Source: Acidimicrobiia bacterium (GTDB lineage Bacteria; Actinomycetota; Acidimicrobiia; Acidimicrobiales; AC-14). Taken from it: 60,574 nt of DNA. The DNA lies in contig JAHFUR010000016.1 of NCBI GenBank assembly GCA_023264995.1, positions 1 through 60,574 on the forward strand, in the 5' to 3' direction. A model generated the notes under the pieces. That model was not told where the DNA came from and did not search any database. It was given only the letters and a program-made list of their open reading frames with translations. Of this stretch, positions 1 through 60,574 are shown piece after piece. Both the position numbers and the translations under genes were made by a program. Position 1 is the first letter of the stretch. Every line of letters begins with the position of its first letter.

Positions 1-720
1 GGCCTCCTCCCGGGTGGGGGCGAGGTCCTTCTCCTTCTCCCACTGGCCCTCGAGGAAGTCGAAGTGGTTGACGAAGCGCTCGAGGAAGCCGGGGTGGGCC
101 TCCTGGTCGTAGCCCAGGGCGCGCAGGAGGACGAACAGGGAGAGGCGGCGCTTGCGGGCCACGCGGGTGCCGGCGGTGACGTCCTTGCCCGGCTTCTGCT
201 CGATGTCGAACTCGATCCACTCACCGCGGTAGGGGTGGATGGTGGCCGTGGCGATGGTCTTGGCGTCGCGACCGGGCTGGAAGATGACGCCCGGGGAGCG
301 CACGAGCTGGGAGACGACCACCCGCTCGGTGCCGTTGATGATGAAGGTGCCCTTGTCGGTCATCATCGGGAAGTCCCCCATGAAGACCGTCTGCTCTTTG
401 ATCTCGCCCGTGGTGGCGTTCATGAACCGGGCCCGGACAAAGATGGGTGCGGAGAAGGTCATGTCCTTCTCCTTGCACTCCTCCACGGTGAACTTGGGCG
501 GCGGCCGCAGGTCCTGGTCGGCCGCGTCGAACTCCAGCTCGAGGCGGAGCTGGCCGGTGAAGTCCTCGATGGGGCTGATATCGCGGAAGGTCTCGGCCAT
601 CCCGCGGTCGAGGAACCATTTGAACGAGTCGCGCTGCACGGCGATCAGGTCCGGGAGGGCCAGGACCTCATCGAGGTTGGAAAAGGAAAAGCGTTCCCGA
701 GGGGCGGGACGAGTGGGCAA
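1..720 (-). CDS. rpoB: RNA polymerase beta subunit, N-terminal part
   Basis: The minus strand reads 240 codons of RpoB before the window edge cuts the gene; the rest, with the catalytic and rifampicin regions, lies outside. Recognisable stretches are ERFSFSNLDEVLALPDLIAV near the start, SFKWFLDRG, the beta lobe segment MTFSAPIFVRARF, and FIINGTERVVVSQLVRSPGV, one of the most conserved RpoB blocks. I place the start at TTG 720 (TTG CCC ACT CGT) because an AAGGAG lies just upstream and no ATG or GTG fits in frame. The subunit forms one jaw of core RNA polymerase. rpoB normally follows rplL; here a toxin-antitoxin pair on the other strand separates them, so the gene needs its own promoter. Confidence 0.95.
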   Translation of the reverse strand, partial: MPTRPAPRERFSFSNLDEVLALPDLIAVQRDSFKWFLDRGMAETFRDISPIEDFTGQLRLELEFDAADQDLRPPPKFTVEECKEKDMTFSAPIFVRARFMNATTGEIKEQTVFMGDFPMMTDKGTFIINGTERVVVSQLVRSPGVIFQPGRDAKTIATATIHPYRGEWIEFDIEQKPGKDVTAGTRVARKRRLSLFVLLRALGYDQEAHPGFLERFVNHFDFLEGQWEKEKDLAPTREEA

Positions 721-883
721 AACCTCACTCCTTCGCGGAGACGGCGGAATCTGAATAGGCGCAGTGGGTGTGCGGTACGGTGCGGGTCGAGCGGGCTGGG
801 CAGAGCTGTCTGGTCAAAGCCGGGCGCGCGCGGTCAAGCCGGTAATGAAGGACGGCGACTCGCGGGCTGGCACGGCAGATACC

Positions 884-912
884 AGACTAGCTGCAACTGC
901 GCGGTTGGGCAA
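884..912 (-). promoter_or_regulatory. Candidate second promoter of rpoB
   Basis: On the minus strand TTGCCC (912-907) and TAGTCT (889-884) are separated by 17 bases, about 50 bases nearer to rpoB than the first candidate. Tandem promoters are usual for strongly expressed genes. The -35 box is weaker than that of the upstream candidate. Confidence 0.45.
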
Positions 913-936
913 GCCAGCTCGGATCAAGCTGGGATG

Positions 937-965
937 AGGCTATTCGACTCCGGCGCTGCGGTCAA
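937..965 (-). promoter_or_regulatory. Candidate upstream promoter of rpoB
   Basis: On the minus strand a TTGACC hexamer (965-960) is followed after exactly 17 bases by TAGCCT (942-937). This is close to the housekeeping sigma consensus. Transcription would start near 930 and leave an untranslated leader of about 210 bases before rpoB. The 721-1076 stretch has no gene; it holds this promoter, a second one, and the vapB control region. Confidence 0.6.
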
Positions 966-1052
966 GGGTTGTGGAAAACCTGCTTTCAGCGCGTCACCGA
1001 GCTCGTCCGGTACCCAACGAGCACCTCAACGCCGGCGGCCCGTCGATATTCC

Positions 1053-1071
1053 CAACGTAAATGGTATGTTG
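1053..1071 (+). promoter_or_regulatory. vapB -10 box inside an inverted repeat (candidate operator)
   Basis: The imperfect palindrome CAACGTA-aatgg-TATGTTG pairs at six of seven positions. Its right arm contains TATGTT (1065-1070), a -10 box that ends six bases before the vapB ATG. The transcript would therefore be almost leaderless. A repressor bound here would cover the promoter, as expected for an autoregulated antitoxin. Confidence 0.45.
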
Positions 1072-1076
1072 CAGGC

Positions 1077-1310
1077 ATGCGGGCAACCATCGACAAGGCA
1101 GGTCGATTGGTGATCCCGAAGTCACTCCGGGACCGCCTCGGGTTGACCCCGGGCGAGGTGGAGGTCACCGCCGACGGCTCGTCGCTCCGAGTCGAGGCGC
1201 TGGCCGGAGACGGGCTGGTCGAGGAGGGCGGCCGGTTGGTCATACCGGCGTCGGGACTGCCCGTCGACGACGAGACCGTGCGGGCCCTGCGCGATGCCGA
1301 CCGGCAGTAG
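1077..1310 (+). CDS. vapB: AbrB/MazE-type antitoxin of a VapBC pair
   Basis: This 77-residue protein begins MRATIDKAGRLVIPKSLRDR, the swapped-hairpin AbrB fold used by VapB antitoxins to bind DNA. A second, weaker copy of the hairpin motif, GGRLVIPASG, follows in the C-terminal half, and the short tail probably wraps the toxin. It overlaps vapC by 17 bases, the usual coupling of such pairs. No Shine-Dalgarno sequence is visible; a -10 box lies six bases before the ATG, so the message is probably leaderless. An inverted repeat over that box suggests autorepression. The pair sits between rplL and rpoB on the opposite strand, an uncommon place that suggests an insertion. Confidence 0.85.
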   Translation: MRATIDKAGRLVIPKSLRDRLGLTPGEVEVTADGSSLRVEALAGDGLVEEGGRLVIPASGLPVDDETVRALRDADRQ

Positions 1311-1722
1311 GAGCAACGACCGGCTCGTCGACACGAGCGTGGCCGTCGCCCTCGTCGTCGCCGACCACGCCGCGCACCAACCCACCACCGCCGCCCTCGA
1401 AGGTCGCCGCCTCGGCCTGGCCGGGCATGCCGCGTTCGAGACCTTCTCCGTCCTCACCCGGCTGCCGCCGCCGGCCCGCCGGACCGAAGCGGCCGTGGCC
1501 CGCCTTCTCGCCGCCGACTTCCCGATCACCTGCTTCTTAGGCCCGGCGGCCGCCCTGGATCTCTTCGGCCGGCTTGGCCCGCTGCGGCTGGCCGGCGGGT
1601 CGGTCTACGACGCGCTGGTCGCCGCCACCGCCTCGGAGCACGGGATCACCCTGGTCACCCGCGACCGGCGAGCACTGGGGACCTACCGGGCGCTCGAGGT
1701 CGACGTCGAGCTGCTCGCCTGA
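1294..1722 (+). CDS. vapC: PIN-domain ribonuclease toxin
   Basis: The 142-residue product has the acidic residues of a PIN domain in order: Asp in VDTSVAVAL near residue 13, Glu in HAAFETFSVL, Asp in GGSVYDALVAATA and Asp in LVTRDRRALGTY. These bind the metal ions that cut RNA; known VapC toxins cleave tRNA or rRNA. Its ATG lies inside the end of vapB, so translation is coupled. The last 19 bases or so and the stop codon form one arm of a large inverted repeat shared with the end of rplL. The exact RNA target cannot be told from sequence. Confidence 0.88.
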   Translation: MPTGSRSNDRLVDTSVAVALVVADHAAHQPTTAALEGRRLGLAGHAAFETFSVLTRLPPPARRTEAAVARLLAADFPITCFLGPAAALDLFGRLGPLRLAGGSVYDALVAATASEHGITLVTRDRRALGTYRALEVDVELLA

Positions 1723-1739
1723 CGTCGACCTCGAGCGCC
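1689..1739. terminator. Bidirectional terminator between vapC and rplL
   Basis: Two arms of 19 bases, 1689-1707 and 1721-1739, are perfectly complementary and are separated by 13 bases. The left arm is the end of the vapC reading frame and the stop codon lies at the loop edge. The right arm ends seven bases before the rplL stop. There is no T-run on either side, as often in high-GC genomes. The position between convergent genes supports termination in both directions. Confidence 0.75.
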
Positions 1740-1746
1740 GGCGGGA

Positions 1747-2130
1747 CTACTTCAGTTCGACAGTGGCGCCGGCGCCTTCGAGCTGGGCCTTGGCCTTCTC
1801 GGCCTCCTCCTTGGAGACCTTCTCGAGCACGGCCTTGGGGGCGCTGTCCACCAGGTCCTTGGCCTCCTTGAGGCCGAGGTTGGTGAGGGCGCGCACCTCC
1901 TTGATGACCGGGATCTTCTGGGCGCCGACCTCGGCGAGGATGACGTCGAACTCGTCCTGCTCCTCGACCTCGGGCGCGGCCTCGGCCCCGCCGCCGCCAC
2001 CGGGCATGGCGACGGCCATGGGTGCCGCGGCGGTCACGCCGAACTTCTCCTCGAACTCCTTCAGGAGCTCGGAAAGCTCGAGCACGGTCATGCCGGCAAT
2101 GCTGTCGAGGATCTCTTCCTTGGTGGCCAT
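1747..2130 (-). CDS. rplL: 50S ribosomal protein L7/L12
   Basis: This is the 127-residue stalk protein that recruits elongation factors to the ribosome. The N-terminal dimerisation helices ([20 protein letters not shown]) are followed by a Gly/Ala hinge ([15 protein letters not shown]) and the C-terminal factor-binding domain with [20 protein letters not shown] and [14 protein letters not shown]. Its ATG directly follows the rplJ stop codon with no gap, so the two are translationally coupled. That fits the need for several L12 dimers per L10. Length is normal for the family. Confidence 0.98.
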
Positions 2131-2859
2131 CTACTGGTCTCCTTCTTTCTCGGTCTCAACGGGGGCGTTCTCAGGGTCGACGGGAGCCGTCTCGGGCTCG
2201 GCGGCAGCCGCTGCGGTGGTGTCGGGCTCGATGGCCGCCTCGGGCTCGGCGGCAGCCGTTGCTTCCGTCTCGGGCTCGGCGGGCGCCGGCTCGGGCTCGG
2301 GCTCGGTGGCGGCGGCCGGCTCCGGCGCGCCGCCGGCCTGCTGGCGCTTCTCGAGGAGCGCGGACAGCCCGTAGGCGAAGTTGCGGGGCAGGGCCTGGAG
2401 CAGGCCGGCCATCTTCTGGAGGGGGGCGGCGAGGGCGCCGGCGAACATGGCCAGCAGGACCTCGCGGGGGGCCACGTCGGCCAGCGCGGTGGCGTCGGCC
2501 GCGGTCAGCACCTTGGTGCCGAGCAGGCCGCCCTTGATGGTGAGGTTGGGGTTGGTACGGGCAAAGTCGCGGAGCGACTTGGCCACGGCCACCGCATCGC
2601 CATCGACGAAGGCGATGGCGGTCGGGCCGACCAGCAGGGGCTCGAGATCGGTGAGCTGCAGCTCAGCCGCGGCCCGGCGGACCAGGGTGTTCTTGAAGAT
2701 CCGGTACTCGCCGCCGGCGTCGCCGACCGACCGCCGCAGGGCGGCCAGGTCGGAGACCTTCAGGCCCCGGTACTCGGTGAGCAGTGCGCCGTTGGACGAC
2801 GAGAGGCGCTCGCGCACCTCGGTGACCACCGCCACCTTCTCCGGTCTGGGTTCTCCCAT
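2131..2859 (-). CDS. rplJ: 50S ribosomal protein L10 with long acidic tail
   Basis: Residues 1-175 or so form ordinary L10, the base of the stalk: KVAVVTEVRERLSSSNGALL, EYRGLKVSDLAALRR, RIFKNTLVRRA and a C-terminal helix that carries L12 dimers (ALLEKRQQAG). About 65 further residues made of Ala, Glu, Pro and Thr follow, ending in VETEKEGDQ. Family members are usually 165-180 residues, so this 242-residue form has a disordered acidic tail. It is preceded by a 140-base spacer that holds an L10 leader, so it is probably autoregulated by the L10-L12 complex. Confidence 0.96.
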   Translation of the reverse strand: MGEPRPEKVAVVTEVRERLSSSNGALLTEYRGLKVSDLAALRRSVGDAGGEYRIFKNTLVRRAAAELQLTDLEPLLVGPTAIAFVDGDAVAVAKSLRDFARTNPNLTIKGGLLGTKVLTAADATALADVAPREVLLAMFAGALAAPLQKMAGLLQALPRNFAYGLSALLEKRQQAGGAPEPAAATEPEPEPAPAEPETEATAAAEPEAAIEPDTTAAAAAEPETAPVDPENAPVETEKEGDQ

Positions 2860-2869
2860 GCAGTTCCTC

Positions 2870-2985
2870 TCTGAGGTGCGGCGAGCACGCGCGAACAGTC
2901 CCTCAGGAGGTTCACGCCTCGTCGGGTGGGCCCGGTGAGGGGCCCTTACGCGCTCGCGCGCACCGGATGTCTACGGCGATCTGGA
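2870..2985 (-). ncRNA. Ribosomal protein L10 leader
   Basis: The spacer between rplA and rplJ contains, on the transcribed strand, the block GTAGACATCCGGTGCGCGCG followed by AGCGCGTAAGGG and GC-rich complementary segments. This resembles the actinobacterial L10 leader, whose conserved part contains AGAC..CCGGTG before a GC-rich arm. In known leaders L10-L12 binds a kink-turn here and reduces expression. Boundaries are approximate and no fold was computed. Confidence 0.6.
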
Positions 2986-2999
2986 TGTGACGGGGCAGC

Positions 3000-3731
3000 T
3001 TAGCTGCTGGCGGTGAGCTCCTCGTCAAGGGCCCGCAGCGGGTTGGGGTCGACCTTGATGCCGGGGCCCATGGTGGAGGACACGGCGATCCCCCGCATGT
3101 AGCGGCCCTTGGCCGACGCCGGCTTGGCCCGCTGCAGCTCCTCGATCACGGCCTGGAAGTTCTGGAGCAGCGACCGGCGGTCGAAGCTGACCTTGCCGAT
3201 GGGCACGTGGATGTTCCCGTAGCGGTCGGTGCGGTACTCCACCCGGCCGCCCTTGAACTCCCGCACGGCCCGGCCAACGTCCATCGTCACCGTGCCAGTC
3301 TTGGGGTTGGGCATGAGGCCGCGGGGGCCGAGCACACGGCCCAGCTTGCCCACCTGGCCCATGAGGTCGGGGGTGGCGATGGCCACGTCGAAGTCGAGGA
3401 ACCCGCCCTGGACCCGGGCCACCAGGTCGTCGGCGCCCACCACGTCGGCGCCGGCCTCACGGGCCTCGGCGGCGGCGTCGCCGGCGGCAAAGGCCACGAC
3501 GCGGACGTTCTTGCCCGTGCCGGCGGGCAGGCCGACGGTGCCCCGGACGATCTGGTCGGCCTTGCGGGGGTCGACGCCGAGGCGCACGGCCAGCTCCACC
3601 GACTCGTCGAACTTGGCGGCGGCCAGGCTCTTGACCAGGTCGACGGCCTCCCCCGGGCCGTGCTGGCGGTCACGGTCGAAGCGGCGAACGGCGTCGACGT
3701 ACTTCTTGCTGTCCTTGTTGGTGTGGGTCAT
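3000..3731 (-). CDS. rplA: 50S ribosomal protein L1
   Basis: The 243-residue protein matches L1 over its length. The 23S rRNA-binding domain I has [20 protein letters not shown], and [19 protein letters not shown] is highly conserved. Domain II and the return to domain I carry [18 protein letters not shown] and [19 protein letters not shown]1 forms the mobile stalk near the ribosomal E site and in many bacteria represses the rplK-rplA message. It follows rplK with three bases between the genes, so they form one operon. Confidence 0.98.
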
Positions 3732-3734
3732 CGA

Positions 3735-4163
3735 TCAGCCCTTCACCGTGAGGCCCATGGACCGGGCGGTACCGACGACCTGGCGCTTGGCCGCCTCGAG
3801 GTCGTTGGCGTTGAGGTCGGGGAGCTTGGTGGTGGCGATCTCGGTGACCTGGGCGTCGGTGACGGTGCCGGCCGCCTCGCGGCCCGGCGTCGTCGAGCCC
3901 TTGGCGATGCCCGCCGCGGCCCGGAGCAACACCGGCGTCGGCGGCGTCTTGATCACGAACGTGAACGAACGGTCCTCGAAGACCGTGATCTCGGCGGGCA
4001 CGACCGTGCCCCGCTGGGACTCGGTGGCCGCGTTGTACTGCTTGCAGAACTCCATGATGTTCACGCCGTGGGGGCCGAGGGCCGTACCCACGGGCGGGGC
4101 CGGTGTGGCCGCCCCTGCCGGGATCTGGATCTTGACGATCGCCGCGATGCGCCGTTTTGCCAT
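3735..4163 (-). CDS. rplK: 50S ribosomal protein L11
   Basis: At 142 residues this is a full-length L11. The N-terminal domain has [20 protein letters not shown] and [16 protein letters not shown]; the C-terminal domain that binds the GTPase-associated region of 23S rRNA has [17 protein letters not shown]. It is needed for factor function and, in other bacteria, for the stringent response through RelA. It lies 61 bases downstream of nusG and immediately upstream of rplA. A short inverted repeat (ACGAGC/GCTCGT, 4188-4202) lies in the nusG-rplK spacer. Confidence 0.98.
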
Positions 4164-4224
4164 ACGTGTACGTCTCCTTCAGGTGGTACGAGCGGCGCTC
4201 GTGCGCCTCCCACCCCTCGTGGAA

Positions 4225-4974
4225 CTAGAGCTTTGCGACCTGGCTGAACTCGAGCTCGACCGGGGTCTCCCGGCCGAAGATGTTGACCAGCACCTTCAAC
4301 TTCATCTGGTCTTCGTTGATCTCGGCGATGGTACCGGTGAAGTCGGCGAAAGGGCCCTCACGCACCCGCACGCTCTCGCCGTTCTCGTACATGGCCCGGT
4401 GGCGGGCCTTCTTCGGCGCCCCGTCGGTGCCGGTGACCTGCACCTGGAGGATGCTCTCGACCTCTTTGCGCGACAGCGGGGTGGGCTTGGCGCCCAAACC
4501 GACGAAGCCGGTGACGCCGGGGGTGTTGCGCACGACCCGCCAGGAGTCGTCGTCGAGCTCGCAGCGCACGAGGAGGTACCCGGGGAACACCTTCTTCTGG
4601 ACGGTGACCCGCTTGCCGCCCTTGAACTCGATGACGTCCTCCATGGGGATGACGCACTCGAAGATGCGGTCCTCCATGTTCATGGACGCGATGCGGCTCT
4701 CGAGGTTGGACTTCACCTTGTTCTCGTAGCCGGCGTAGGTGTGCACGACGTACCACGAACCCGGCCGGTCGTAGGGGCTCTCGACCGGCGGCTCGTCCTC
4801 CTCGTCGGCCTCGCTGTCGAAGCCGGCGTCGAGCAACTGGTCCTCGGTCAGGACCTCGGGCGCGGCCGGAGCCTCGTCGGGGTCGGCGAGGGCGCCGGGC
4901 TCAAAGGCGATGTCGGCCGGGAGCGCCTCGTCAGAGGCGTCGGGGACGTTGATGGGATCGTCGAGGTCGCTCAT
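4225..4974 (-). CDS. nusG: Transcription elongation/antitermination factor NusG
   Basis: The product is 249 residues long. Residues 1-70 or so are an acidic extension ([20 protein letters not shown] onward), as in many actinobacterial NusG proteins. The NGN domain that binds RNA polymerase begins at [20 protein letters not shown] and includes [20 protein letters not shown]. The C-terminal KOW domain, contacting Rho or S10, includes [21 protein letters not shown] chose ATG 4974 because it overlaps the secE stop in an ATGA junction; the frame stays open further upstream but that part runs inside secE. Confidence 0.96.
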
Positions 4975-5267
4975 TTGAAGAGGAAGATGACGGCCTTGGC
5001 GAAGGCGTAGTCGAGCACGAAGATGATGGCCGTGAGCAGCAGGAGGGCCATGAGGACGACGACGGAGTAGTTGATGACCTCGGCCCGGGTGGGCCACGCC
5101 ACTTTCCGCAGCTCGGCGCGGACCTGGCGGGCGTACTCGGAGGGGCCGATCCGCTCCTTGGTGGCGGTCCGGGCGGCGGGAGGGCGCGGCGCGTCACGGC
5201 GGGTGGGGCTGCCATCAGCGTCCACCTGGCCCTGACGCTGCATCATTCGCTTCATCTCACGGTTCAC
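4971..5267 (-). CDS. secE: Preprotein translocase subunit SecE
   Basis: This 98-residue protein has the single-helix SecE layout: a hydrophilic N-terminal half, the conserved amphipathic segment [20 protein letters not shown], and one C-terminal membrane helix ([20 protein letters not shown]). SecE clamps SecY in the translocon. The stop codon overlaps the nusG start by four bases, giving the usual secE-nusG pair. A tRNA-Trp gene lies 80 bases upstream on the same strand and is probably cotranscribed. The spacer between them carries a 15-bp tandem repeat. Confidence 0.97.
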
Positions 5268-5285
5268 AGCAACCCATCCATCTCT

Positions 5286-5330
5286 ACTTCGGCCACCTTC
5301 GCTTCGCCCACCTTCACATCGGCACCTCGA
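5286..5330. repeat. 15-bp tandem repeat in the tRNA-Trp/secE spacer
   Basis: Three consecutive 15-base units start at 5286, 5301 and 5316. The first two share the core TTCG(G/C)CCACCTTC and the third is degenerate. The repeat would lie in the RNA between tRNA-Trp and secE. It is one of several tandem repeats with a period near 15 bp in spacers of this window. Confidence 0.6.
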
Positions 5331-5346
5331 GTCGGGAACGAACGAG

Positions 5347-5420
5347 CAGGGCAGGAGGGACTCGAACCCCCAACCGCCGGTTTTGGAGACCGGTGCTCTG
5401 CCAAATTGAGCTACTGCCCT
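5347..5420 (-). tRNA. trpT: tRNA-Trp (anticodon CCA)
   Basis: The minus strand folds as a cloverleaf. Acceptor AGGGCAG pairs with CTGCCCT, the anticodon stem CCGGT/ACCGG encloses loop CTCCAAA, and the T arm GGGGG-TTCGAGT-CCCTC follows. The discriminator base is G and the CCA tail is not encoded. The place just upstream of secE-nusG is the classic position of tRNA-Trp in many bacteria. Confidence 0.97.
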
Positions 5421-5523
5421 CTGCCGGAGCGGGCCAGCACCTGACGTACGCAGACCCAGGGTAGCCCATAGGGACGCGTGGCTATCCGGCGGTTACCTGG
5501 GGCCGGCGAGCGGCCTCCGGGAT

Positions 5524-5916
5524 CTAGCTGGCGAGGCGGACCCGCCGGCGGGCCCGGCTGGCCAGGATGGCCCCCGCCGCTCCGGCTGCGGTGGCCGCGG
5601 CGATACCGCCGACGTACGCCACTCGCCGGCCGTTGAGCAGGTCGTGGATGGCCCGGCGCTCGCCGGCGGCGCCGATGGCCGCCAGGATGTCGGGGAGGAG
5701 CCCGGGCGCGGGCTCGAGCACCTCGGTGCGCAGCTGGTGGAGGGTGCGCAGGACCTTGCGGTACTGCACCAGCTCGGCCTGGCAGCGCAGGCATGCGGCC
5801 ACATGGCGCTGGACCTCGAGGTCGGCCACTTCGAGGCCGTCGACGATGCCGGGAAGGGCGTCGGCGACATCGTCGCAGGAGACCCCTCCGCTCCCGAAGA
5901 ACCGGCTAGACCGCAC
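5524..5916 (-). CDS. Anti-sigma factor with zinc-binding HxxxCxxC motif
   Basis: This protein of about 130 residues starts at GTG 5916, which overlaps the end of the sigma gene by 11 bases. Its N-terminal half has VSCDDVADALPGIVDGLEVA followed by HVAACLRC, the H-x3-C-x2-C zinc motif of ZAS-type anti-sigma factors. The C-terminal end has a weak Ala/Gly-rich hydrophobic segment (VAYVGGIAAATAAGAAGAIL) followed by Arg residues, so a membrane anchor is possible. Coupling to the preceding ECF-like sigma gene makes that sigma factor its probable partner. The signal that releases the sigma factor is unknown; a redox signal through the zinc site is possible. Confidence 0.82.
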   Translation of the reverse strand: MRSSRFFGSGGVSCDDVADALPGIVDGLEVADLEVQRHVAACLRCQAELVQYRKVLRTLHQLRTEVLEPAPGLLPDILAAIGAAGERRAIHDLLNGRRVAYVGGIAAATAAGAAGAILASRARRRVRLAS

Positions 5917-6484
5917 GGGCTTTCTCCTCTCCGGGCATCGGGAACAGGCGCTCCCGAAGCTTGCGACGGGCTCGGTGCAGGCGCACCTTGGCCGCCGACT
6001 CGGTGATACCGAGCTCCGACGCGATGGCGTCATGGGGCAGGTCGTAGACGTCACGCAGCACGACGACGGCCCGCAGGATGGCGGGCAGGTCGGCCAATGC
6101 CTCGGTGACCCGGTCGCGAAGGAGGCCGGCCTCGGCCATGCCCTCGGGGTCGGACTCCGGCCGCTCGTCGAAGACGTTGTCGTCGTCGGACAGCTCGTCG
6201 TGGCGGCCCTTGGACCGCCGGGTCAGCTGGGTGGACGCGCAGTTGGCCGTGATCCGGTACATCCACGTCGAGAAACGGGCGTCGCCCCGGAACCGCTTGA
6301 TGGACCGGAAGGCCCGCAAGTAGGCCTCCTGGGCCACGTCACGAGCATCGTCCTCGTTCCCCGTCAGCCGGTAGGCCAGGGTGTACACGTCAGCTTGGGT
6401 CGACTCCACCAGTGCGGTGAACGCGCCAGAGTCGCCGGCCTTGGCCGCAGCCACCAACCTGGCCTCATCGGAGGGGATCACCAC
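5906..6484 (-). CDS. ECF-family RNA polymerase sigma factor
   Basis: Region 2 runs from LVAAAKAGDSGAFTALVEST through DARDVAQEAYLRAFRSI and RFSTWMYRITANCA, which contact core enzyme and the -10 box. Region 4 is ALADLPAILRAVVVLRDVYD followed by a helix-turn-helix, ASELGITESAAKVRLHRARR, which reads the -35 box. No region 3 lies between, as in ECF factors. The open frame continues upstream to 6709, but that part overlaps rpmG in another frame, so I place the start at GTG 6484 (next codon also GTG). No strong ribosome site decides it. The gene ends overlapping an anti-sigma gene. Confidence 0.88.
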   Translation of the reverse strand: MVIPSDEARLVAAAKAGDSGAFTALVESTQADVYTLAYRLTGNEDDARDVAQEAYLRAFRSIKRFRGDARFSTWMYRITANCASTQLTRRSKGRHDELSDDDNVFDERPESDPEGMAEAGLLRDRVTEALADLPAILRAVVVLRDVYDLPHDAIASELGITESAAKVRLHRARRKLRERLFPMPGEEKARAV

Positions 6485-6522
6485 TTCTACGACCGGCTCG
6501 TCGGCCGGAAGGTTACTCGCGG

Positions 6523-6687
6523 CTAGCGGGTCTCCCGATGGGTCGTGTGCGTCCGGTCCCACCGGCAGTACTTCTTCACTTCCATGCGTTCCCGGTCGTT
6601 CTGCTTGTTCTTCATGGTGATGTAGTTCCGGCGCTTGCATGTCTCGCATGCCAGCGTCACCTTCACCCGCTTCTCGCCCTTGGCCAC
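6523..6687 (-). CDS. rpmG: 50S ribosomal protein L33
   Basis: A 54-codon frame from GTG 6687 to TAG 6523 encodes [20 protein letters not shown] followed by [20 protein letters not shown]. This is L33 with its two zinc-ribbon pairs, CETC and the later YC; the second pair is incomplete in the visible tail ([15 protein letters not shown]), so this is a partly zinc-free type. It is easily missed because a longer frame, the 5' extension of the sigma gene, covers it. L33 next to tRNA-Trp, secE and nusG is standard gene order, here separated from them by the sigma/anti-sigma pair. Confidence 0.92.
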
Positions 6688-6767
6688 GTCCCTGGTCCTC
6701 TCGGTTCATTGCGTACTCGGTTCAAGTATGCCCCGGCCGGCCCACACGGCCCGACCGGGGCCAATGC

Positions 6768-7955
<1,188 letters not shown>

Positions 7956-7988
7956 CGTCTGTGGTCCTGTCCTTCTGGTTGCTGTTCC

Positions 7989-8043
7989 TGTGGGCGGTGC
8001 TTGTGTGGGCGGTGATTGTGTGGGCGGTGCCTGTGTGGATGCG
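7989..8043. repeat. 15-bp tandem repeat in the tuf leader
   Basis: The 11-base core TGTGGGCGGTG occurs at 7989, 8004 and 8019, giving a strict 15-base period, with a degenerate fourth copy from 8034. The array fills the spacer between tRNA-Met and the ribosome-binding region of tuf and would be part of the tuf leader RNA. Its function is unknown. Confidence 0.75.
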
Positions 8044-8044
8044 G

Positions 8045-8118
8045 TAGCGGCGGGCGGACTCGAACCGCCGACCCCTCGATTATGAGCCGAGTGCTCTTAC
8101 CAACTGAGCTACGCCGCC
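8045..8118 (-). tRNA. tRNA-Met (elongator, anticodon CAT)
   Basis: The minus strand gives acceptor GGCGGCG, D arm GCTC...GAGC, anticodon loop CTCATAA and T arm GGCGG-TTCGAGT-CCGCC. The 3' acceptor strand CGCCGCT pairs fully if the first pair is G-U. The discriminator is A and CCA is not encoded. The fully paired start and the lack of three G-C pairs below the anticodon point to elongator, not initiator, tRNA. Confidence 0.95.
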
Positions 8119-8155
8119 AGACCTGCTGTGGAGCGCTGCCTCTCGCAGCACACTG

Positions 8156-8187
8156 CTTCTCATGACACCAGCTTCTTGTGACACCAA
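8156..8187. repeat. Two-unit short repeat between tRNA-Thr and tRNA-Met
   Basis: CTTCTCATGACACC (8156-8169) and CTTCTTGTGACACC (8172-8185) are 16 bases apart and differ at two positions. The second unit recurs exactly at 58390-58403, in the leader of the cytochrome b gene. It lies in the processed spacer between two tRNAs. Confidence 0.65.
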
Positions 8188-8192
8188 CTCCG

Positions 8193-8265
8193 AGCCCCCT
8201 ATCGGAATCGAACCGATGACACCAGCCTTACCATGGCTGTGCTCTGCCGACTGAGCTAAGGGGGC
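8193..8265 (-). tRNA. tRNA-Thr (anticodon GGT)
   Basis: Acceptor GCCCCCT pairs with AGGGGGC, the anticodon stem CAGCC/GGCTG encloses ATGGTAA, and the T arm is ATCGG-TTCGATT-CCGAT. The discriminator is T and no CCA is encoded. It precedes tRNA-Met and tuf on the same strand, a common actinobacterial arrangement. Confidence 0.96.
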
Positions 8266-8275
8266 AGTCCCACAG

Positions 8276-8281
8276 ATGATA
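8276..8281 (-). promoter_or_regulatory. -10 box of tRNA-Thr overlapping a start codon
   Basis: On the minus strand TATCAT lies ten bases before the 5' end of tRNA-Thr. The same six bases read ATGATA on the plus strand and contain the likely start codon of the GNAT gene. No clear -35 box is seen 16-18 bases further upstream, so this is a tentative call. Confidence 0.35.
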
Positions 8282-8782
8282 GTCAGCCGGCCCGGGGTCG
8301 CTGTCCGGTTGGCCCGGATGGGCGATGCCGAGGCCATCCGGGCCATCTACAACCTTGAGGTCACCGGGTCCACGGTGACCTTCGACCTCGTCCCCCGCAC
8401 CCTGGAGGTCCAGGAAGCGTGGCTGGTCGAGCACGCCGGCGTCCATCCGGCGGTGGTTGCCGAGGCCGGTGGGGAGGTCGTCGGCTTCGGCTCGCTGGCC
8501 CCCTACCGGGCCCGGCCGGCGTACTCCACGACGGTCGAGGACTCGGTCTACGTACGCCGCGACCGCCAGGGCATGGGGTGCGGGCGGGCCATCCTCAGCG
8601 AACTGGTCCGGCTGGGCACCGACCACGGCTTCCACGCCATCATGGCCCGCATCGTCGGCGGCCACGCGGCCTCGATCGGCCTGCACGGGGCCTGCGGCTT
8701 CGAGCTGGTCGGCATCGAGCGGGAGGTGGGGCGCAAGTTCGGCCGGTGGCTGGACGTCGTCCTCATGCAGCGGCTCCTGTGA
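8276..8782 (+). CDS. GNAT-family N-acetyltransferase, phosphinothricin-acetyltransferase-like
   Basis: The 168-residue protein has the GNAT order of motifs: an N-terminal strand and helix (VAVRLARMGDAEAIRAIYNL), the central strand GEVVGFGSLAPYRARPAY, the acetyl-CoA pyrophosphate loop RQGMGCGRAILSEL, and late motifs ARIVGGHAASIGLHGACGFE and GRKFGRWLDVVLMQR. This arrangement matches the PAT/MnaT subgroup, which acetylates phosphinothricin or methionine derivatives. The substrate here cannot be fixed from sequence. The start ATG is only 10 bases from the divergent tRNA-Thr gene, so its own promoter must lie within the tRNA gene or the message is leaderless. Confidence 0.85.
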   Translation: MIVSRPGVAVRLARMGDAEAIRAIYNLEVTGSTVTFDLVPRTLEVQEAWLVEHAGVHPAVVAEAGGEVVGFGSLAPYRARPAYSTTVEDSVYVRRDRQGMGCGRAILSELVRLGTDHGFHAIMARIVGGHAASIGLHGACGFELVGIEREVGRKFGRWLDVVLMQRLL

Positions 8783-8900
8783 CCCGCCGCTTCACGTAGC
8801 CTTCCGCCCTCGGGGGCCGGCCCGCGCCGCCGTCCCACCTCGACCACGGAGGGCGTCGACGTTGAGCGAACACCTGCGAGTGGCCTGGCAGCCCGGCTGA

Positions 8901-9899
8901 ATGCCGAACTCCTACCTGCCGCAGTTGGCGGCACGGGCGCTGGGCATCTACGAGGCCCACGGGCTCGACATCGAGATCGTCGAGCCGGCACCTGGCCCCG
9001 ACAACGCGCTGGCCGCCGGCCGGGGCGACTACGACCTCTGCATGTCCAGCGTGGCGTACTACCTGTGGGCGCGCGACGAGGAGCCGGCGCTCGACGCCCG
9101 GTTCATCTTCGCCGTGAGCCGCCGGATCCACATGTCGGTGTTCGCCGTCGACGGGCGGCCGGCGGCCCACGGGCGGCCCATCACCTCCTTCGCCGACCTG
9201 GCCGGGGCGTCGTTCGCGTTGCGGACCGAGATCGACCCGGGCCGCCGGGGGCGGCTGCGGCAGATGTCGGAGCGCCACGAGGCCCGCCTGGCCCGGGACT
9301 ACCTGGCCCTGCTCGCCCACCTCGGGCTCGAACCGGGGCCGATGGTCGACGTCGGGCCCCGGTCCACGCTTGACGCCTGCCTCGCCGGCGCCGCCGACGT
9401 GTGCGCCGAGTGGGCCGAGCTGGGTGTCGGCCTCCGGGCCGGCGCGGCCGCCCAGGGCCTGCGCATCCGCACGCTGCCCTTCGCCGACGCCGGCATTCCC
9501 GGCTACCTCAACGGCTTCGTCGCCTCGGGCGACGCCCTCCGCCGGCGGCCGGAAGCCCTGGCCCGGTTCGTGACCGCGGCCCGAGAGGCCCTGGTGGCGG
9601 TGCGCGACGACCCCGGGCCCGCCCTCGCCCTCATGGCCGAGGAGCTGCCCGACCGCGACCCCGCCACCGTCCTCGAACGCTGGCGGCTGGGCGAGCCGGC
9701 CATGTTCGGCGCCGGCGAGGGCGAGGTCGGGGCCATGAGCGCCGCCGGGTGGGAGGCGACGGTGGCCTACCACGTGGCCACCCACGGCACCCGGGCCCAC
9801 GACCCGGCGGGCAGCGTCGACCTGGCGCCGTGGGAGCGGGCGATGGCCGGTGCGGCCGAGGCCCCGGCTGGCGCCGGCCGCTCCGCCCGCACCCCATAG
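8901..9899 (+). CDS. NMT1/SsuA-like substrate-binding protein, with an in-frame stop just upstream
   Basis: The 332 residues from ATG 8901 look like a periplasmic-binding fold of the NMT1/THI5 type: NSYLPQLAARALGIYEAHGL, DIEIVEPAPGPDNALAAGRG and GDYDLCMSSVAYYL. The frame does not truly begin here. In the same frame, from TTG 8862 behind a GGAGGG, come 12 codons ending LRVAWQPG and then TGA (8898). Those 12 residues look like the missing first strand of the fold, so the TGA may be a nonsense change of a Trp codon, or translation restarts at the adjacent ATG. No signal peptide is seen in either form. The downstream gene is an MFS transporter, not an ABC permease. Confidence 0.7.
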   Translation: MPNSYLPQLAARALGIYEAHGLDIEIVEPAPGPDNALAAGRGDYDLCMSSVAYYLWARDEEPALDARFIFAVSRRIHMSVFAVDGRPAAHGRPITSFADLAGASFALRTEIDPGRRGRLRQMSERHEARLARDYLALLAHLGLEPGPMVDVGPRSTLDACLAGAADVCAEWAELGVGLRAGAAAQGLRIRTLPFADAGIPGYLNGFVASGDALRRRPEALARFVTAAREALVAVRDDPGPALALMAEELPDRDPATVLERWRLGEPAMFGAGEGEVGAMSAAGWEATVAYHVATHGTRAHDPAGSVDLAPWERAMAGAAEAPAGAGRSARTP

Positions 9900-9900
9900 C

Positions 9901-11142
9901 TTGGCCCCGTCCGGACCGCGCTCGGCGGTACGCCGGCTGGCCGCGGCCCGCCTCGTGTCGAACACGGGCAACGGGGCCGCGGCCGTCGCCTTGGCCGTGC
10001 TCGTCCTGGAGAAGACCGGGTCCTCCCTCTGGGTGGCGGCCACGCTCATCGCCACCCACGGGGTGCAGGTCGGGACCGGGATCCTGACGTCGTCGCTCAG
10101 CGACCGGCACTCGAGGCGGGCCGTCATGATCGTCTCCGAGCTCGCCGGCGGCGGGTGTTACCTGGCCATGGCCTTCACCACCACGCCCGCGGCCCTGCTG
10201 GCCATCGGGATGGTGGCGTCGGTGTTCGCGTCGCCGTTCAACGCCGCATCGTCGGCGGCCATGCCCAACCTGGTCGAGCCCGCCGACCTGAGCTGGGCCA
10301 ACAGCATGGCGTCGGCGGGCCGGAGCCTGGGGATGACCATCGGACCGGCGCTTGGGGGCGTGATCGCGGCATCGGCGGGGGCGTCGGCAGTGTTCGCCAC
10401 CAACGCCGTGAGCTTCCTCTTGTCCGCCGCGACCATCGCCACCGTCACCGGCCATTTCTCGGGCGAGCGCGTCCCGGGTGACGCCCACCGCGGAGTCGCT
10501 GCCGGCCTCTCCTTCGTCTGGCGGGACACCGTCCTCCGCCGGATGATGTTCGCCGAGGCGATCCTCGTGCTGGGGATCGGCCTCGTCCAGGTCGCCCGGG
10601 TGCCCTTCGCCGAGGCGCTGGGGCTCGGATCCGCCGGCCTCGGGCTGCTCACCGGCCTCTGGGGCGCCGGCCTTCTCGTCGGCTCGTTCGCCGGCCGGTT
10701 CCTGGACGTGCGCAGTGAGCCGGCCGTCTTCGTGGTCGGGCTGGCCGGTGTGGCCGTGTCGACGCTGGCCATCGGCGTCTCCCCGTGGATCGGCGGGATC
10801 GTGGTGCTCCACCTCTTCGTCGGGCTGGCCGACGCCCTCGACCTGGTGGCCGCGCAGGGCATGCGCCAGCGCCGGGCCCCCGACGCCGTGCGAAGCCGGG
10901 TCATCGCCGCCAGCAGCTCGGTCGTGGTCCTGGCCCAGATGGTGGGGTACGCCACCGCCGGCTTCCTCGTCGACCTGCTCCGGCCCCGAGGCGTCTACCT
11001 GGCCGCCGGCGCCGTGGTCGCCGCGTCGGCGGTGCTCGCCCTACCCCTCCTCGGCGCCACGCCGCCGCCGGACGCAACTGCCCCGAACGCGGCCACCGAT
11101 GTGGCCGACCTCGAGTACGGCGCCGGCGTGGGCCCACCCTGA
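9901..11142 (+). CDS. Major facilitator superfamily transporter
   Basis: About 413 residues with some twelve hydrophobic segments form an MFS permease of the multidrug/siderophore-export kind (EntS-like). The signature loop between helices 2 and 3 is SSLSDRHSRRAVMIVSELAG. Helices follow at GGCYLAMAFTTTPAALLAIG, ALGGVIAASAGASAVFATNA and, after a central loop, from MMFAEAILVLGIGLVQVARV onward. I use TTG 9901, two bases after the preceding stop; GTG 9850 in the same frame would add a Pro/Arg-rich stretch that overlaps the upstream gene. Neither start has a clear ribosome site. The substrate is unknown. Confidence 0.82.
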   Translation: MAPSGPRSAVRRLAAARLVSNTGNGAAAVALAVLVLEKTGSSLWVAATLIATHGVQVGTGILTSSLSDRHSRRAVMIVSELAGGGCYLAMAFTTTPAALLAIGMVASVFASPFNAASSAAMPNLVEPADLSWANSMASAGRSLGMTIGPALGGVIAASAGASAVFATNAVSFLLSAATIATVTGHFSGERVPGDAHRGVAAGLSFVWRDTVLRRMMFAEAILVLGIGLVQVARVPFAEALGLGSAGLGLLTGLWGAGLLVGSFAGRFLDVRSEPAVFVVGLAGVAVSTLAIGVSPWIGGIVVLHLFVGLADALDLVAAQGMRQRRAPDAVRSRVIAASSSVVVLAQMVGYATAGFLVDLLRPRGVYLAAGAVVAASAVLALPLLGATPPPDATAPNAATDVADLEYGAGVGPP

Positions 11143-11179
11143 GAGGCGCAGGCCGGGAGCCGGCGCCCGGGCCTGCCTC
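11143..11179. terminator. Hairpin terminator between the MFS gene and tRNA-Tyr
   Basis: Bases 11143-11157 (GAGGCGCAGGCCGGG) pair with 11166-11179 (CCCGGGCCTGCCTC) apart from two single-base bulges, leaving an eight-base loop. It lies right after the MFS stop codon and nine bases from the 3' end of the opposing tRNA-Tyr, so it can serve both. Confidence 0.6.
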
Positions 11180-11187
11180 TTGGTTCC

Positions 11188-11272
11188 TGGTGGGCCGGGA
11201 AGGATTCGAACCTCCGTAGGCTGTGCCGGCTGATTTACAGTCAGCTCCCTTTGGCCACTCGGGCACCGACCC
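11188..11272 (-). tRNA. tRNA-Tyr (anticodon GTA)
   Basis: This class II tRNA has acceptor GGGTCGG pairing with CCGGCCC, anticodon loop CTGTAAA, a long variable arm and T arm GGAGG-TTCGAAT-CCTTC. The discriminator A is followed by an encoded CCA, unlike the other three tRNAs of the window. Confidence 0.96.
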
Positions 11273-11303
11273 AGGACTGCGGGAACGACGATAGCGTCTG
11301 GAG

Positions 11304-11792
11304 GTGCCCACGTTCGACGTCGTCTCGGAAGTCGACCTCCAAGAGGTCAGGAACGCGGTCGACCAGGCCCACCGAGAGGTGGCCACCCGGTTCGACTTCA
11401 AGGACACGGGGTCCACGATCGAGCTGGGCGACGGGGAGATCCAGCTGCACTCGGCCACCGAGGACCGCCTCCGAGCCCTCGTGCAGGTCCTCGAGGAGAA
11501 GCTGGTCAAGCGCAGCGTGTCCCTGAAGGGGCTGACCTACGAGAAGGTGGAAGAGGGGTCGAAGGGCACGGCCCGCCAGAAGATCCTGCTGGCTGCCGGG
11601 ATCGACGAGGCCAAGGCCCGGCAGATCAACCGGTTCATCAAGGACCGGGGCATGAAGGGGGTCTCCTCGCAGACCCAGGGCGACCAGATCCGCGTGTCGG
11701 GCAAGAAGCGCGACGACCTCCAGAACGTGATCGCCGCCCTGAAGGAGGAGGATTTCGGCATCCCCCTCCAGTTCAAGAACTTCCGGGACTAG
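11304..11792 (+). CDS. YajQ-family nucleotide-binding protein
   Basis: The 162-residue product matches YajQ throughout: FDVVSEVDLQEVRNAVDQAH, EVATRFDFKDTGSTIEL, VKRSVSLKGLTYEK, GTARQKILLAAGIDEAKARQ and the end DFGIPLQFKNFRD. The fold has two RNA-recognition-like domains. Family members bind cyclic di-GMP or nucleic acid, and a regulatory role is known in Xanthomonas; the role here is not known. The start is GTG 11304, preceded by GGAG. It is divergent from tRNA-Tyr with about 30 bases between them and convergent with the peptidase gene. Confidence 0.93.
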   Translation: MPTFDVVSEVDLQEVRNAVDQAHREVATRFDFKDTGSTIELGDGEIQLHSATEDRLRALVQVLEEKLVKRSVSLKGLTYEKVEEGSKGTARQKILLAAGIDEAKARQINRFIKDRGMKGVSSQTQGDQIRVSGKKRDDLQNVIAALKEEDFGIPLQFKNFRD

Positions 11793-11808
11793 CCCGCCGG
11801 GGCGGCGT

Positions 11809-12999
11809 TCAGCTCCCCGAGCCGCCGAAGAGCGGGGCCAGGGCACGCGGCGTGAGCGGCGCCAGGATGGCCAGGGCCGCCTGGCGGCCGGCCCGGAGGG
11901 CGTCGGCCTCGGCTTGGGCCGCCGTGGACTTGCGGTCCCAGTCGATCCGGCCGGCGATCCGGGCCAGCTGCAGCTGGGCCAGCCGCATGGTGCCCCCGCC
12001 GGCGCTGACGCTGGACGCCCAGAGCAAGGGGCCGACCGCTCGGCCGGATGCGGAGGGGGCGTCGCCGTCGAACCGGCGCAGGACGCCGGCGCCCGTGACG
12101 GCCCGGGAGACGCCCACGCTGTTGGCGGCGAGCAGACCGGAGGCGTTGGCGATGGCCTCCGTGACCCAGCCGTCGAGGATGGGCTTGGGGTTCACCGCCG
12201 CGCCGCCGCGGGGGTGGACCTCGAAGTGGACGTGGGTGGCGCCGCCGGCCGCATTGCCGCTGTCGCCCACGTACCCCACCACGTCGCCCTGCTTCACCGC
12301 GGCACCGTTGGCCAGCTTGCGGGCGAAGCCGTCGAGGTGGGCCATGTAGTAATAGGTGCCGTCAGCCTGCGTCACGTACGCCGCCTTGCCCCCGAGGCCG
12401 GCATCCTCGAACCGGACGACGCCGGCGAAGGGGGCACGCACCGGGGTGCCGCGGGCTGCGAAGATGTCGGTGCCCTGGTGGAGGTGGAACGGCGGCCCGA
12501 AGCGGGCCTCCAGCCAGTCGTCGGTGTAGTCGGCCGCACCGGCCACCGGAAAGTGCCCGAAGCCGGCGATGGCGGCTTCCTCGAGGGTCAGGCCGAGGGT
12601 CTGCATGGGCCGCAGGGCATCGAGCAGGGCCGACGTCGTACGGCCGCCGGTGCGGCGCACGGAATTGATGATCGGGATGTACTCAGGCGGGATGACGCCG
12701 GCGGCGGCCGGTTTGGTGGTCGTCGTCACCGACCCGGCGGCGCCGGCCTTGCCCCCGGCCCCGCCGGCGGTCGCGGCGGCCGGCGCCGTGGTGGTCGGCG
12801 CCGGGGCCACGGTGGTCGTGGGGAGGAGCTGGCGGACCAGGTCCTCCAGGAAGCTAAGGGTCGTCGGCGTGGTCGGGGGCGGCGGGGTCTGGGCGCCGGC
12901 CTGGCCGGTGAGCGTCAGGACCAGGGCGGCCAACACGACGACGGCCGCGACAGGTGAGCGAAAGCGGCCTGGCACGATCCAGTTCTCTTCGCCGCTCAA
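11809..12999 (-). CDS. Secreted M23-family (LytM-type) metallopeptidase
   Basis: A signal peptide (VAAVVVLAALVLTLTGQAGA) is followed by a Pro/Thr-rich region and an Ala/Gly-rich linker. The M23 domain near residues 170-270 has the zinc site: HQGTD for the first His and Asp, and HVHFE for the second metal His, with APFAGVVRFEDAG and YYYMAHLDGFA between. Such domains cut peptidoglycan cross-bridges or act as non-cleaving activators of amidases; here the metal ligands are present. A helical C-terminal part of about 120 residues is unassigned. The gene lies downstream of htpX on the same strand, separated by 46 bases. Confidence 0.86.
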   Translation of the reverse strand: MSGEENWIVPGRFRSPVAAVVVLAALVLTLTGQAGAQTPPPPTTPTTLSFLEDLVRQLLPTTTVAPAPTTTAPAAATAGGAGGKAGAAGSVTTTTKPAAAGVIPPEYIPIINSVRRTGGRTTSALLDALRPMQTLGLTLEEAAIAGFGHFPVAGAADYTDDWLEARFGPPFHLHQGTDIFAARGTPVRAPFAGVVRFEDAGLGGKAAYVTQADGTYYYMAHLDGFARKLANGAAVKQGDVVGYVGDSGNAAGGATHVHFEVHPRGGAAVNPKPILDGWVTEAIANASGLLAANSVGVSRAVTGAGVLRRFDGDAPSASGRAVGPLLWASSVSAGGGTMRLAQLQLARIAGRIDWDRKSTAAQAEADALRAGRQAALAILAPLTPRALAPLFGGSGS

Positions 13000-13045
13000 C
13001 GCCCGATCTCCTGCCCACCCGGTGCGGACAGGCGTCAGCGGACGA

Positions 13046-13903
13046 TCAGGAGCGCCACTCGCCCTGGCGCAGCCGGGCGATGCGGTCCTCCAGGGGCGGG
13101 TGGGTCGAAAACAGGTTGGCGAACTGCACCTTGCGCCCCGTCAAGGGGTTCACGATGTACTTCGAGGCCTGGGCCGGGTCGACGGCCATGGGGATGGCCC
13201 GCGCCCCCTGCTCCAGCTTGGCCAGGGCCCGGGCCAGGGGCTCGCCGTCGCCGATCAGCCGGGCGCCGGTACGGTCGGCCTCGTACTCGCGGCTGCGGCT
13301 GAGGGCCATCTGGATCACTGCGGCGGCCACGGGGGCCAGCAGGCTGAAGGCCAGCAGGGCCAGGGGGTTGGCGCTGCGGTCGTCGTCGCGGCCACCCCCG
13401 CCGAACATGGCGCCCCACATCGCCATCCGGGCCACGAAGGTGATGCCCATGGCCACGGCCGCGGCCACCGAGCCGATGAGGATGTCGCGGTTGCCGACGT
13501 GGCTGATCTCGTGGGCCAGGACCCCGCGCAGCTCGTCCCAGTCGAGGATGTTGAGGATGCCCTGGGTCACGGCCACGGCGGCGTGGTCGGGGTTGCGGCC
13601 GGTGGCGAAGGCGTTCGGCTGCATGTCCGGGGTCCGGTACAGCTTCGGCATCGGCATGTTGGCGGCCATGGTCAGCTCGCGGACGATCCGGTAGTACTCC
13701 GGCATCTCCGCCTCGCTCACGGGGACGGCGCGCGCCGACTTGATGGCCAACTTGTCCGAGAACCAGTACGACCCTCCGACGAAGACCAGCCCGAGGCCGA
13801 GGCCGAGGACCAGCCCACCCCGGCCGAAGAAGCTGCCGATCAGCATGAGCAGGCCGCCCAGGGCCGCCAGCAGCGTGTAGGTCTTGATCGTGTTCTTGCT
13901 CAT
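13046..13903 (-). CDS. htpX: Membrane zinc protease HtpX (M48B)
   Basis: The 285-residue protein has two N-terminal membrane segments ([18 protein letters not shown] and [15 protein letters not shown]), the HEISH zinc motif at residues 131-135, two more membrane segments ([18 protein letters not shown] and [20 protein letters not shown]) and the third ligand in [11 protein letters not shown] near 206-208. The C-terminal [14 protein letters not shown] is typical. HtpX degrades damaged membrane proteins. Length and motif order are complete, so the enzyme should be active. Confidence 0.95.
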
Positions 13904-13969
13904 CTTCCTTCTCCCGTGGCCGTCACGATCTACAACGCTCCCACAGCCCGCCGCGTTCCGCTCGGGTGC

Positions 13970-16924
13970 TCAGCGCCGGCCGGCGCTCCTCAGCGTGCCC
14001 GCGGTCGCCGCCCGGAGGGCGCCACGAGCCTCGTGGAAGGCCTGCTCGATCTCCATGGCCGGCTGGGCCAGGTCGGCGAGGCGATGGGCAAGCGCCGCCT
14101 CTTCGATCTCGTCGGCCAGCACCACCATGCGCGAGGCCCCGACAGCGCCACAGCTACCTCGGAGCCGGTGGGCGGCGCGGGCCGCGGCCGGGAGGTCGGC
14201 CGTCGCCACTGCGGCATGAAGAAGGGCGATCTGCTCGGAGGTGGCCTCGATGAACGCGTCGGCGAGCTCCTCGAGCAGGGCCGAGGAGCCCGACCCCAGC
14301 TCCCACAGGTCCCTGATCGTGGCCCGGTCGAGCACCTCGGCGACCGGCCGGGGTGGGCGGGCGGCGAGGAGACGCCCGAGGACGGTGCCCAGCACCTCCA
14401 CCGTGACCGGCTTGGTCACGTACGCGTCCATCCCCGCGGCCAGGCACCGGTCCTCGTCGCCCTTCACGGCCGATGCGGTCAGGGCGACGATCGGGATGTG
14501 GGCGCCCGTGCCTTCACGCCGGCGGATCTCCTCGGTCGCCTCGTAGCCGTTCATCTCCGGCATCTGGCAGTCCATCACCACCGCGTCGTACGGCCCCGCC
14601 TCCAGGGCGGCGACTGCGTCCCGGCCATTGGCCACCACGTCGACGCGGTAGCCGAGGCGCTTCAGCATGGCGATGGCAACCTTCTGGTTCACCACGTTGT
14701 CCTCGGCCACCAGCACCCGCACCCCGATCGGCGCCGGCGGGCGACCCGGCGCCGTCGCCGGGTCGGGGCTGGTCGCCGTGGTCGGCGCCGGCGCTCCGGC
14801 CAGGGCCAGGGCGATCACGTCGAGCAGTTCAGCGCGGTGGACCGGCTTGGTCAGGCAGGCCACGACCCGGTCACAGGCGGGCGGGCGGGAGGTGCCGGCG
14901 GAGGTCAGCATCACCAGACGGAGCGACGCCAGCTCGGGGTCGGCGTCAACCATGCGGCAGAGGTCGAGCCCGTCGAGACCGGGCATGTGCCGGTCGAGGA
15001 GCGCGATCGCCGGCACCGTGCCGGCACTTGCGGCCTGGCGGAGGCGCATGAGCGCAGCCGGGACGTCGGCCGCGAGCGTGGTCACCATCCCGTTGGCCCG
15101 GAGGTGGCGGTCGAGGATCCCCCGGGTGGTGGCGTTGTCGTCGACGATGAGCACGTTGACGCCACGGAGCGAGCCTCGGTCGACAGGGACCGGCGCCAGC
15201 TCGGGCCGGGCGGCCAGCCGCGCCGTGAACCAGAATGTGCTGCCCAGACCGGGGAAGCTCTCGACGCCGATCGCGCCACCCATCATCTCGGCCAGGCGCT
15301 TCGAGATGGCCAGGCCGAGGCCGGTACCGCCGAAGCGCCGCGTCGTCGACGGGTCGGCCTGGGCGAAGGACTCGAACAGTCGGTCGGTGTCGGCGCCGGC
15401 GATCCCCACGCCGGTGTCGCGCACGTCGAACCGGATCTGGTTGCCGGCCTCCGTCGAGACGGTGACGACGATCTCCCCGACTTCGGTGAACTTGACGGCG
15501 TTGCTGACCAGGTTGGTCAGGACCTGGCGGACGCGGACAGCGTCACCGGCCACAAAGGCCGGGACGTCGTCGGCGATCGTCGTCAGCAGCTCCAGGCCTC
15601 GCTCCTGGGCCGGCGCGGCCAGGAGGTCGGCCACCCCCTCGACGACCTCGCCGAGGTCGAAGTCGGAGACCTCGAGCTCCAGGCGGCCGGCCTCGATCTT
15701 GGAGAAGTCGAGGATGTCGTTGATGATCTCGAGCAGGGCCTCGCCGGACCGTCGGGCCGTGAGGGCGAACTCGTGCTGGTCGACATCAAGGTCGGTGTCG
15801 AGGAGCAGGCCGGTCATCCCGATCACGCCGTTCAGCGGGGTCCTGATCTCGTGGCTCATGTTGGCCAGGAACTGCGACTTCAGGCGCGACGCCTCGACAG
15901 CGTCCTGCTGCGCCACCTTCAGCGATGCCAGCGACGACTGCAGCTCCCCGGTGCGCTCGTCGACGAGGGCCAGGGCGTAATCCCGCCGGCGGGCCATGGC
16001 CTGGATCACCAGGAAGATGGCCACCGAGACGAGGAGGCCGATCCCCGCGATCATCTCGGGCAGGCGCTGGACCAGGGAACCGATCAGCGGTTGCTCGGCG
16101 GTCACGGCCAGGAGCCATTGGCTGTCGCCGGCGGCGAAGGTCCGGAGGAGCGTCTCGGACTGGCCCCGGTGCCGGCCGGGATGGGCGCTGGTCAGGATGA
16201 GCTGGTCGGGATCCGGGCGGGTCGAGGCGTACAGCGACCCGTCGAGCTCGGAGAAGGGCTTCGAGGACGTCGTCGGCGACGGAGAGTTCGGGATGATGAC
16301 GGACTCCCGGTACACGACCGTGCCGGCGGGCGCCGCCGGCGGGCCGAGGGCGAAGCCGAGCGTCTTGACACCGCCGGCGAGCATCACCGGGGTGCTGACG
16401 ATGAGGTGCACCTCGAGCGCCCGCCGCACGGCGTCGGCGCGGGGACCGGTGAGGGTCTCGCCGACGGCGATCCCGGGGCCGGAGGCCAGCTCGACGACGA
16501 ACCCGTCGGCGGTGGCCCGCACCAGTGCGGTGCCGACCAGGTTGCGGTCGGCGCTGCCGGCGACCTCGGCGAAACTGGCCGGCGACCCGCCGCTCACCCG
16601 AGCCACGGTGCCCACCAGCGTGAGCCGGGCCTGGGTACTGGAGATGCTGTTGCCGAGCACCAGGTTGACCTCGGCGGCCCGCTCCCTCAGCAGGCTCGCC
16701 TCCTGGTCGATGGCCAAGCCTCGCACTGTCCAGGCCGCGCCGAGGCTGGCCGTCGTCAGGACGACGAAGGACGCCACCGAGAGGCCTCGCATCCGCCGGC
16801 GGTGGCGGTGTCGGTGGTGGCTCGTCGCCGTGGGGCGGGGACCTGTCCCATCCTTGCCTCGTCTGAGCATTCGTCCAACCGTTCCTGCTCGGGAGCCCCG
16901 GAGCGACACCATTCGGAGATCCAT
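13970..16924 (-). CDS. Hybrid sensor histidine kinase with two receiver domains and an HPt domain
   Basis: About 984 residues. Two membrane helices ([18 protein letters not shown] near 50 and [20 protein letters not shown] near 290) flank an extracytoplasmic, CHASE-like sensor. Then come a HisKA domain with the phosphorylated His in [13 protein letters not shown], an ATPase domain ([26 protein letters not shown]), receiver 1 ([21 protein letters not shown]), receiver 2 ([30 protein letters not shown]) and an HPt domain with [13 protein letters not shown]. This BarA-like design relays phosphate to an unlinked response regulator. The start is uncertain; ATG 16924, 16912 and 16870 are all possible. 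Confidence 0.92.
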
Positions 16925-16977
16925 CGACCGTTCGAGCGGTTCCTTGAACACTTTCCGGCCGGGCTGCGCCCGACCGC

Positions 16978-17673
16978 TCACGCCGCGATCGGTTCCAGGA
17001 CCAGAGACAGTGCGGGGCAGGGGCGAGGCAACGCCGGCGTGGCCATGGTCAAGCCTTCGCTCCGGACCGTCCGGAGGGACAGCAGGACCGTGGCCCCGGC
17101 GCCGGCCCCGGTGACGGCGAGGCAGATCACTGTCTTGCACAGCACGAAGGCCGGGAGCGGAAGGGTGACGAGGAGCCCAAGCGTGACTGCGCCGGTCGAA
17201 ATGTGGACGCCGGCCCAGAGGACGGTGAGCCGGCGGAAGAGCTTGACGACGCCCGGCAGGGAGGTGACCTCGGGGCCCACCGGGCAGAAGTCCACCGCCA
17301 GGGCGGCGATGACCGGGCGGCCCACCACGAGCGAACCCATGAACACCGCCGCCATCACGGCGGTCGTGACGACGGGCTGCACGAAGTACATCGCCGCGCT
17401 CCCGCTCAGCACGCCGACGGCCGTACGGGCCGTCAGGCCGCCGAGCGCCAGGAGCAGGATGGCCGGCACCCGCTCCCGCCGGACCAAGCGCCGGACCAGG
17501 GCCGCGTACGACCAGCCGAGGGTCGCCACCATGGCCGCCCCGGTGCCGAACCGCACCAGGACGACATAGAACAGCGCGGCGGGGACGATGGTGGCTTCGA
17601 GCAGATGGGGAACGGTGCGCCGGGCGATGGCGCCCAACGAGGGGAGCACGATCGGGGCGGCAGGGGTGGGCAT
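16978..17673 (-). CDS. VC0807-like integral membrane protein
   Basis: The 231-residue protein starts at ATG 17673 ([18 protein letters not shown]) and has about six hydrophobic segments, including [36 protein letters not shown] and [20 protein letters not shown]. The pattern [20 protein letters not shown] and the FVQP motif resemble the VC0807 family, whose function is unknown. It lies upstream of the hybrid kinase on the same strand. A GC-rich hairpin in the 53-base spacer (arms GGTCGGGC and GCCCGGCC) may end its message. The open frame extends upstream, but that part overlaps the next gene. Confidence 0.75.
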
Positions 17674-17764
17674 CTGACGGTCATCGGCACCTCGCCGGCG
17701 ATCCTGTACTGCGTTCCCCTCCCGGACGCGTTGCGGACCGCTCCGGCCCGCTCCGACGCCCGGG

Positions 17765-18703
17765 CTAGGAGACCTTGAGCGTGGCGGCCTGGCCGAAGGT
17801 GAGCTGGACCAGCTCGACGGTGTAGCTGGCGTAGCGGGCCGACTTCGGGGGGGCCGTGCCCAGGACGAGGACGGCGGCCGGCGTGCCGGTCTTGACCACA
17901 GCGACAGCGATACTGGCGTCGCCGGCGAGGATGCACTGCTGGGTCGGACGGCACCGGCTGTCCTCCACAACCTTGGTGAACGTCACGGTCAGTCCCTCCC
18001 CCGCCACCGACACCGTGTCGCCGACGCTGACCGTGAAGGTGGAGCCCAGGGCCACGGCCCGGCCCGGCCCGGTCGTCACCGTCGTCGCCGGCGCGGTCGT
18101 GGGCGGGGCCTTGGTGGTCGAGGGCCGAGGCGCCGTGGTCGTGGCGCCCCGGACCGCGGTGGTCGTCGTCGGAGGCGGGCACCCCCACACGCCCCGGCCG
18201 GCGGTCCTAGCCTCGGACTCCGCCGCCGCCAGCTGCTCCCGGTACCGTTGGTTCGGACCGCCGGCCGCGGCTGTGGCCAGGCCCTCATGCACGAGCTTCT
18301 CGTTGTAGGGCCCGCCGTCGCTCTCCCACACGTACCGCAGGAGGGCACCGGCGGCGTCGGCGTCCTGGGCGTCGGCCAGCACGTAGACCGTGGCCCCGAC
18401 GGGTAGCTCCCGGCGGGCGAACGCGTCGGCCTCGGCGGCTCGGCACGTGCCGGCGCCCGCCGGGGCGACGCCGATGACCGAGACGGCGACCGCCGGCGGC
18501 AGCATTGCGGTCGCCCGGGCCGCGCCCATGGTCACCTGGATGGTGCCGGCGTCGACGACCGCGACCACCGTCGCCACTTGCGCCCCGGCCGGGACGCCTG
18601 CGGGCAGGCTCGCCGGCTTCAGCTCCTTCCCCCCGCCGCCGCACGCAGTGGCGGTGACCGCGAGCACGCCACCGAGGAGCGCCGCCCGCCACCAACGCGT
18701 CAT
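17765..18703 (-). CDS. Lipoprotein with degenerate thermonuclease-like domain
   Basis: A lipoprotein signal ends at LAVTATAC, so Cys near residue 21 is the lipidation site. Residues 40-175 follow the staphylococcal nuclease fold, recognisable by YNEKLVHEGLATAA and AAESEARTAGRGVWGC. The catalytic positions appear lost: the usual DGDT is DAGT and the usual RLIGVDAPE is replaced by VSVIGVAPAG. After a Thr/Pro linker, a C-terminal domain has VSVGDTVSVAGEGLTVTF and EDSRCRPTQQCILAGDASIA, a domain seen in other exported bacterial proteins. I infer a non-catalytic binding protein on the outer face of the membrane. Confidence 0.75.
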   Translation of the reverse strand: MTRWWRAALLGGVLAVTATACGGGGKELKPASLPAGVPAGAQVATVVAVVDAGTIQVTMGAARATAMLPPAVAVSVIGVAPAGAGTCRAAEADAFARRELPVGATVYVLADAQDADAAGALLRYVWESDGGPYNEKLVHEGLATAAAGGPNQRYREQLAAAESEARTAGRGVWGCPPPTTTTAVRGATTTAPRPSTTKAPPTTAPATTVTTGPGRAVALGSTFTVSVGDTVSVAGEGLTVTFTKVVEDSRCRPTQQCILAGDASIAVAVVKTGTPAAVLVLGTAPPKSARYASYTVELVQLTFGQAATLKVS

Positions 18704-18748
18704 CCTCGAACCGTACCTAACACCGGGGCGACGAGCACCGCCTCGCCT

Positions 18749-19195
18749 CTACTCGTAGTACCCCGAGTGGATATAGACGCACGGGACGCCTTCCTCGTGG
18801 AGCATGTCGGCATTGCGCCGGTCGTCCTCGAAGCCCAGGCGGAGGTCGAAGCCGTGGGCCCGCAGCTCGGCCACGGTCAGGCGCTTGAACTCCCGGGCCG
18901 CGGCATAGTCGCCGATGTTGCGCATGATCAGCAGGTCCCACCGGATCTCGTAGCGCTCGAGCCAGGCCAGGGTCTGGGGCTGGACCCGCACCGGCCGGCC
19001 GGTGAGGAGGACGACCGCCAGGTCGCGGTCGAGGAGGTCGAGGAGGCGGGCGACCTCGGCGATCACCGGGTCGTCGCCGCACGCGTCGAAGAAGGCCCGC
19101 CAGTTGCGCTTGGCCTGGTCTTCGAGGAAGTGCTGGCGGCCGGTGGCGTCGGAGAGGACCCCGTCGATGTCGACCAGCACGGCGGCGCCGCCCAC
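18749..19195 (-). CDS. HAD-superfamily phosphatase, polynucleotide-kinase phosphatase-like
   Basis: The 148-residue protein has HAD motif I in VLVDIDGVLSDATGR, motif II Thr in VVLLTGRPVRVQPQTL, and an acidic motif in RLGFEDDRRNADMLHEEGV. The segment KRNWRAFFDACGDDPVIAEV resembles the phosphatase domain of T4 polynucleotide kinase, so the substrate may be a phosphorylated nucleic acid end or a small nucleotide; this is not proven. I set the start at GTG 19195, 46 bases after the acs stop, with GGAG just upstream. It probably shares a message with acs. Confidence 0.75.
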   Translation of the reverse strand: MGGAAVLVDIDGVLSDATGRQHFLEDQAKRNWRAFFDACGDDPVIAEVARLLDLLDRDLAVVLLTGRPVRVQPQTLAWLERYEIRWDLLIMRNIGDYAAAREFKRLTVAELRAHGFDLRLGFEDDRRNADMLHEEGVPCVYIHSGYYE

Positions 19196-19241
19196 AGCTC
19201 CGCCGTGCCAGCGCCAGTGCGAGGGGATGTCGGGCAGGCGG

Positions 19242-21221
19242 CTACTCCTCGTCCGGTCCGCCGGCGGCCGCCCGCCGCTTGATCTCCTCGACGACTGACG
19301 CGTCGGCCAACGTGGTGGTGTCGCCCAACGCCCGGCCCTCGGCCACATCGCGCAGCAGCCGGCGCATGATCTTGCCGCTGCGGGTCTTGGGCAGGTCGTC
19401 GGTGAAGATGACCGTCTTCGGCCGGGCAATGGCGCCGATCTTCTTGGTCACGTGCCGGCGCAACGCCTCGCCGTGCTCCGCCGAGACGTCGCCCCCGCCC
19501 TTGACCGTGACGAAGGCCACGATGGCCTGGCCAGTGGTGTCGTCCTTGGCCCCGACGACGGCGGCCTCGGCCACCGACGGATGGTCGACCAGCGCTGACT
19601 CGACCTCGGTGGTCGACACTCGATGGCCGGAGATGTTCATCACGTCGTCGACGCGGCCCATCAGCCAGAAGTAGCCCTCGTCGTCGATCCGGGCCCCGTC
19701 GCCGGCGAAGTACCGGCCCTCGAAGCGCGACCAGTACGTCTGGCGGTAGCGCTCGGGGTCGCCGTAGATACCCCGGAGCATCGAGGGCCAGGGCCTGGTC
19801 AGGGTCAGGTAGCCGCCGCCCGTGGCGCAGACGTTGCCCTGGTCGTCGACCACCTCGGCCCCGATGCCGGGCAAGGGGAAGGTGGCCGAGCCCGGCCGCA
19901 GGGTGGTGGCGCCCGGGAGCGGGGAGATCATGATGGCCCCCGTCTCGGTCTGCCACCAGGTGTCGACGAGAGGGCAGCGCCCGCCGCCGATGTGCTGGTG
20001 GTACCACATCCACGCCTCGGGGTTGATGGGCTCCCCGACCGAGCCGAGCACCCGCAACGACGTCAGGTCGTGGGCCTCGGGGTACTCGGTGCCCCACTTC
20101 ATGAACGTGCGGATGGCCGTCGGCGCGGTGTAGAGGATGCTGACCCCGTAGCGCTCGATGATCGACCACCACCGGTCCTTCTGGGGGAAGTCCGGGCTGC
20201 CCTCGTACATGACCGACGTGGCCCCGTTGGCCAGGGGGCCGTAGACGATGTAGCTGTGGCCGGTGACCCAGCCGATGTCAGCCGCGCACCAGTAGACATC
20301 GGTGTCGGCATGGAGGTCGAAGACGTACTTGTGGGTGAAGGCGGCCTGGGTCAGGTAGCCGCCCGTGGTGTGCATGATCCCCTTGGGCTTGGCCGTCGTG
20401 CCCGAGGTGTAGAGGAGGTACAGGAGGTCCTCGGCGTCCATGGGCTCGGGGGCGACGGCCGCTTCCTCGTCGGTGACGGTGGCCATGAGGTCGTGGTACC
20501 AGTGGTCACGGCCGTCGTCCCACGCCACGGGCTTGTCGGTGCGGCGCACGACGACCACATGCTCGATGGACGGTGTCTCGGCGACGGCGGCGTCGGCATT
20601 GTCCTTGAGTGGCACCACGGCGCCCCGCCGCCAGCCACCGTCGGCGGTGATGAGGACGCGCGCTTCGGCATCGTTGATGCGGTCACGCAGCGACTCCGAC
20701 GAGAAGCCGCCGAACACCACCGAATGGGGTGCGCCCAGGCGGGCGCAGGCCAGCATGGCCACCGGGAGCTCGGGCACCATCGGCATGTAGATGGCCACCC
20801 GGTCGCCCTTGGCCACACCTAGCGACCGCAGCACGGCGGCGAACCGGGCCACCTCGGACTGCAGGTCGGCGTAGGTGACGGTGCGGGTGTCGCCCGGCTC
20901 GCCCTCCCAGTGGAACGCCACCTTGGCGCCGCGGCCCCCCTCCACGTGGCGGTCGATGCAGTTGTACGACACGTTGAGCTTCCCGCCGACGAACCACCTG
21001 GCAAAGGGCAGGTCCCACTCGAGGATGGTGTGCCAGTCCTGCGACCAGTCGAGCAGGTCGGCGGCCTGGCGGGCCCAGAAGCCCTGCCAGTCGCGCTCGG
21101 CATCGTCGTACATCCACGGGTCGACCACCAGGGCGTCACGCTTGAACGCCTCCGACGGCGGGAACGAACGCTCCTCGAGCTGGTAGGCCTCGATCGTCGG
21201 GGGCACGCCTGCCTCAGCCAT
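19242..21221 (-). CDS. acs: Acetyl-CoA synthetase
   Basis: The 659-residue enzyme turns acetate, ATP and CoA into acetyl-CoA by way of acetyl-AMP. The AMP-binding core is [20 protein letters not shown]; further conserved blocks are [16 protein letters not shown] and the hinge [18 protein letters not shown]. The C-terminal [14 protein letters not shown] carries the lysine that acetylation silences in known Acs proteins. ATG 21221 is chosen since the longer frame upstream runs into the divergent gene. A TAGGCT box ends eight bases before the ATG, so the message may be leaderless. The HAD gene follows. Confidence 0.96.
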
Positions 21222-21281
21222 AAGCCCGGAGCCTACCCACCGGGCCGCTCGCAACGGGCGGGGTCGATAACCTTCCCCGAC

Positions 21282-22715
21282 GTGGAGGGGGGCGACGTCG
21301 CAGCCGCGCCGGGAGGCCTCACCTGCCAGCGCCACGGGCAACCCACCAAGATCACCTGCGCCACCTGCGACGTCCCGATCTGCCCGGCGTGCGCCGTCCG
21401 CACCCAGGTCGGCCTGAAGTGCCCCGACCACGCCACGCCGCCGGCGCCGCCGCGGAGCAACCGCTCGCAGACCGTCATCGGCATCCTCGTCGTCCTGGCC
21501 CTGGCCGGTCTGATCCAGGTAGTCCGGACCACCGGCCGGGGGGACCCGGCCCGGCCGCCCTGCCCCACCGAGACCGCGCCCGACGTCGGCATCGGGGCCG
21601 AGGGCGGCACCCACTGGAAGGAGATGTCCCCGTCGGGCCTGTGCGGGCGCTACAACGCCGCCCAGGTGTGGACGGGCACCCAGCTGCTCGTGTGGGGCGG
21701 GGAGAACTGCGCCGGCGCCGCGTGCCCGACCTTCCGCGCCCCCCACCTGGTGGACGGCGCCGCCTACACGCCGGCCACCGACCGGTGGCGGAAGCTGGCC
21801 CGGTCGCCGCTGTCGGGCCGGGCGCCAGCGGCCGTGGCCTGGACCGGGACGGAGATGGTGGTGTGGGGTGGCGTCAACGCCGACGGGTTCCTGGCCGACG
21901 GGGCGGCCTACGACCCGGCCCGGGACCGGTGGCGGCCCCTCGCCGGGTCACCGCTCACGCCCCGCAACCGGCCGATGTCGGCGTGGACCGGGCGGGAGCT
22001 GCTGGTCTGGGGGGGCAACGACCTCGACCACGGGTTCGCCGACGGGGCGGCCTACGACCCCGCCGCCGACCGCTGGCGGCCGTTCGCCCCGTCACCGCTC
22101 GCGGCCCGCACCGGCGGCGTCGCGGCATGGACCGGGCGGGAGCTCGTGGTGTGGGGCGGCGTCGACCTGGGCGCCGGCGCCGAACTTCGTGACGGCGCCG
22201 CCTACGACCCGGCCACCGACCGCTGGCGGGCGCTGGCCGCCGCCCCGCTGGCCGGCCGCGACGGGCCGGCATCGGCCTGGACGGGGCGCGAGCTACTGGT
22301 CTGGGGTGGCAACACCATCGGCGGCAACACGTTCTACGGCGACGGGGCCGCCTACGACCCGACGGCCGACCGGTGGAGGTCGTTGCCGAACGCACCGGTC
22401 GTCGCCCGGACGTCGCCGGCGGCCGTATGGAGCGGTCGGGAGCTACTGGTCTGGGGCGGCATCAGCCTGCCCGGCGCTGCCGACAACGGGCCGCTCGACC
22501 GGCTGATCGAGCGGCGGACGTCGCTCACGCCGCTCGAGGACGGCGCGGCTTACGACCCGGCCACCGACCGCTGGCGCACCCTCGAACCCGTCCCCCTGCT
22601 GGGCCGCGGGCTCCCGATGGCCGTCTGGGACGGCGACAGCATGCTGATGTGGGGCGGCCTCGTGGTCGTCAGCTCGCCGGCGTCATCGTCGGAGGGCGTC
22701 CGCTACCGGCCCTGA
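21282..22715 (+). CDS. Membrane-anchored kelch-repeat protein with N-terminal zinc-binding segment
   Basis: About 477 residues. The first 60 hold a Cys/His-rich B-box-like segment ([33 protein letters not shown]). One membrane helix follows ([18 protein letters not shown]). The rest is seven repeats that each contain WTG-x-ELLVWGG followed by [13 protein letters not shown], so a seven-bladed kelch propeller outside the cell is likely. No enzyme motif is seen. The start is GTG 21282; TAACCT lies eight bases upstream without a ribosome site, so the message is probably leaderless. The gene is divergent from acs and convergent with midA. Function unknown; the propeller may bind a ligand or protein. 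Confidence 0.78.
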
Positions 22716-22774
22716 AGGTCAGGGCCGGCACCCGGCGCGCCGATCTCGGAGGCGAACCGCAGCGCGTCCTCCAA

Positions 22775-22882
22775 CCACGCCAGCCGCTATGCGGGCGTGG
22801 CAGCCGACGAGGCGTCGCGTTGGTCCTGACCGTGGCGCTCCCAGCCCCAGTCGAGGGTGCCCGCCTCCCCGTCGGGGAGCGG
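22775..22882. terminator. Two hairpins between the convergent kelch gene and midA
   Basis: The 187-base spacer has no gene. The first hairpin, 22775-22800, pairs CCACGC with GCGTGG and CCGC with GCGG around TAT, with a three-base bulge. The second, 22861-22882, pairs CTCCCC with GGGGAG across a three-base loop and extends by CCG/CGG. Neither has a T-run. Together they may terminate transcription from both sides. Confidence 0.4.
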
Positions 22883-22902
22883 CCCCGGTCCCGCGGCGGC
22901 GG

Positions 22903-23889
22903 TCATGGCGACCCTCCGCGCCCAAGCTGCACCAGGGCTTTGCCCGGTCCCCACTCGAGCACCCGGAAGGCGCCCAGGCCGGCGGAGTCGGTGAGGGCGG
23001 CGCCCTCACCCACCCGGCTGCGCGACTTCAGGGCCTGGAGGTCGCCGATGTGGGCCCGGGCCAGCCACGCGTCCCGGGCTTCCGCGACCAGCTCGTCGAT
23101 GCCGTGGGCCCGCAGGAAGTCGGCTTGGCTGCGATCTGACGCCGGCGCCGGCAACTGGTCGACCGCCAGCTCGCAGGTCACGTCCTGGGCGCCAAGGTCG
23201 GCGAGGGGGTGGGTGCCCCGCCCGTGGCCGCGGTAGGTCCGGGCCCAGTCGGTCCACGGCCGGCCGGCCATCGACGGGGTCGTGTCGGCATAGTCGATGG
23301 CCACAACCCGGCCGGCGGTCACCAGCGCACGCGCCCGGTCGACCCACGCCCGGGCCACGCGCTGCACCGGGATGCGGGCGCCCACCTCGGCGCCGGGCGC
23401 CAGCCGGCCTTCGGGCGGGTCGTCGACCGGGACCAGCGTCTCGGTCAGGCTCTCCGTCACCCGCACCTCGGCCCAGCCCCCGGCCTGTCGTTCAAGGAGG
23501 CCGAAGGGCAGGTTGTCGAGCAGTTCGTTGGCCAGGACGACGCCGACGAAGGGCTCCGCGGGCAGGTCGGCGGCCGGGCCCACGCCGGCGGGCAACTGGG
23601 CGCGCAGCGTGCTCGACCGCTCGACAGCCACGTACCGAAGGGCGGCCCCGCACGCCGGCCCCGCCGCCAACACGCCCCGGGCCAGGGCGCCCCGGCCGGC
23701 GCCGGCCTCGACCACGGTGAACGGCTCGGGCTCACCCAGCTCCCGCCACCAGCCGTCGAGCGCCCGGGCCAGCACGGCCCCGAACAGCGGGCCGACCTCC
23801 GGGCTGGTCAGGAAGTCACCGGCCCGGCCGGCGCCCCCGCCCGTCTCGTAGAACCCCAGGCCGGGCTCGTACAGCGCCCGCTCCACCAC
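22903..23889 (-). CDS. MidA/NDUFAF7-type SAM-dependent methyltransferase
   Basis: The sequence has the marks of this family: LYEPGLGFYETGGG, GDFLTSPEVGPLFGAVLARA, the SAM site TVVEAGAGRGALARGVL, and VVLANELLDNLPFGLLE. The mitochondrial relative NDUFAF7 methylates an arginine of the NuoD homologue and is needed for complex I assembly. Here the gene lies directly behind nuoN of an 11-gene complex I operon, which fits that role. The start is unclear: 18 further family-like residues (EIVAERARHEGPLGYEQ) lie upstream in frame as far as the nuoN stop, but there is no ATG, GTG or TTG before GTG 23889. Confidence 0.85.
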   Translation of the reverse strand: MVERALYEPGLGFYETGGGAGRAGDFLTSPEVGPLFGAVLARALDGWWRELGEPEPFTVVEAGAGRGALARGVLAAGPACGAALRYVAVERSSTLRAQLPAGVGPAADLPAEPFVGVVLANELLDNLPFGLLERQAGGWAEVRVTESLTETLVPVDDPPEGRLAPGAEVGARIPVQRVARAWVDRARALVTAGRVVAIDYADTTPSMAGRPWTDWARTYRGHGRGTHPLADLGAQDVTCELAVDQLPAPASDRSQADFLRAHGIDELVAEARDAWLARAHIGDLQALKSRSRVGEGAALTDSAGLGAFRVLEWGPGKALVQLGRGGSP

Positions 23890-23942
23890 CTGCTCGTACC
23901 CGAGGGGCCCCTCGTGGCGGGCCCGCTCGGCGACGATCTCCG

Positions 23943-25430
23943 CTACGGAACGAGCGACGCCAGGTCCCCGAAGTTGGCGAAGGTCTGCGGGTAGACGCCC
24001 ACGATGATGACGATGGCCGCGGTGATGCCCAACGCCGTGACCAGCGCCGCCGGCACCTGGATGGGCGTGCGGTCGCCGTCGGGCACCGGGTTCATCCACA
24101 TCTCCCGGGCGATCGACGCATAGTAGAAGAGGGCGATCACCGAGTTGACGGCGGCCACCACGCCGAGCAGGACCGCCCACGATGTGCCGGCGTCCAGCAC
24201 GGCCCGGAAGATGAACAGCTTGGCCCACGCCCCCGCCAGCGGTGGGATGCCGGCCAGGGAGAACAGGAAGATCGTCATCAGCACGGCCAGGCCGGGGGCG
24301 TACTCATAGAGCCCGCCGTAGGAGGAGATCTCGCCCGAGCGGGTCTTGCGGGCCACGGCGACGATGATGGAGAAGGCGCCCAGGTTCATGGCCGCGTAGA
24401 CCAGCAGGTACACGACCGCGGCAGTGAACGCGCTCTTGGCGCCGGCGCCGTCGTTCGAGCCGGCGATGGCGAACGGCACCAGGATGTAGCCGGCCTGGGC
24501 GATCGACGAGTACGCCAGCATGCGCACGATGTTCTTCTGGCGGAGGGCCACCAGGTTGCCGACCGTCATTGTCAGCGCGGCCAGGATGCCGAACATCGGC
24601 CCCCACACGTCGCCCCGGCCGAAGAAGCCTACGAAGATGAGCTCGAGCAGGGCGACGAACCCGCCCGTCTTGGACGCCACCGAGAGGAAGGCGGTGACGG
24701 GCGTGGGCGCGCCCTCGTAGGTGTCGGGCGCCCATGAGTGGAACGGGACGGCGGACACTTTGAAGGCGAAGCCCACGATGATGAAGACGATGGCCATGGT
24801 CACCAGGGGCTGGTGGGCCGCGCTGCCGTGCATCTGCTCGCCGATCTTGGCCAGCACGGTCGTCCCCGTGAAGCCGTAGATCAACGACATGCCGTAGAGC
24901 ATGATCGCCGACGCCAGCACACCCAGCAGGTAGTACTTGAGCGACGCCTCGTTGCTCCTCAGGTCGCGCTTGCGCCAGCCGGCCAGCATGTAGGCGGGGA
25001 GCGACAGCGTCTCCAGGGCCACGAAGATGGTGATGAGGTCACGCGACGACGCCATGACCATCATGCCGAGCAGCGAGCACAGAAGGAGGAAGTAGAACTC
25101 CCCCTCGTAGTAGTCGCCGTCCTCGATGTAGTTGCTCGACATCAGCAGGACCACGAAGCCGATGCCGAGGAACAGGGCTTTCAGGACGAGGGCGAAGTTG
25201 TCGACCACGTAGGCCCCGCCCACCATCGACCGCACATCGGTCTCCGACAGGGCCAGGGACAGGATCGGGGCCATGGCCGCCACCAGCCCGAAGGCGGCGA
25301 TGTTCGAGAGCAGCCACTTGCGTGACGAGTCCAGGAACAGGTCGGCCACCAGGATCACGGCCAGCACGGCCGTGACCACGATCTCCGGGGAGAGGGCGTG
25401 GTAGTCGAGGTTGGGGGTGGTGAACGGCAT
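23943..25430 (-). CDS. nuoN: Complex I membrane subunit NuoN (11-subunit operon)
   Basis: This 495-residue protein is one of the three antiporter-like proton-channel subunits. It shows about 14 hydrophobic segments. The conserved Glu of helix 5 is in VALETLSLPAYMLAGW, and the key Lys positions lie in FAFKVSAVPFHSWAPDTYEG and further on in NIVRMLAYSSIAQAGYILV. It is the last nuo gene of the operon, six bases after nuoM. Sequence similarity to the second NuoN at 34452 is only family-level, so the two operons are not a recent duplication. Confidence 0.95.
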   Translation of the reverse strand: MPFTTPNLDYHALSPEIVVTAVLAVILVADLFLDSSRKWLLSNIAAFGLVAAMAPILSLALSETDVRSMVGGAYVVDNFALVLKALFLGIGFVVLLMSSNYIEDGDYYEGEFYFLLLCSLLGMMVMASSRDLITIFVALETLSLPAYMLAGWRKRDLRSNEASLKYYLLGVLASAIMLYGMSLIYGFTGTTVLAKIGEQMHGSAAHQPLVTMAIVFIIVGFAFKVSAVPFHSWAPDTYEGAPTPVTAFLSVASKTGGFVALLELIFVGFFGRGDVWGPMFGILAALTMTVGNLVALRQKNIVRMLAYSSIAQAGYILVPFAIAGSNDGAGAKSAFTAAVVYLLVYAAMNLGAFSIIVAVARKTRSGEISSYGGLYEYAPGLAVLMTIFLFSLAGIPPLAGAWAKLFIFRAVLDAGTSWAVLLGVVAAVNSVIALFYYASIAREMWMNPVPDGDRTPIQVPAALVTALGITAAIVIIVGVYPQTFANFGDLASLVP

Positions 25431-25436
25431 GCGCGC

Positions 25437-26963
25437 CTACCTGCCCGCGGCGGCGCCGGCGGCCCCCACGGCGTCGACGCCGTGGGTGACCACACTGACG
25501 GCGGCGTCGGTCATCTGGAAGAGCAGGTGGGGGAAGATGCCGAAGACCAGGATGCCCAGGAGCAGGGGCACCCAGGCGATGTACTCGGGGATGTGCACGT
25601 CGTGGATGTGGGCCTTCTCAAACTCGGGCTTGACCACCCCGAAGGCCACCCGCTGCAACATCCAGAGCAGATAGCCGGCGGCAAAGACGGTGCCGATGGC
25701 GGCCACGGCCATGTAGGCCCGGAACGTGGCCTCGCTCAGGCCGGCGGCCGGTTGGTACGCCGAGAGGATGGCGGGGAACTCACCCCAGAACCCGGCCAGG
25801 CCGGGAAGGCCCAACGAGGCGAAGGCGCAGAACCCCAGCATCCAACCCATGCGGGGTGCCTGGAGCAGGAGGCCGCCCAGGCGGGACAGCTCACGGGTGC
25901 CGAAGCGCTCCTGGATGGAGCCGGCGATGAAGAAGAGCATGCCGGTGATGAGGCCGTGGGCCACCATCCCGAACACGGCGGCGTTGATGCCGAAGGTGGT
26001 GAGGGTGGCGATGCCGAGCATCACGAAACCCATGTGGGCCACCGACGAGAAGGCGATGAGGCGCTTCATGTCGCGCTGAGCCAGGCAGCCCAGGGCGCCG
26101 TAGATGATGCCGATGACCGCCAGCAGGCCGATCCAGGGCGCCCACGACCGGGCCGCCTCAGGAAGGATCGGGATGGCGATGCGGATGAACCCGTAGGTGC
26201 CCAACTTCAGGAGGACGGCCGCCAGGATCACCGAGCCGACCGTCGGCGCCTCGGTGTGGGCGTCGGGCAGCCAGGTGTGGAACGGGAACATGGGCACCTT
26301 GATGGCGAAGCCCATGAACAGGCCGCCGAAGATCAGTAGCTGGGTGCCGTGGGCGATGGCCCCGCCCTGGGCGATGAGCAGGGGGATGTCGAAGGTCTGC
26401 CCGCCCTTGAAGTACAGGGCCAGGAAGCTCAGGATCATCAGCGCCGAGCCGAACAACGTATAGAGGAAGAACTTGATGGCCGCGTACTGGCGGTTCGGCC
26501 CGCCCCAGACGCCGATCATGAAGTACATCGGCAGCAGGACCAGCTCGAAGAACACGAAGAACAGGATCAGGTCCTGGGCGGCGAAGGTGCCGTTCATGCC
26601 CGTCTCCAGGACGAGCATCAGGATCAGGAAGGCCTTGGGGTTGTGCGGCTCGGGGAAGTGGTCCCACGAGTAGATGACACACAGGACAGTGATCACCATC
26701 GACAGGATCAGCAGCGGCAGGGAGATGCCGTCGATGCCGATGTGGTAGCGGCTGTTGATCACCTCGATCCAGCCGTGGTTCACCGTGTACTGGAGGCGGC
26801 CGGCGTCGCCGTAGTCGAACCCGAAGAGCAGGGACAGCCCGATGACCGCGGTGGCCAGCGTCACCACCAGGGCGACGGCCTTGAGCATCTCCTCCCGCTC
26901 ACGCGGTATGAGCGCCAGCAGCGCGGCGCCGACAATGGGCAAGAAGACCGCAGCGGTCAGCAT
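25437..26963 (-). CDS. nuoM: Complex I membrane subunit NuoM (11-subunit operon)
   Basis: A 508-residue antiporter-like subunit starting at ATG 26963 (LTAAVFLPIVGAALLALIP). The channel Glu is in FFVFFELVLLPMYFMIGVWG; the lysine-bearing helices include GFAIKVPMFPFHTWLPDAHT and DMKRLIAFSSVAHMGFVML. The protein pumps protons as part of the membrane arm. The open frame extends upstream into nuoL, but the ATG follows the nuoL stop by 16 bases and gives the normal length. Confidence 0.96.
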   Translation of the reverse strand: MLTAAVFLPIVGAALLALIPREREEMLKAVALVVTLATAVIGLSLLFGFDYGDAGRLQYTVNHGWIEVINSRYHIGIDGISLPLLILSMVITVLCVIYSWDHFPEPHNPKAFLILMLVLETGMNGTFAAQDLILFFVFFELVLLPMYFMIGVWGGPNRQYAAIKFFLYTLFGSALMILSFLALYFKGGQTFDIPLLIAQGGAIAHGTQLLIFGGLFMGFAIKVPMFPFHTWLPDAHTEAPTVGSVILAAVLLKLGTYGFIRIAIPILPEAARSWAPWIGLLAVIGIIYGALGCLAQRDMKRLIAFSSVAHMGFVMLGIATLTTFGINAAVFGMVAHGLITGMLFFIAGSIQERFGTRELSRLGGLLLQAPRMGWMLGFCAFASLGLPGLAGFWGEFPAILSAYQPAAGLSEATFRAYMAVAAIGTVFAAGYLLWMLQRVAFGVVKPEFEKAHIHDVHIPEYIAWVPLLLGILVFGIFPHLLFQMTDAAVSVVTHGVDAVGAAGAAAGR

Positions 26964-26979
26964 CTGTTTCGAGACTCCC

Positions 26980-28947
<1,968 letters not shown>

Positions 28948-28959
28948 GGGTTGTGAGTC

Positions 28960-29259
28960 CTAGCCCTTCATCTGGGCAAGCTCGTCCAGGTCGATGTCGG
29001 CCCGGTTACGGAAGATCAGCAGGACGATGGCCAGCCCCACGCCCACCTCGGCGGCGGCGATGGCGATCACGAACAGGGAGAACACCTGCCCGATCACGTT
29101 GTCGCGGAAGGCGCCGAAGGCGATCAGGTTGATGTTGACCGCGTTGAGCATGAGCTCGATCGACATCAGGACGAGGACGGCGTTCTTCCGGGACAGGACG
29201 CCGTAGACGCCGAGGCAGAAGATGACGGCGGCCAGGAGCAGGAACTGGTTCAGGTACAC
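28960..29259 (-). CDS. nuoK: Complex I membrane subunit NuoK (11-subunit operon)
   Basis: The 99-residue subunit has three membrane helices. The two conserved glutamates of the proton path are in [20 protein letters not shown] and [20 protein letters not shown] set the start at GTG 29259 ([17 protein letters not shown]), two bases after the nuoJ stop. A longer open frame upstream is in a shadow frame of nuoJ and is rejected. The C-terminus [14 protein letters not shown] is typical. Confidence 0.95.
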
Positions 29260-29261
29260 GA

Positions 29262-29768
29262 CTAGTCCCTCCGGGCCAGGGCGACGGCGCCCACCAGGGC
29301 GGCGAGGAGGAGGACCGAGGACACTTCGAAGGGCACGACGTAGGCCCCGAAGATGGAGTCGCTCACCTCGGCGGTACGGCGGATGGCAAAGTCGCCGAAC
29401 TTGTCGCTGCCGAAGGCATCGAGCAGTACGGCGCCGAGAGCGCCGAAAAGGAAGAGGGCCACGAGCGCCCCGAGGATGCGCTGGTCGTTGTCGAGGTCGG
29501 CGTCGCGGCCGATCGGCGCCCGGGTGAGCATGACGCCGAAGAGGAGCAGCACCACCACGGCGCCGATATAGACCAGCACCTGGACCCACGCCACGAACTC
29601 GGCGGCGAGCAGGATGTACAGGCCGGCGGCGCCGGCCAGGACGATGGCCAGGAACAGGGCGGCGCGGACCACGTTCTGCGTCGTGACCAGCCGGAACGCC
29701 GCGGCCACCATGGCCACGGCCAGGATGCCGAAGACCACGTTCTGCGCCACCATCGTTGCCGCTATCAA
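29262..29768 (-). CDS. nuoJ: Complex I membrane subunit NuoJ (11-subunit operon)
   Basis: The 168-residue protein has five hydrophobic segments and the family block [20 protein letters not shown], which includes the helix-3 pi-bulge region that takes part in coupling. The second ATG, at 29753 ([16 protein letters not shown]), is an equally good start. The nuoK GTG follows the stop almost at once. The soluble loop between helices 4 and 5 is short ([20 protein letters not shown]). Confidence 0.93.
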
Positions 29769-29802
29769 GGTCGGGCCACCATCGTCGGGACGCTAGCTCC
29801 TG

Positions 29803-30288
29803 CTACTTCTTCTTGACCGCCCCGGCCTCGAGGGCAGGGGGATCAGGGACGGTGACCATCCACTCGCCGAGGCGCTCCTTGTCGTGGAGGAGGTCGGCGA
29901 TGCTGGACTCGGAATATTCGTACTCGGGCGTCCAGAAGAGCGCGTCGAACGGGCAGACCTCGACGCAGATGCCGCAGTACATGCAGAGGGCGTAATCGAT
30001 GTCGAAACGGTCGAGGGCGTTGACCGTACGGGGCTTGCCCCCCTCACGGCGGGGCGGGCGCTTCTCCTTGTGGCCCTCGATGTAGATGCACCAGTCCGGG
30101 CATTCCCGGGCGCAGAGCATGCAGACCGTGCAGTTCTCTTCCTTCAGGGCGATCACGCCCCGGGTGCGAGGCGCCAGGTCTTCCTTCTCGTGGGGGTACT
30201 GCACCGTGACCGCACCCTGGGTCCAGGTGTTGATCATGGTCTTGAACGTGACGGCGAGGCCCTTGGCCAGTCCGGGAAGCTCGGGCAT
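29803..30288 (-). CDS. nuoI: Complex I subunit NuoI, two [4Fe-4S] clusters (11-subunit operon)
   Basis: The 161-residue protein binds clusters N6a and N6b through [12 protein letters not shown] and [12 protein letters not shown]. An N-terminal amphipathic part ([20 protein letters not shown]) lies on the membrane. In an enzyme without NuoEFG, this subunit is the likely entry point for electrons from ferredoxin, as proposed for related 11-subunit enzymes. It overlaps neither neighbour: nuoH lies 3 bases before it and nuoJ 34 bases after. Confidence 0.95.
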
Positions 30289-30291
30289 GCG

Positions 30292-31320
30292 CTACAGCAC
30301 CACCTTGAAGATCGCGGTGACCATGATGTTGACCAGCGAGAGGGGGATGAGGATCTTCCAGGCGAAGGACTGGAGCTGGTCCTCGCGGAACCGGGGGAAG
30401 GTGAACCGGATCCAGAAGATCAGGAAGGCGATCAGCATCACCTTGATACCGAGGACCACCGGGCCCAGCAGGTCGGCCATGATCCCGGTCTTGAACAGCG
30501 GCTGGTACCAGCCGCCGAAGTACAGGGTGGCGGCGATGGCGGAAAGGGCCAGGGCGGTACCGAACTCGGCCATGAAGAAGAAGAGGAACCGGAAGCCCGA
30601 GTACTCGGTCATGTAGCCGGCGACCAGCTCCGACTCGGCCACGGGCATGTCGAACGGGGTCTGGGTCAGCTCGGCCTGGGCCGCGGCCAGGAAGATGCCG
30701 AAGCCGACGATCTGGGTGAAGAAGAACGGGTTGCCCAGCCCCGAGAAGCCGAAGATGGAACCGTCGGCCTGGGCGTGGACGATGCCTTGGAGGCTCATGG
30801 TGTTGGCCTGGATGACCACGCCGACCACGGCGAGCACGAGCGGAAGCTCGTAGGCGATGAGCTGGCCGGCGGCCCGCAGCGACCCCAGCAGGGCGAACTT
30901 GTTGGCCGACGCCCAGCCGGCCATGAGGACGCCGATGACCCCGAGCGACGAGACGGCCAGGGCGTAGAAGATGCCGACGTCGAGGTTCTGGACCACCAGC
31001 CGAGGCCCGGTGGGCACCACCACGTAGAGGAGGAAGGTGGAGATCAGGACGACGAGCGGGGCCAGGGCGAACACCCGCCGGTCGGCCTCACCCGGGATGA
31101 TGTCCTCCTTCTGGATGAACTTGATCCCGTCGCCGATGAGCTGGAACCAGCCGTGGAACCCGCCGGGCTCCATGGGGCCCATCCGGCTCTGCATGTGGGC
31201 CATCATCTTGAGCAGGAAGACGTAGCCGAGGACCACGGCGCCGGCGGGGATGATCGACAGGACGATCACCGTCTTGATGATCGTCAGCTCCCAGTACGGG
31301 ATCTCGAGCGCGAACATCAT
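30292..31320 (-). CDS. nuoH: Complex I membrane subunit NuoH (11-subunit operon)
   Basis: The 342-residue subunit forms the quinone-chamber floor. Conserved parts are the loop HAQSRMGP-like segment MAHMQSRMGPMEPGGFHGWF, GDGIKFIQKEDIIPGEADRR, LMAGWASANKFALLGSLRAA and the acidic TEYSGFRFLFFFMAEF, followed by WIRFTFPRFREDQLQSFAWK. A gap of 85 bases separates it from nuoD; I see no gene or strong signal in that gap. Confidence 0.95.
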   Translation of the reverse strand: MMFALEIPYWELTIIKTVIVLSIIPAGAVVLGYVFLLKMMAHMQSRMGPMEPGGFHGWFQLIGDGIKFIQKEDIIPGEADRRVFALAPLVVLISTFLLYVVVPTGPRLVVQNLDVGIFYALAVSSLGVIGVLMAGWASANKFALLGSLRAAGQLIAYELPLVLAVVGVVIQANTMSLQGIVHAQADGSIFGFSGLGNPFFFTQIVGFGIFLAAAQAELTQTPFDMPVAESELVAGYMTEYSGFRFLFFFMAEFGTALALSAIAATLYFGGWYQPLFKTGIMADLLGPVVLGIKVMLIAFLIFWIRFTFPRFREDQLQSFAWKILIPLSLVNIMVTAIFKVVL

Positions 31321-31405
31321 GAGCGCACCGCCCCCCGGGTCTGCACGCGCTGGAGACTAGTGAGCCTCCCATGGTGAACGCCAAAACTGCAGAGGCTGTG
31401 CACGG

Positions 31406-32575
31406 CTAGCGGTCGATGTCCCCGAGGATGAAGTAGAGGCTGGAGAGGATGGTGATGATGTCGGGAACGTAGACGCCCTTGAGCAGCCACGGCGTGATGG
31501 ACACGTTGTGGAACGACGCCGAGCGGATCTTGCAGCGGAACGGGCCGAGGCCGCCCTGGCTCACCACGTAGTACCCCATCTCACCGAGCGGGTTCTCGGT
31601 GTGGGCCCAGGCTTCGCCGGCGGGCACCTTGATGATCCGGGGCACCTTGGCCTGGATCGGCCCCGACGGCAGGCCGTCGAGGAGCTGGTCGACCATCAGG
31701 GTGGCCTCGCGGGTCTCCTGGAGACGGACCCAGTACCGGGCGAAGGAGTCGCCGTCGGGATGGGTCCAGACCTTCCAGTCCAGCTCCTTCCACGCCAGCG
31801 GCGACGGGGCATCGCGGCGCAGGTCCCAGTCGACCCCGCTGGCCCGGATGTTGGCACCCGACAACCCGTAGGACAGGCCGACATCGGCCGGGATGACACC
31901 GACGCCCCGGGTGCGGGCCTCGAAGATCTCGTTGCCCATCAGGAGCTGCTCGAGCTCGTCGCAATACCCACGGATGCGCCGCATGGCGTCCTTGGTCTCG
32001 GCGATCCAGCCCTTGGGCAGGTCGTCCTTGATACCGCCGATACGGTCGAAGTTGGGGTGGAAGCGGCCGCCGGTGGCCGATTCGATCAGGTTGAGGACGT
32101 ACTCCCGGTCGCGGAAGGCGAAGAACACCGGGGTGATGGCCCCGAGCTGCACGCCCATCTCGCCGATGAACAGGGTGATGTTGGCGATGCGGCTGAGCTC
32201 GAAGAACAGGGTGCGGATCCACTGGGCCCGGGGCGGGGCCTCGATCTCCATGAGGTCCTCGGCGGCCAGGATGAACGGCACCTCGTTGGCGAACGAGGAC
32301 AGCCAGTCGATCCGGTTGATGAGGGTGGTGACCTGGGGGAAGGTGCGGACCTCGGTGAGCTTCTCGTAGCCGCGGTGCATGTAGCCGCACACCACGTCGG
32401 CCTTGACGACCTGCTCGCCGTCGAGGCGGGCGACGATGCGCAGCGTGCCGTGGGTGGCCGGGTGCTGGGGGCCGAGGTTGAGGGTCATCTCCTCGGTCTG
32501 CAGCTCGACGTTGAGCCGGGCGTCGGCCGCCTGGGAGGCGATGTAGGAGATGCGCTGCTGGTCGGTGACGGCCAT
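31406..32575 (-). CDS. nuoD: Complex I subunit NuoD (11-subunit operon)
   Basis: The 389-residue protein is the 49-kDa-type subunit lining the quinone site. It begins at ATG 32575, overlapping the nuoC stop (ATGA), and has LNLGPQHPATHGTLRIVARL, CGYMHRGYEKLTE, RANITLF-like SRIANITLFIGEMGVQLGAI and the C-terminal YFILGDIDR. The [NiFe] cysteine pairs of hydrogenase large subunits are absent, so it is not a hydrogenase. GPQHPATHG contains the His thought to help protonate quinone. Confidence 0.95.
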   Translation of the reverse strand: MAVTDQQRISYIASQAADARLNVELQTEEMTLNLGPQHPATHGTLRIVARLDGEQVVKADVVCGYMHRGYEKLTEVRTFPQVTTLINRIDWLSSFANEVPFILAAEDLMEIEAPPRAQWIRTLFFELSRIANITLFIGEMGVQLGAITPVFFAFRDREYVLNLIESATGGRFHPNFDRIGGIKDDLPKGWIAETKDAMRRIRGYCDELEQLLMGNEIFEARTRGVGVIPADVGLSYGLSGANIRASGVDWDLRRDAPSPLAWKELDWKVWTHPDGDSFARYWVRLQETREATLMVDQLLDGLPSGPIQAKVPRIIKVPAGEAWAHTENPLGEMGYYVVSQGGLGPFRCKIRSASFHNVSITPWLLKGVYVPDIITILSSLYFILGDIDR

Positions 32576-33255
32576 CAGCCCTCCCCGTCGCCCTTGTAGG
32601 TGGCGGGGAACTGCTCCACGTCGACCAGGCCGGGCCACGGCTTGACCTCGCGGGCCAGCAGCGGGAAGTCCTTGCGCATCGGGAAGCCTTCGAACTCGCC
32701 CGGGAGGTAGAGGTGGGTGAGGTTGGGGTGACCGGTGAAGTCGAACCCGTACATCTCCCACGTCTCCCGCTCGCACCAGTCGGCGCCCGGGTAGGCCGTG
32801 ATCCACGACTCGATGCGAGGGTTCAGGTCGTCGAGGTCGGCCTTGAGCGTGACCCCGATGTGGCGGATGGTGGAGTACAGCCGGGCCAGCACCTGGAAAC
32901 GGGTGTCGCCGCCGGCGTACCCGCTCTGGATCCCTTCGATCACCGGCTCCTCGACGACCTCCTCGGCCGGCAGGGCGGCCTCGTCGTCGGGGTCGGGCGC
33001 CGGCCCCTCGATGACCTTGGGGTTGGGCCAGGTGTGGGGCATCCAGTCGATGCCCGACAGGTAGCAGAAGTAGTCGAAGCCCATGGCCTTGCAGGCCTCG
33101 GCGGCCCGCAGCCAGGCGTCGGGACGCACCCGCACCCAGAGGTCGCCGCTGCGGATGTGGGACCCCACGACGGCGGCCCCGAGCCGGGTGGTCAGATCCT
33201 CGAGGAGCGCCTTCTGGCGGTCGTCGGTGGCCGTGGTCGAGTCAGCGGACGACAA
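32575..33255 (-). CDS. nuoC: Complex I subunit NuoC with acidic insert (11-subunit operon)
   Basis: The 226-residue protein carries the 30-kDa signature [20 protein letters not shown] and the C-terminal [11 protein letters not shown]. Between the N-terminal domain ([16 protein letters not shown]) and the main fold is an insert of about 35 residues rich in Asp and Glu ([20 protein letters not shown]) that I do not expect from the family. It starts inside the end of nuoB, with a 14-base overlap, and its stop overlaps the nuoD start. Confidence 0.93.
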
Positions 33256-33754
33256 TTGGTTCCCCCCGCCAGCGCTCGGCCATGTCCTCGTTCTGGATGC
33301 GCTCCTGCAGGAGGACGATGCCCTCGAGCAGAGCCTCGGGCCGGGGCGGGCAGCCGGGGACGTACACGTCGACCGGGATGATCTGGTCGACGCCCTTGGT
33401 CACCGAGTACGAGTCCCAGTAGGGGCCGCCGCAGTTGGCGCACGAGCCCATGGAGATGACGTACTTGGGGTCGGGCATCTGCTCCCAGAGCCGGCGGATG
33501 GCCGGGGCCATCTTGTCGGTCACCGTGCCGGAGATCACGACCAGGTCGGCCTGGCGAGGCCCGGCCGGGAACGGAATCACGCCAAGGCGCATGACGTCGT
33601 ACCGGGGGGAGCCGAAGGCCGCCCCCATCTCGATGGCGCAACAGGCCAGGCCCCACTGGTAGACCCAGAGGGAGTACTTCCGGCTGTAGTTGAGAAGCCA
33701 GGTGAGCGGCTTCATGGAGGGCTTGGCGAACGTGCCCTTCTCGACCAGACCCAT
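33242..33754 (-). CDS. nuoB: Complex I subunit NuoB, cluster N2 (11-subunit operon)
   Basis: The 170-residue protein ligates the terminal cluster N2. The tandem Cys pair is in [11 protein letters not shown], the third Cys in [12 protein letters not shown] and the fourth in [16 protein letters not shown]. The N-terminal [19 protein letters not shown] differs strongly from the NuoB of the second operon. It lies 17 bases after nuoA. Confidence 0.96.
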
Positions 33755-33771
33755 CTAGTGCTGCGCTCCCA

Positions 33772-34137
33772 TCAAACCCAACGAAGGACACCCTTGCGCC
33801 AGGCGTACAGCAGGCCGAGGGCGAGGATGAAGACGAATACGCCCATCTCGGCCAAGCCGAAGACGGCCAGAGCCTCGAGACGGACGGCCCACGGGAAGAT
33901 GAAGACCGCTTCCACGTCGAACATGACGAACAGGAGGGCGAAGACGTAGTACCGGATCTGGCTCTGCGACCAGCCCACGCCGACCGGGTCGACACCACAC
34001 TCGTAGTTGATGTACTTCCCGGCCTGCGGCCGGGTGGGCCGCAGCAGTTTGCCCAGCCCGAGCATGGCCCCGACCATCAGGACGGCGGCGCCACCGAAGA
34101 TGGCGACCGTCAGGTACTGGCGGAGGAACTGGGACAT
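33772..34137 (-). CDS. nuoA: Complex I membrane subunit NuoA (11-subunit operon)
   Basis: The 121-residue subunit has three membrane helices and the conserved cytoplasmic loop INYECGVDPVGVGWSQSQIR, followed by YYVFALLFVMFDVEAVFIFP with the acidic residues of the E-channel. It is the first nuo gene of the 11-subunit operon. A small unassigned gene ends 9 bases upstream, and the other nuo operon ends about 310 bases upstream. Confidence 0.95.
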   Translation of the reverse strand: MSQFLRQYLTVAIFGGAAVLMVGAMLGLGKLLRPTRPQAGKYINYECGVDPVGVGWSQSQIRYYVFALLFVMFDVEAVFIFPWAVRLEALAVFGLAEMGVFVFILALGLLYAWRKGVLRWV

Positions 34138-34146
34138 GACGTGATC

Positions 34147-34383
34147 CTAACGAAGGCCGTCGTCAGGTGTCGAAGGACCGTTCGGCCGTGGCGGGCGCCG
34201 GGTCAAGGCCAGCGTGACGTGCTGCTCCCCGGCGGCTTCGGCCAGGACGGCGGTCAGTGACGGCTCACTGCTCCAGCCGCACGAGCAGCGGACCGAGTAG
34301 CGCGCCCCGTCGGCGTCGACCTGCATGCGCGCCCCGGCGTCGACCCGGTGATCGTCATCTTGTCGCACATCCCCTACCGACAC
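34147..34383 (-). CDS. Small unassigned protein with CxC motif between the two nuo operons
   Basis: A 78-codon frame from GTG 34383 (GAGG about eight bases upstream) ends nine bases before nuoA. The part ADGARYSVRCSCGWSSEPSL followed by AEAAGEQHVTLALTRR looks like small Cys-containing actinobacterial proteins of unknown function; CSCGW could be half of a zinc site. GTG 34368 and ATG 34326 are other possible starts. Its position in line with both nuo operons suggests cotranscription with them. I do not recognise a function. Confidence 0.55.
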   Translation of the reverse strand: MSVGDVRQDDDHRVDAGARMQVDADGARYSVRCSCGWSSEPSLTAVLAEAAGEQHVTLALTRRPPRPNGPSTPDDGLR

Positions 34384-34451
34384 GTTGGTCGCCTCTGCTC
34401 GACGGTGCGGCGATGGTACTGGCCGCGACACTCTCAACCCCACTTCTTCGC

Positions 34452-36011
34452 TCAGAGCCGGAGAAGGGTGGCGTGGCGGGCGAAGTCGATGACCGGTTGG
34501 GGCAGGAGGCCGGCGCCGACGGTGTAGGCCAGGCAGATCCCGATGGCGATGGCGGCGGCGACAGGGATCTCGACCCGTGTAACGGTGGCGGTGGCCGTCG
34601 CCAGCCCCCCGGCCTCCCCCTCGCCCAGCGGTGTCTCGGGACCGATGCCCGCCATGGTCTGCTCGGGGGCCATGTACATCACGACGATCAGGCGCAGGTA
34701 GAAGTAGGCGGCGATGACCGACGCCAGCATGGCGATGACGGCGATGGCGTAGGAATGGGCCTCCACCGCGGCGGAGATCACGTAGAACTTGGCCAGGAAG
34801 CCCGCGGTGAAGGGGGCGCCGGCCTGAGCCAGGAGGAAGACCGTGAAGGCCAGGGCCAGGCCGGGCCGGTCGCGGGACAGACCGCGATAGGCGTCGAGGC
34901 CGGTACGGTTGTCGCCTTTCCGGGAGACGATGGCCACCGTGGCGAAGCTGCCGACGACCACGAAGGAGTACGACAGCAGGTAGAAGAGCGACCCGGCGAT
35001 GCCGCGCTCGTTGGCCGCCTGGAGCCCGATGAGGATGTAACCGGCGTGGCTGATGGAGGAGTAGGCCAACATGCGCTTCACGTCGCCCTGGACGACGGCC
35101 AGGCTGGCGCCCACGACCATGCTGAGGACGGCGAGCACCCAGACGATGGGCCGCCAGTCCAGCTGGGCCGTACCGAAGGCCGAGTAGAAGATGCGCAGGA
35201 GGGCGGCGAAGCCGGCGGCCTTGGCCGCGGCGGCCATGAACCCGGTGACCGGCGTCGGCGAGCCCTGGTAGACGTCGGGCGTCCACATGTGGAACGGCAC
35301 CGCAGCCACCTTGAACCCCAGCCCGACTAGGAGGAACGCGAACCCGCCCAACAGCACTCCGCCGGTCACGGTCTGGGTGGACAGGAACTCGGCGATGAAG
35401 CCGAGGTTGGTCGATCCCGTCGAGCCGTAGGTGAGGGCCACGCCGTAGAGGAAGAACGCGGAGGAGAACGAGCCCAGCACGAAGTACTTGATGGCCGCCT
35501 CGCGCGACTGCTCCCGGCGCTGGTGGTAGCCGGCCAGCACGTACAGGGCGATGGAGAGGATCTCGAGGCCCAGGAAAATGAGGATGAGGTCGTTGGCCTT
35601 GGCCATCACGATGCCGCCGGAGCCCGACAGCATCATCAGGACGTAGAACGACGGGGCCTCGAGCCTCTCCTGCCGGAGGTACCCATGGGCCAGCAACGCG
35701 CCCAACCCGACGGCGATGCAGATGACCACGGTGAAGAAGACGGCGAAGCCGTCGATGACAACGGCATCGGCCACCGCGAGTCGGGCCCCGCCGGCACCGC
35801 CGCCGACGTCCTGCCAGATACCCCACGACGCCACCAGGGCGGCGACGGCGACAGCAACGGTGAAGACGCACGCCCCGGTGGCCATGGCCCGGTCGCGCCG
35901 GAACGTGCCGGCGACGAGGAGGACCAGGGCGCCGGCGATCAGGATGAGCTCGGGCGACAGGAGGCTCCACTCGACGTGGGGCAGGCTGATCGGCTCCAAC
36001 TGGGCGATCAT
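34452..36011 (-). CDS. nuoN: Complex I membrane subunit NuoN (14-subunit enzyme)
   Basis: The 519-residue protein starts at ATG 36011, which overlaps the nuoM stop in ATGA. It has about 14 hydrophobic segments. The channel Glu is in FLGLEILSIALYVLAGYH, and further signatures are LGFKVAAVPFHMWTPDVYQG and VKRMLAYSSISHAGYILIGL. An extra hydrophilic stretch near residue 470 (GPETPLGEGEAGG) precedes the last helix. The frame remains open far upstream through nuoM and nuoL, but that is a shadow. Confidence 0.95.
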   Translation of the reverse strand: MIAQLEPISLPHVEWSLLSPELILIAGALVLLVAGTFRRDRAMATGACVFTVAVAVAALVASWGIWQDVGGGAGGARLAVADAVVIDGFAVFFTVVICIAVGLGALLAHGYLRQERLEAPSFYVLMMLSGSGGIVMAKANDLILIFLGLEILSIALYVLAGYHQRREQSREAAIKYFVLGSFSSAFFLYGVALTYGSTGSTNLGFIAEFLSTQTVTGGVLLGGFAFLLVGLGFKVAAVPFHMWTPDVYQGSPTPVTGFMAAAAKAAGFAALLRIFYSAFGTAQLDWRPIVWVLAVLSMVVGASLAVVQGDVKRMLAYSSISHAGYILIGLQAANERGIAGSLFYLLSYSFVVVGSFATVAIVSRKGDNRTGLDAYRGLSRDRPGLALAFTVFLLAQAGAPFTAGFLAKFYVISAAVEAHSYAIAVIAMLASVIAAYFYLRLIVVMYMAPEQTMAGIGPETPLGEGEAGGLATATATVTRVEIPVAAAIAIGICLAYTVGAGLLPQPVIDFARHATLLRL

Positions 36012-37537
36012 CGTTCCGCCGCCCCGGCCGCGACCGCCGGCTGGCGGTAGTCGGAGTGCTCCTGGACGTGGGCGATCAGTTCTCGCACCGACGGGGCGAT
36101 GCGGTCGAGGACGGGCTTCGGGTACACACCGAGGAGCACGATCAGGGCCACGAGAGGAGCCATGATGGCTCGCTCGCGCATCGTCATCTCCGAGAACGTG
36201 GCGTTCTCGCCCGAGACCGGGCCGTGGAACACCCGCTGGTAGGCCCACAAGAGGTAGAGAGCGGCGAGAATGACGCCGGCGGTGGCCACGACCGCCCACC
36301 ACCGGTGGGTGACGAACGTGCCGATCAGCACCAGGAACTCGCCCACGAACCCGTTGAGGCCGGGCAGGCCGATCGACGACAGCATGACCAGCATGAAGAC
36401 GCCGGCGAACACCGGCGCCACCCGCTGGATGCCGCCCAGCTCGGCGATGAGCCGGGTGTGCCGGCGCTCGTAGATCATGCCGACCAGGAAGAAGAGGGCG
36501 CCGGTGGACAGCCCGTGGTTCACCATCTGCAGGACCCCGCCCTCGAGGCCTTGCTGGGACAGGCCGAAGGTGCCCACCACGATGAAACCGAGGTGGGCCA
36601 CCGAGGAGTAGGCCACCAGGCGCTTGAGGTCCTTCTGCATGATGGCGACGACCGCGCCGTAGATGATGCCGATCGTGCCCAGGGTCAGGAACAGCGGGGC
36701 CATGTCGACGGCGGCCTGGGGGAACAGGTAGAGCCCGAACCGCAGGAACCCGTAGGTGCCGAGCTTCAGCATGATCCCAGCCAGGATCACCGAACCGCCG
36801 GTGGGCGCCTCGGTGTGGGCGTCGGGCAGCCAGGTGTGGACCGGGAAGATCGGCACCTTGATGGCGAACGACGCGGCGAACGCCAGGAACAGCCAACGCG
36901 CCGTGCTGGATGCCAGCGACTGCTCGTTGGCCAGGGTGACCACGTCGAAGGTGAGGTGCCCGGTGGCCCGCTGGTGCAGGAACACCACGGTCAGGATGCC
37001 GACAAGCATCAGCGCGGAGCCGACCATCGTGTAGAGGAAGAACTTGAGCGTGGCGTAGATGCGCCGGTCGTAACCCCAGCCGCCGATGAGGAAGTACATC
37101 GGGATGAGGACCAGTTCCCAGAAGAGGAAGAACAGGAACAGGTCGAGCGACATGAACACGCCCATGCACCCGGCCTCGAGCAGCAGCATCCAGGCCACGT
37201 AGCCCTTGACGTCCTTGTGGACCGCGGGGCCGACGATCACCAACGGGAAGAGGACCCCGGTGAGCCCGATGAGGAACAGCGAGATGCCGTCGACCCCGAG
37301 CTTCCACGAGATGCCGAACGAGCGGATCCATACGTGGTCGGAGACGAACTGGAAACCGGTGCCGGTGGCTCGGTAGTCGAACATCAGGGCGACGGCCAGG
37401 GCCAGGCTCACGCCGGCGAAGGTGACCCCCACCAGCTTGAGGAGCCGTTCGTTGTCGCGCGGCATGAGGGCCACCACGCCGGCGCCAAGCACCGGTACCA
37501 GCACGAGCAGGGTGAGGATCGGGAGGGAGCCGGACAC
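36008..37537 (-). CDS. nuoM: Complex I membrane subunit NuoM (14-subunit enzyme)
   Basis: The 509-residue antiporter-like subunit has LFFLFWELVLIPMYFLIGGW with the channel Glu, FAIKVPIFPVHTWLPDAHTE, and DLKRLVAYSSVAHLGFIVVG. It starts at ATG 37537, one base after the nuoL stop, and its own stop overlaps the nuoN start. The last 35 residues are hydrophilic. Confidence 0.96.
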   Translation of the reverse strand: MSGSLPILTLLVLVPVLGAGVVALMPRDNERLLKLVGVTFAGVSLALAVALMFDYRATGTGFQFVSDHVWIRSFGISWKLGVDGISLFLIGLTGVLFPLVIVGPAVHKDVKGYVAWMLLLEAGCMGVFMSLDLFLFFLFWELVLIPMYFLIGGWGYDRRIYATLKFFLYTMVGSALMLVGILTVVFLHQRATGHLTFDVVTLANEQSLASSTARWLFLAFAASFAIKVPIFPVHTWLPDAHTEAPTGGSVILAGIMLKLGTYGFLRFGLYLFPQAAVDMAPLFLTLGTIGIIYGAVVAIMQKDLKRLVAYSSVAHLGFIVVGTFGLSQQGLEGGVLQMVNHGLSTGALFFLVGMIYERRHTRLIAELGGIQRVAPVFAGVFMLVMLSSIGLPGLNGFVGEFLVLIGTFVTHRWWAVVATAGVILAALYLLWAYQRVFHGPVSGENATFSEMTMRERAIMAPLVALIVLLGVYPKPVLDRIAPSVRELIAHVQEHSDYRQPAVAAGAAER

Positions 37538-39448
37538 CTACGCCGACCTTGCGACGGCGTACGCCAGGATGGCCACGGCGCCGACGGCGACGGCCAGCGC
37601 GTAGTTGCGGACGAAGCCGGACTGGACCGTGCGCAGGCGGGTGCCGCCGGCCCGGACCAGGGCGCCGACGCCGTTGACCGTGCCGTCGATCACCTTGGCG
37701 TCGACGACGAAGGCGCTGAAGTTGGCCAGGGCACGGCCAGGCGCCTCGACGATCTTCTGGTAGAGCGCATCGACGTACCAGGCATGCCGGAGGACCTCGG
37801 GCTCGACCGTCTCGGCCCGCACCCGGTTGCGCAACCAGATGGAATAGGCCAGCCCGATCCCCGACAGCGCGCCGACCGTGGTGACGACGATCAGGCCGAG
37901 CTTGGTGCTGCTGCTGGACGCGAACTCGTGGGGGTGGGCCAGCACCGGTTCCAACCACCGCTCCAGCGGCGACTTGAGGATGCCGCCCACGGCGGCCAGC
38001 CCGGCCAGGACCACCAGCGGGAAGGCCATGGTGGGGGGCGACTCGTGGGGCTTGAAGTCGCCATGCGCGCCGTGCGCGTCGTGGGCGACATCTTCGCCGT
38101 GGGCCTCGGCGGCCTCCGGCTTCTTCCAGCGCTCGCCGCCGTAGAACACCAGGAAGACCTGGCGGCTCATGTAGTAGGCGGTCATGAGCGCGGTCAGCAG
38201 GCCGATGAACCACAGGGCCTTGTTCTTCTCGAAGGCGGCCAGCAGGATGTCGTCCTTCGACCAGAAGCCGGAGAAGGGCGGCACGCCGGCAATGGCCAGC
38301 CAACCGACAATGAAGGTGCCGCTGGTGATCGGCATCCACTTGCGGAGGGCGCCCATGTACTTCATGTCCTGCTCGTCGTGCATGCCGTGGATGACCGAGC
38401 CGGCGCCGAGGAACAGCAGGGCCTTGAAGAAGGCGTGGGTGACCATGTGGAAGATGGCGGCGACGTAGGCACCCGACCCGACGGCCAGGAACATGTAGCC
38501 GAGCTGGGACACCGTGGAGTACGCCAGCACCTTCTTAATGTCGTTCTGGGCGCAGGCGATGGTGGCCGCGAAGAACGCGGTCAGGGCACCGATGGTGGCG
38601 ATCAGGGTGAGCGCGCCCGGGGCCAGGTTCAGGATGGGGTTGACCCGCACCATCAGGAACACGCCGGCGGTGACCATGGTGGCCGCGTGGATCAAGGCCG
38701 ACACGGGTGTCGGGCCCTCCATGGCGTCGGGTAGCCACACGTAGAGCGGGAGCTGGGCCGACTTCCCCACCGCGCCGACGAACAGCAGGAGGGCGATGGC
38801 TGTGGCCGTGACGTGGGTCAGCTCGTGGGCGCCCTCGAGCACCGGGACGTAGTTGAGCGAGCCGAACGTGGCGAAGATCAGGAACATGGCCAGCATGAAC
38901 CCGAAGTCGCCCACCCGGTTGGTGACGAACGCCTTCTTGCCGGCGGTGGCGGCCGACGGCCGTTCGAACCAGAACGAGATGAGGAAGTACGAGCAGGCGC
39001 CCACGCCCTCCCAGCCCAGGAAGGTCAGCAGGAACGAGTCGGACAGGACCAGCATCAGCATGGAGAAGGCGAACAGGTTCAGGTAGACGAAGAACGTGGG
39101 GTAGCGCTCGTCGCCGTGCATGTAGCCCACCGAGTAGAGGTGGATCAGGGCGCCGACGCCGGTGACGAACAGGGCCATCGTCACCGACAGGGGGTCGACG
39201 AGGAACCCGACGTGCACGTCGAGACCGCCGACGGAGATCCAGGAGAACAGGTCCTGCTGGAAACGGCGCTCCTCGCCGTGCAGGCCCATGAGGTCGAAGA
39301 ACACGCCGACGGCCACGACGAAGGCGCCGACCATCATGGCCGTGGCCACGTAACCGGCCTTCGGGTCGCCCATGCGCCGGCCGGTGGCCAGCAGGATGAG
39401 GAACCCGGTCAGGGGCAGGGCGGGTATGAGCCAGACGGCGTGCATCAT
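37538..39448 (-). CDS. nuoL: Complex I membrane subunit NuoL (14-subunit enzyme)
   Basis: The 636-residue subunit has YMHGDERYPTFFVYLNLFAF, the channel Glu in FLGWEGVGACSYFLISFWFE, GKSAQLPLYVWLPDAMEGPT and DIKKVLAYSTVSQLGYMFLA. A His/Asp-rich cytoplasmic loop (EAHGEDVAHDAHGAHGDFKP) interrupts the later half. The C-terminal part includes the lateral-helix region and a terminal membrane segment. Confidence 0.96.
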   Translation of the reverse strand: MMHAVWLIPALPLTGFLILLATGRRMGDPKAGYVATAMMVGAFVVAVGVFFDLMGLHGEERRFQQDLFSWISVGGLDVHVGFLVDPLSVTMALFVTGVGALIHLYSVGYMHGDERYPTFFVYLNLFAFSMLMLVLSDSFLLTFLGWEGVGACSYFLISFWFERPSAATAGKKAFVTNRVGDFGFMLAMFLIFATFGSLNYVPVLEGAHELTHVTATAIALLLFVGAVGKSAQLPLYVWLPDAMEGPTPVSALIHAATMVTAGVFLMVRVNPILNLAPGALTLIATIGALTAFFAATIACAQNDIKKVLAYSTVSQLGYMFLAVGSGAYVAAIFHMVTHAFFKALLFLGAGSVIHGMHDEQDMKYMGALRKWMPITSGTFIVGWLAIAGVPPFSGFWSKDDILLAAFEKNKALWFIGLLTALMTAYYMSRQVFLVFYGGERWKKPEAAEAHGEDVAHDAHGAHGDFKPHESPPTMAFPLVVLAGLAAVGGILKSPLERWLEPVLAHPHEFASSSSTKLGLIVVTTVGALSGIGLAYSIWLRNRVRAETVEPEVLRHAWYVDALYQKIVEAPGRALANFSAFVVDAKVIDGTVNGVGALVRAGGTRLRTVQSGFVRNYALAVAVGAVAILAYAVARSA

Positions 39449-39464
39449 CGAGCGCTCATTCGGC

Positions 39465-39770
39465 TCAGCCCTTCAGCAGGGAGATGTCGTCGGCGGTGGC
39501 GTCGGCCCGGCGCCGGAAGATGGACACGATGATGGCCAGCCCGACCACGACCTCGGCCGCGGCGACCACCAGGACGAAGAACACGACGACCTGGCCGCCG
39601 ATGTCGTTGAGCATGCGGGCGAAGGTGACGAACGTGAGGTTCACCGCGTTGAGCATCAGCTCGACGCACATGAACATGATCAGCACGTTGCGCCGGATGA
39701 GCAGCCCGATGGCACCGATGCCGAACAGCATGGCCGCCAGCCCCAAGTACCAGGCCCCCGGGACGCTCAC
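39465..39770 (-). CDS. nuoK: Complex I membrane subunit NuoK (14-subunit enzyme)
   Basis: A 101-residue subunit from GTG 39770, which overlaps the nuoJ stop as GTGA. It carries the two conserved glutamates in [20 protein letters not shown] and [21 protein letters not shown] much longer open frame upstream is the antisense of coding sequence and is ignored. It shares only the family pattern with the other NuoK. Confidence 0.95.
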
Positions 39771-40306
39771 GACGCCTCCGAGTCGCGCACGCCGCCGGTG
39801 GGCGAGTGGCGGGCCAGGACGACGGCGCCGACGACAGCGATGACGAGGAGGACCGACGTCATTTCGAACGCCAGCAGGTACCGGGTGAACAGCGAGTCGG
39901 CCAGCTTCTCGATGTTGCTGCCAGGCCCGTCTGCGGGACCGGCAGCCGACTGCGCGCCCGAGACCCACGTCGTGCGGGCCAGGAGGAAGACGGCGGCGAC
40001 CACGCCGGCGCCGGCGACATAGGCGATGGGTCGTTGGAAGGGCAGGGGCTCGGCCCGGACGTTCTCCGAGCGGTCGACGCCGAGCAGCATGATGACGAAC
40101 AGGAACAGCACGACGATGGCGCCGGCGTAGACGATGATCTGCACCGCGGCCAGGAAGTGGGCCTGCTGGGCCACGAACAGCACGGCTACGCCGAACAGCG
40201 TCATGACCAGCATGAGCGCCGAGTGCACCGGGTGGGTGGCCAGCACCACGCCCAGGGCGCCGGCCAGCACGGCGATCCCGGCGGCGACGAAGACGACCCA
40301 GTCCAT
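39767..40306 (-). CDS. nuoJ: Complex I membrane subunit NuoJ (14-subunit enzyme)
   Basis: A 179-residue subunit from ATG 40306, overlapping the nuoI stop as ATGA. It has five hydrophobic segments and the block [20 protein letters not shown]. The extracytoplasmic loop ([20 protein letters not shown]) is longer than in the other NuoJ. It ends [13 protein letters not shown], overlapping nuoK. Confidence 0.93.
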
Positions 40307-40950
40307 CAGCGGGCCTTCTTCTTGGCCTCGGGGGCGCTGGCCGCCGCCGGCGCCTGGTCGCTGGCCGCGGTCTGGCCCTTCTCGGGCGCCCGGACGCCGA
40401 AGCCCAGCTCGCCCGACCAGCCGACCTTGCCCTCGAAGGCGGCCGAACCGCTGGGGGCGGTGGCCCGGACCCATGCCGACGTGTTGGTCTCGTCGCCGGC
40501 CCGCCAGTCCTCCCAGGGGAGCTTCTGGGGGTGCCCATCGTCGCCGACGACCAGCTCGGCCTTGGTGTAGATGGCGTCCTGGCGGTCGGTGAAGGAGAAC
40601 TCGAACAGCTTGGACTCGGTGATGGCCTCGGTGGGGCACGCCTCCACGCAGAGGTCGCAGTGGATGCAGCGCAGGTAGTTGATCTCGTAGACGAAGCCGT
40701 AACGCTCACCCGGCGAGACCGGCTCGTCGGGCGGGTTGTCGGCGCCGCGCACGTAGATGCAGCGGGCCGGGCACACGCCGGCGCACAGCTCGCACCCGAT
40801 GCACTTCTCCATACCGTCCTCGTACCGGTTGAGCACGTGGCGGCCGTGGAAGCGGTCGGGCTTGGGGCGCTTCACGTCGGGGTAGACGTTGGTGACCCGG
40901 TCCCCCCACATCTGCTGGAGGGTGATGCGGAACCCGTCGAGGTAGCCCAT
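40306..40950 (-). CDS. nuoI: Complex I subunit NuoI, two [4Fe-4S] clusters (14-subunit enzyme)
   Basis: The 214-residue subunit begins at ATG 40950 and binds two clusters through [15 protein letters not shown] and [12 protein letters not shown]. The core is followed by about 50 extra residues ending in an Ala/Lys-rich tail ([15 protein letters not shown]). The [17 protein letters not shown] block is typical of NADH-linked complex I. It touches the nuoH stop (TAATG). Confidence 0.95.
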
Positions 40951-42098
40951 TATGCGGCGGCCTTCACGGTCTCGCCCTGGCGGAGGGCGGCCCCGAGGGC
41001 GGCCCAGGCCACGGCGCCGACGGCGACACCCACGGCCAGCACGATGCCGGCGTTCCACCCCTGGTCGCGGCCGATGCGCAGGGCGGCGATCAGTAGCAGC
41101 CAGTAGAGGGCGAGGGGGATGAGCTTTTTCCACCCGAGATCCATGAGCTGGTCATAGCGGAAACGGGGCAACGTGGCCCGGAACCACACGTAGACGAACA
41201 GGAAGCAGAGCAGCTTGCCGAGGAACCACACGACCGGCCAGAGGTCGGGCAGGAAGCCGATGTGAGGGCCGTTGGGCCCGCCCAGGAAGAGGGTGACAGC
41301 CACCGCCGAGACGGTGACGGTGTTCATGAACTCGGCCAGGAAGAACAGGGCGAAGGAGATCGAGGAGTACTCGGTGTGGAACCCGCCGACCAGTTCCTGC
41401 TCCGCCTCGACCAGGTCGAACGGCGGCCGGTTGGTCTCGGCCGTGGCCGCGATCAGGTAGATCACGAAGGGCACGACGCCGAGGACCCAGAGGTTCCAGC
41501 GGTAGCCCTCCTGGGCGATGACGATGTCGCGGGTCGACAACGACCCGGCGGCAAGCACGGCGGCGGCGACGGCCAGGCTCATGGCCGCCTCGTAGGACAC
41601 CATCTGGGCCGAGGCCCTGACCGAGCCGAGCAGCGGGTACTTCGAGCCGGACGCCCAACCGGCCAGCATCACGCCGTAGACGGCGATCGACGACATGGCC
41701 AACAGGAACAGGACCCCGACGGGCGGGTCGGCGAGCTGCAGTTGGGTGTGGTGGCCGGCGATGGAGATGGTGCCGCCGAAGGGGACCACGGCGAAGGCGG
41801 CGAACGCGGGCACGATCGACAGGTAGGGCGCCAGGTGGAAGATCCGGCGGTCGGCCTGGTCGGGGAGCAGGTCCTCCTTGAAGAACAGCTTGATCCCGTC
41901 AGCCAGGGTCTGCAGCAGGCCCCACGGCCCGGCCCGGTCGGGGCCGATCCGGCTCTGCATGTCCGAGATGACCTTGCGCTCGAACCAGACCATGAACAGC
42001 ACGGACACCATCAGGAAGGCGAAGACGACCAGGACCTTGGCGGCCACGATCAAAAGGACGGCGGCGTTGATCCCGTCGGCGTAGAGAGGGTCGCCCAC
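40950..42098 (-). CDS. nuoH: Complex I membrane subunit NuoH (14-subunit enzyme)
   Basis: The 382-residue subunit from GTG 42098 (GDPLYADGINAAVLLIVAAK) has MQSRIGPDRAGPWGLLQTLA, DGIKLFFKEDLLPDQADRRI, AETNRPPFDLVEAEQELVGG and TEYSSISFALFFLAEFMNT. These are stronger matches to the textbook NuoH motifs than those of the first operon. A C-terminal Ala/Gly-rich helix (AGIVLAVGVAVGAVAWAALG) is additional. The start lies one base from the nuoG stop. Confidence 0.95.
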   Translation of the reverse strand: MGDPLYADGINAAVLLIVAAKVLVVFAFLMVSVLFMVWFERKVISDMQSRIGPDRAGPWGLLQTLADGIKLFFKEDLLPDQADRRIFHLAPYLSIVPAFAAFAVVPFGGTISIAGHHTQLQLADPPVGVLFLLAMSSIAVYGVMLAGWASGSKYPLLGSVRASAQMVSYEAAMSLAVAAAVLAAGSLSTRDIVIAQEGYRWNLWVLGVVPFVIYLIAATAETNRPPFDLVEAEQELVGGFHTEYSSISFALFFLAEFMNTVTVSAVAVTLFLGGPNGPHIGFLPDLWPVVWFLGKLLCFLFVYVWFRATLPRFRYDQLMDLGWKKLIPLALYWLLLIAALRIGRDQGWNAGIVLAVGVAVGAVAWAALGAALRQGETVKAAA

Positions 42099-42099
42099 G

Positions 42100-44625
42100 C
42101 TAGTTGACCGTCTCCACGCGGACATCGGTGACGGTCTGCGAGGCGTCGATGAGATCGGCGGCGCCCTCGCCTGCTGCATTGAAGGCCAGCACGGCCGAGC
42201 CGCGCAGCACCCGGGGGTCGGCGGCCACGTCGAGCACCAACGACGTGCGGGAGGACGACACCCGGACCCGGTCGCCCGTCGTGACGCCCATGCGGCCCAG
42301 GTCGGCGGGGTTGGCCCGCAGGCAGGGCCGCGCCGCTAGGGCGGCCAGCGACGGCGACCGTGAGACGAGCGCGCCCGCGTCGTAGAGGGTGCGGGCCGCG
42401 ACCAGGCGCAGCGAGTAGGCGTCGACCGGAGGGGCCTGGCGGGCCGGGGTTGACGGCCGGTACCGCAGGGCCGGCGGGCGACCCGCGACGCCGGCGCCAC
42501 CGAGGGGCACGACCACACCGTCGCGGCGGCCGGGAGCGGCCAGGAACGCCGGCGTGACGCCGGCGTGGGAGGTGGCCAGCCGCTCGATCTCGAGGGTGAT
42601 GTCGTCGAGGGTCTCGAAGCCGAGGTCGCCGCCCAGGCGGCGGGCCAGGTCGGCGGCGATCATCCAGTCGTCGCGCGCCGTCCCCGGGGGCGTCACCTTC
42701 TGGCCGAGGCGGGTGACCCGCCCCTCCATGTTGGTGGTGGTGCCGGACCGCTCGCCATCGCCGGCGACCGGGAAGACCACGTCGGCGTGCGCAGCAGACG
42801 CACCGTCGCCGAAAAGGTCGACCACGACGGTGAAGCCCACGCCGGCCAGGGCGGTGGTGGCCAGGGCGCGGTCGGGGAAGTCCGAGATCGGGTCGGCGCC
42901 CACCAGCACCAGGCCCTGGACCTTGTGGTCGGCGGCCGCGGCCAGCACGCCGGCGGCGTCGAGCCCCCGCGCTTCGGGCACGTGGCCCCATGCCTCGGCA
43001 AACCAGGCGCGACCCTCGTCGAGGGAGACCCGACCGGGCAGCACGCCCGGCGCCAGCCCCATGTCGAGGGCGCCGTGCACGTTGCCCCGCCGCAAGGCCG
43101 AGAGGAACCGGGCGTCGGGGAGGGCGGTGGCCAGCACGCCGGCGGCGTCGGCGATGCTGTCGGCCGATTCGGCCAGGGAGGCCCGGCCAACGACGATGAC
43201 GACCGACTCCGCCGCGCCCAGCAGCTCGGCCGCGGCGCCGATGTCGGCCGCCGACACACCGCCGGCGCCCTCCTCGGGCACGCGGGAGGCGGCCAGGGCC
43301 CGGGCGACTGCTGCCGCCTCCCCGGGCCGGTACTGAAGGCGGACCTCGGCGTGGCGGCTGAGGCCGGTACCCAACGGCGCCATCTCGATGAGCTTGAGGT
43401 TCCCGTCGACCGCGGCCTCGCGCAGGCGCAGGTAGAAGACCGGGAGGTCCTCCTTGAGGTCGGGGGCGAGCAGCACGACCGCCGACGCCGCACAGGCCTC
43501 GTCGATCGTGGCCCGGGGCAGGCCCAGCACCAGCTCGGCCGGCAGGCCGTCGCCCATTTGGCAGTCGACGTTGTCGGTGCCGATCACGCCCTTGGCCAGC
43601 TTGGCCCAGGCGTAGGCGTCCTCGTTCGGGAGGCGGGCGCCGCCCAGCACGGCGATGGCGTCGGGGCCGGAGGCATCGTGGATGCGGCGGAGGCCGGCGG
43701 CGGCTGCGGTCAGGGCTTCGTTCCAGCCCACCTCGACGAGCTCGCCACCCTTGCGCACCATCGGGGCCCGGAGGCGGTCGGGGTTGTCGGTCTGCTCGTA
43801 GCCGAACCGGCCCTTGTCACAGAGCCAGCCGTGGTTGACCGGGTCACTGTCGACCCCCAGGTGGCGGATCACCCGGTTCGAGGAGGACTGCACGGAGATG
43901 CGGCAGCCGACGGCGCACGCCGTGCACGTCGACTCGACGAGGTCGAGATCCCACGGGCGGGCCTTGAACCGGTAGGGGGTGGCCGTGAGCGCGCCCACGG
44001 GGCAGATCTGGACCACGTTGCCGCTGAAGTTCGAGGTGAACGGCCGGTCCTCGAAGATGTTGACCTCGGTGGAGTCGCCCCGGCCGATGAAGTCGATCAT
44101 GGCGTCGCCGGCGACCTCGTCAGCAAAGCGCGTACAGCGCGAGCACTGGATGCAGCGCTCGCGGTCGAGGGCCACCAGCGGGTTGATCGGGATGGGCTTG
44201 GCCCAGTGGCGCTTCTCCTCGACGAACCGCGTCTCCCCGGGGCCGAAGGCGAAGGTCTGGTCCTGGAGGGGGCACTCGCCGCCGCGGTCGCAGACCGGGC
44301 AGTCGAGCGGATGGTTGATGAGGAGGAACTCGAGGACGCCGTCCTGGGCCTTCTTGACCTTGGGCGAGTCGGTGACGACCTCCTGGCCATCGGCCACCGG
44401 CACATAACAGGCCGGCATGAGGGCGAACCCCCGCGGCCCCTTGACCTCGACGAGGCACATGCGGCACATGCCCACCGGGCGCATCCGCGGATGCCAGCAG
44501 AACCGGGGGATGTAGACCCCGCCCCGCTCGGCCGCGCTGATGATCATCTCGCCGGGCTGGCCCTCGATGACCTTGCCGTCGACGGTGATCTTCAGGGGCT
44601 CAGCCTGTACCGGGTCACCGGCCAA
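42100..44625 (-). CDS. nuoG: Complex I subunit NuoG, iron-sulfur and molybdopterin-like domains
   Basis: About 841 residues. The N-terminal [2Fe-2S] domain has RFCWHPRMRPVGMCRMCLVE and a further Cys in ALMPACYVP. The His-ligated cluster is HPLDCPVCDRGGECPLQDQ, and N4 is CIQCSRCTRF with CPVGAL. The extra cluster N7 appears present (CTACAVGCRI and a later HGWLCDKGRFGYE). The C-terminal half is a degenerate molybdopterin-oxidoreductase fold. No ATG fits; I use TTG 44625, which overlaps nuoF by 11 bases and has AAGGGG upstream. It carries electrons from NuoF towards NuoI. Confidence 0.93.
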   Translation of the reverse strand: MAGDPVQAEPLKITVDGKVIEGQPGEMIISAAERGGVYIPRFCWHPRMRPVGMCRMCLVEVKGPRGFALMPACYVPVADGQEVVTDSPKVKKAQDGVLEFLLINHPLDCPVCDRGGECPLQDQTFAFGPGETRFVEEKRHWAKPIPINPLVALDRERCIQCSRCTRFADEVAGDAMIDFIGRGDSTEVNIFEDRPFTSNFSGNVVQICPVGALTATPYRFKARPWDLDLVESTCTACAVGCRISVQSSSNRVIRHLGVDSDPVNHGWLCDKGRFGYEQTDNPDRLRAPMVRKGGELVEVGWNEALTAAAAGLRRIHDASGPDAIAVLGGARLPNEDAYAWAKLAKGVIGTDNVDCQMGDGLPAELVLGLPRATIDEACAASAVVLLAPDLKEDLPVFYLRLREAAVDGNLKLIEMAPLGTGLSRHAEVRLQYRPGEAAAVARALAASRVPEEGAGGVSAADIGAAAELLGAAESVVIVVGRASLAESADSIADAAGVLATALPDARFLSALRRGNVHGALDMGLAPGVLPGRVSLDEGRAWFAEAWGHVPEARGLDAAGVLAAAADHKVQGLVLVGADPISDFPDRALATTALAGVGFTVVVDLFGDGASAAHADVVFPVAGDGERSGTTTNMEGRVTRLGQKVTPPGTARDDWMIAADLARRLGGDLGFETLDDITLEIERLATSHAGVTPAFLAAPGRRDGVVVPLGGAGVAGRPPALRYRPSTPARQAPPVDAYSLRLVAARTLYDAGALVSRSPSLAALAARPCLRANPADLGRMGVTTGDRVRVSSSRTSLVLDVAADPRVLRGSAVLAFNAAGEGAADLIDASQTVTDVRVETVN

Positions 44626-45919
44626 ACGGACAGGCCCCTTCCTTGATGTGGACGAGGAACTCGTCGCGGAACATCCTGATGGCGGAGGTAATGGAGGAGG
44701 GGATGGAGGGGCCGAGCACGCAGATGGTGGTCTTCTGCGGCGGCCAGCCCAGGCCGGGCGCGATGTTGTCGCAGACGTCGAGCAGCAGCTCGAGGTCGGA
44801 CTCGCGGCCCTGGCCCAGCTCGATGCGGCGCATGATCTTGTCGAGCCAGCCGCCGCCCTCACGGCAGGGCGTGCACTGGCCGCACGACTCCCGGTGGAAG
44901 AAGCGGGTGATGCGCCACGCGGCCCGCACCATGCAGGTGGTGTCGTCCATGGCTACGACGGAGCCGGAGCCGAGCATCGACCCCGCCTTGCCCACCGCGT
45001 CCTGGTCGAGCGCCATGTCGAGCTGGTCGGGGCCGAACCAGGGCGCCGACACCCCGCCGGGCACGAAGGCCTTGAGCGCATTGTCGTTGCGGATGCCACC
45101 GCCCAGCGACGGGTCGAACAGAAGGTCCCGGAAGGTGGGCTTGGCCATCTCGATCTCGTAGTTCGCCGGGCGCTTGACGTGGCCGGACACCGAGAACAGC
45201 CGGGTACCGGTAGAGCGGCCAAGGCCCAGGGCCGCGAACGCGGCGCCGCCGTTGGTGACGATCCAAGGCAGGTTCGACATGGTCTCGACGTTGTTGACGA
45301 TCGTCGGCGCGCTGTAGAGGCCCTTGACGGCCGGGAACCACGGCGGCTTGTCACGCGGGTAGCCCCGCTTGCCCTCCAGGCTCTCGAGCAGGGCGGTTTC
45401 CTCGCCGCAGATATAGGCGCCGGCGCCCGGGTGCACGACAATGTCGAGGGAGAAGCCCGACCCCAGGATGTTGCGGCCGATGGCCCCGAAGGCGTAGGCC
45501 TCGTTGAGGGCCGAGGTCATGCGTTCGAGGCCCAGGGCGAACTCGCCGCGCACGAAGATGAAGGCCTGCGAGGCGCCGATGGCGTAGGCACAGATGAGGA
45601 CGCCCTCGAGGATCTGGTGCGGATCCTCCTCCATGAGCATGTGGTCCTTGAAGGTGCAGGGCTCGCTCTCGTCACCGTTGATGACGAGGTACTTGGTGTC
45701 GCCCTTGGCCAGCATCCCCCACTTGCGGCCCGCCTCGAACCCAGCGCCACCCCGCCCGAGCAGGTTGGCGGTCAGGACCTCCTGGGTGATCTCCGCCGGA
45801 TCCATGGTGAGCGCCTTGCGCAGGCCCTCGTACGCGCCGCGGTCGAGGGCCGACTTCAGCGTCCAGGACAGTGGCGACCCGATGCGGGCGGTGACAATGG
45901 GGGCGGCGTCGGTGATCAC
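44615..45919 (-). CDS. nuoF: Complex I subunit NuoF, NADH and FMN site
   Basis: The 434-residue subunit oxidises NADH. The FMN/NADH region has LLGRGGAGFEAGRKWGM, NGDESEPCTFKDHMLMEEDP and AGAYICGEETALLESLEGKR. Cluster N3 is bound by ESCGQCTPCREGGGW and the Cys in LLDVCDNIAPG. GTG 45919 overlaps the nuoE stop as GTGA. Presence of this subunit, with NuoE and NuoG, marks the second operon as NADH-dependent. Confidence 0.96.
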   Translation of the reverse strand: MITDAAPIVTARIGSPLSWTLKSALDRGAYEGLRKALTMDPAEITQEVLTANLLGRGGAGFEAGRKWGMLAKGDTKYLVINGDESEPCTFKDHMLMEEDPHQILEGVLICAYAIGASQAFIFVRGEFALGLERMTSALNEAYAFGAIGRNILGSGFSLDIVVHPGAGAYICGEETALLESLEGKRGYPRDKPPWFPAVKGLYSAPTIVNNVETMSNLPWIVTNGGAAFAALGLGRSTGTRLFSVSGHVKRPANYEIEMAKPTFRDLLFDPSLGGGIRNDNALKAFVPGGVSAPWFGPDQLDMALDQDAVGKAGSMLGSGSVVAMDDTTCMVRAAWRITRFFHRESCGQCTPCREGGGWLDKIMRRIELGQGRESDLELLLDVCDNIAPGLGWPPQKTTICVLGPSIPSSITSAIRMFRDEFLVHIKEGACPFGR

Positions 45920-46512
45920 GACGGCGGCTCCGACGCCGTCCCGTCGGCGAGGGCGGGCGCCGGGCCGGCGGCCATGAGGCCCACCCGCCGGCGCACCCGG
46001 TTCAGGGTGCCGTGGGGAGGTACGTCGTCCGCCAGGCGACCGGCGGCCAGATCCTCGACCAGCCGGTCGAAATCGTCCGTGCCGATGTTGCCGAAGAACC
46101 GCCAGTTCACGGCCAGGCAGGGGGCGGCGCCGCAGAACGCGATGCACTCCACCTCTTCGAGGGTGAACTCCCCGTCGGCGGTGGTGCCGCCCGGGGCCAC
46201 ACCGAGCCGGGCCTGGGCGTGCTCGAGGAGCTCGTCGGCGCCGTTGAGCAGGCAAGCCAGGTTGGTGCACACCGACACCAGGTGGCGCCCGACCGGGTGG
46301 GTGAAGAACATGTCGTAGAAGCTGGCCGTGCCGTAGACCTCGGCCGGGTCCAAGTCGAGCAGCTCGGCGATGTGGGCCATGCCGTCGGGCGTGAGCCACC
46401 CGTCCTGCTCCTGGGCGATGTGCAGGATCGGGATCAGCGCCGATCGCGACTGCGGGTACAGGGCGATGAGCTGGCGCGCGCGCTGGATATTTTCAGCAGT
46501 CAGCCGGGCCAT
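45916..46512 (-). CDS. nuoE: Complex I subunit NuoE, [2Fe-2S] cluster N1a
   Basis: The 198-residue protein has the thioredoxin-like N1a domain with ligands in VCTNLACLLNG and ECIAFCGAAPC. The N-terminal helical part includes SALIPILHIAQEQDGWLTPD and AEVYGTASFYDMFFTHPVG. About 35 residues at the C-terminus are an extra low-complexity tail. No ribosome site precedes the ATG; instead an 11-codon frame ends in TGATG overlapping it, so translation may be coupled to that leader. Confidence 0.94.
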   Translation of the reverse strand: MARLTAENIQRARQLIALYPQSRSALIPILHIAQEQDGWLTPDGMAHIAELLDLDPAEVYGTASFYDMFFTHPVGRHLVSVCTNLACLLNGADELLEHAQARLGVAPGGTTADGEFTLEEVECIAFCGAAPCLAVNWRFFGNIGTDDFDRLVEDLAAGRLADDVPPHGTLNRVRRRVGLMAAGPAPALADGTASEPPS

Positions 46513-46557
46513 CAGCGCCGGTGTGCGACCCGAGGCCAGTCCATCGGCGGAACCCTA
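46512..46557 (-). promoter_or_regulatory. Candidate nuoE promoter and short leader reading frame
   Basis: On the minus strand TAGGGT (46557-46552) lies seven bases before ATG 46544. That ATG opens MDWPRVAHRR and stops in TGATG, where the A is shared with the nuoE start. A leaderless short frame translationally coupled to nuoE would explain why nuoE has no Shine-Dalgarno sequence. No good -35 box is seen, so this is tentative. Confidence 0.3.
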
Positions 46558-46612
46558 GCGCGGCCGCTCGGACCGGGCCGGCTTCACTATTGCACCCTAG
46601 TAGTAGCATCCC

Positions 46613-46629
46613 ATGTCAGTACACGACAT
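46613..46629. promoter_or_regulatory. Inverted repeat in the divergent nuoE/importer spacer
   Basis: ATGTC-agtacac-GACAT is a perfect five-base inverted repeat 16 bases before the ATG of the peptide-binding protein. The surrounding 46580-46644 stretch is visibly less GC-rich than the coding sequence. It could be an operator for the importer operon. No regulator gene lies nearby. Confidence 0.25.
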
Positions 46630-46644
46630 CTTCTGGGGGATTGT

Positions 46645-48327
46645 ATGAACAAGCGCTTGACGGTGGCCGCGCTGGCCCTCACTTTGCTCACGGCCGCGTG
46701 CGGGGGCGACGACAAGGCCAAGACGCCGGCGCCAAGCGTCCAGGCCACCACGCCCACGACGGCCGCGCCGGTCCGGGGCGGCACCCTCGTCGTGGCCATC
46801 AGCTCTGACCCGGGCAGCCTCAACCCGGCCGTCACCTCCAACGGTGGGGTGCACACCGCGTCGGAGATGATGTTCAACGGCCTGGTCGGCTGGGGAGCCG
46901 ACGGCAAGCTCGCCCCCGAGCTGGCCGACAGCTGGGTCATCGAGGGCGGCGGCACCACCTACACCTTCAAGCTGCACCCGGGCGTGAAATGGCACGACGG
47001 TCAGGACTTCACGTCCGACGACGTCAAGTTTACCTTCGAGAAGGCCCTCCTCAAGCTGCACTCCCGCACCGCCGCCTCGGTGGGTTCCGCTGGCGTGACC
47101 ATCACCACGCCCGACCCCCGCACCGTCGTGTTCACCTTCCCGCAGCCGTACGCACCGCTGCTTCAGCAGCTCAACGTGACCGAGGCGCCGATCATCTCCA
47201 AGCACCAGTTCGAAAGCTGCACCGACCTGGCCACCGTGGCCAGCTGCCCGGCCAACAAGGCCCCGATCGGCACCGGCCCGTTCAAGCTCGACAGCTACTC
47301 CATCACCGAGATCAAGATGTCGCGCAACGCCAACTACTTCAAGCCCGGCCTGCCCTACCTCGACGGCCTGGTCGAGCGGGTCATCCCCGACACCGGCACC
47401 CAGGTCCTGGCCCTGGAGAACAAGGAGGTCGACTGGCTCGGCTCCGTCCCCGGGCCTGACCTGGCCCGGGTCAAGGCCAACCCGGCCCTGGCCACCGCCG
47501 CCGCTCCCCGCGGCTCGGGCGGCGGCAACTGCATCACCACGGTCATCTTCAACATGAAGCCCCCCGCCGGCCGGCCGGCGTTCTTCGCCGACCTCCGCAC
47601 CCGCCAGGCGGTGTGGGCCGCCACCAACCGCCAGCAGGCCTTCCAGCAGATCGAGTTCAACCAGGGCAAGGTGGCCGACGCGCCGATCCACAGTGGGATC
47701 AGCTTCGCCCACGCCAGCGGGCTGGCTCTCCCCACCTTCGACGTGGCCAAGGCCAAGACCCTGCTCGACCAGGCCGGGTGGAAGGACGAGGGCAAGGCCA
47801 CCCGCATCGCCCGCGGCGTGCAGGGCGTGCCCGACGGCACCGAGTTCGCCATCGACTACCACGGCTTCGTCGGCGCCCAGACCACCTACGGCGAGGTGCT
47901 GCGGACCCAGCTCAAGGACGTCGGCATCGCCGTCACCGTGAAGACGGAGGACAACCCCACCTTCTCGGCCGCGGTGTTCACCCGCCGGGAGTTCGACACC
48001 GGCGTGGCCAGCTACTGCAACGGTGACGACCCGGAGATCGGCGTCCGCCGCCAGTACGACACCAAGCAGATCAGCACCACGGCCTTCAGCAACGGCGCCG
48101 GCTACAGCAACCCCGAGGTCGACACGCTGCTCGACCAGGCCGCCCGCGAGCCCGACCCGGCCAAGCGCACCCCGATCTACCGCAAGCTGCAGGAGATCGC
48201 CGTCCGCGACCTCCCCTACATGTGGATGACCGAGAGCGCCGGCGTCCGGGCCTTCACGGCCAACTGCACCGGCTTCAACCACGAGAACACCGGGCTCTTC
48301 GCCGAGGCGGCCAGCTGCAAGAGGTGA
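46645..48327 (+). CDS. Oligopeptide ABC importer, substrate-binding lipoprotein (family 5)
   Basis: The 560-residue protein begins with a lipoprotein signal (NKRLTVAALALTLLTAAC) and a Thr/Pro linker. The SBP family 5 fold shows GGTLVVAISSDPGSLNPA, APELADSWVIEGGGTTYTF, LHPGVKWHDGQDFTSDDVKF and GTGPFKLDSYSITEIKMSRN. It would catch peptides or similar solutes outside the membrane for the two permeases downstream. ATG 46645 has GGGGGA upstream. Two Cys pairs (FESCTDLATVASCPANK and CNGDDPEIG region with NCTGF) may form disulfides. The ligand is not predictable. Confidence 0.93.
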   Translation: MNKRLTVAALALTLLTAACGGDDKAKTPAPSVQATTPTTAAPVRGGTLVVAISSDPGSLNPAVTSNGGVHTASEMMFNGLVGWGADGKLAPELADSWVIEGGGTTYTFKLHPGVKWHDGQDFTSDDVKFTFEKALLKLHSRTAASVGSAGVTITTPDPRTVVFTFPQPYAPLLQQLNVTEAPIISKHQFESCTDLATVASCPANKAPIGTGPFKLDSYSITEIKMSRNANYFKPGLPYLDGLVERVIPDTGTQVLALENKEVDWLGSVPGPDLARVKANPALATAAAPRGSGGGNCITTVIFNMKPPAGRPAFFADLRTRQAVWAATNRQQAFQQIEFNQGKVADAPIHSGISFAHASGLALPTFDVAKAKTLLDQAGWKDEGKATRIARGVQGVPDGTEFAIDYHGFVGAQTTYGEVLRTQLKDVGIAVTVKTEDNPTFSAAVFTRREFDTGVASYCNGDDPEIGVRRQYDTKQISTTAFSNGAGYSNPEVDTLLDQAAREPDPAKRTPIYRKLQEIAVRDLPYMWMTESAGVRAFTANCTGFNHENTGLFAEAASCKR

Positions 48328-48344
48328 CGTGACGGCCGTCCATC

Positions 48345-49310
48345 ATGAATAGGCGGTACCTCGTCCGCCGGCTGCTCCAGGTGCTGCCGGCGGTGGCCAG
48401 CATCCTCATCGTCACCTTCGCCATCGTCCATGCCGCCCCCGGCGACCCGGTGGTGGCCGTGGCCGGCGAGAGCGGCAACCAGGAGTACTACGCCTTCATG
48501 CGGGCCAAGTTCGGCCTCGACCGGCCCCTCCCCCAACAGTTCGTCACCTACTCGGCCAACGTCCTCACCGGGGACCTCGGGACCTCGTTCGCCCAGGGCG
48601 AGCGGGTGTCGACGCTCATCGCCGAGCGGGTGCCGGCCACGCTGCTGCTTATGGGCAGCGCGCTGGCCCTGTCGACGGTCGGCGGGATCGTCCTGGGTGC
48701 GCTCGCCGCCCGCCGGCCCTTCGGGCCTTTCGACCTGGCGGTGAGCACCGCCGCCCTCGTCGGCTACGCCCTGCCCGTGTTCTGGATGGCCCAGCTGGCC
48801 ATGCTCACCATCGCTTTCCGCACCGGCTGGTTCCCGGTCCAGGGCATGACCGACGCCCGGGCCAACTGGACCGGGTTGCACCACCTCCTCGACGTCGGCC
48901 GCCACCTGGCCCTGCCTGCCCTCGTGCTGGCCGCATCGGAGGTTGCCCTCATCACCCGCATGGCCCGCACCGGCATCCTGGCCGAGATGGACCGGGGCTA
49001 CGTCACCGTGGCCCAGGCCAAGGGCCTGTCCGCCACGGGCGCCCTGGTCCACCACGCCCTGCGCAACGCGCTGCTCCCCGTGGTCACCGTGGTCGGCACC
49101 CGTATCGGCTTCCTCTTCTCGGGCGCGGTCCTCGTGGAGACCGTGTTCGGGTGGCCCGGGCTGGGCCGCCTGGTGCTGTCGGCCGCCCAGACCCGCGACC
49201 ACCCCGTCCTGCTTGGGATGGTCCTGTTGGTGGCCTTCAGCCTGGTCCTGGCCAACCTGGTGACCGACCTGATCTACGCCCGTGTCGACCCTCGCATCCG
49301 CTACCGCTGA
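48345..49310 (+). CDS. Oligopeptide ABC importer permease, DppB-like
   Basis: The 321-residue protein has six membrane helices, beginning LLQVLPAVASILIVTFAIVH with the conserved APGDPVV after it. The EAA-type loop that contacts the ATPase is DRGYVTVAQAKGLSATGALV, followed by HHALRNALLPVVTVVGTRIG. It starts 17 bases after the binding-protein stop and overlaps the next permease by 29 bases. Confidence 0.94.
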   Translation: MNRRYLVRRLLQVLPAVASILIVTFAIVHAAPGDPVVAVAGESGNQEYYAFMRAKFGLDRPLPQQFVTYSANVLTGDLGTSFAQGERVSTLIAERVPATLLLMGSALALSTVGGIVLGALAARRPFGPFDLAVSTAALVGYALPVFWMAQLAMLTIAFRTGWFPVQGMTDARANWTGLHHLLDVGRHLALPALVLAASEVALITRMARTGILAEMDRGYVTVAQAKGLSATGALVHHALRNALLPVVTVVGTRIGFLFSGAVLVETVFGWPGLGRLVLSAAQTRDHPVLLGMVLLVAFSLVLANLVTDLIYARVDPRIRYR

Positions 49311-50244
49311 CGCGGCGGCGGGCGCCGGCCCCGTCGCCGCGCCCCACCGCTGGCGGGCCGCCCTCCACCGCTTCGTCCGCCACCCGGCGGGGATGGTCGG
49401 GCTGGCCCTGACCACGCTCGTGGTCGTCGCCGGCGCCCTGGCCGGCCGGGTCACCGCCTCGGACCCGTTCCGCACCGCCGGCGACCCTCTCCTCGCCCCC
49501 TCGAGGGCGCACTGGATGGGCACCGACAACCTGGGCCGAGACATGCTCACGTCGGTCATGCACGGGGCCAAGACCTCGATGGTCGTGGTCCTCGGCGTGA
49601 CCCTGCTCGCCTCGGTCATCGGGCTGGCGGTGGGTGTGGTCGCCGGCTACCGGGGCGGCTGGGTCGACGACTTGCTGATGCGCATCACCGAGCTCTTCCA
49701 GGCCGTGCCCCGGTTCTTCCTGGTCCTGCTCATCGTGGCCCTGTTCGGCGCCGGCCTCGACAACCTGATCTACGTGCTGGCCTTCACGTCGTGGCCGACG
49801 CTGGCGCGCGTGGCCCGGGCCGAAGTCCTGTCCGTACGCGACCGCGACTACGTGGAGGCGGCCCGGTCGATCGGCGCCTCCGATCGGCGGATCGTGCTCC
49901 GCCACGTCCTCCCCAATGTGCTCCCGACCGCGCTGGTCGTCATCGCCCTGACGGGATCGCGGATCATCCTCCTCGAGGCCAGCCTCAGCTTCCTCGGTCT
50001 GGGTGACCCCACGGTGATGAGCTGGGGCTACCTCGTCAGCAACGCCCAGCGTTTCCTGCGGGTGGCCTGGTGGATGTCGGTCTTCCCGGGCCTGGCCATC
50101 GCTCTCGCCGTCCTCGGGATCAACCTCATGAGCGACGCCCTCAACGACGTCCTCGCCGCCTACTCGAAGGCCCCTCGCTCGGCCCGGTGGCGCCGGCGGC
50201 GGTCCCGCCCGGCGTCGTTGCCCGCGCAGCTACCCGTGCGGTAG
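49282..50244 (+). CDS. Oligopeptide ABC importer permease, DppC-like
   Basis: The 320-residue protein from GTG 49282 has the DppC layout: a first helix (GMVGLALTTLVVVAGALAG), the segment SRAHWMGTDNLGRDMLTSVM, and the EAA loop RDRDYVEAARSIGASDRRIV followed by LRHVLPNVLPTALVVIALTG. The C-terminal tail is Arg-rich. No ATPase gene (DppD or DppF) follows; the operon ends here at a strong inverted repeat that includes the stop codon. The ATPases must be encoded elsewhere or shared. Confidence 0.94.
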   Translation: MSTLASATADAAAGAGPVAAPHRWRAALHRFVRHPAGMVGLALTTLVVVAGALAGRVTASDPFRTAGDPLLAPSRAHWMGTDNLGRDMLTSVMHGAKTSMVVVLGVTLLASVIGLAVGVVAGYRGGWVDDLLMRITELFQAVPRFFLVLLIVALFGAGLDNLIYVLAFTSWPTLARVARAEVLSVRDRDYVEAARSIGASDRRIVLRHVLPNVLPTALVVIALTGSRIILLEASLSFLGLGDPTVMSWGYLVSNAQRFLRVAWWMSVFPGLAIALAVLGINLMSDALNDVLAAYSKAPRSARWRRRRSRPASLPAQLPVR

Positions 50245-50258
50245 CTGAGCGGGCAACG
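50216..50258. terminator. Bidirectional terminator through the dppC-like stop codon
   Basis: Bases 50216-50234 and 50240-50258 form two 19-base arms with a single mismatch (G50226 opposite A50248) around a five-base loop. The left arm is coding sequence and the right arm holds the TAG stop. The convergent gene ends at 50273. As with the vapC/rplL structure, the stem overlaps the coding end and there is no T-run. Confidence 0.75.
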
Positions 50259-50272
50259 AGGGTCGGGCCTCT

Positions 50273-51019
50273 CTAGGCCGCGCTACACGCGGCGTGGCCG
50301 ACGATGACGTCGAGGCCGGTGAGGCTCAGCGGGCTGCCGGCCGGGATCTTGAGGTGGACGGCATTCACTTCGCCGGCGTTCTTGGTGGCGGTGCCGGTGT
50401 TGACCTGCTCGTTCAGCGTCAGCGTGCCGACGGAGACCGTGTCGGTCCCAAGGACGACGACGGTGTTGGGGTCGGGCGTAGAGGTGCTCGGCAAAGCCAG
50501 GGGCACTGGCAACGTCGCCAGGAGCGACAGGGACGGCGCGACCGCCGCGGAGCCGGACATGGTCAACCCGGCCTTGTCGGCCCGGCAGTCAGCGTGCACC
50601 CCTTTGAGGTTCAGGAGGTCGAAGAGCAGGCTGATGTCAGCCACGTCGGCGCTGGAAACCGACGACCCAGTCGCGCCGGCCACGTTCTTGGTGCTGACCT
50701 TCGCCGCGTGCGCATTGACCACGCAGGTAGGCGTGAACAGGGAGCACAACGTCGGCACGTAGGCCGACACAAGCGTCTTGGTCGACGCCAGCGCCGAGTT
50801 GGTGGTACTCACCGACGGTGTCTCGGCCAGGTTCACCGGCACGATCCCGAGAGTGAGGGCGGTGGCGGCGCCCGCAGCCTTGACCCCGTAGGCACTGCCG
50901 GTCGCCGTCGTCACCGTCGGCAGCGTGGCGCCTGAGGCGTCGGTGACGACGAACGCCGACAGCGCAGCCGCCACCCCGGCAGTCGTCAGAGCGCGCGACA
51001 AAGTTTGCTTCAATATCAC
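50273..51019 (-). CDS. Secreted protein, choice-of-anchor P-like
   Basis: About 248 residues with a signal peptide (SRALTTAGVAAALSAFVV) and an Ala/Ser/Thr-rich mature part with few charges. The late segments SVGTLTLNEQVNTGTATKN, VNAVHLKIP and GLDVIVGHAACSA resemble exported actinobacterial proteins of the choice-of-anchor P type; Cys pairs (TLCSLFTPTCVVN and DCRAD...HAACSAA) may be oxidised. I prefer GTG 51019, ten bases after AGGAGG; TTG 51028 is too close to it. A GC hairpin sits just upstream of the ribosome site. The function is unknown, and the gene is unrelated to its respiratory neighbours. Confidence 0.6.
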   Translation of the reverse strand: MILKQTLSRALTTAGVAAALSAFVVTDASGATLPTVTTATGSAYGVKAAGAATALTLGIVPVNLAETPSVSTTNSALASTKTLVSAYVPTLCSLFTPTCVVNAHAAKVSTKNVAGATGSSVSSADVADISLLFDLLNLKGVHADCRADKAGLTMSGSAAVAPSLSLLATLPVPLALPSTSTPDPNTVVVLGTDTVSVGTLTLNEQVNTGTATKNAGEVNAVHLKIPAGSPLSLTGLDVIVGHAACSAA

Positions 51020-51028
51020 GTTTGGCAA

Positions 51029-51216
51029 TCCTCCTATTGGCCCGGTGCACTCCCGGGCGCAGCCCCCGTCACCCGCATTTCGAATGACAGCCGCATTGAA
51101 GCATAGGTCGAGTACGGATTACCAGATATGGAATCAATTTCACTACTATTGCCTAGACGAATTGGTACATTGTCTGCGCACTAATTGCGCCGGACATCTA
51201 GCAACAACTCATCGAG
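51029..51216. other. AT-richer spacer at the break between nuoD and nuoE
   Basis: No gene is seen. Bases 51121-51180 have 24 G or C of 60, far below the roughly 70 percent of the surroundings. The stretch probably carries the promoter of the secreted protein (for example TTGATT and TACTCG 17 bases apart on the minus strand). It could also be a remnant of the event that separated nuoD from nuoE. A hairpin GCCCGG/CCGGGC lies at about 51044-51062. Confidence 0.4.
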
Positions 51217-51233
51217 CCCGCGCGTGGAGCGGG
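51217..51233 (-). terminator. Hairpin after nuoD of the second complex I
   Basis: On the minus strand CCCGC-tccacgc-GCGGG begins nine bases after the nuoD stop and is followed by a T-richer stretch (GAGTTGTTGCTAG). It would end the operon that starts upstream of the ferredoxin gene and isolate it from the spacer. Confidence 0.4.
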
Positions 51234-51241
51234 ACCGGCGA

Positions 51242-52546
51242 TCAGCGGTCGACTTCGCCCATGATGGGGTCGATGGTGGAGATGACGGCCACCGCGTCGG
51301 CAATGAGGGCGCCCCGGATCATGTGGGGCAGGGCCTGGAGGTTCACGAACGACGGGCCGCGGATGTGCATGCGGTACGGCTTCGAGCTCCCGTCGGACAC
51401 CATGTAGCAACCGAGCTCGCCACGGGGGGACTCGACGGCCACGTAGACCTCGCCCTCGGGCACCCGGAAGCCCTCGGTGAAGATCTTGAAGTGGTGGATG
51501 AGCGCCTCCATCGACTCGTCGATGCGGGCTCGCGGTGGCGGGGTGACCTTCTTGTCCTGCACCCGGTAATCGCCCTGTGGCATCTTGTCGAGGATCTGGT
51601 GAATGATCTTGATCGACTCGCGGATCTCGTTCAGCCGGATGGCGTACCGGTCGAAGGTGTCGCCGTAGCTGCCCACGATCACGTCGAAATCGACCTGGTC
51701 GTAGTAGAGGTACGGCTGGTCACGGCGCAGGTCCCAGGGCATGCCGGTCGACCGCAGGATGGGCCCGGTCACGCCCAGGGCCAAGCACTCCTCGGTGGTG
51801 ATGACGCCGACGCCCTGGGTCCGCTCCTGCCAGATGGGCTGGCCGGTGAGCAGGGTGTCGTACTCGTCGAGGCGCTGCGGGAAGACCTCGAGGATCTTGA
51901 GCACGTCGTCGCGCCAGCCCTCGGGAAGGTCGACGGCGACCCCACCCGGGCGGATGTAATTGTGGTTCATCCGCAGGCCGGTGACCTTCTCGAAGAAGGC
52001 CAGGATCATCTCCCGCTCCCGGAACCCGTAGATCATCATGGACACGGCGCCGAGGTCCATGCCGTTGGTGGCCAGCCAGACCACCTGGGACGACATCCGG
52101 TTCAGCTCGCACATGAGCATGCGGATCCAGGTGGCCCGGGGCGGCAGCTCGATGTCGAGCAGCTTCTCCGTGGCCAGGCTGAACACCAGCTCGTTGAAGA
52201 GCGGGGAGATGTAGTCCATCCGGGTGGTGTTCGTGGGCCCCTGGAGGTACGTCAGCTCCTCACCGGTCTTCTCCATGCCGGTGTGGAGGTAGCCCATCAC
52301 CGGCTTGCAGCGGAGCACGGTCTCACCCTGGAGCTCCATCATCACCCGGAGCACGCCGTGGGTGCTGGGGTGCTGGGGCCCCATGTTGATGATCATGGTG
52401 TCGTGGTCGGTGGGCACCTCCTCGATACCCTCGGGCAGGTGGGGGATCCGCAGCACGGCGCCGACCTCGCGGAGGTACTCGACGCCGGCGGTGCGCGACT
52501 TCGGGAGCAGCTCCTGGTCGCCCTCGGAGGTTTCGGCGACGGTCAT
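51242..52546 (-). CDS. nuoD: Complex I subunit NuoD (14-subunit enzyme)
   Basis: The 434-residue protein has MIINMGPQHPSTHGVLRVMM, GYLHTGMEKTGEELTYLQGP, TNTTRMDYISPLFNELVFSL and CELNRMSSQVVWLATNGMDL, ending ISTIDPIMGEVDR. It forms the quinone pocket with NuoB. It is longer than the NuoD of the first operon (389 residues). It is the last gene of the operon; nuoE, its normal neighbour, lies 4.7 kb away beyond the importer genes. Confidence 0.96.
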   Translation of the reverse strand: MTVAETSEGDQELLPKSRTAGVEYLREVGAVLRIPHLPEGIEEVPTDHDTMIINMGPQHPSTHGVLRVMMELQGETVLRCKPVMGYLHTGMEKTGEELTYLQGPTNTTRMDYISPLFNELVFSLATEKLLDIELPPRATWIRMLMCELNRMSSQVVWLATNGMDLGAVSMMIYGFREREMILAFFEKVTGLRMNHNYIRPGGVAVDLPEGWRDDVLKILEVFPQRLDEYDTLLTGQPIWQERTQGVGVITTEECLALGVTGPILRSTGMPWDLRRDQPYLYYDQVDFDVIVGSYGDTFDRYAIRLNEIRESIKIIHQILDKMPQGDYRVQDKKVTPPPRARIDESMEALIHHFKIFTEGFRVPEGEVYVAVESPRGELGCYMVSDGSSKPYRMHIRGPSFVNLQALPHMIRGALIADAVAVISTIDPIMGEVDR

Positions 52547-52559
52547 TCGGCGTGCTCGG

Positions 52560-53072
52560 TCATCGTGCGGGTGGTGCCCCCTTGAACTGGACCGGGATGC
52601 GGCCGAACCCGAAGTCCTTGCGCAGCGGGTGGCCCTCCCAGTCGTCCGGCATGAGGATGCGGGACAGGTCGGGATGGCCGGTGAAGACCACCCCGAACAT
52701 GTCGTAGGTCTCCCGCTCCATGGCCTCGGTGCCGGGGTGGAGCTGGAAGATCGACGGCAGGGCCGGATCGGCCTCGGGCACCTGCACCCGGACCCGGATG
52801 CGCCGGCGGGTGTCGGTGGCCAGCAGGTTCACGACGACCTCGAAGCGCTCCCGTGTGACGCCCGCCGGCAGCTCACGCTCCATGTACGGCTGGTAGTCGG
52901 CCCCAGTCAGGTCGACACAGACCCGGTAGCCGTCGTCGTAGAGCAAGCCGACGAGGTCGAGGTAGTCGGCCCGCTCGGGGAACACCACCAGCTGGCCACG
53001 CGACAGCGCCGACGGCGCGCCGTGGACCAGTTCCGCCTCGTCCTCAGCAGGCTGGCCGTCGGGCTCGTCCAC
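52560..53072 (-). CDS. nuoC: Complex I subunit NuoC (14-subunit enzyme)
   Basis: The 170-residue protein from GTG 53072 has the 30-kDa signature MERETYDMFGVVFTGHPDLS and the C-terminal WEGHPLRKDFGFG. The acidic insert found in the NuoC of the first operon is absent. It ends 13 bases before nuoD. Confidence 0.93.
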   Translation of the reverse strand: MDEPDGQPAEDEAELVHGAPSALSRGQLVVFPERADYLDLVGLLYDDGYRVCVDLTGADYQPYMERELPAGVTRERFEVVVNLLATDTRRRIRVRVQVPEADPALPSIFQLHPGTEAMERETYDMFGVVFTGHPDLSRILMPDDWEGHPLRKDFGFGRIPVQFKGAPPAR

Positions 53073-53111
53073 ACCCCGACACTAGACCGCCGGCGAGGAG
53101 CGGGCGGCGAC

Positions 53112-53653
<542 letters not shown>

Positions 53654-53654
<1 letters not shown>

Positions 53655-54115
53655 CAGGCCGCTCCCTGCTCGACGGTGGGTGCTCGCCCTTCGGAGCCGA
53701 CCCGCCGCACGGTGGAGTCGGTGGTCCGCCGAGCGTCGACGAGCGGGCTCAACACCTTGGCCGGCCCCCAGTTCAGGGCGCCGTTGCCGATCAGGTAGAT
53801 GAACGACACGAACACGGCGACGGCGAAGATCACCATCTCCCAGAGGCCGAAGGCACCGAGCCGGCGGAAGACCACGGCCCAGGGGTAGAGGAAGATGATC
53901 TCGATGTCGAAGACGATGAAGATCATGGCCACCAGGTAGAAGCGCACCGGGAAGCGCTCCGGCGGCTCCCGGTCGGGCACGATGCCGCACTCATAGGGCG
54001 CCGACTTGGCCAGCGTGGGGTGCTTGGGGCCGAGCAGCTTCGACGCAATGATGGACATCCCGGCGAACAGCGTCGCCAGGATCAGCATCACCAGGAGGGG
54101 CAGGTACTGGGCCAT
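53654..54115 (-). CDS. nuoA: Complex I membrane subunit NuoA (14-subunit enzyme)
   Basis: The 153-residue subunit has three membrane helices, the loop [20 protein letters not shown], and [20 protein letters not shown] with the acidic pair of the E-channel. A hydrophilic tail of about 35 residues ([20 protein letters not shown]) is longer than usual. It lies 16 bases after an unassigned membrane protein that ends the cytochrome operon, so complex I and the quinol oxidising complex appear cotranscribed. Confidence 0.95.
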
Positions 54116-54131
54116 GGGTTCCGGCCCGAGC

Positions 54132-54890
54132 CTACTGCTTGGCCGCGGCCTGGAGGGCCATGAGCTCCTTGTCGCGGGTGTGCAGCTGGTAGACGAGCAG
54201 CCCGAACAGCAGCCCGCAGGCGATGGTGAACACCGCGGGGTTCAAGCGCAGGCTGCCCAGGTCGCGCACCATCACGACCGACACCGGCGTGGCGCCGGGA
54301 TCGACCTTGGGCTTCGGTGGTGCGGCCCCCGGTATGGCTTCCTGGTGGGCCACGGCCTGGACCTGGATCACCAGGTAGTGGACCCGGTGGAAGAGGTTGA
54401 GCGGCCGGAAGTTGAAGACACCGAACGGCCCGTAGGTGTTCCCGCCCTTCTCGACGGCCGCCACCGGGAGGAAGTCGGCGGAGCTCTTGAACGTGCCACC
54501 GCCCTTGCTCCCGCCGGTCAGGGCGTTGTCCGAGATCGGCAGGGCGTCGGCCACGGCCGGGTCGGCGAGGTCGAGCTTCTTCCAGTCGAGCGGGTACCCG
54601 TCGAGGATCGTGCCACCGACCTGGCCGGGGTCACCCTGGACCTGGAACTTCGGCACCCAGGTCGGGGCCTTCCCCTTCGGGCCGATGCCGTAGACCCACC
54701 AGACCGAGCCGATGATGACCAGGAAGCCGGTGAGGCCGGCGGCGGCGGTCTGGAAGCCCAACCGGCCGCCCAGGTTGGTGCCCAGGATCAGGAAGCCCGA
54801 GCCGCACAGGATGACCACGGCGGTCAGGACGTAGAGCCCACCTCGGACCTGCGGGTTCCAGGTGAGGCCGAGGAGCAGAGTGTGCAGCAT
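54132..54890 (-). CDS. Unassigned membrane protein between the cytochrome and nuo genes
   Basis: The 252-residue protein has two N-terminal membrane helices (YVLTAVVILCGSGFLILGTN and FQTAAAGLTGFLVIIGSVWW), a soluble region of about 150 residues starting YGIGPKGKAPTWVPKFQVQG, and a C-terminal helix (PAVFTIACGLLFGLLVYQL) with a short charged tail. No cofactor motif is seen. Its ATG overlaps the stop of the diheme cytochrome gene (ATGA), so the two are translationally coupled. I infer an accessory subunit of the quinol:cytochrome c reductase. Confidence 0.75.
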   Translation of the reverse strand: MLHTLLLGLTWNPQVRGGLYVLTAVVILCGSGFLILGTNLGGRLGFQTAAAGLTGFLVIIGSVWWVYGIGPKGKAPTWVPKFQVQGDPGQVGGTILDGYPLDWKKLDLADPAVADALPISDNALTGGSKGGGTFKSSADFLPVAAVEKGGNTYGPFGVFNFRPLNLFHRVHYLVIQVQAVAHQEAIPGAAPPKPKVDPGATPVSVVMVRDLGSLRLNPAVFTIACGLLFGLLVYQLHTRDKELMALQAAAKQ

Positions 54891-55894
54891 CAGAGTGTCC
54901 GCTCGTAGTTGACGATGGCCTTGATCTGGTCGTCGGTGAGCATGTCGCCGAAGAATGGCATGCGGCCGGAGCTGATGCCGCGCTGGCCGTACTGCTTGCC
55001 GACCTCGACCGTGTCGGTGACCCAGCTGATCTGCTGCGCGATGGTGGGGAACTGCCGGAGCGTGGCGCCGCCGGTGAGGTCAGGGCCCAAGGCGCCGCCG
55101 CCCTGTACTCCCGGCTTGCCATAGGACGCACCCTGGGTGTGGCACCGGGCGCAGAACGCCTCGAAGAGGGTCTTCCCGTCGGTGCCGTACTGCGCCAGGT
55201 TGGCGTCCTGCACCTGCTTGGGGTCGAGCTTGATGCTGTCCAGGTACGCGATGAGGTCCGACAGTTGCTGGTCGTTCAGGGCGCCACCACCCTTGATGCC
55301 CCAGGGGGGCATGGGCGTGCCGGCCCGGCCATAGGTGAGGATGAAGAGCACCTCGTCGGGCCGGTACCGCAGCATGACGGTGTTGAGCGGCGGCGCCGTC
55401 CACTGGACCTGCTGGGGCAGGGCGTCAGGGTTGGCCGGGTCGGTCAGGGTGAAGGCGGCGACCCCGCCGACGCCCTTCTTGCCGTGGCAGTTCTCGCACC
55501 CGTAGTGCGGCTCACGCGGCGTCGGCGGCTCCCCGGGCGAGGCCTGGAAGTACCACTCCCCCCGCTTGATGGCCTCCTCGGCGAAGTAGGCCTTGCCCCG
55601 GTCGAGGCCGGCGCCCGTCTGGCGGAACGGCTCCCGCACCCAGTACACGGGCAGGGCGACCGCGGGGATGGCCAGGGTGGCAAACGCCCACCAGAGGTAC
55701 TTGGTGAGCCGCTTGCCCTCCATGCCCTCGTCGTCGTAATAGAGCTTGCGGTTGGGAGCGGTGACCAGCTCCGTACCGGGCTCGTAGGTGCGCTTGGACG
55801 CGCTGAGCAGGAAGATGACCCAGCCGACGAGCATGGCCAGGACGACGGCGAGGCCGATCCGCTGCTGTGAGGACACTGCGAGAAGTTGGGTCAC
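54890..55894 (-). CDS. Membrane-anchored diheme cytochrome c
   Basis: About 334 residues. Two membrane helices (IGLAVVLAMLVGWVIFLLS near 12-31 and LWWAFATLAIPAVALPVYWV near 67-86) precede two c-type domains. The first heme site is CENCH at 133-137 and the second is CARCH at 248-252; candidate Met ligands are in TPMPPWG and SGRMPFFG. It lies one base after the Rieske gene and takes the place of cytochrome f or c1, receiving electrons from the Rieske centre. The start is GTG 55894; GTG 55870 is possible. The frame stays open upstream only as an antisense shadow of the Rieske gene. Confidence 0.9.
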   Translation of the reverse strand: MTQLLAVSSQQRIGLAVVLAMLVGWVIFLLSASKRTYEPGTELVTAPNRKLYYDDEGMEGKRLTKYLWWAFATLAIPAVALPVYWVREPFRQTGAGLDRGKAYFAEEAIKRGEWYFQASPGEPPTPREPHYGCENCHGKKGVGGVAAFTLTDPANPDALPQQVQWTAPPLNTVMLRYRPDEVLFILTYGRAGTPMPPWGIKGGGALNDQQLSDLIAYLDSIKLDPKQVQDANLAQYGTDGKTLFEAFCARCHTQGASYGKPGVQGGGALGPDLTGGATLRQFPTIAQQISWVTDTVEVGKQYGQRGISSGRMPFFGDMLTDDQIKAIVNYERTL

Positions 55895-55895
55895 A

Positions 55896-56768
55896 TCAAT
55901 GCTCGGACGCGGCACCGATGCAGTGGGGGCCTTCGGCTTCCTGGCCCGTGGTGTTGGTGCCGATCGGCGGGCCGGGGATGACGGCCTTGGTGTCGACGAC
56001 GAGGATCCCACCGTCGACCGAGGCGGCGAAGCGATCGAGGCCTCGCGGGGCCGGGCCACCCTTCTTCTCGCCCACCCGGTTGTACTGCGACCCGTGGCAC
56101 GGGCATTCGAACCATTGGGAGGTCTTGCACCACGGGACCCGGCACCCGAGATGGACGCACTTCTGGTACAGGGCCACCACGCCGTCGTTGTACCCCTCGA
56201 CCACGGCCGTGTAGGCCAGGATCTTCTTGGCCTTCTCGACCCCCTCCTTGGGGTAGGGGTTGATGTAGAGACGGCCGGCGGCCAGGTAGAAGGGCTCCTT
56301 CTTGGTGGCGATGTCGGCCAGGATGTCGTCGATCTTGCCCACTCGGATCTTCGAGCCGAACCCACCCGACAACGACGGCCAGAGCATGGCGACGCAGGCG
56401 GCGCCGAAGCCCGAGAGGGTCAGGGCGAAGGTGGTGACGATGCCCCGGTTCAGCACCTGGCGCCGGGTCACGCCCAGGGCCTCTTCGTCGAGGGGGGCGG
56501 GGAGGGGCGCCGGCGGAACATCGGGGGTGGCGACCTGGGAGCCCCGCCGGTCGAGGGCGACGGTGCGCTCGAGCTCGCGGCCGGACGCGGACGCGTGACC
56601 GACGGGCACGGGCAGGTTGGCCGTGGCCGCCTCGGCCCGTTCCTCGATGCTCGGCGCGGCCTCGGCGGCGCGCTCCGCGTCGCGCCGGCGGGCCGTCGCG
56701 AACACGAAGACGAACATCAGGCCCAGGAGGGCCACGATCGCCAGAAGGAAGATGGTGCTGCTGTCCAA
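55896..56768 (-). CDS. Rieske [2Fe-2S] protein of a quinol:cytochrome c reductase
   Basis: The 290-residue protein has an N-terminal membrane helix (TIFLLAIVALLGLMFVFVFA), a long polar linker, a TRRQVLNRG segment before a second helix (TFALTLSGFGAACVAMLW), and the Rieske fold with CVHLGCRVPWC and FECPCHGSQYN. These give the two Cys and two His ligands plus the disulfide pair. The RR before the second helix fits Tat export of the folded cluster domain. Two helices before the cluster domain recall actinobacterial QcrA, which has three. Confidence 0.93.
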   Translation of the reverse strand: MDSSTIFLLAIVALLGLMFVFVFATARRRDAERAAEAAPSIEERAEAATANLPVPVGHASASGRELERTVALDRRGSQVATPDVPPAPLPAPLDEEALGVTRRQVLNRGIVTTFALTLSGFGAACVAMLWPSLSGGFGSKIRVGKIDDILADIATKKEPFYLAAGRLYINPYPKEGVEKAKKILAYTAVVEGYNDGVVALYQKCVHLGCRVPWCKTSQWFECPCHGSQYNRVGEKKGGPAPRGLDRFAASVDGGILVVDTKAVIPGPPIGTNTTGQEAEGPHCIGAASEH

Positions 56769-56791
56769 CAGTGCTCCTAAGAAGTCCGGCT

Positions 56792-57553
56792 CTAGAGGTC
56801 GAAGAACACGCCGTCACGCCACGGGAACGTGAAGTTGAACCCAGGGCCACGGAACAGCGTGCCGATGATCACGAGGACGGCCCAGAACATGAAGAAGAGG
56901 GTGAAAAGGGAGATGGCGAACTTGCGGTCTTCCGGCTTGCTGCTCGGGTTCTTGTCGATGTACGGAGCCAGCATGAGGGCGAAGATGCCGATACCGGGGA
57001 TGGTCACCCCGGCCACCATGGGGTGGAACATGGTGAGGAGCTCCTGGAGGCCCAGGAAGTACCAGGGGGCCTTGGAGGGGTTGGGGGTGAAGTTGAAGTT
57101 GGCCGCGGCCAGGAACGGCGCGTTGACCATGGCCGAGAACACCAGCAGGAAGGCGCTGCACGCCAGGCAGGCGATGAACTCGCCGATGAGCAGGTGGGGC
57201 CAGGTGTGCACCTTGTCGGTGGGGGTGGCCTTGACGTCCTGGATGGAACCGGCCTTGACGACAGTGAGGAGCCGCTGGGTGTGACCCTCGGGGCCCTTGG
57301 CCACGGGGGCCGGGGCCGTGGCGACCGCGGTGGCCGCGGCCGCAGTGGCCGCCGCGCCGGTGGTGGCCGGCGTGGCCGCCGCCCCGCCTCCCCCGCCCGT
57401 GCGGGCCAGCAGGCCGGCGGGGATCTTGCTGCCGTCGTCGGCCGTGGCCTCGCCGCCGGCGGCTGGCGCGGCCCCGCCGCCGGCGGGGGGCGCGCCCAAT
57501 GCGGCCCGCCGCTCTGCCGACCGCTTGAGCAGGTGCTCGGGGACTTCCGTCAC
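56792..57553 (-). CDS. Cytochrome b C-terminal-domain protein (subunit IV-like)
   Basis: The 253-residue protein starts MTEVPEHLLKRSAERRAALG, then has about 70 residues of Ala/Gly/Pro-rich linker. The membrane part has three helices (LIGEFIACLACSAFLLVFSA, VAGVTIPGIGIFALMLAP and ISLFTLFFMFWAVLVIIGTL), as in subunit IV of cytochrome b6f. No heme His ligands are expected or seen. At the quinol site the usual PEWY is APWY (residues 162-165). The N-terminal 20 residues are almost the same as those of the monoheme cytochrome at 59679. It follows the b6-like gene by 22 bases. Confidence 0.9.
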   Translation of the reverse strand: MTEVPEHLLKRSAERRAALGAPPAGGGAAPAAGGEATADDGSKIPAGLLARTGGGGGAAATPATTGAAATAAAATAVATAPAPVAKGPEGHTQRLLTVVKAGSIQDVKATPTDKVHTWPHLLIGEFIACLACSAFLLVFSAMVNAPFLAAANFNFTPNPSKAPWYFLGLQELLTMFHPMVAGVTIPGIGIFALMLAPYIDKNPSSKPEDRKFAISLFTLFFMFWAVLVIIGTLFRGPGFNFTFPWRDGVFFDL

Positions 57554-57575
57554 AGTGACCTCCCTGCGAGATGCA

Positions 57576-58382
57576 TCACAGCGGCCCGGAGATGCCGCCG
57601 TCCTTGCGGACGCGCCAGAAGTGGATGGCCATGAAGATGACGATGACGAACGGCAACATCAAGACGTGCAGCACGTACCACCGCAGCAGGGTCTCGCCGC
57701 CGATCTCGACGCCACCGAGAAGGACGAAGCGGACTTGCGATCCGAAGACGGGCGTGTAGCCCATCATGTTCGTGCCCACCGTGACCGCCCAGAGGGCCAG
57801 CTGGTCCCACGGGAGCAGGTACCCGGTGAAGGAGAGCAGCAGGGTGAGGGTGAGGAGGATCACGCCGATGACCCAGTTGAACTCGCGGGGCGGCTTGTAG
57901 GCGCCGTGGTAGAAGACCCGCGACATATGTAAGAACACGGAAAGCACCATGAGGTGCGCGGCCCATCGGTGCATGTTGCGGACCAGCAGGCCGAAGGTGA
58001 TCGAGGTTTCCAGCGTCTGGATGTCGTTCCACGCCTGGGCCGTGGTCGGCCGGTAGAAGAACATCAGGAAGATGCCGGTCACGGTCAGCAGGAGGAAGAG
58101 GAAGAAGGACAGCCCGCCCAGGCAGAGGGTGTAGCTGACCTTGACCGCGTGGCGCTTCACCTTCACCGGGTGCAGGTGGTAGATGAGGCTGTTCATCACC
58201 ACGTAGGACCGGTTCCTGGGGCTGTCGGTGTAGCCCTTGCGGAAGATCGAGCCGGGGCGGAAGATCGAGGCCCACGCCTGCGAGCCGCGGACCTTCTCGC
58301 CCACCTCGGCCAGGCGCTCGGCGGGCGTGGCTCGGTGGCCGTTACCGTTGCCGTTCCCGTTCCCGGTCATTCGCCTTGCCAT
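57576..58382 (-). CDS. Cytochrome b6-like diheme cytochrome b
   Basis: The 268-residue protein has four membrane helices. Heme ligands are H138 and H152 (MHRWAAHLMVLSVFLH) and H239 and H254; the second pair has 14 intervening residues, the b6-type spacing. Cys87 in YTLCLGG lies where cytochrome b6 has the Cys that holds the extra heme c. It ends RKDGGISGPL, as b6 does. The N-terminus has a Gly/Asn repeat (NGNGNGNGH). It oxidises quinol with the Rieske protein. The 88-base leader carries four copies of a short repeat. Confidence 0.94.
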   Translation of the reverse strand: MARRMTGNGNGNGNGHRATPAERLAEVGEKVRGSQAWASIFRPGSIFRKGYTDSPRNRSYVVMNSLIYHLHPVKVKRHAVKVSYTLCLGGLSFFLFLLLTVTGIFLMFFYRPTTAQAWNDIQTLETSITFGLLVRNMHRWAAHLMVLSVFLHMSRVFYHGAYKPPREFNWVIGVILLTLTLLLSFTGYLLPWDQLALWAVTVGTNMMGYTPVFGSQVRFVLLGGVEIGGETLLRWYVLHVLMLPFVIVIFMAIHFWRVRKDGGISGPL

Positions 58383-58389
58383 GCCTGCC

Positions 58390-58444
58390 CTTCTTGTGAC
58401 ACCGCTTCTCTCGACACTGCTTCTCGGGACAGTTCTCTAGACAG
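58390..58444. repeat. Four-unit short repeat in the cytochrome b leader
   Basis: Units start at 58390 (CTTCTTGTGACACCG), 58405 (CTTCTCTCGACACTG), 58420 (CTTCTCGGGACAG) and 58433 (TTCTCTAGACAG). The first 14 bases are identical to a unit between tRNA-Thr and tRNA-Met at 8172. The array lies between the ferredoxin stop and the cytochrome b start, on the same message. Confidence 0.7.
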
Positions 58445-58470
58445 CCCGGGGCCCTGACGCAAATCCACGG

Positions 58471-58884
58471 CTAGAACCGCATCCCGTAGGCATAGCCGTG
58501 CTTCTCGTCGCGCTGGTGCACGTCGCCGTCCTTGGACGCCAGGCCGGCCTTGCCCATGATGATGACGCCGGTCGGGCAGCGGTCGACGCAGAGCCCGCAG
58601 CGGGTGCAGACGTCCTCGTCGACGATGAACACCACGTGGTCGTCGGGGTCGTCGCCCGGCTCGCTGGTGTTCAGTGCCTCGGAGATGCTGTCCGTGGAGA
58701 GCATGTGGATGCACTTCCAGGGGCAGATGTCGACGCAGCCCTCGCACATGATGCACTCGGACTGGTCGATGTGGAGGAACTGCTTGGGCTTGACCGCCTT
58801 GGCCAGGTAGTCGGTCTCGACCTCCTGGAGGGCGTAACCCCCGGGGAAGGACGGCATGGGCGGGTTGGCATCGTTCTTGGCCAC
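58471..58884 (-). CDS. Two-cluster [4Fe-4S] ferredoxin
   Basis: The 137-residue protein has two cluster motifs: CIMCEGCVDICPWKC and CTRCGLCVDRCPTG, about 45 residues apart. A 40-residue N-terminal part (GGYALQEVETDYLAKAVKPK) and a C-terminal tail with KHGYAYGMRF are outside the clusters. It has no export signal, so it is cytoplasmic or on the inner membrane face. Location inside the cytochrome b operon suggests that it serves the respiratory complexes, possibly as electron donor to the complex I that lacks NuoEFG; this is inference. The second motif lacks one Cys of the full 7Fe pattern only by position and looks intact. Confidence 0.88.
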   Translation of the reverse strand: MAKNDANPPMPSFPGGYALQEVETDYLAKAVKPKQFLHIDQSECIMCEGCVDICPWKCIHMLSTDSISEALNTSEPGDDPDDHVVFIVDEDVCTRCGLCVDRCPTGVIIMGKAGLASKDGDVHQRDEKHGYAYGMRF

Positions 58885-58945
58885 AGCTATGCCTCCCGCT
58901 CAGAGGGCCGCTCGGGCCTCGGCTCAATCGCTCCGCTCATTCGCG

Positions 58946-59407
58946 TCACGCCTTCCTGAGGATGGCTCGGCCGAAACGGGAACGGGCCTCCTCGACATCG
59001 CCCGGCTTCTTCCGCCCACGCTTCTGCCAGACCGACCAGAGGTACATCTGCCCGCCGAGGAACACGATGTAGAGCACGCTGGCGATGATGTCGCGGATGG
59101 CCTGGTAGTTGATGAGGATCCGGCCCGTGCCCCCGAGGGTCTTGGCCTTGACGCCCCAGACCACGCCGGCCGAAGAGATGCCGACCAGCAGCTTGTCGGG
59201 GCGCCAGAGCAGCTCGTTGTCGGCGTACGCCAGCCACTGGTGGGGGGCGACGCCGTAGGCCACGAGCATGAGGGCGAAGGCGAACGTGCCCCCCAACATG
59301 GCTTCGCCCCAGGTGACGGGGGTGCCGATCGGCCGGCGGGAGCCGACGAAGAGGCAGATCCCGACGCCAACGAACAGGACGAGCAACGAACTGACGAACG
59401 CAGCCAC
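58946..59407 (-). CDS. Unassigned small membrane protein heading the cytochrome b operon
   Basis: The 153-residue protein from GTG 59407 has a strong ribosome site (GGGAGGT seven bases upstream). It has three or so hydrophobic segments: SLLVLFVGVGICLFVGS, GGTFAFALMLVAYGVAPHQW and IIASVLYIVFLGGQMYLWSV, then a basic tail. No cofactor motif is seen. It is the first gene of the operon for ferredoxin, cytochrome b, Rieske and cytochrome c, so a role as an extra subunit or assembly factor is likely. I do not recognise the family. Confidence 0.72.
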   Translation of the reverse strand: MAAFVSSLLVLFVGVGICLFVGSRRPIGTPVTWGEAMLGGTFAFALMLVAYGVAPHQWLAYADNELLWRPDKLLVGISSAGVVWGVKAKTLGGTGRILINYQAIRDIIASVLYIVFLGGQMYLWSVWQKRGRKKPGDVEEARSRFGRAILRKA

Positions 59408-59448
59408 CGGCGCTACCTCCCTCTCATCGGCCTCGTGAACGCGATCAC

Positions 59449-59454
59449 ATTCTA
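59449..59454 (-). promoter_or_regulatory. -10 box of the cytochrome b operon
   Basis: TAGAAT on the minus strand lies about 40 bases before the GTG start of the first gene. A matching -35 box is weak. The 59408-59678 stretch holds no gene that I can support; it is the divergent control region of this operon and the monoheme cytochrome. Confidence 0.4.
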
Positions 59455-59666
59455 CGCAGGGGTCGGGGTGGAAACGAGTCGGCCCTCGGCGCGCTCGTAC
59501 AGTTCAGCAGCCTTCGGCGGGTGCGGCCAATCCGGGCCGGCTCGGGCCTCGGTGCGGGCCGGATCCGCCCTGTCCGGTCCGGCGTGCGGCCCTCCGGCGC
59601 CGGCGGTCGCCGAGGCCCGCGAAGGCTCCCGCGGCGGCTGCTTGGCTTCCTCCGCCTCGTGGCGCG

Positions 59667-59672
59667 TACATT
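59667..59672 (+). promoter_or_regulatory. -10 box of the monoheme cytochrome gene
   Basis: TACATT ends six bases before GTG 59679, with TTGGCT 19 bases upstream of it (59642-59647). The message would start at or next to the start codon, so it is probably leaderless; no ribosome site is present. Confidence 0.45.
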
Positions 59673-59678
59673 CGTGGC

Positions 59679-60311
59679 GTGACGGAGGTTCCCGAGTACC
59701 TGCTCGAGCGCTCGCGGCAACGCCGAGCCGCTCTCGGCCTGCCTGGTGGCGCGGCCCCTGCCGGCGGAAGCGCCGCGGCGCCGGTGGCCGCCGCATCGGC
59801 CGCCCCGGCCGATGTCGCCTCGGCCGCGCCCCAAGCCGCCGCGGCAGCCACGGCGACTGCGGTCATCACCGAACCCGTGCCGGAGGTCCCCGTCTCGACC
59901 GGGCCCCGCAGCGGGATCCCCGTGTGGATGATGCCGGTCCTGCTCGCCCTGCCGTTCTGGGCCGTCGTGTACATGGGCGCGTTCGCGGCACCGAAGGCCG
60001 CCGCCGGTCCGCGCACCGGCGCCCAGATCTATGTGGCCGCCGGCTGCGGGGCCTGCCACGGCGCCACCGGCGGCGGCGGCGTCGGCCCCAAGCTGGCCGG
60101 CGGCGAGGCCAAGCTCACCTTCCCCAACGAGGCCGACCACGTGGCCTGGGTCACCGAGGGTTCAGCCGCCTCGAAGGGCAAGTCCTACGGTGACCCCAAC
60201 CGGCCGGGCGGCGCCCGCCCGCCGGCGTCGGGCGGCATGCCCTCGTTCAAGGGCCAGCTCACCCCGGAGGAGATCCTCGCCGTGGTCCAGTACGAGCGGG
60301 ACAGGCTCTAG
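59679..60311 (+). CDS. Membrane-anchored monoheme cytochrome c
   Basis: The 210-residue protein starts MTEVPEYLLERSRQRRAALG, continues with about 55 residues of Ala/Pro-rich linker, then one membrane helix (VWMMPVLLALPFWAVVYMGA near 82-101) and a c-type domain with heme site CGACH at 123-127 and a probable Met ligand in GGMPSFKG. The C-terminus (LTPEEILAVVQYERDRL) resembles the end of the diheme cytochrome of the neighbouring operon. It likely carries electrons from the b6c-type complex to a terminal oxidase. The cytoplasmic N-terminal peptide is nearly the same as in the subunit-IV-like protein. Confidence 0.88.
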   Translation: MTEVPEYLLERSRQRRAALGLPGGAAPAGGSAAAPVAAASAAPADVASAAPQAAAAATATAVITEPVPEVPVSTGPRSGIPVWMMPVLLALPFWAVVYMGAFAAPKAAAGPRTGAQIYVAAGCGACHGATGGGGVGPKLAGGEAKLTFPNEADHVAWVTEGSAASKGKSYGDPNRPGGARPPASGGMPSFKGQLTPEEILAVVQYERDRL

Positions 60312-60323
60312 ACGGCCGGGCAG

Positions 60324-60574
60324 ACCGTCGCGGAAGGCGGCGCCAGGGGCACCGTCGCGGAAGGCGGCGCCAGGGGCACCGTCGCGGAAGGCGGCGCCAG
60401 GGGCATGGTCGCTGGAGGCGGCGCCAGGGGCACCGTCGCTGAAGGCGGCGCCAGGGGCACCGTCGCTGAAGGCGGCGCCAGGGGCACCGTCGCTGAAGGC
60501 GGCGCCAGGGGCACCGTCGCTGAAGGCGGCGCCAGGGGCACCGTCGCTGAAGGCGGCGCCAGGGGCACCGTCGC
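60324..60574. repeat. 27-bp tandem repeat running off the window
   Basis: Nine full 27-base units start at 60324, 60351, 60378, 60405, 60432, 60459, 60486, 60513 and 60540; a tenth is cut by the window end. Units 1-3 share one form, unit 4 differs (ATGGTCGCTGGA at its start), and units 5-9 share a third form. All six frames can stay open across it; one minus-strand frame repeats VPLAPPSAT and one plus-strand frame repeats VAEGGARGT. It begins 12 bases after the cytochrome stop codon. Whether it is coding cannot be decided here. Confidence 0.85.

Follow-up and report, generated by a model that had tools for sequence, protein, structure and literature searches.

In the window, the whole 60,574-nucleotide stretch of DNA that was analysed, seven same-strand genes (54132-59407) encode the parts of a quinol:cytochrome c reductase of the b6c type, and the gene of a two-cluster ferredoxin stands directly upstream of that of the cytochrome b6-like subunit. 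The same arrangement is found in 92 of the 99 places holding a window-type b6 in a sample of 296 genomes from the phylum, the window being counted, and at none of 16 ordinary b6 genes, a pairing far above chance. The favoured reading, given a probability of roughly 0.6, is that of a normal b6c-type complex III in which the ferredoxin serves on the cytoplasmic side as a dedicated redox partner and is wired to heme cN.

Gene run and composition of the complex

The genes of the run and its surroundings are the following.

58946..59407, minus strand: P0007, membrane protein with three predicted transmembrane helices, first gene of the run
58471..58884, minus strand: P0006, 2x[4Fe-4S] ferredoxin of 137 aa (Cys 44/47/50/54 and 93/96/99/103)
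57576..58382, minus strand: P0001, cytochrome b6-like subunit of 268 aa (Pfam Cytochrome_B, E 7.9e-46)
56792..57553, minus strand: P0002, subunit-IV-like protein of 253 aa with an Ala-rich N-terminal extension (Pfam Cytochrom_B_C, E 4.7e-8)
55896..56768, minus strand: P0003, Rieske [2Fe-2S] subunit with a b6f-like CPCHGSQY motif (Ser and Tyr present)
54890..~55894, minus strand: P0004, diheme cytochrome c with a hydrophobic N-terminal part (CENCH and CARCH; GTG start at 55894 likely)
54132..54890, minus strand: P0005, membrane protein with two N-terminal transmembrane helices, a strand-rich domain and a C-terminal helix
51242..54115, minus strand: NDH-1 genes NuoA, B, C and D, identified by eye
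59679..60311, plus strand: P0008, divergent monoheme cytochrome c with the same N-terminal peptide as P0002

All the parts that a first-pass annotation had listed for the run were recovered at or near where it had placed them, and intergenic gaps do not exceed 88 bp. The NuoA-like gene begins 16 bp past the run; NuoA-D are perhaps co-transcribed with it and lie outside the complex. Other Nuo subunits were run through Pfam, and NuoF and NuoG are also present in the window, which rules out the ferredoxin as a substitute for an NADH module absent from complex I. The cytochrome c P0008 is a possible electron acceptor.

The heme b ligands of P0001 are His 138, 152, 239 and 254, with 14 residues separating H239 from H254, and C87 corresponds to Cys35 of cytochrome b6 in four PDB alignments (2zt9, 6rqf, 1q90, 1vf5; E 6e-49 to 5e-48). 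Separate b6 and subunit IV genes, this His spacing and a Cys at position 35 place the run among b6-type (b6f/b6c) complexes. Together with the Rieske protein and the diheme cytochrome c, they bear out the earlier proposals of a b6c-type complex and of a Cys at the heme-c position. Cys87 is kept in 87/87 ferredoxin-linked loci as well as in the window. The N-terminal motif YHLHPVKVKRH contains H69, H71 and H78. None of eight scanned proteins matched a cytochrome f model, and P0004, with its two CxxCH motifs, matches Cytochrome_CBB3 and Cytochrom_C.

P0002, for which phmmer against the PDB gave no match at E<=0.01, has the Qo motif APWY, and its E125, within WPHLLIGE, is presumed to sit at the heme-cN ligand position. 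Within the superclade of b sequences sharing the N-terminal motif, Glu occupies the WPxLxxxE position in all 101 Cys87 rows for which subunit IV was found and in none of the 13 rows with R, Y or F at position 87. Rows with G87 keep the Glu without the Cys (9/9), which rules out a strict rule of Cys87 if and only if Glu. In the Rieske protein, Ser is present in 67/67 readable ferredoxin-linked rows and Tyr in 65 of them, whereas the ordinary b6 rows have no Ser (0/12) and all carry Gly. These Rieske and subunit IV counts cover loci in which the respective subunit was readable, after removal of eight repeat loci (L070-L077).

Predicted structures of the two membrane proteins reach a pLDDT of 84.8 for P0007 (AF2 model; helices 2-24, 33-64 and 101-128) and 87.6 for P0005. 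Neither protein matched a Pfam or NCBIfam model at E<=0.1, nor did the fold search give a solved fold at E<=0.001. Homologues of P0007 occupy the equivalent place in most window-type loci; none was found in the 1.5-kb flanks of L024-L029, L031 and L032, and the counterpart in the 1.5-kb flank of L030 is 25% identical. Homologues of P0005, mostly weak, hold the equivalent place in many window-type loci.

Ferredoxin and cytochrome b across the phylum

The 99 places include the window and leave out three fragmentary ones (one in G013, two in G170; E 3e-80 to 2e-56), and the 16 ordinary b6 loci were hand-picked from weaker cytochrome b matches in the same 296 genomes. Such adjacency rules out a stray neighbour and answers positively the initial question of whether the ferredoxin gene is conserved beside cytochrome b in relatives. 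The ferredoxin-linked loci of the window type have one stable gene order, and both full cluster motifs are intact in 96/96 stand-alone ferredoxin rows, duplicates included. Since these genes nearly always travel with one ferredoxin gene, the association suggests that the enzyme may exchange electrons directly with low-potential carriers. The partner is dispensable, however: four b6 loci of the f52 family retain the core genes, the Glu, H69 and C87 but have no such ferredoxin beside b6, and the best ferredoxin match anywhere in the four genomes has an E of 2.7e-6. Among the literature matches listed, no title or abstract beginning deals with b6c genes accompanied by a stand-alone ferredoxin in Actinomycetota.

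Window-type b6 occurs in 98 of the 296 sampled genomes, window genome included. The contrast drawn at first with the unsplit actinobacterial QcrB stands for P0001 itself, which is split (118 bits on the QcrB profile against a cut-off of 500), but not as an exception: in this phylum a split cytochrome b of the b6 type is nothing unusual, and the window genome also encodes a canonical unsplit QcrB (QcrB_actin, 644 bits, cut-off 500). The actinobacterial host suggested from the outset agrees with the nearest b6 rows, which include G113 and Aquihabitans sp. G128 (Acidimicrobiales). Among same-order relatives, window-type b6 was found in 15 of 21 sampled genomes, and in 11 of these 15 it is the sole cytochrome b match, so that the complex probably has the housekeeping role of complex III and is no specialised path. 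The window genome holds a single ferredoxin of the P0006 type, the other search match being the window's NuoI, and two POR-gamma places (2-oxoacid:ferredoxin oxidoreductase domains).

Sister set and known complexes

In a sister set of loci (several phylum labels and one anammox Scalindua locus), a related ferredoxin forms the C-terminal domain of a GltD-like flavoprotein encoded near cytochrome b, whereas the window cluster has the ferredoxin domain alone, without the GltD-like NAD(P) flavoprotein. The ferredoxin domain was found by tblastn together with a GltD-like part beside b in 12/12 places of this second type, G010:C5 (52% identical, E 1.7e-60) being left out. A contig scan with patterns common to both b groups gave, among the matches listed, 28 b loci under six phylum labels with the same combination (tblastn), a tally and not a frequency, in which loci may repeat species. 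Three GltD-ferredoxin proteins scanned with Pfam contain Fer4_20, Pyr_redox_2 and Fer4 domains. A profile of the stand-alone ferredoxins scores 42-75 bits on 32/32 GltD-type ferredoxin domains and 41.6 on the window's NuoI, which the weakest of these domains barely outscore. Chloroflexota-type GltD complexes keep both Cys and Glu (9/9), so heme cN alone is no marker of direction.

Both b groups form one 68-row superclade set apart from ordinary b6 (100, in a tree with ferredoxin rows thinned to 22 plus the window, L141 left out, and anammox represented by Scalindua L132, flagged as a long branch). The L132 locus, with GltD-ferredoxin, Rieske and b-SUIV, falls inside this superclade. His69 is common to both groups, a His being present in every motif row, and the N-terminal His motif was not found in ordinary b6 rows. 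Ktedonobacterales and Dehalococcoidia rows have the motif, and no ferredoxin was found beside their b genes. We would give even odds to the broader interpretation that a large part of Actinomycetota has, as its standard complex III, one with a built-in ferredoxin port, and that this enzyme is one branch of a family of ferredoxin-wired Rieske/cytochrome b complexes spanning several phyla. The window branch would have lost or never gained the NAD(P) flavoprotein, and heme cN would be the junction of Q-cycle and ferredoxin pool, the enzyme acting either as a respiratory ferredoxin:menaquinone reductase or as a bifurcating enzyme in which quinol drives ferredoxin reduction.

Anammox Rieske/cytochrome b complexes with NAD(P) oxidoreductases have been published (Kuste4569-4574 and Kustd1480-1485; PMC12954380), and on the negative side, AlphaFold3 models of anammox relatives show the FeS clusters of the NAD(P) oxidoreductase leading away from cytochrome b (PMC12954380). 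Like the window, these complexes combine a b6-like and SUIV-like membrane part with a Rieske protein carrying the potential-raising Ser, and the Cys and Glu residues of the window match their modelled heme cN with a Glu ligand (PMC12954380). In anammox, however, the clusters reside in the NAD(P) oxidoreductase and multiheme cytochrome c subunits are present, whereas the window has a stand-alone ferredoxin and a diheme cytochrome c. The His-to-Arg spacing at the extra heme b of the dimer interface, which a cytochrome b His ligates, is 204 in anammox (PMC12954380) and 190 for H69-R259 in the window, and H69 as a proven ligand of the published interface heme was set aside on this ground.

Cytochrome b6f, known from cyanobacteria and chloroplasts, shares with the window the split b6/SUIV organisation, the His spacing of 14 and the Cys35/C87 position. 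The GSQY motif of the window Rieske protein is also that of cytochrome b6f, a complex for which a ferredoxin-plastoquinone route has long been discussed. The window differs by the lack of a cytochrome f match, the diheme cytochrome c, APWY where b6f has PEWY, and the N-terminal motif and 2x[4Fe-4S] ferredoxin within the operon. Its subunit IV Glu replaces what we take, from an alignment by eye, to be Phe40 of cytochrome b6f SUIV. The b6c complexes of Firmicutes (Bacillus QcrABC, heliobacteria) are also of the split b6 type, with a Cys for the extra heme and menaquinone as quinone; we know of no in-operon ferredoxin among them. The actinobacterial QcrCAB (bcc) complex likewise acts as a menaquinol:cytochrome c oxidoreductase with a diheme cytochrome c. 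Unlike the window b6, its b subunit is long and unsplit and has Met instead of the Cys at the aligned position, and the window genome's own QcrB shows 34-36% identity to P0001 across the part common to both.

P0001 also exceeds the NCBIfam cut-off for ExtP (NF040969; 308.6 against 290), as does a Ktedonobacterales b. In the Geobacter ext cluster, ExtO is the Rieske protein (PMC5877670). The name ExtP was not transferred to P0001: P0002 stays far under the ExtQ cut-off (46.2 against 150), and no porin, rhodanese or multiheme genes of the ext cluster were seen within the window run.

Direction of electron flow and rival explanations

As read from the sequence, the enzyme would be a menaquinol:cytochrome c oxidoreductase running a normal Q-cycle. 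Besides a Rieske protein and a diheme cytochrome c, it would have a split cytochrome b that holds hemes bP and bN. At the inner quinone site, C87 of b6 would bind a third heme, cN, covalently, and E125 of subunit IV would ligate its iron or lie close to it. The ferredoxin is probably bound and would contact the b6 motif YHLHPVKVKRH near heme cN, gene neighbourhood alone being no proof of such binding. Single electrons would then pass through it between the cytoplasmic low-potential pool and hemes cN/bN. The ferredoxin-to-quinone path, which the first-pass annotation had thought would be allowed, is a direction that we infer and favour over ferredoxin reduction: reduced ferredoxin would deliver electrons via heme cN to menaquinone and be re-oxidised without NAD(P). 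Granted that the ferredoxin is a redox partner, this inward flow is reasonably probable, since the putative heme cN and its Glu are kept in the window type. The ferredoxin-reducing direction, too, would agree with the Rieske motif and with the published model of anammox. Whether ferredoxin feeds the extra heme of b6-type complexes has long been debated for photosynthetic cyclic electron flow, and the dedicated ferredoxin gene and the sister fusion provide a non-photosynthetic system for genetic tests of this question. Ferredoxin balance in Acidimicrobiia and relatives may depend on complex III, beyond FNR-type enzymes alone.

A flow in the opposite direction is unlikely but carries some weight. 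Quinol oxidation would be bifurcated, the high-potential electron going to the Rieske protein and cytochrome c and the low-potential one via bP and bN to the ferredoxin, which would be reduced. This would be the window-type counterpart of a scheme put forward for the anammox complexes, in which NAD(P)H is generated. The flavoprotein that sits on the ferredoxin in the sister set agrees with this, as does the Rieske Ser of ferredoxin-linked rows; a 130-mV drop is quoted for a Ser mutant of the yeast Rieske protein, and two anammox Rieske proteins keeping the Ser have potentials of +303 and +335 mV (PMC12954380). However, a Ser is also present in the canonical QcrA of the window genome (CHQS). 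MenD, for menaquinone synthesis, is above cut-off in this genome, so bP could be very low, but retention of heme cN and its Glu would allow easy leakage to menaquinone at the inner site, and leakage to quinone there has been called a far larger problem (PMC12954380). Moreover, as the sole cytochrome b match in most same-order genomes with window-type b6 (11/15), the complex must serve ordinary respiration.

A role as soluble carrier or as maturation protein expressed together with complex III, for instance in heme cN attachment, with no electron exchange with cytochrome b, is improbable for the ferredoxin. Heme attachment to Cys requires a reductant, which would suit such a role, and the ferredoxin is a separate gene product without a long hydrophobic stretch in its sequence; the f52 loci lacking it nevertheless keep C87. 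However, 19 of the 28 GltD-type loci have the ferredoxin domain beside b without Cys87, so the domain is not needed solely for heme cN, and its fusion to a flavoprotein of the GltD-like kind points to electron transfer. Least probable is that the clusters are structural or redox-sensing in a protein that regulates the complex after docking on its cytoplasmic face: dispensability in f52 and the single stable gene order would fit, but both cluster motifs are intact in every stand-alone row, and the sister fusion joins a related domain and an FAD-type domain in one chain.

Complex III genes and their ferredoxin

The window complex is a genuine variant of b6-type complex III that is widespread and suggestive as to function; it is encoded as follows.

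59407 to 54132, minus strand: seven-gene run, in the order P0007 (membrane protein, three predicted TM helices), P0006 (2x[4Fe-4S] ferredoxin), P0001 (b6-like, 268 residues), P0002 (subunit-IV-like), P0003 (Rieske), P0004 (diheme cytochrome c), P0005 (second membrane protein)
16 bp past P0005: NuoA-like gene, the next gene downstream

The five known proteins were assigned by Pfam, and each element of the b6c-type gene set named in the first-pass annotation was found at its annotated coordinates. The membrane proteins (54132-54890 and 58946-59407) gave no match in Pfam, NCBIfam or solved folds and have fairly confident AF2 models (pLDDT 87.6 and 84.8, respectively). A NuoC/NuoD pair occurs twice in the window, at 51242-53072, adjoining the complex III genes (assigned by eye), and at 31406-33255, beyond NuoF-G-H-I-K-L-M genes identified by Pfam.

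The survey took in 296 genomes of the phylum, counting the window's own, and located b6 of the window type at 99 places in 98 of them (E<=4.2e-88). A same-strand P0006-like match lies upstream of b6 in 92 of the 99, its end -4 to 189 bp away, so the anticipated conservation of the ferredoxin gene beside cytochrome b in relatives holds. As for the places without it, the b6 match of G242 starts at base 1 of its contig, the ferredoxin of G025 sits on another contig, and G058 has no P0006-like match among the matches listed. The remaining four (G118, G172, G151, G129) belong to one family, f52; their loci retain b6, subunit IV, Rieske and cytochrome c, their best genome-wide ferredoxin match reaches only E 2.7e-6 to 1.3e-4, and other sampled f52 genomes do carry the ferredoxin beside b6. 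The 16 ordinary b6 genes taken from this phylum share 40-45% identity with P0001, and none has a ferredoxin beside it. Among the matches listed in literature searches, none describes a stand-alone ferredoxin with b6c genes.

Predicted heme-binding residues and cytochrome b phylogeny

A phmmer search of the PDB with P0001 returned cytochrome b6 chains as top matches (E 6e-49), and in four printed alignments C87 pairs with Cys35, gap-free from residue 82 to there. The suggested cysteine at the extra-heme position is thereby borne out, as is the b6-type spacing, since the heme-b histidines are residues 138, 152, 239 and 254, with 14 residues separating the last two. After removal of duplicates, C87 is conserved in 87/87 ferredoxin-linked loci and in the 4/4 ferredoxin-less f52 loci. 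In P0002, the stretch WPHLLIGE, aligned by eye with one gap allowed, brings E125 to what we take to be the Phe40 position of subunit IV, making E125 a possible heme cN ligand. In models of the anammox Rieske/cytochrome b complexes a glutamate ligates heme cN, and is said to lower its potential (PMC12954380). Within the superclade of motif-bearing cytochromes b, Glu accompanies Cys87 in 101/101 readable cases and Arg, Tyr or Phe in 0/13, but also Gly in 9/9, so the Cys87-Glu link is strong yet not strict.

A quick-method tree of 84 cytochromes b, with long branches flagged (including L132, L113 and L146), puts 68 motif rows and the 16 ordinary b6 rows on opposite sides of a 100* branch and unites stand-alone-ferredoxin and f52 rows in one group (95*). 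The N-terminal motif is approximately N-x-[FL]-[LY]-H-x-[HY]-P-[VTA]-[KR], its second His differing in L113 and L151. The residue at P0001 H69 is His in 28/28 rows with the ferredoxin fused to a GltD-like flavoprotein (GltD-Fd), 4/4 with GltD elsewhere, 87/87 ferredoxin loci, 4/4 f52 rows and 9/9 other motif rows; ordinary b6 has a shorter N-terminal segment without the motif, with His still in this column in 5/16. The distance from H69 to the RK pair is off by 14 residues from that of the published interface-heme His, so the two sites cannot be taken as the same.

The Rieske Ser raises the potential, the drop in a yeast mutant being quoted as 130 mV (PMC12954380). It is present in 67/67 readable ferredoxin-linked rows, 24/26 GltD-Fd rows, 4/4 with GltD elsewhere and 9/9 of the remaining motif rows; the single f52 row that could be read has it too. 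Ordinary b6 rows have Gly there instead (Ser in 0/12). The Qo motif is APWY in printed superclade segments (AAWY in L119) and PEWY in nine ordinary b6 rows, the other seven lacking a readable segment (one printed segment is spurious).

The sister set with a GltD-ferredoxin fusion

The search that gave the 99 places also returned cytochrome b genes of a second type (51-57% identical), with a ferredoxin domain directly upstream in 12/12 places. In the seven of these loci that were fetched, the domain lies inside a mechanically called ORF 605 to 793 aa long. Fer4_20, Pyr_redox_2 and C-terminal Fer4 domains occur in all three flavoproteins scanned; the NCBIfam families nearest to two of them are GltD-like and NAD(P)-binding (456 and 474 bits, below the curated cut-off of 516).

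The matches listed in one scan of a wider contig collection include 80 named loci, whose tallies are lower bounds and not frequencies: 46 stand-alone ferredoxin, 21 GltD-Fd, 4 with GltD elsewhere in the locus, 8 with neither and 1 at a contig edge. The GltD-Fd loci listed are labelled Chloroflexota (10), Actinomycetota (6), Acidobacteriota (2), Planctomycetota (1, Scalindua), Verrucomicrobiota (1) and Pseudomonadota (1, probably mis-binned). The stand-alone loci listed comprise 42 Actinomycetota, three unassigned and one MAG under an Acidobacteria label that shares 88% identity with the window protein and seems to be mis-binned. The labels of L128 (Bifidobacterium breve), L141 (Acidobacteria) and L095 (Steroidobacteraceae) clash with closely similar Acidimicrobiia or Chloroflexota loci, and these contigs are probably mis-binned. 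In L116, L164 and L165 (Acidobacteriota labels) and L105 (Bacillota), a GltD match starts about 5.6-6.2 kb downstream of the b-match start, and beyond it lies a further protein with CxxCxxCxxxC motifs.

Against a profile of 96 stand-alone ferredoxins, all 32 GltD-type domains reach 42-75 bits, and seven other two-motif proteins in the fetched DNA reach 41.6 (NuoI) or less. Kinship beyond the general fold is thus likely, though not overwhelming per member, because the GltD-type domains at the bottom of the range come out only just above NuoI; the position beside cytochrome b, common to both types, is the stronger argument. The GltD-Fd label requires four changes on the tree, three forced by starred branches, so the tree gives no date for its gain or loss. 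Groups in which GltD-Fd is common surround the window type, which suggests that it may have lost the flavoprotein. We place the window complex next to the published anammox system, as a branch of a larger, putatively ferredoxin-wired family. Published accounts also cover a split b6-type complex III in Nitrospina, together with an anammox-like operon (PMC3578206), and ExtO/ExtP (PMC5877670); PMC6349859, PMC6037941 and PMC5317091 were consulted as well.

Proposed role and direction of electron flow

Window-type b6 is carried by 15 of 21 sampled same-order relatives and is the only cytochrome b match at E<=0.001 in 11 of those 15, including the single-contig genomes G031 and G113; therefore, the complex must feed cytochrome c. 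The window genome additionally has a canonical actinobacterial QcrB (L046, G000:C24:2735-5833; 644 bits, cut-off 500), together with a QcrA-like ORF (249 bits, below the cut-off of 275), at a contig end. It also encodes MenD (429 bits versus a cut-off of 244) and two gamma domains of 2-oxoacid:ferredoxin oxidoreductase.

The complex would perform a Q-cycle supplying cytochrome c, the ferredoxin probably being an added port on its cytoplasmic side. Given that the predicted heme cN and its Glu are kept, the simplest direction would run from reduced ferredoxin through heme cN to menaquinone. Flow the other way, driven by quinol as proposed for the anammox complexes (PMC12954380), is also conceivable, since a b6f-like Rieske protein here goes with menaquinone. 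Heme cN alone is uninformative on direction, because Chloroflexota-type GltD rows retain both Cys and Glu (9/9). Actinomycetota GltD-type complexes without Cys87 have lost the Glu too (0/12 readable rows) and seem closer to enzymes dedicated to producing or consuming NAD(P)H. Against the ferredoxin port stand the four f52 complexes, which dispense with the ferredoxin, and three Ktedonobacterales rows with the motif and no ferredoxin found beside b. A search of two of these genomes gave, in one, such a domain within a 613-aa ORF elsewhere (E 2.6e-15) and, in the other, no match better than E 1e-5.

A tandem array (unit 27 bp, 9.3 copies, 96% matches) occupies 60324-60574 and extends to the window end. 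An N-terminal peptide, VTEVPE-LL-RS--RRAALG, is common to subunit IV (57467-57553, minus strand) and the divergent monoheme cytochrome c P0008 (59679-59777, plus strand). The two copies are 76% identical, are the sole matches at E<1e-3 genome-wide, and could be a docking tag for a common partner.
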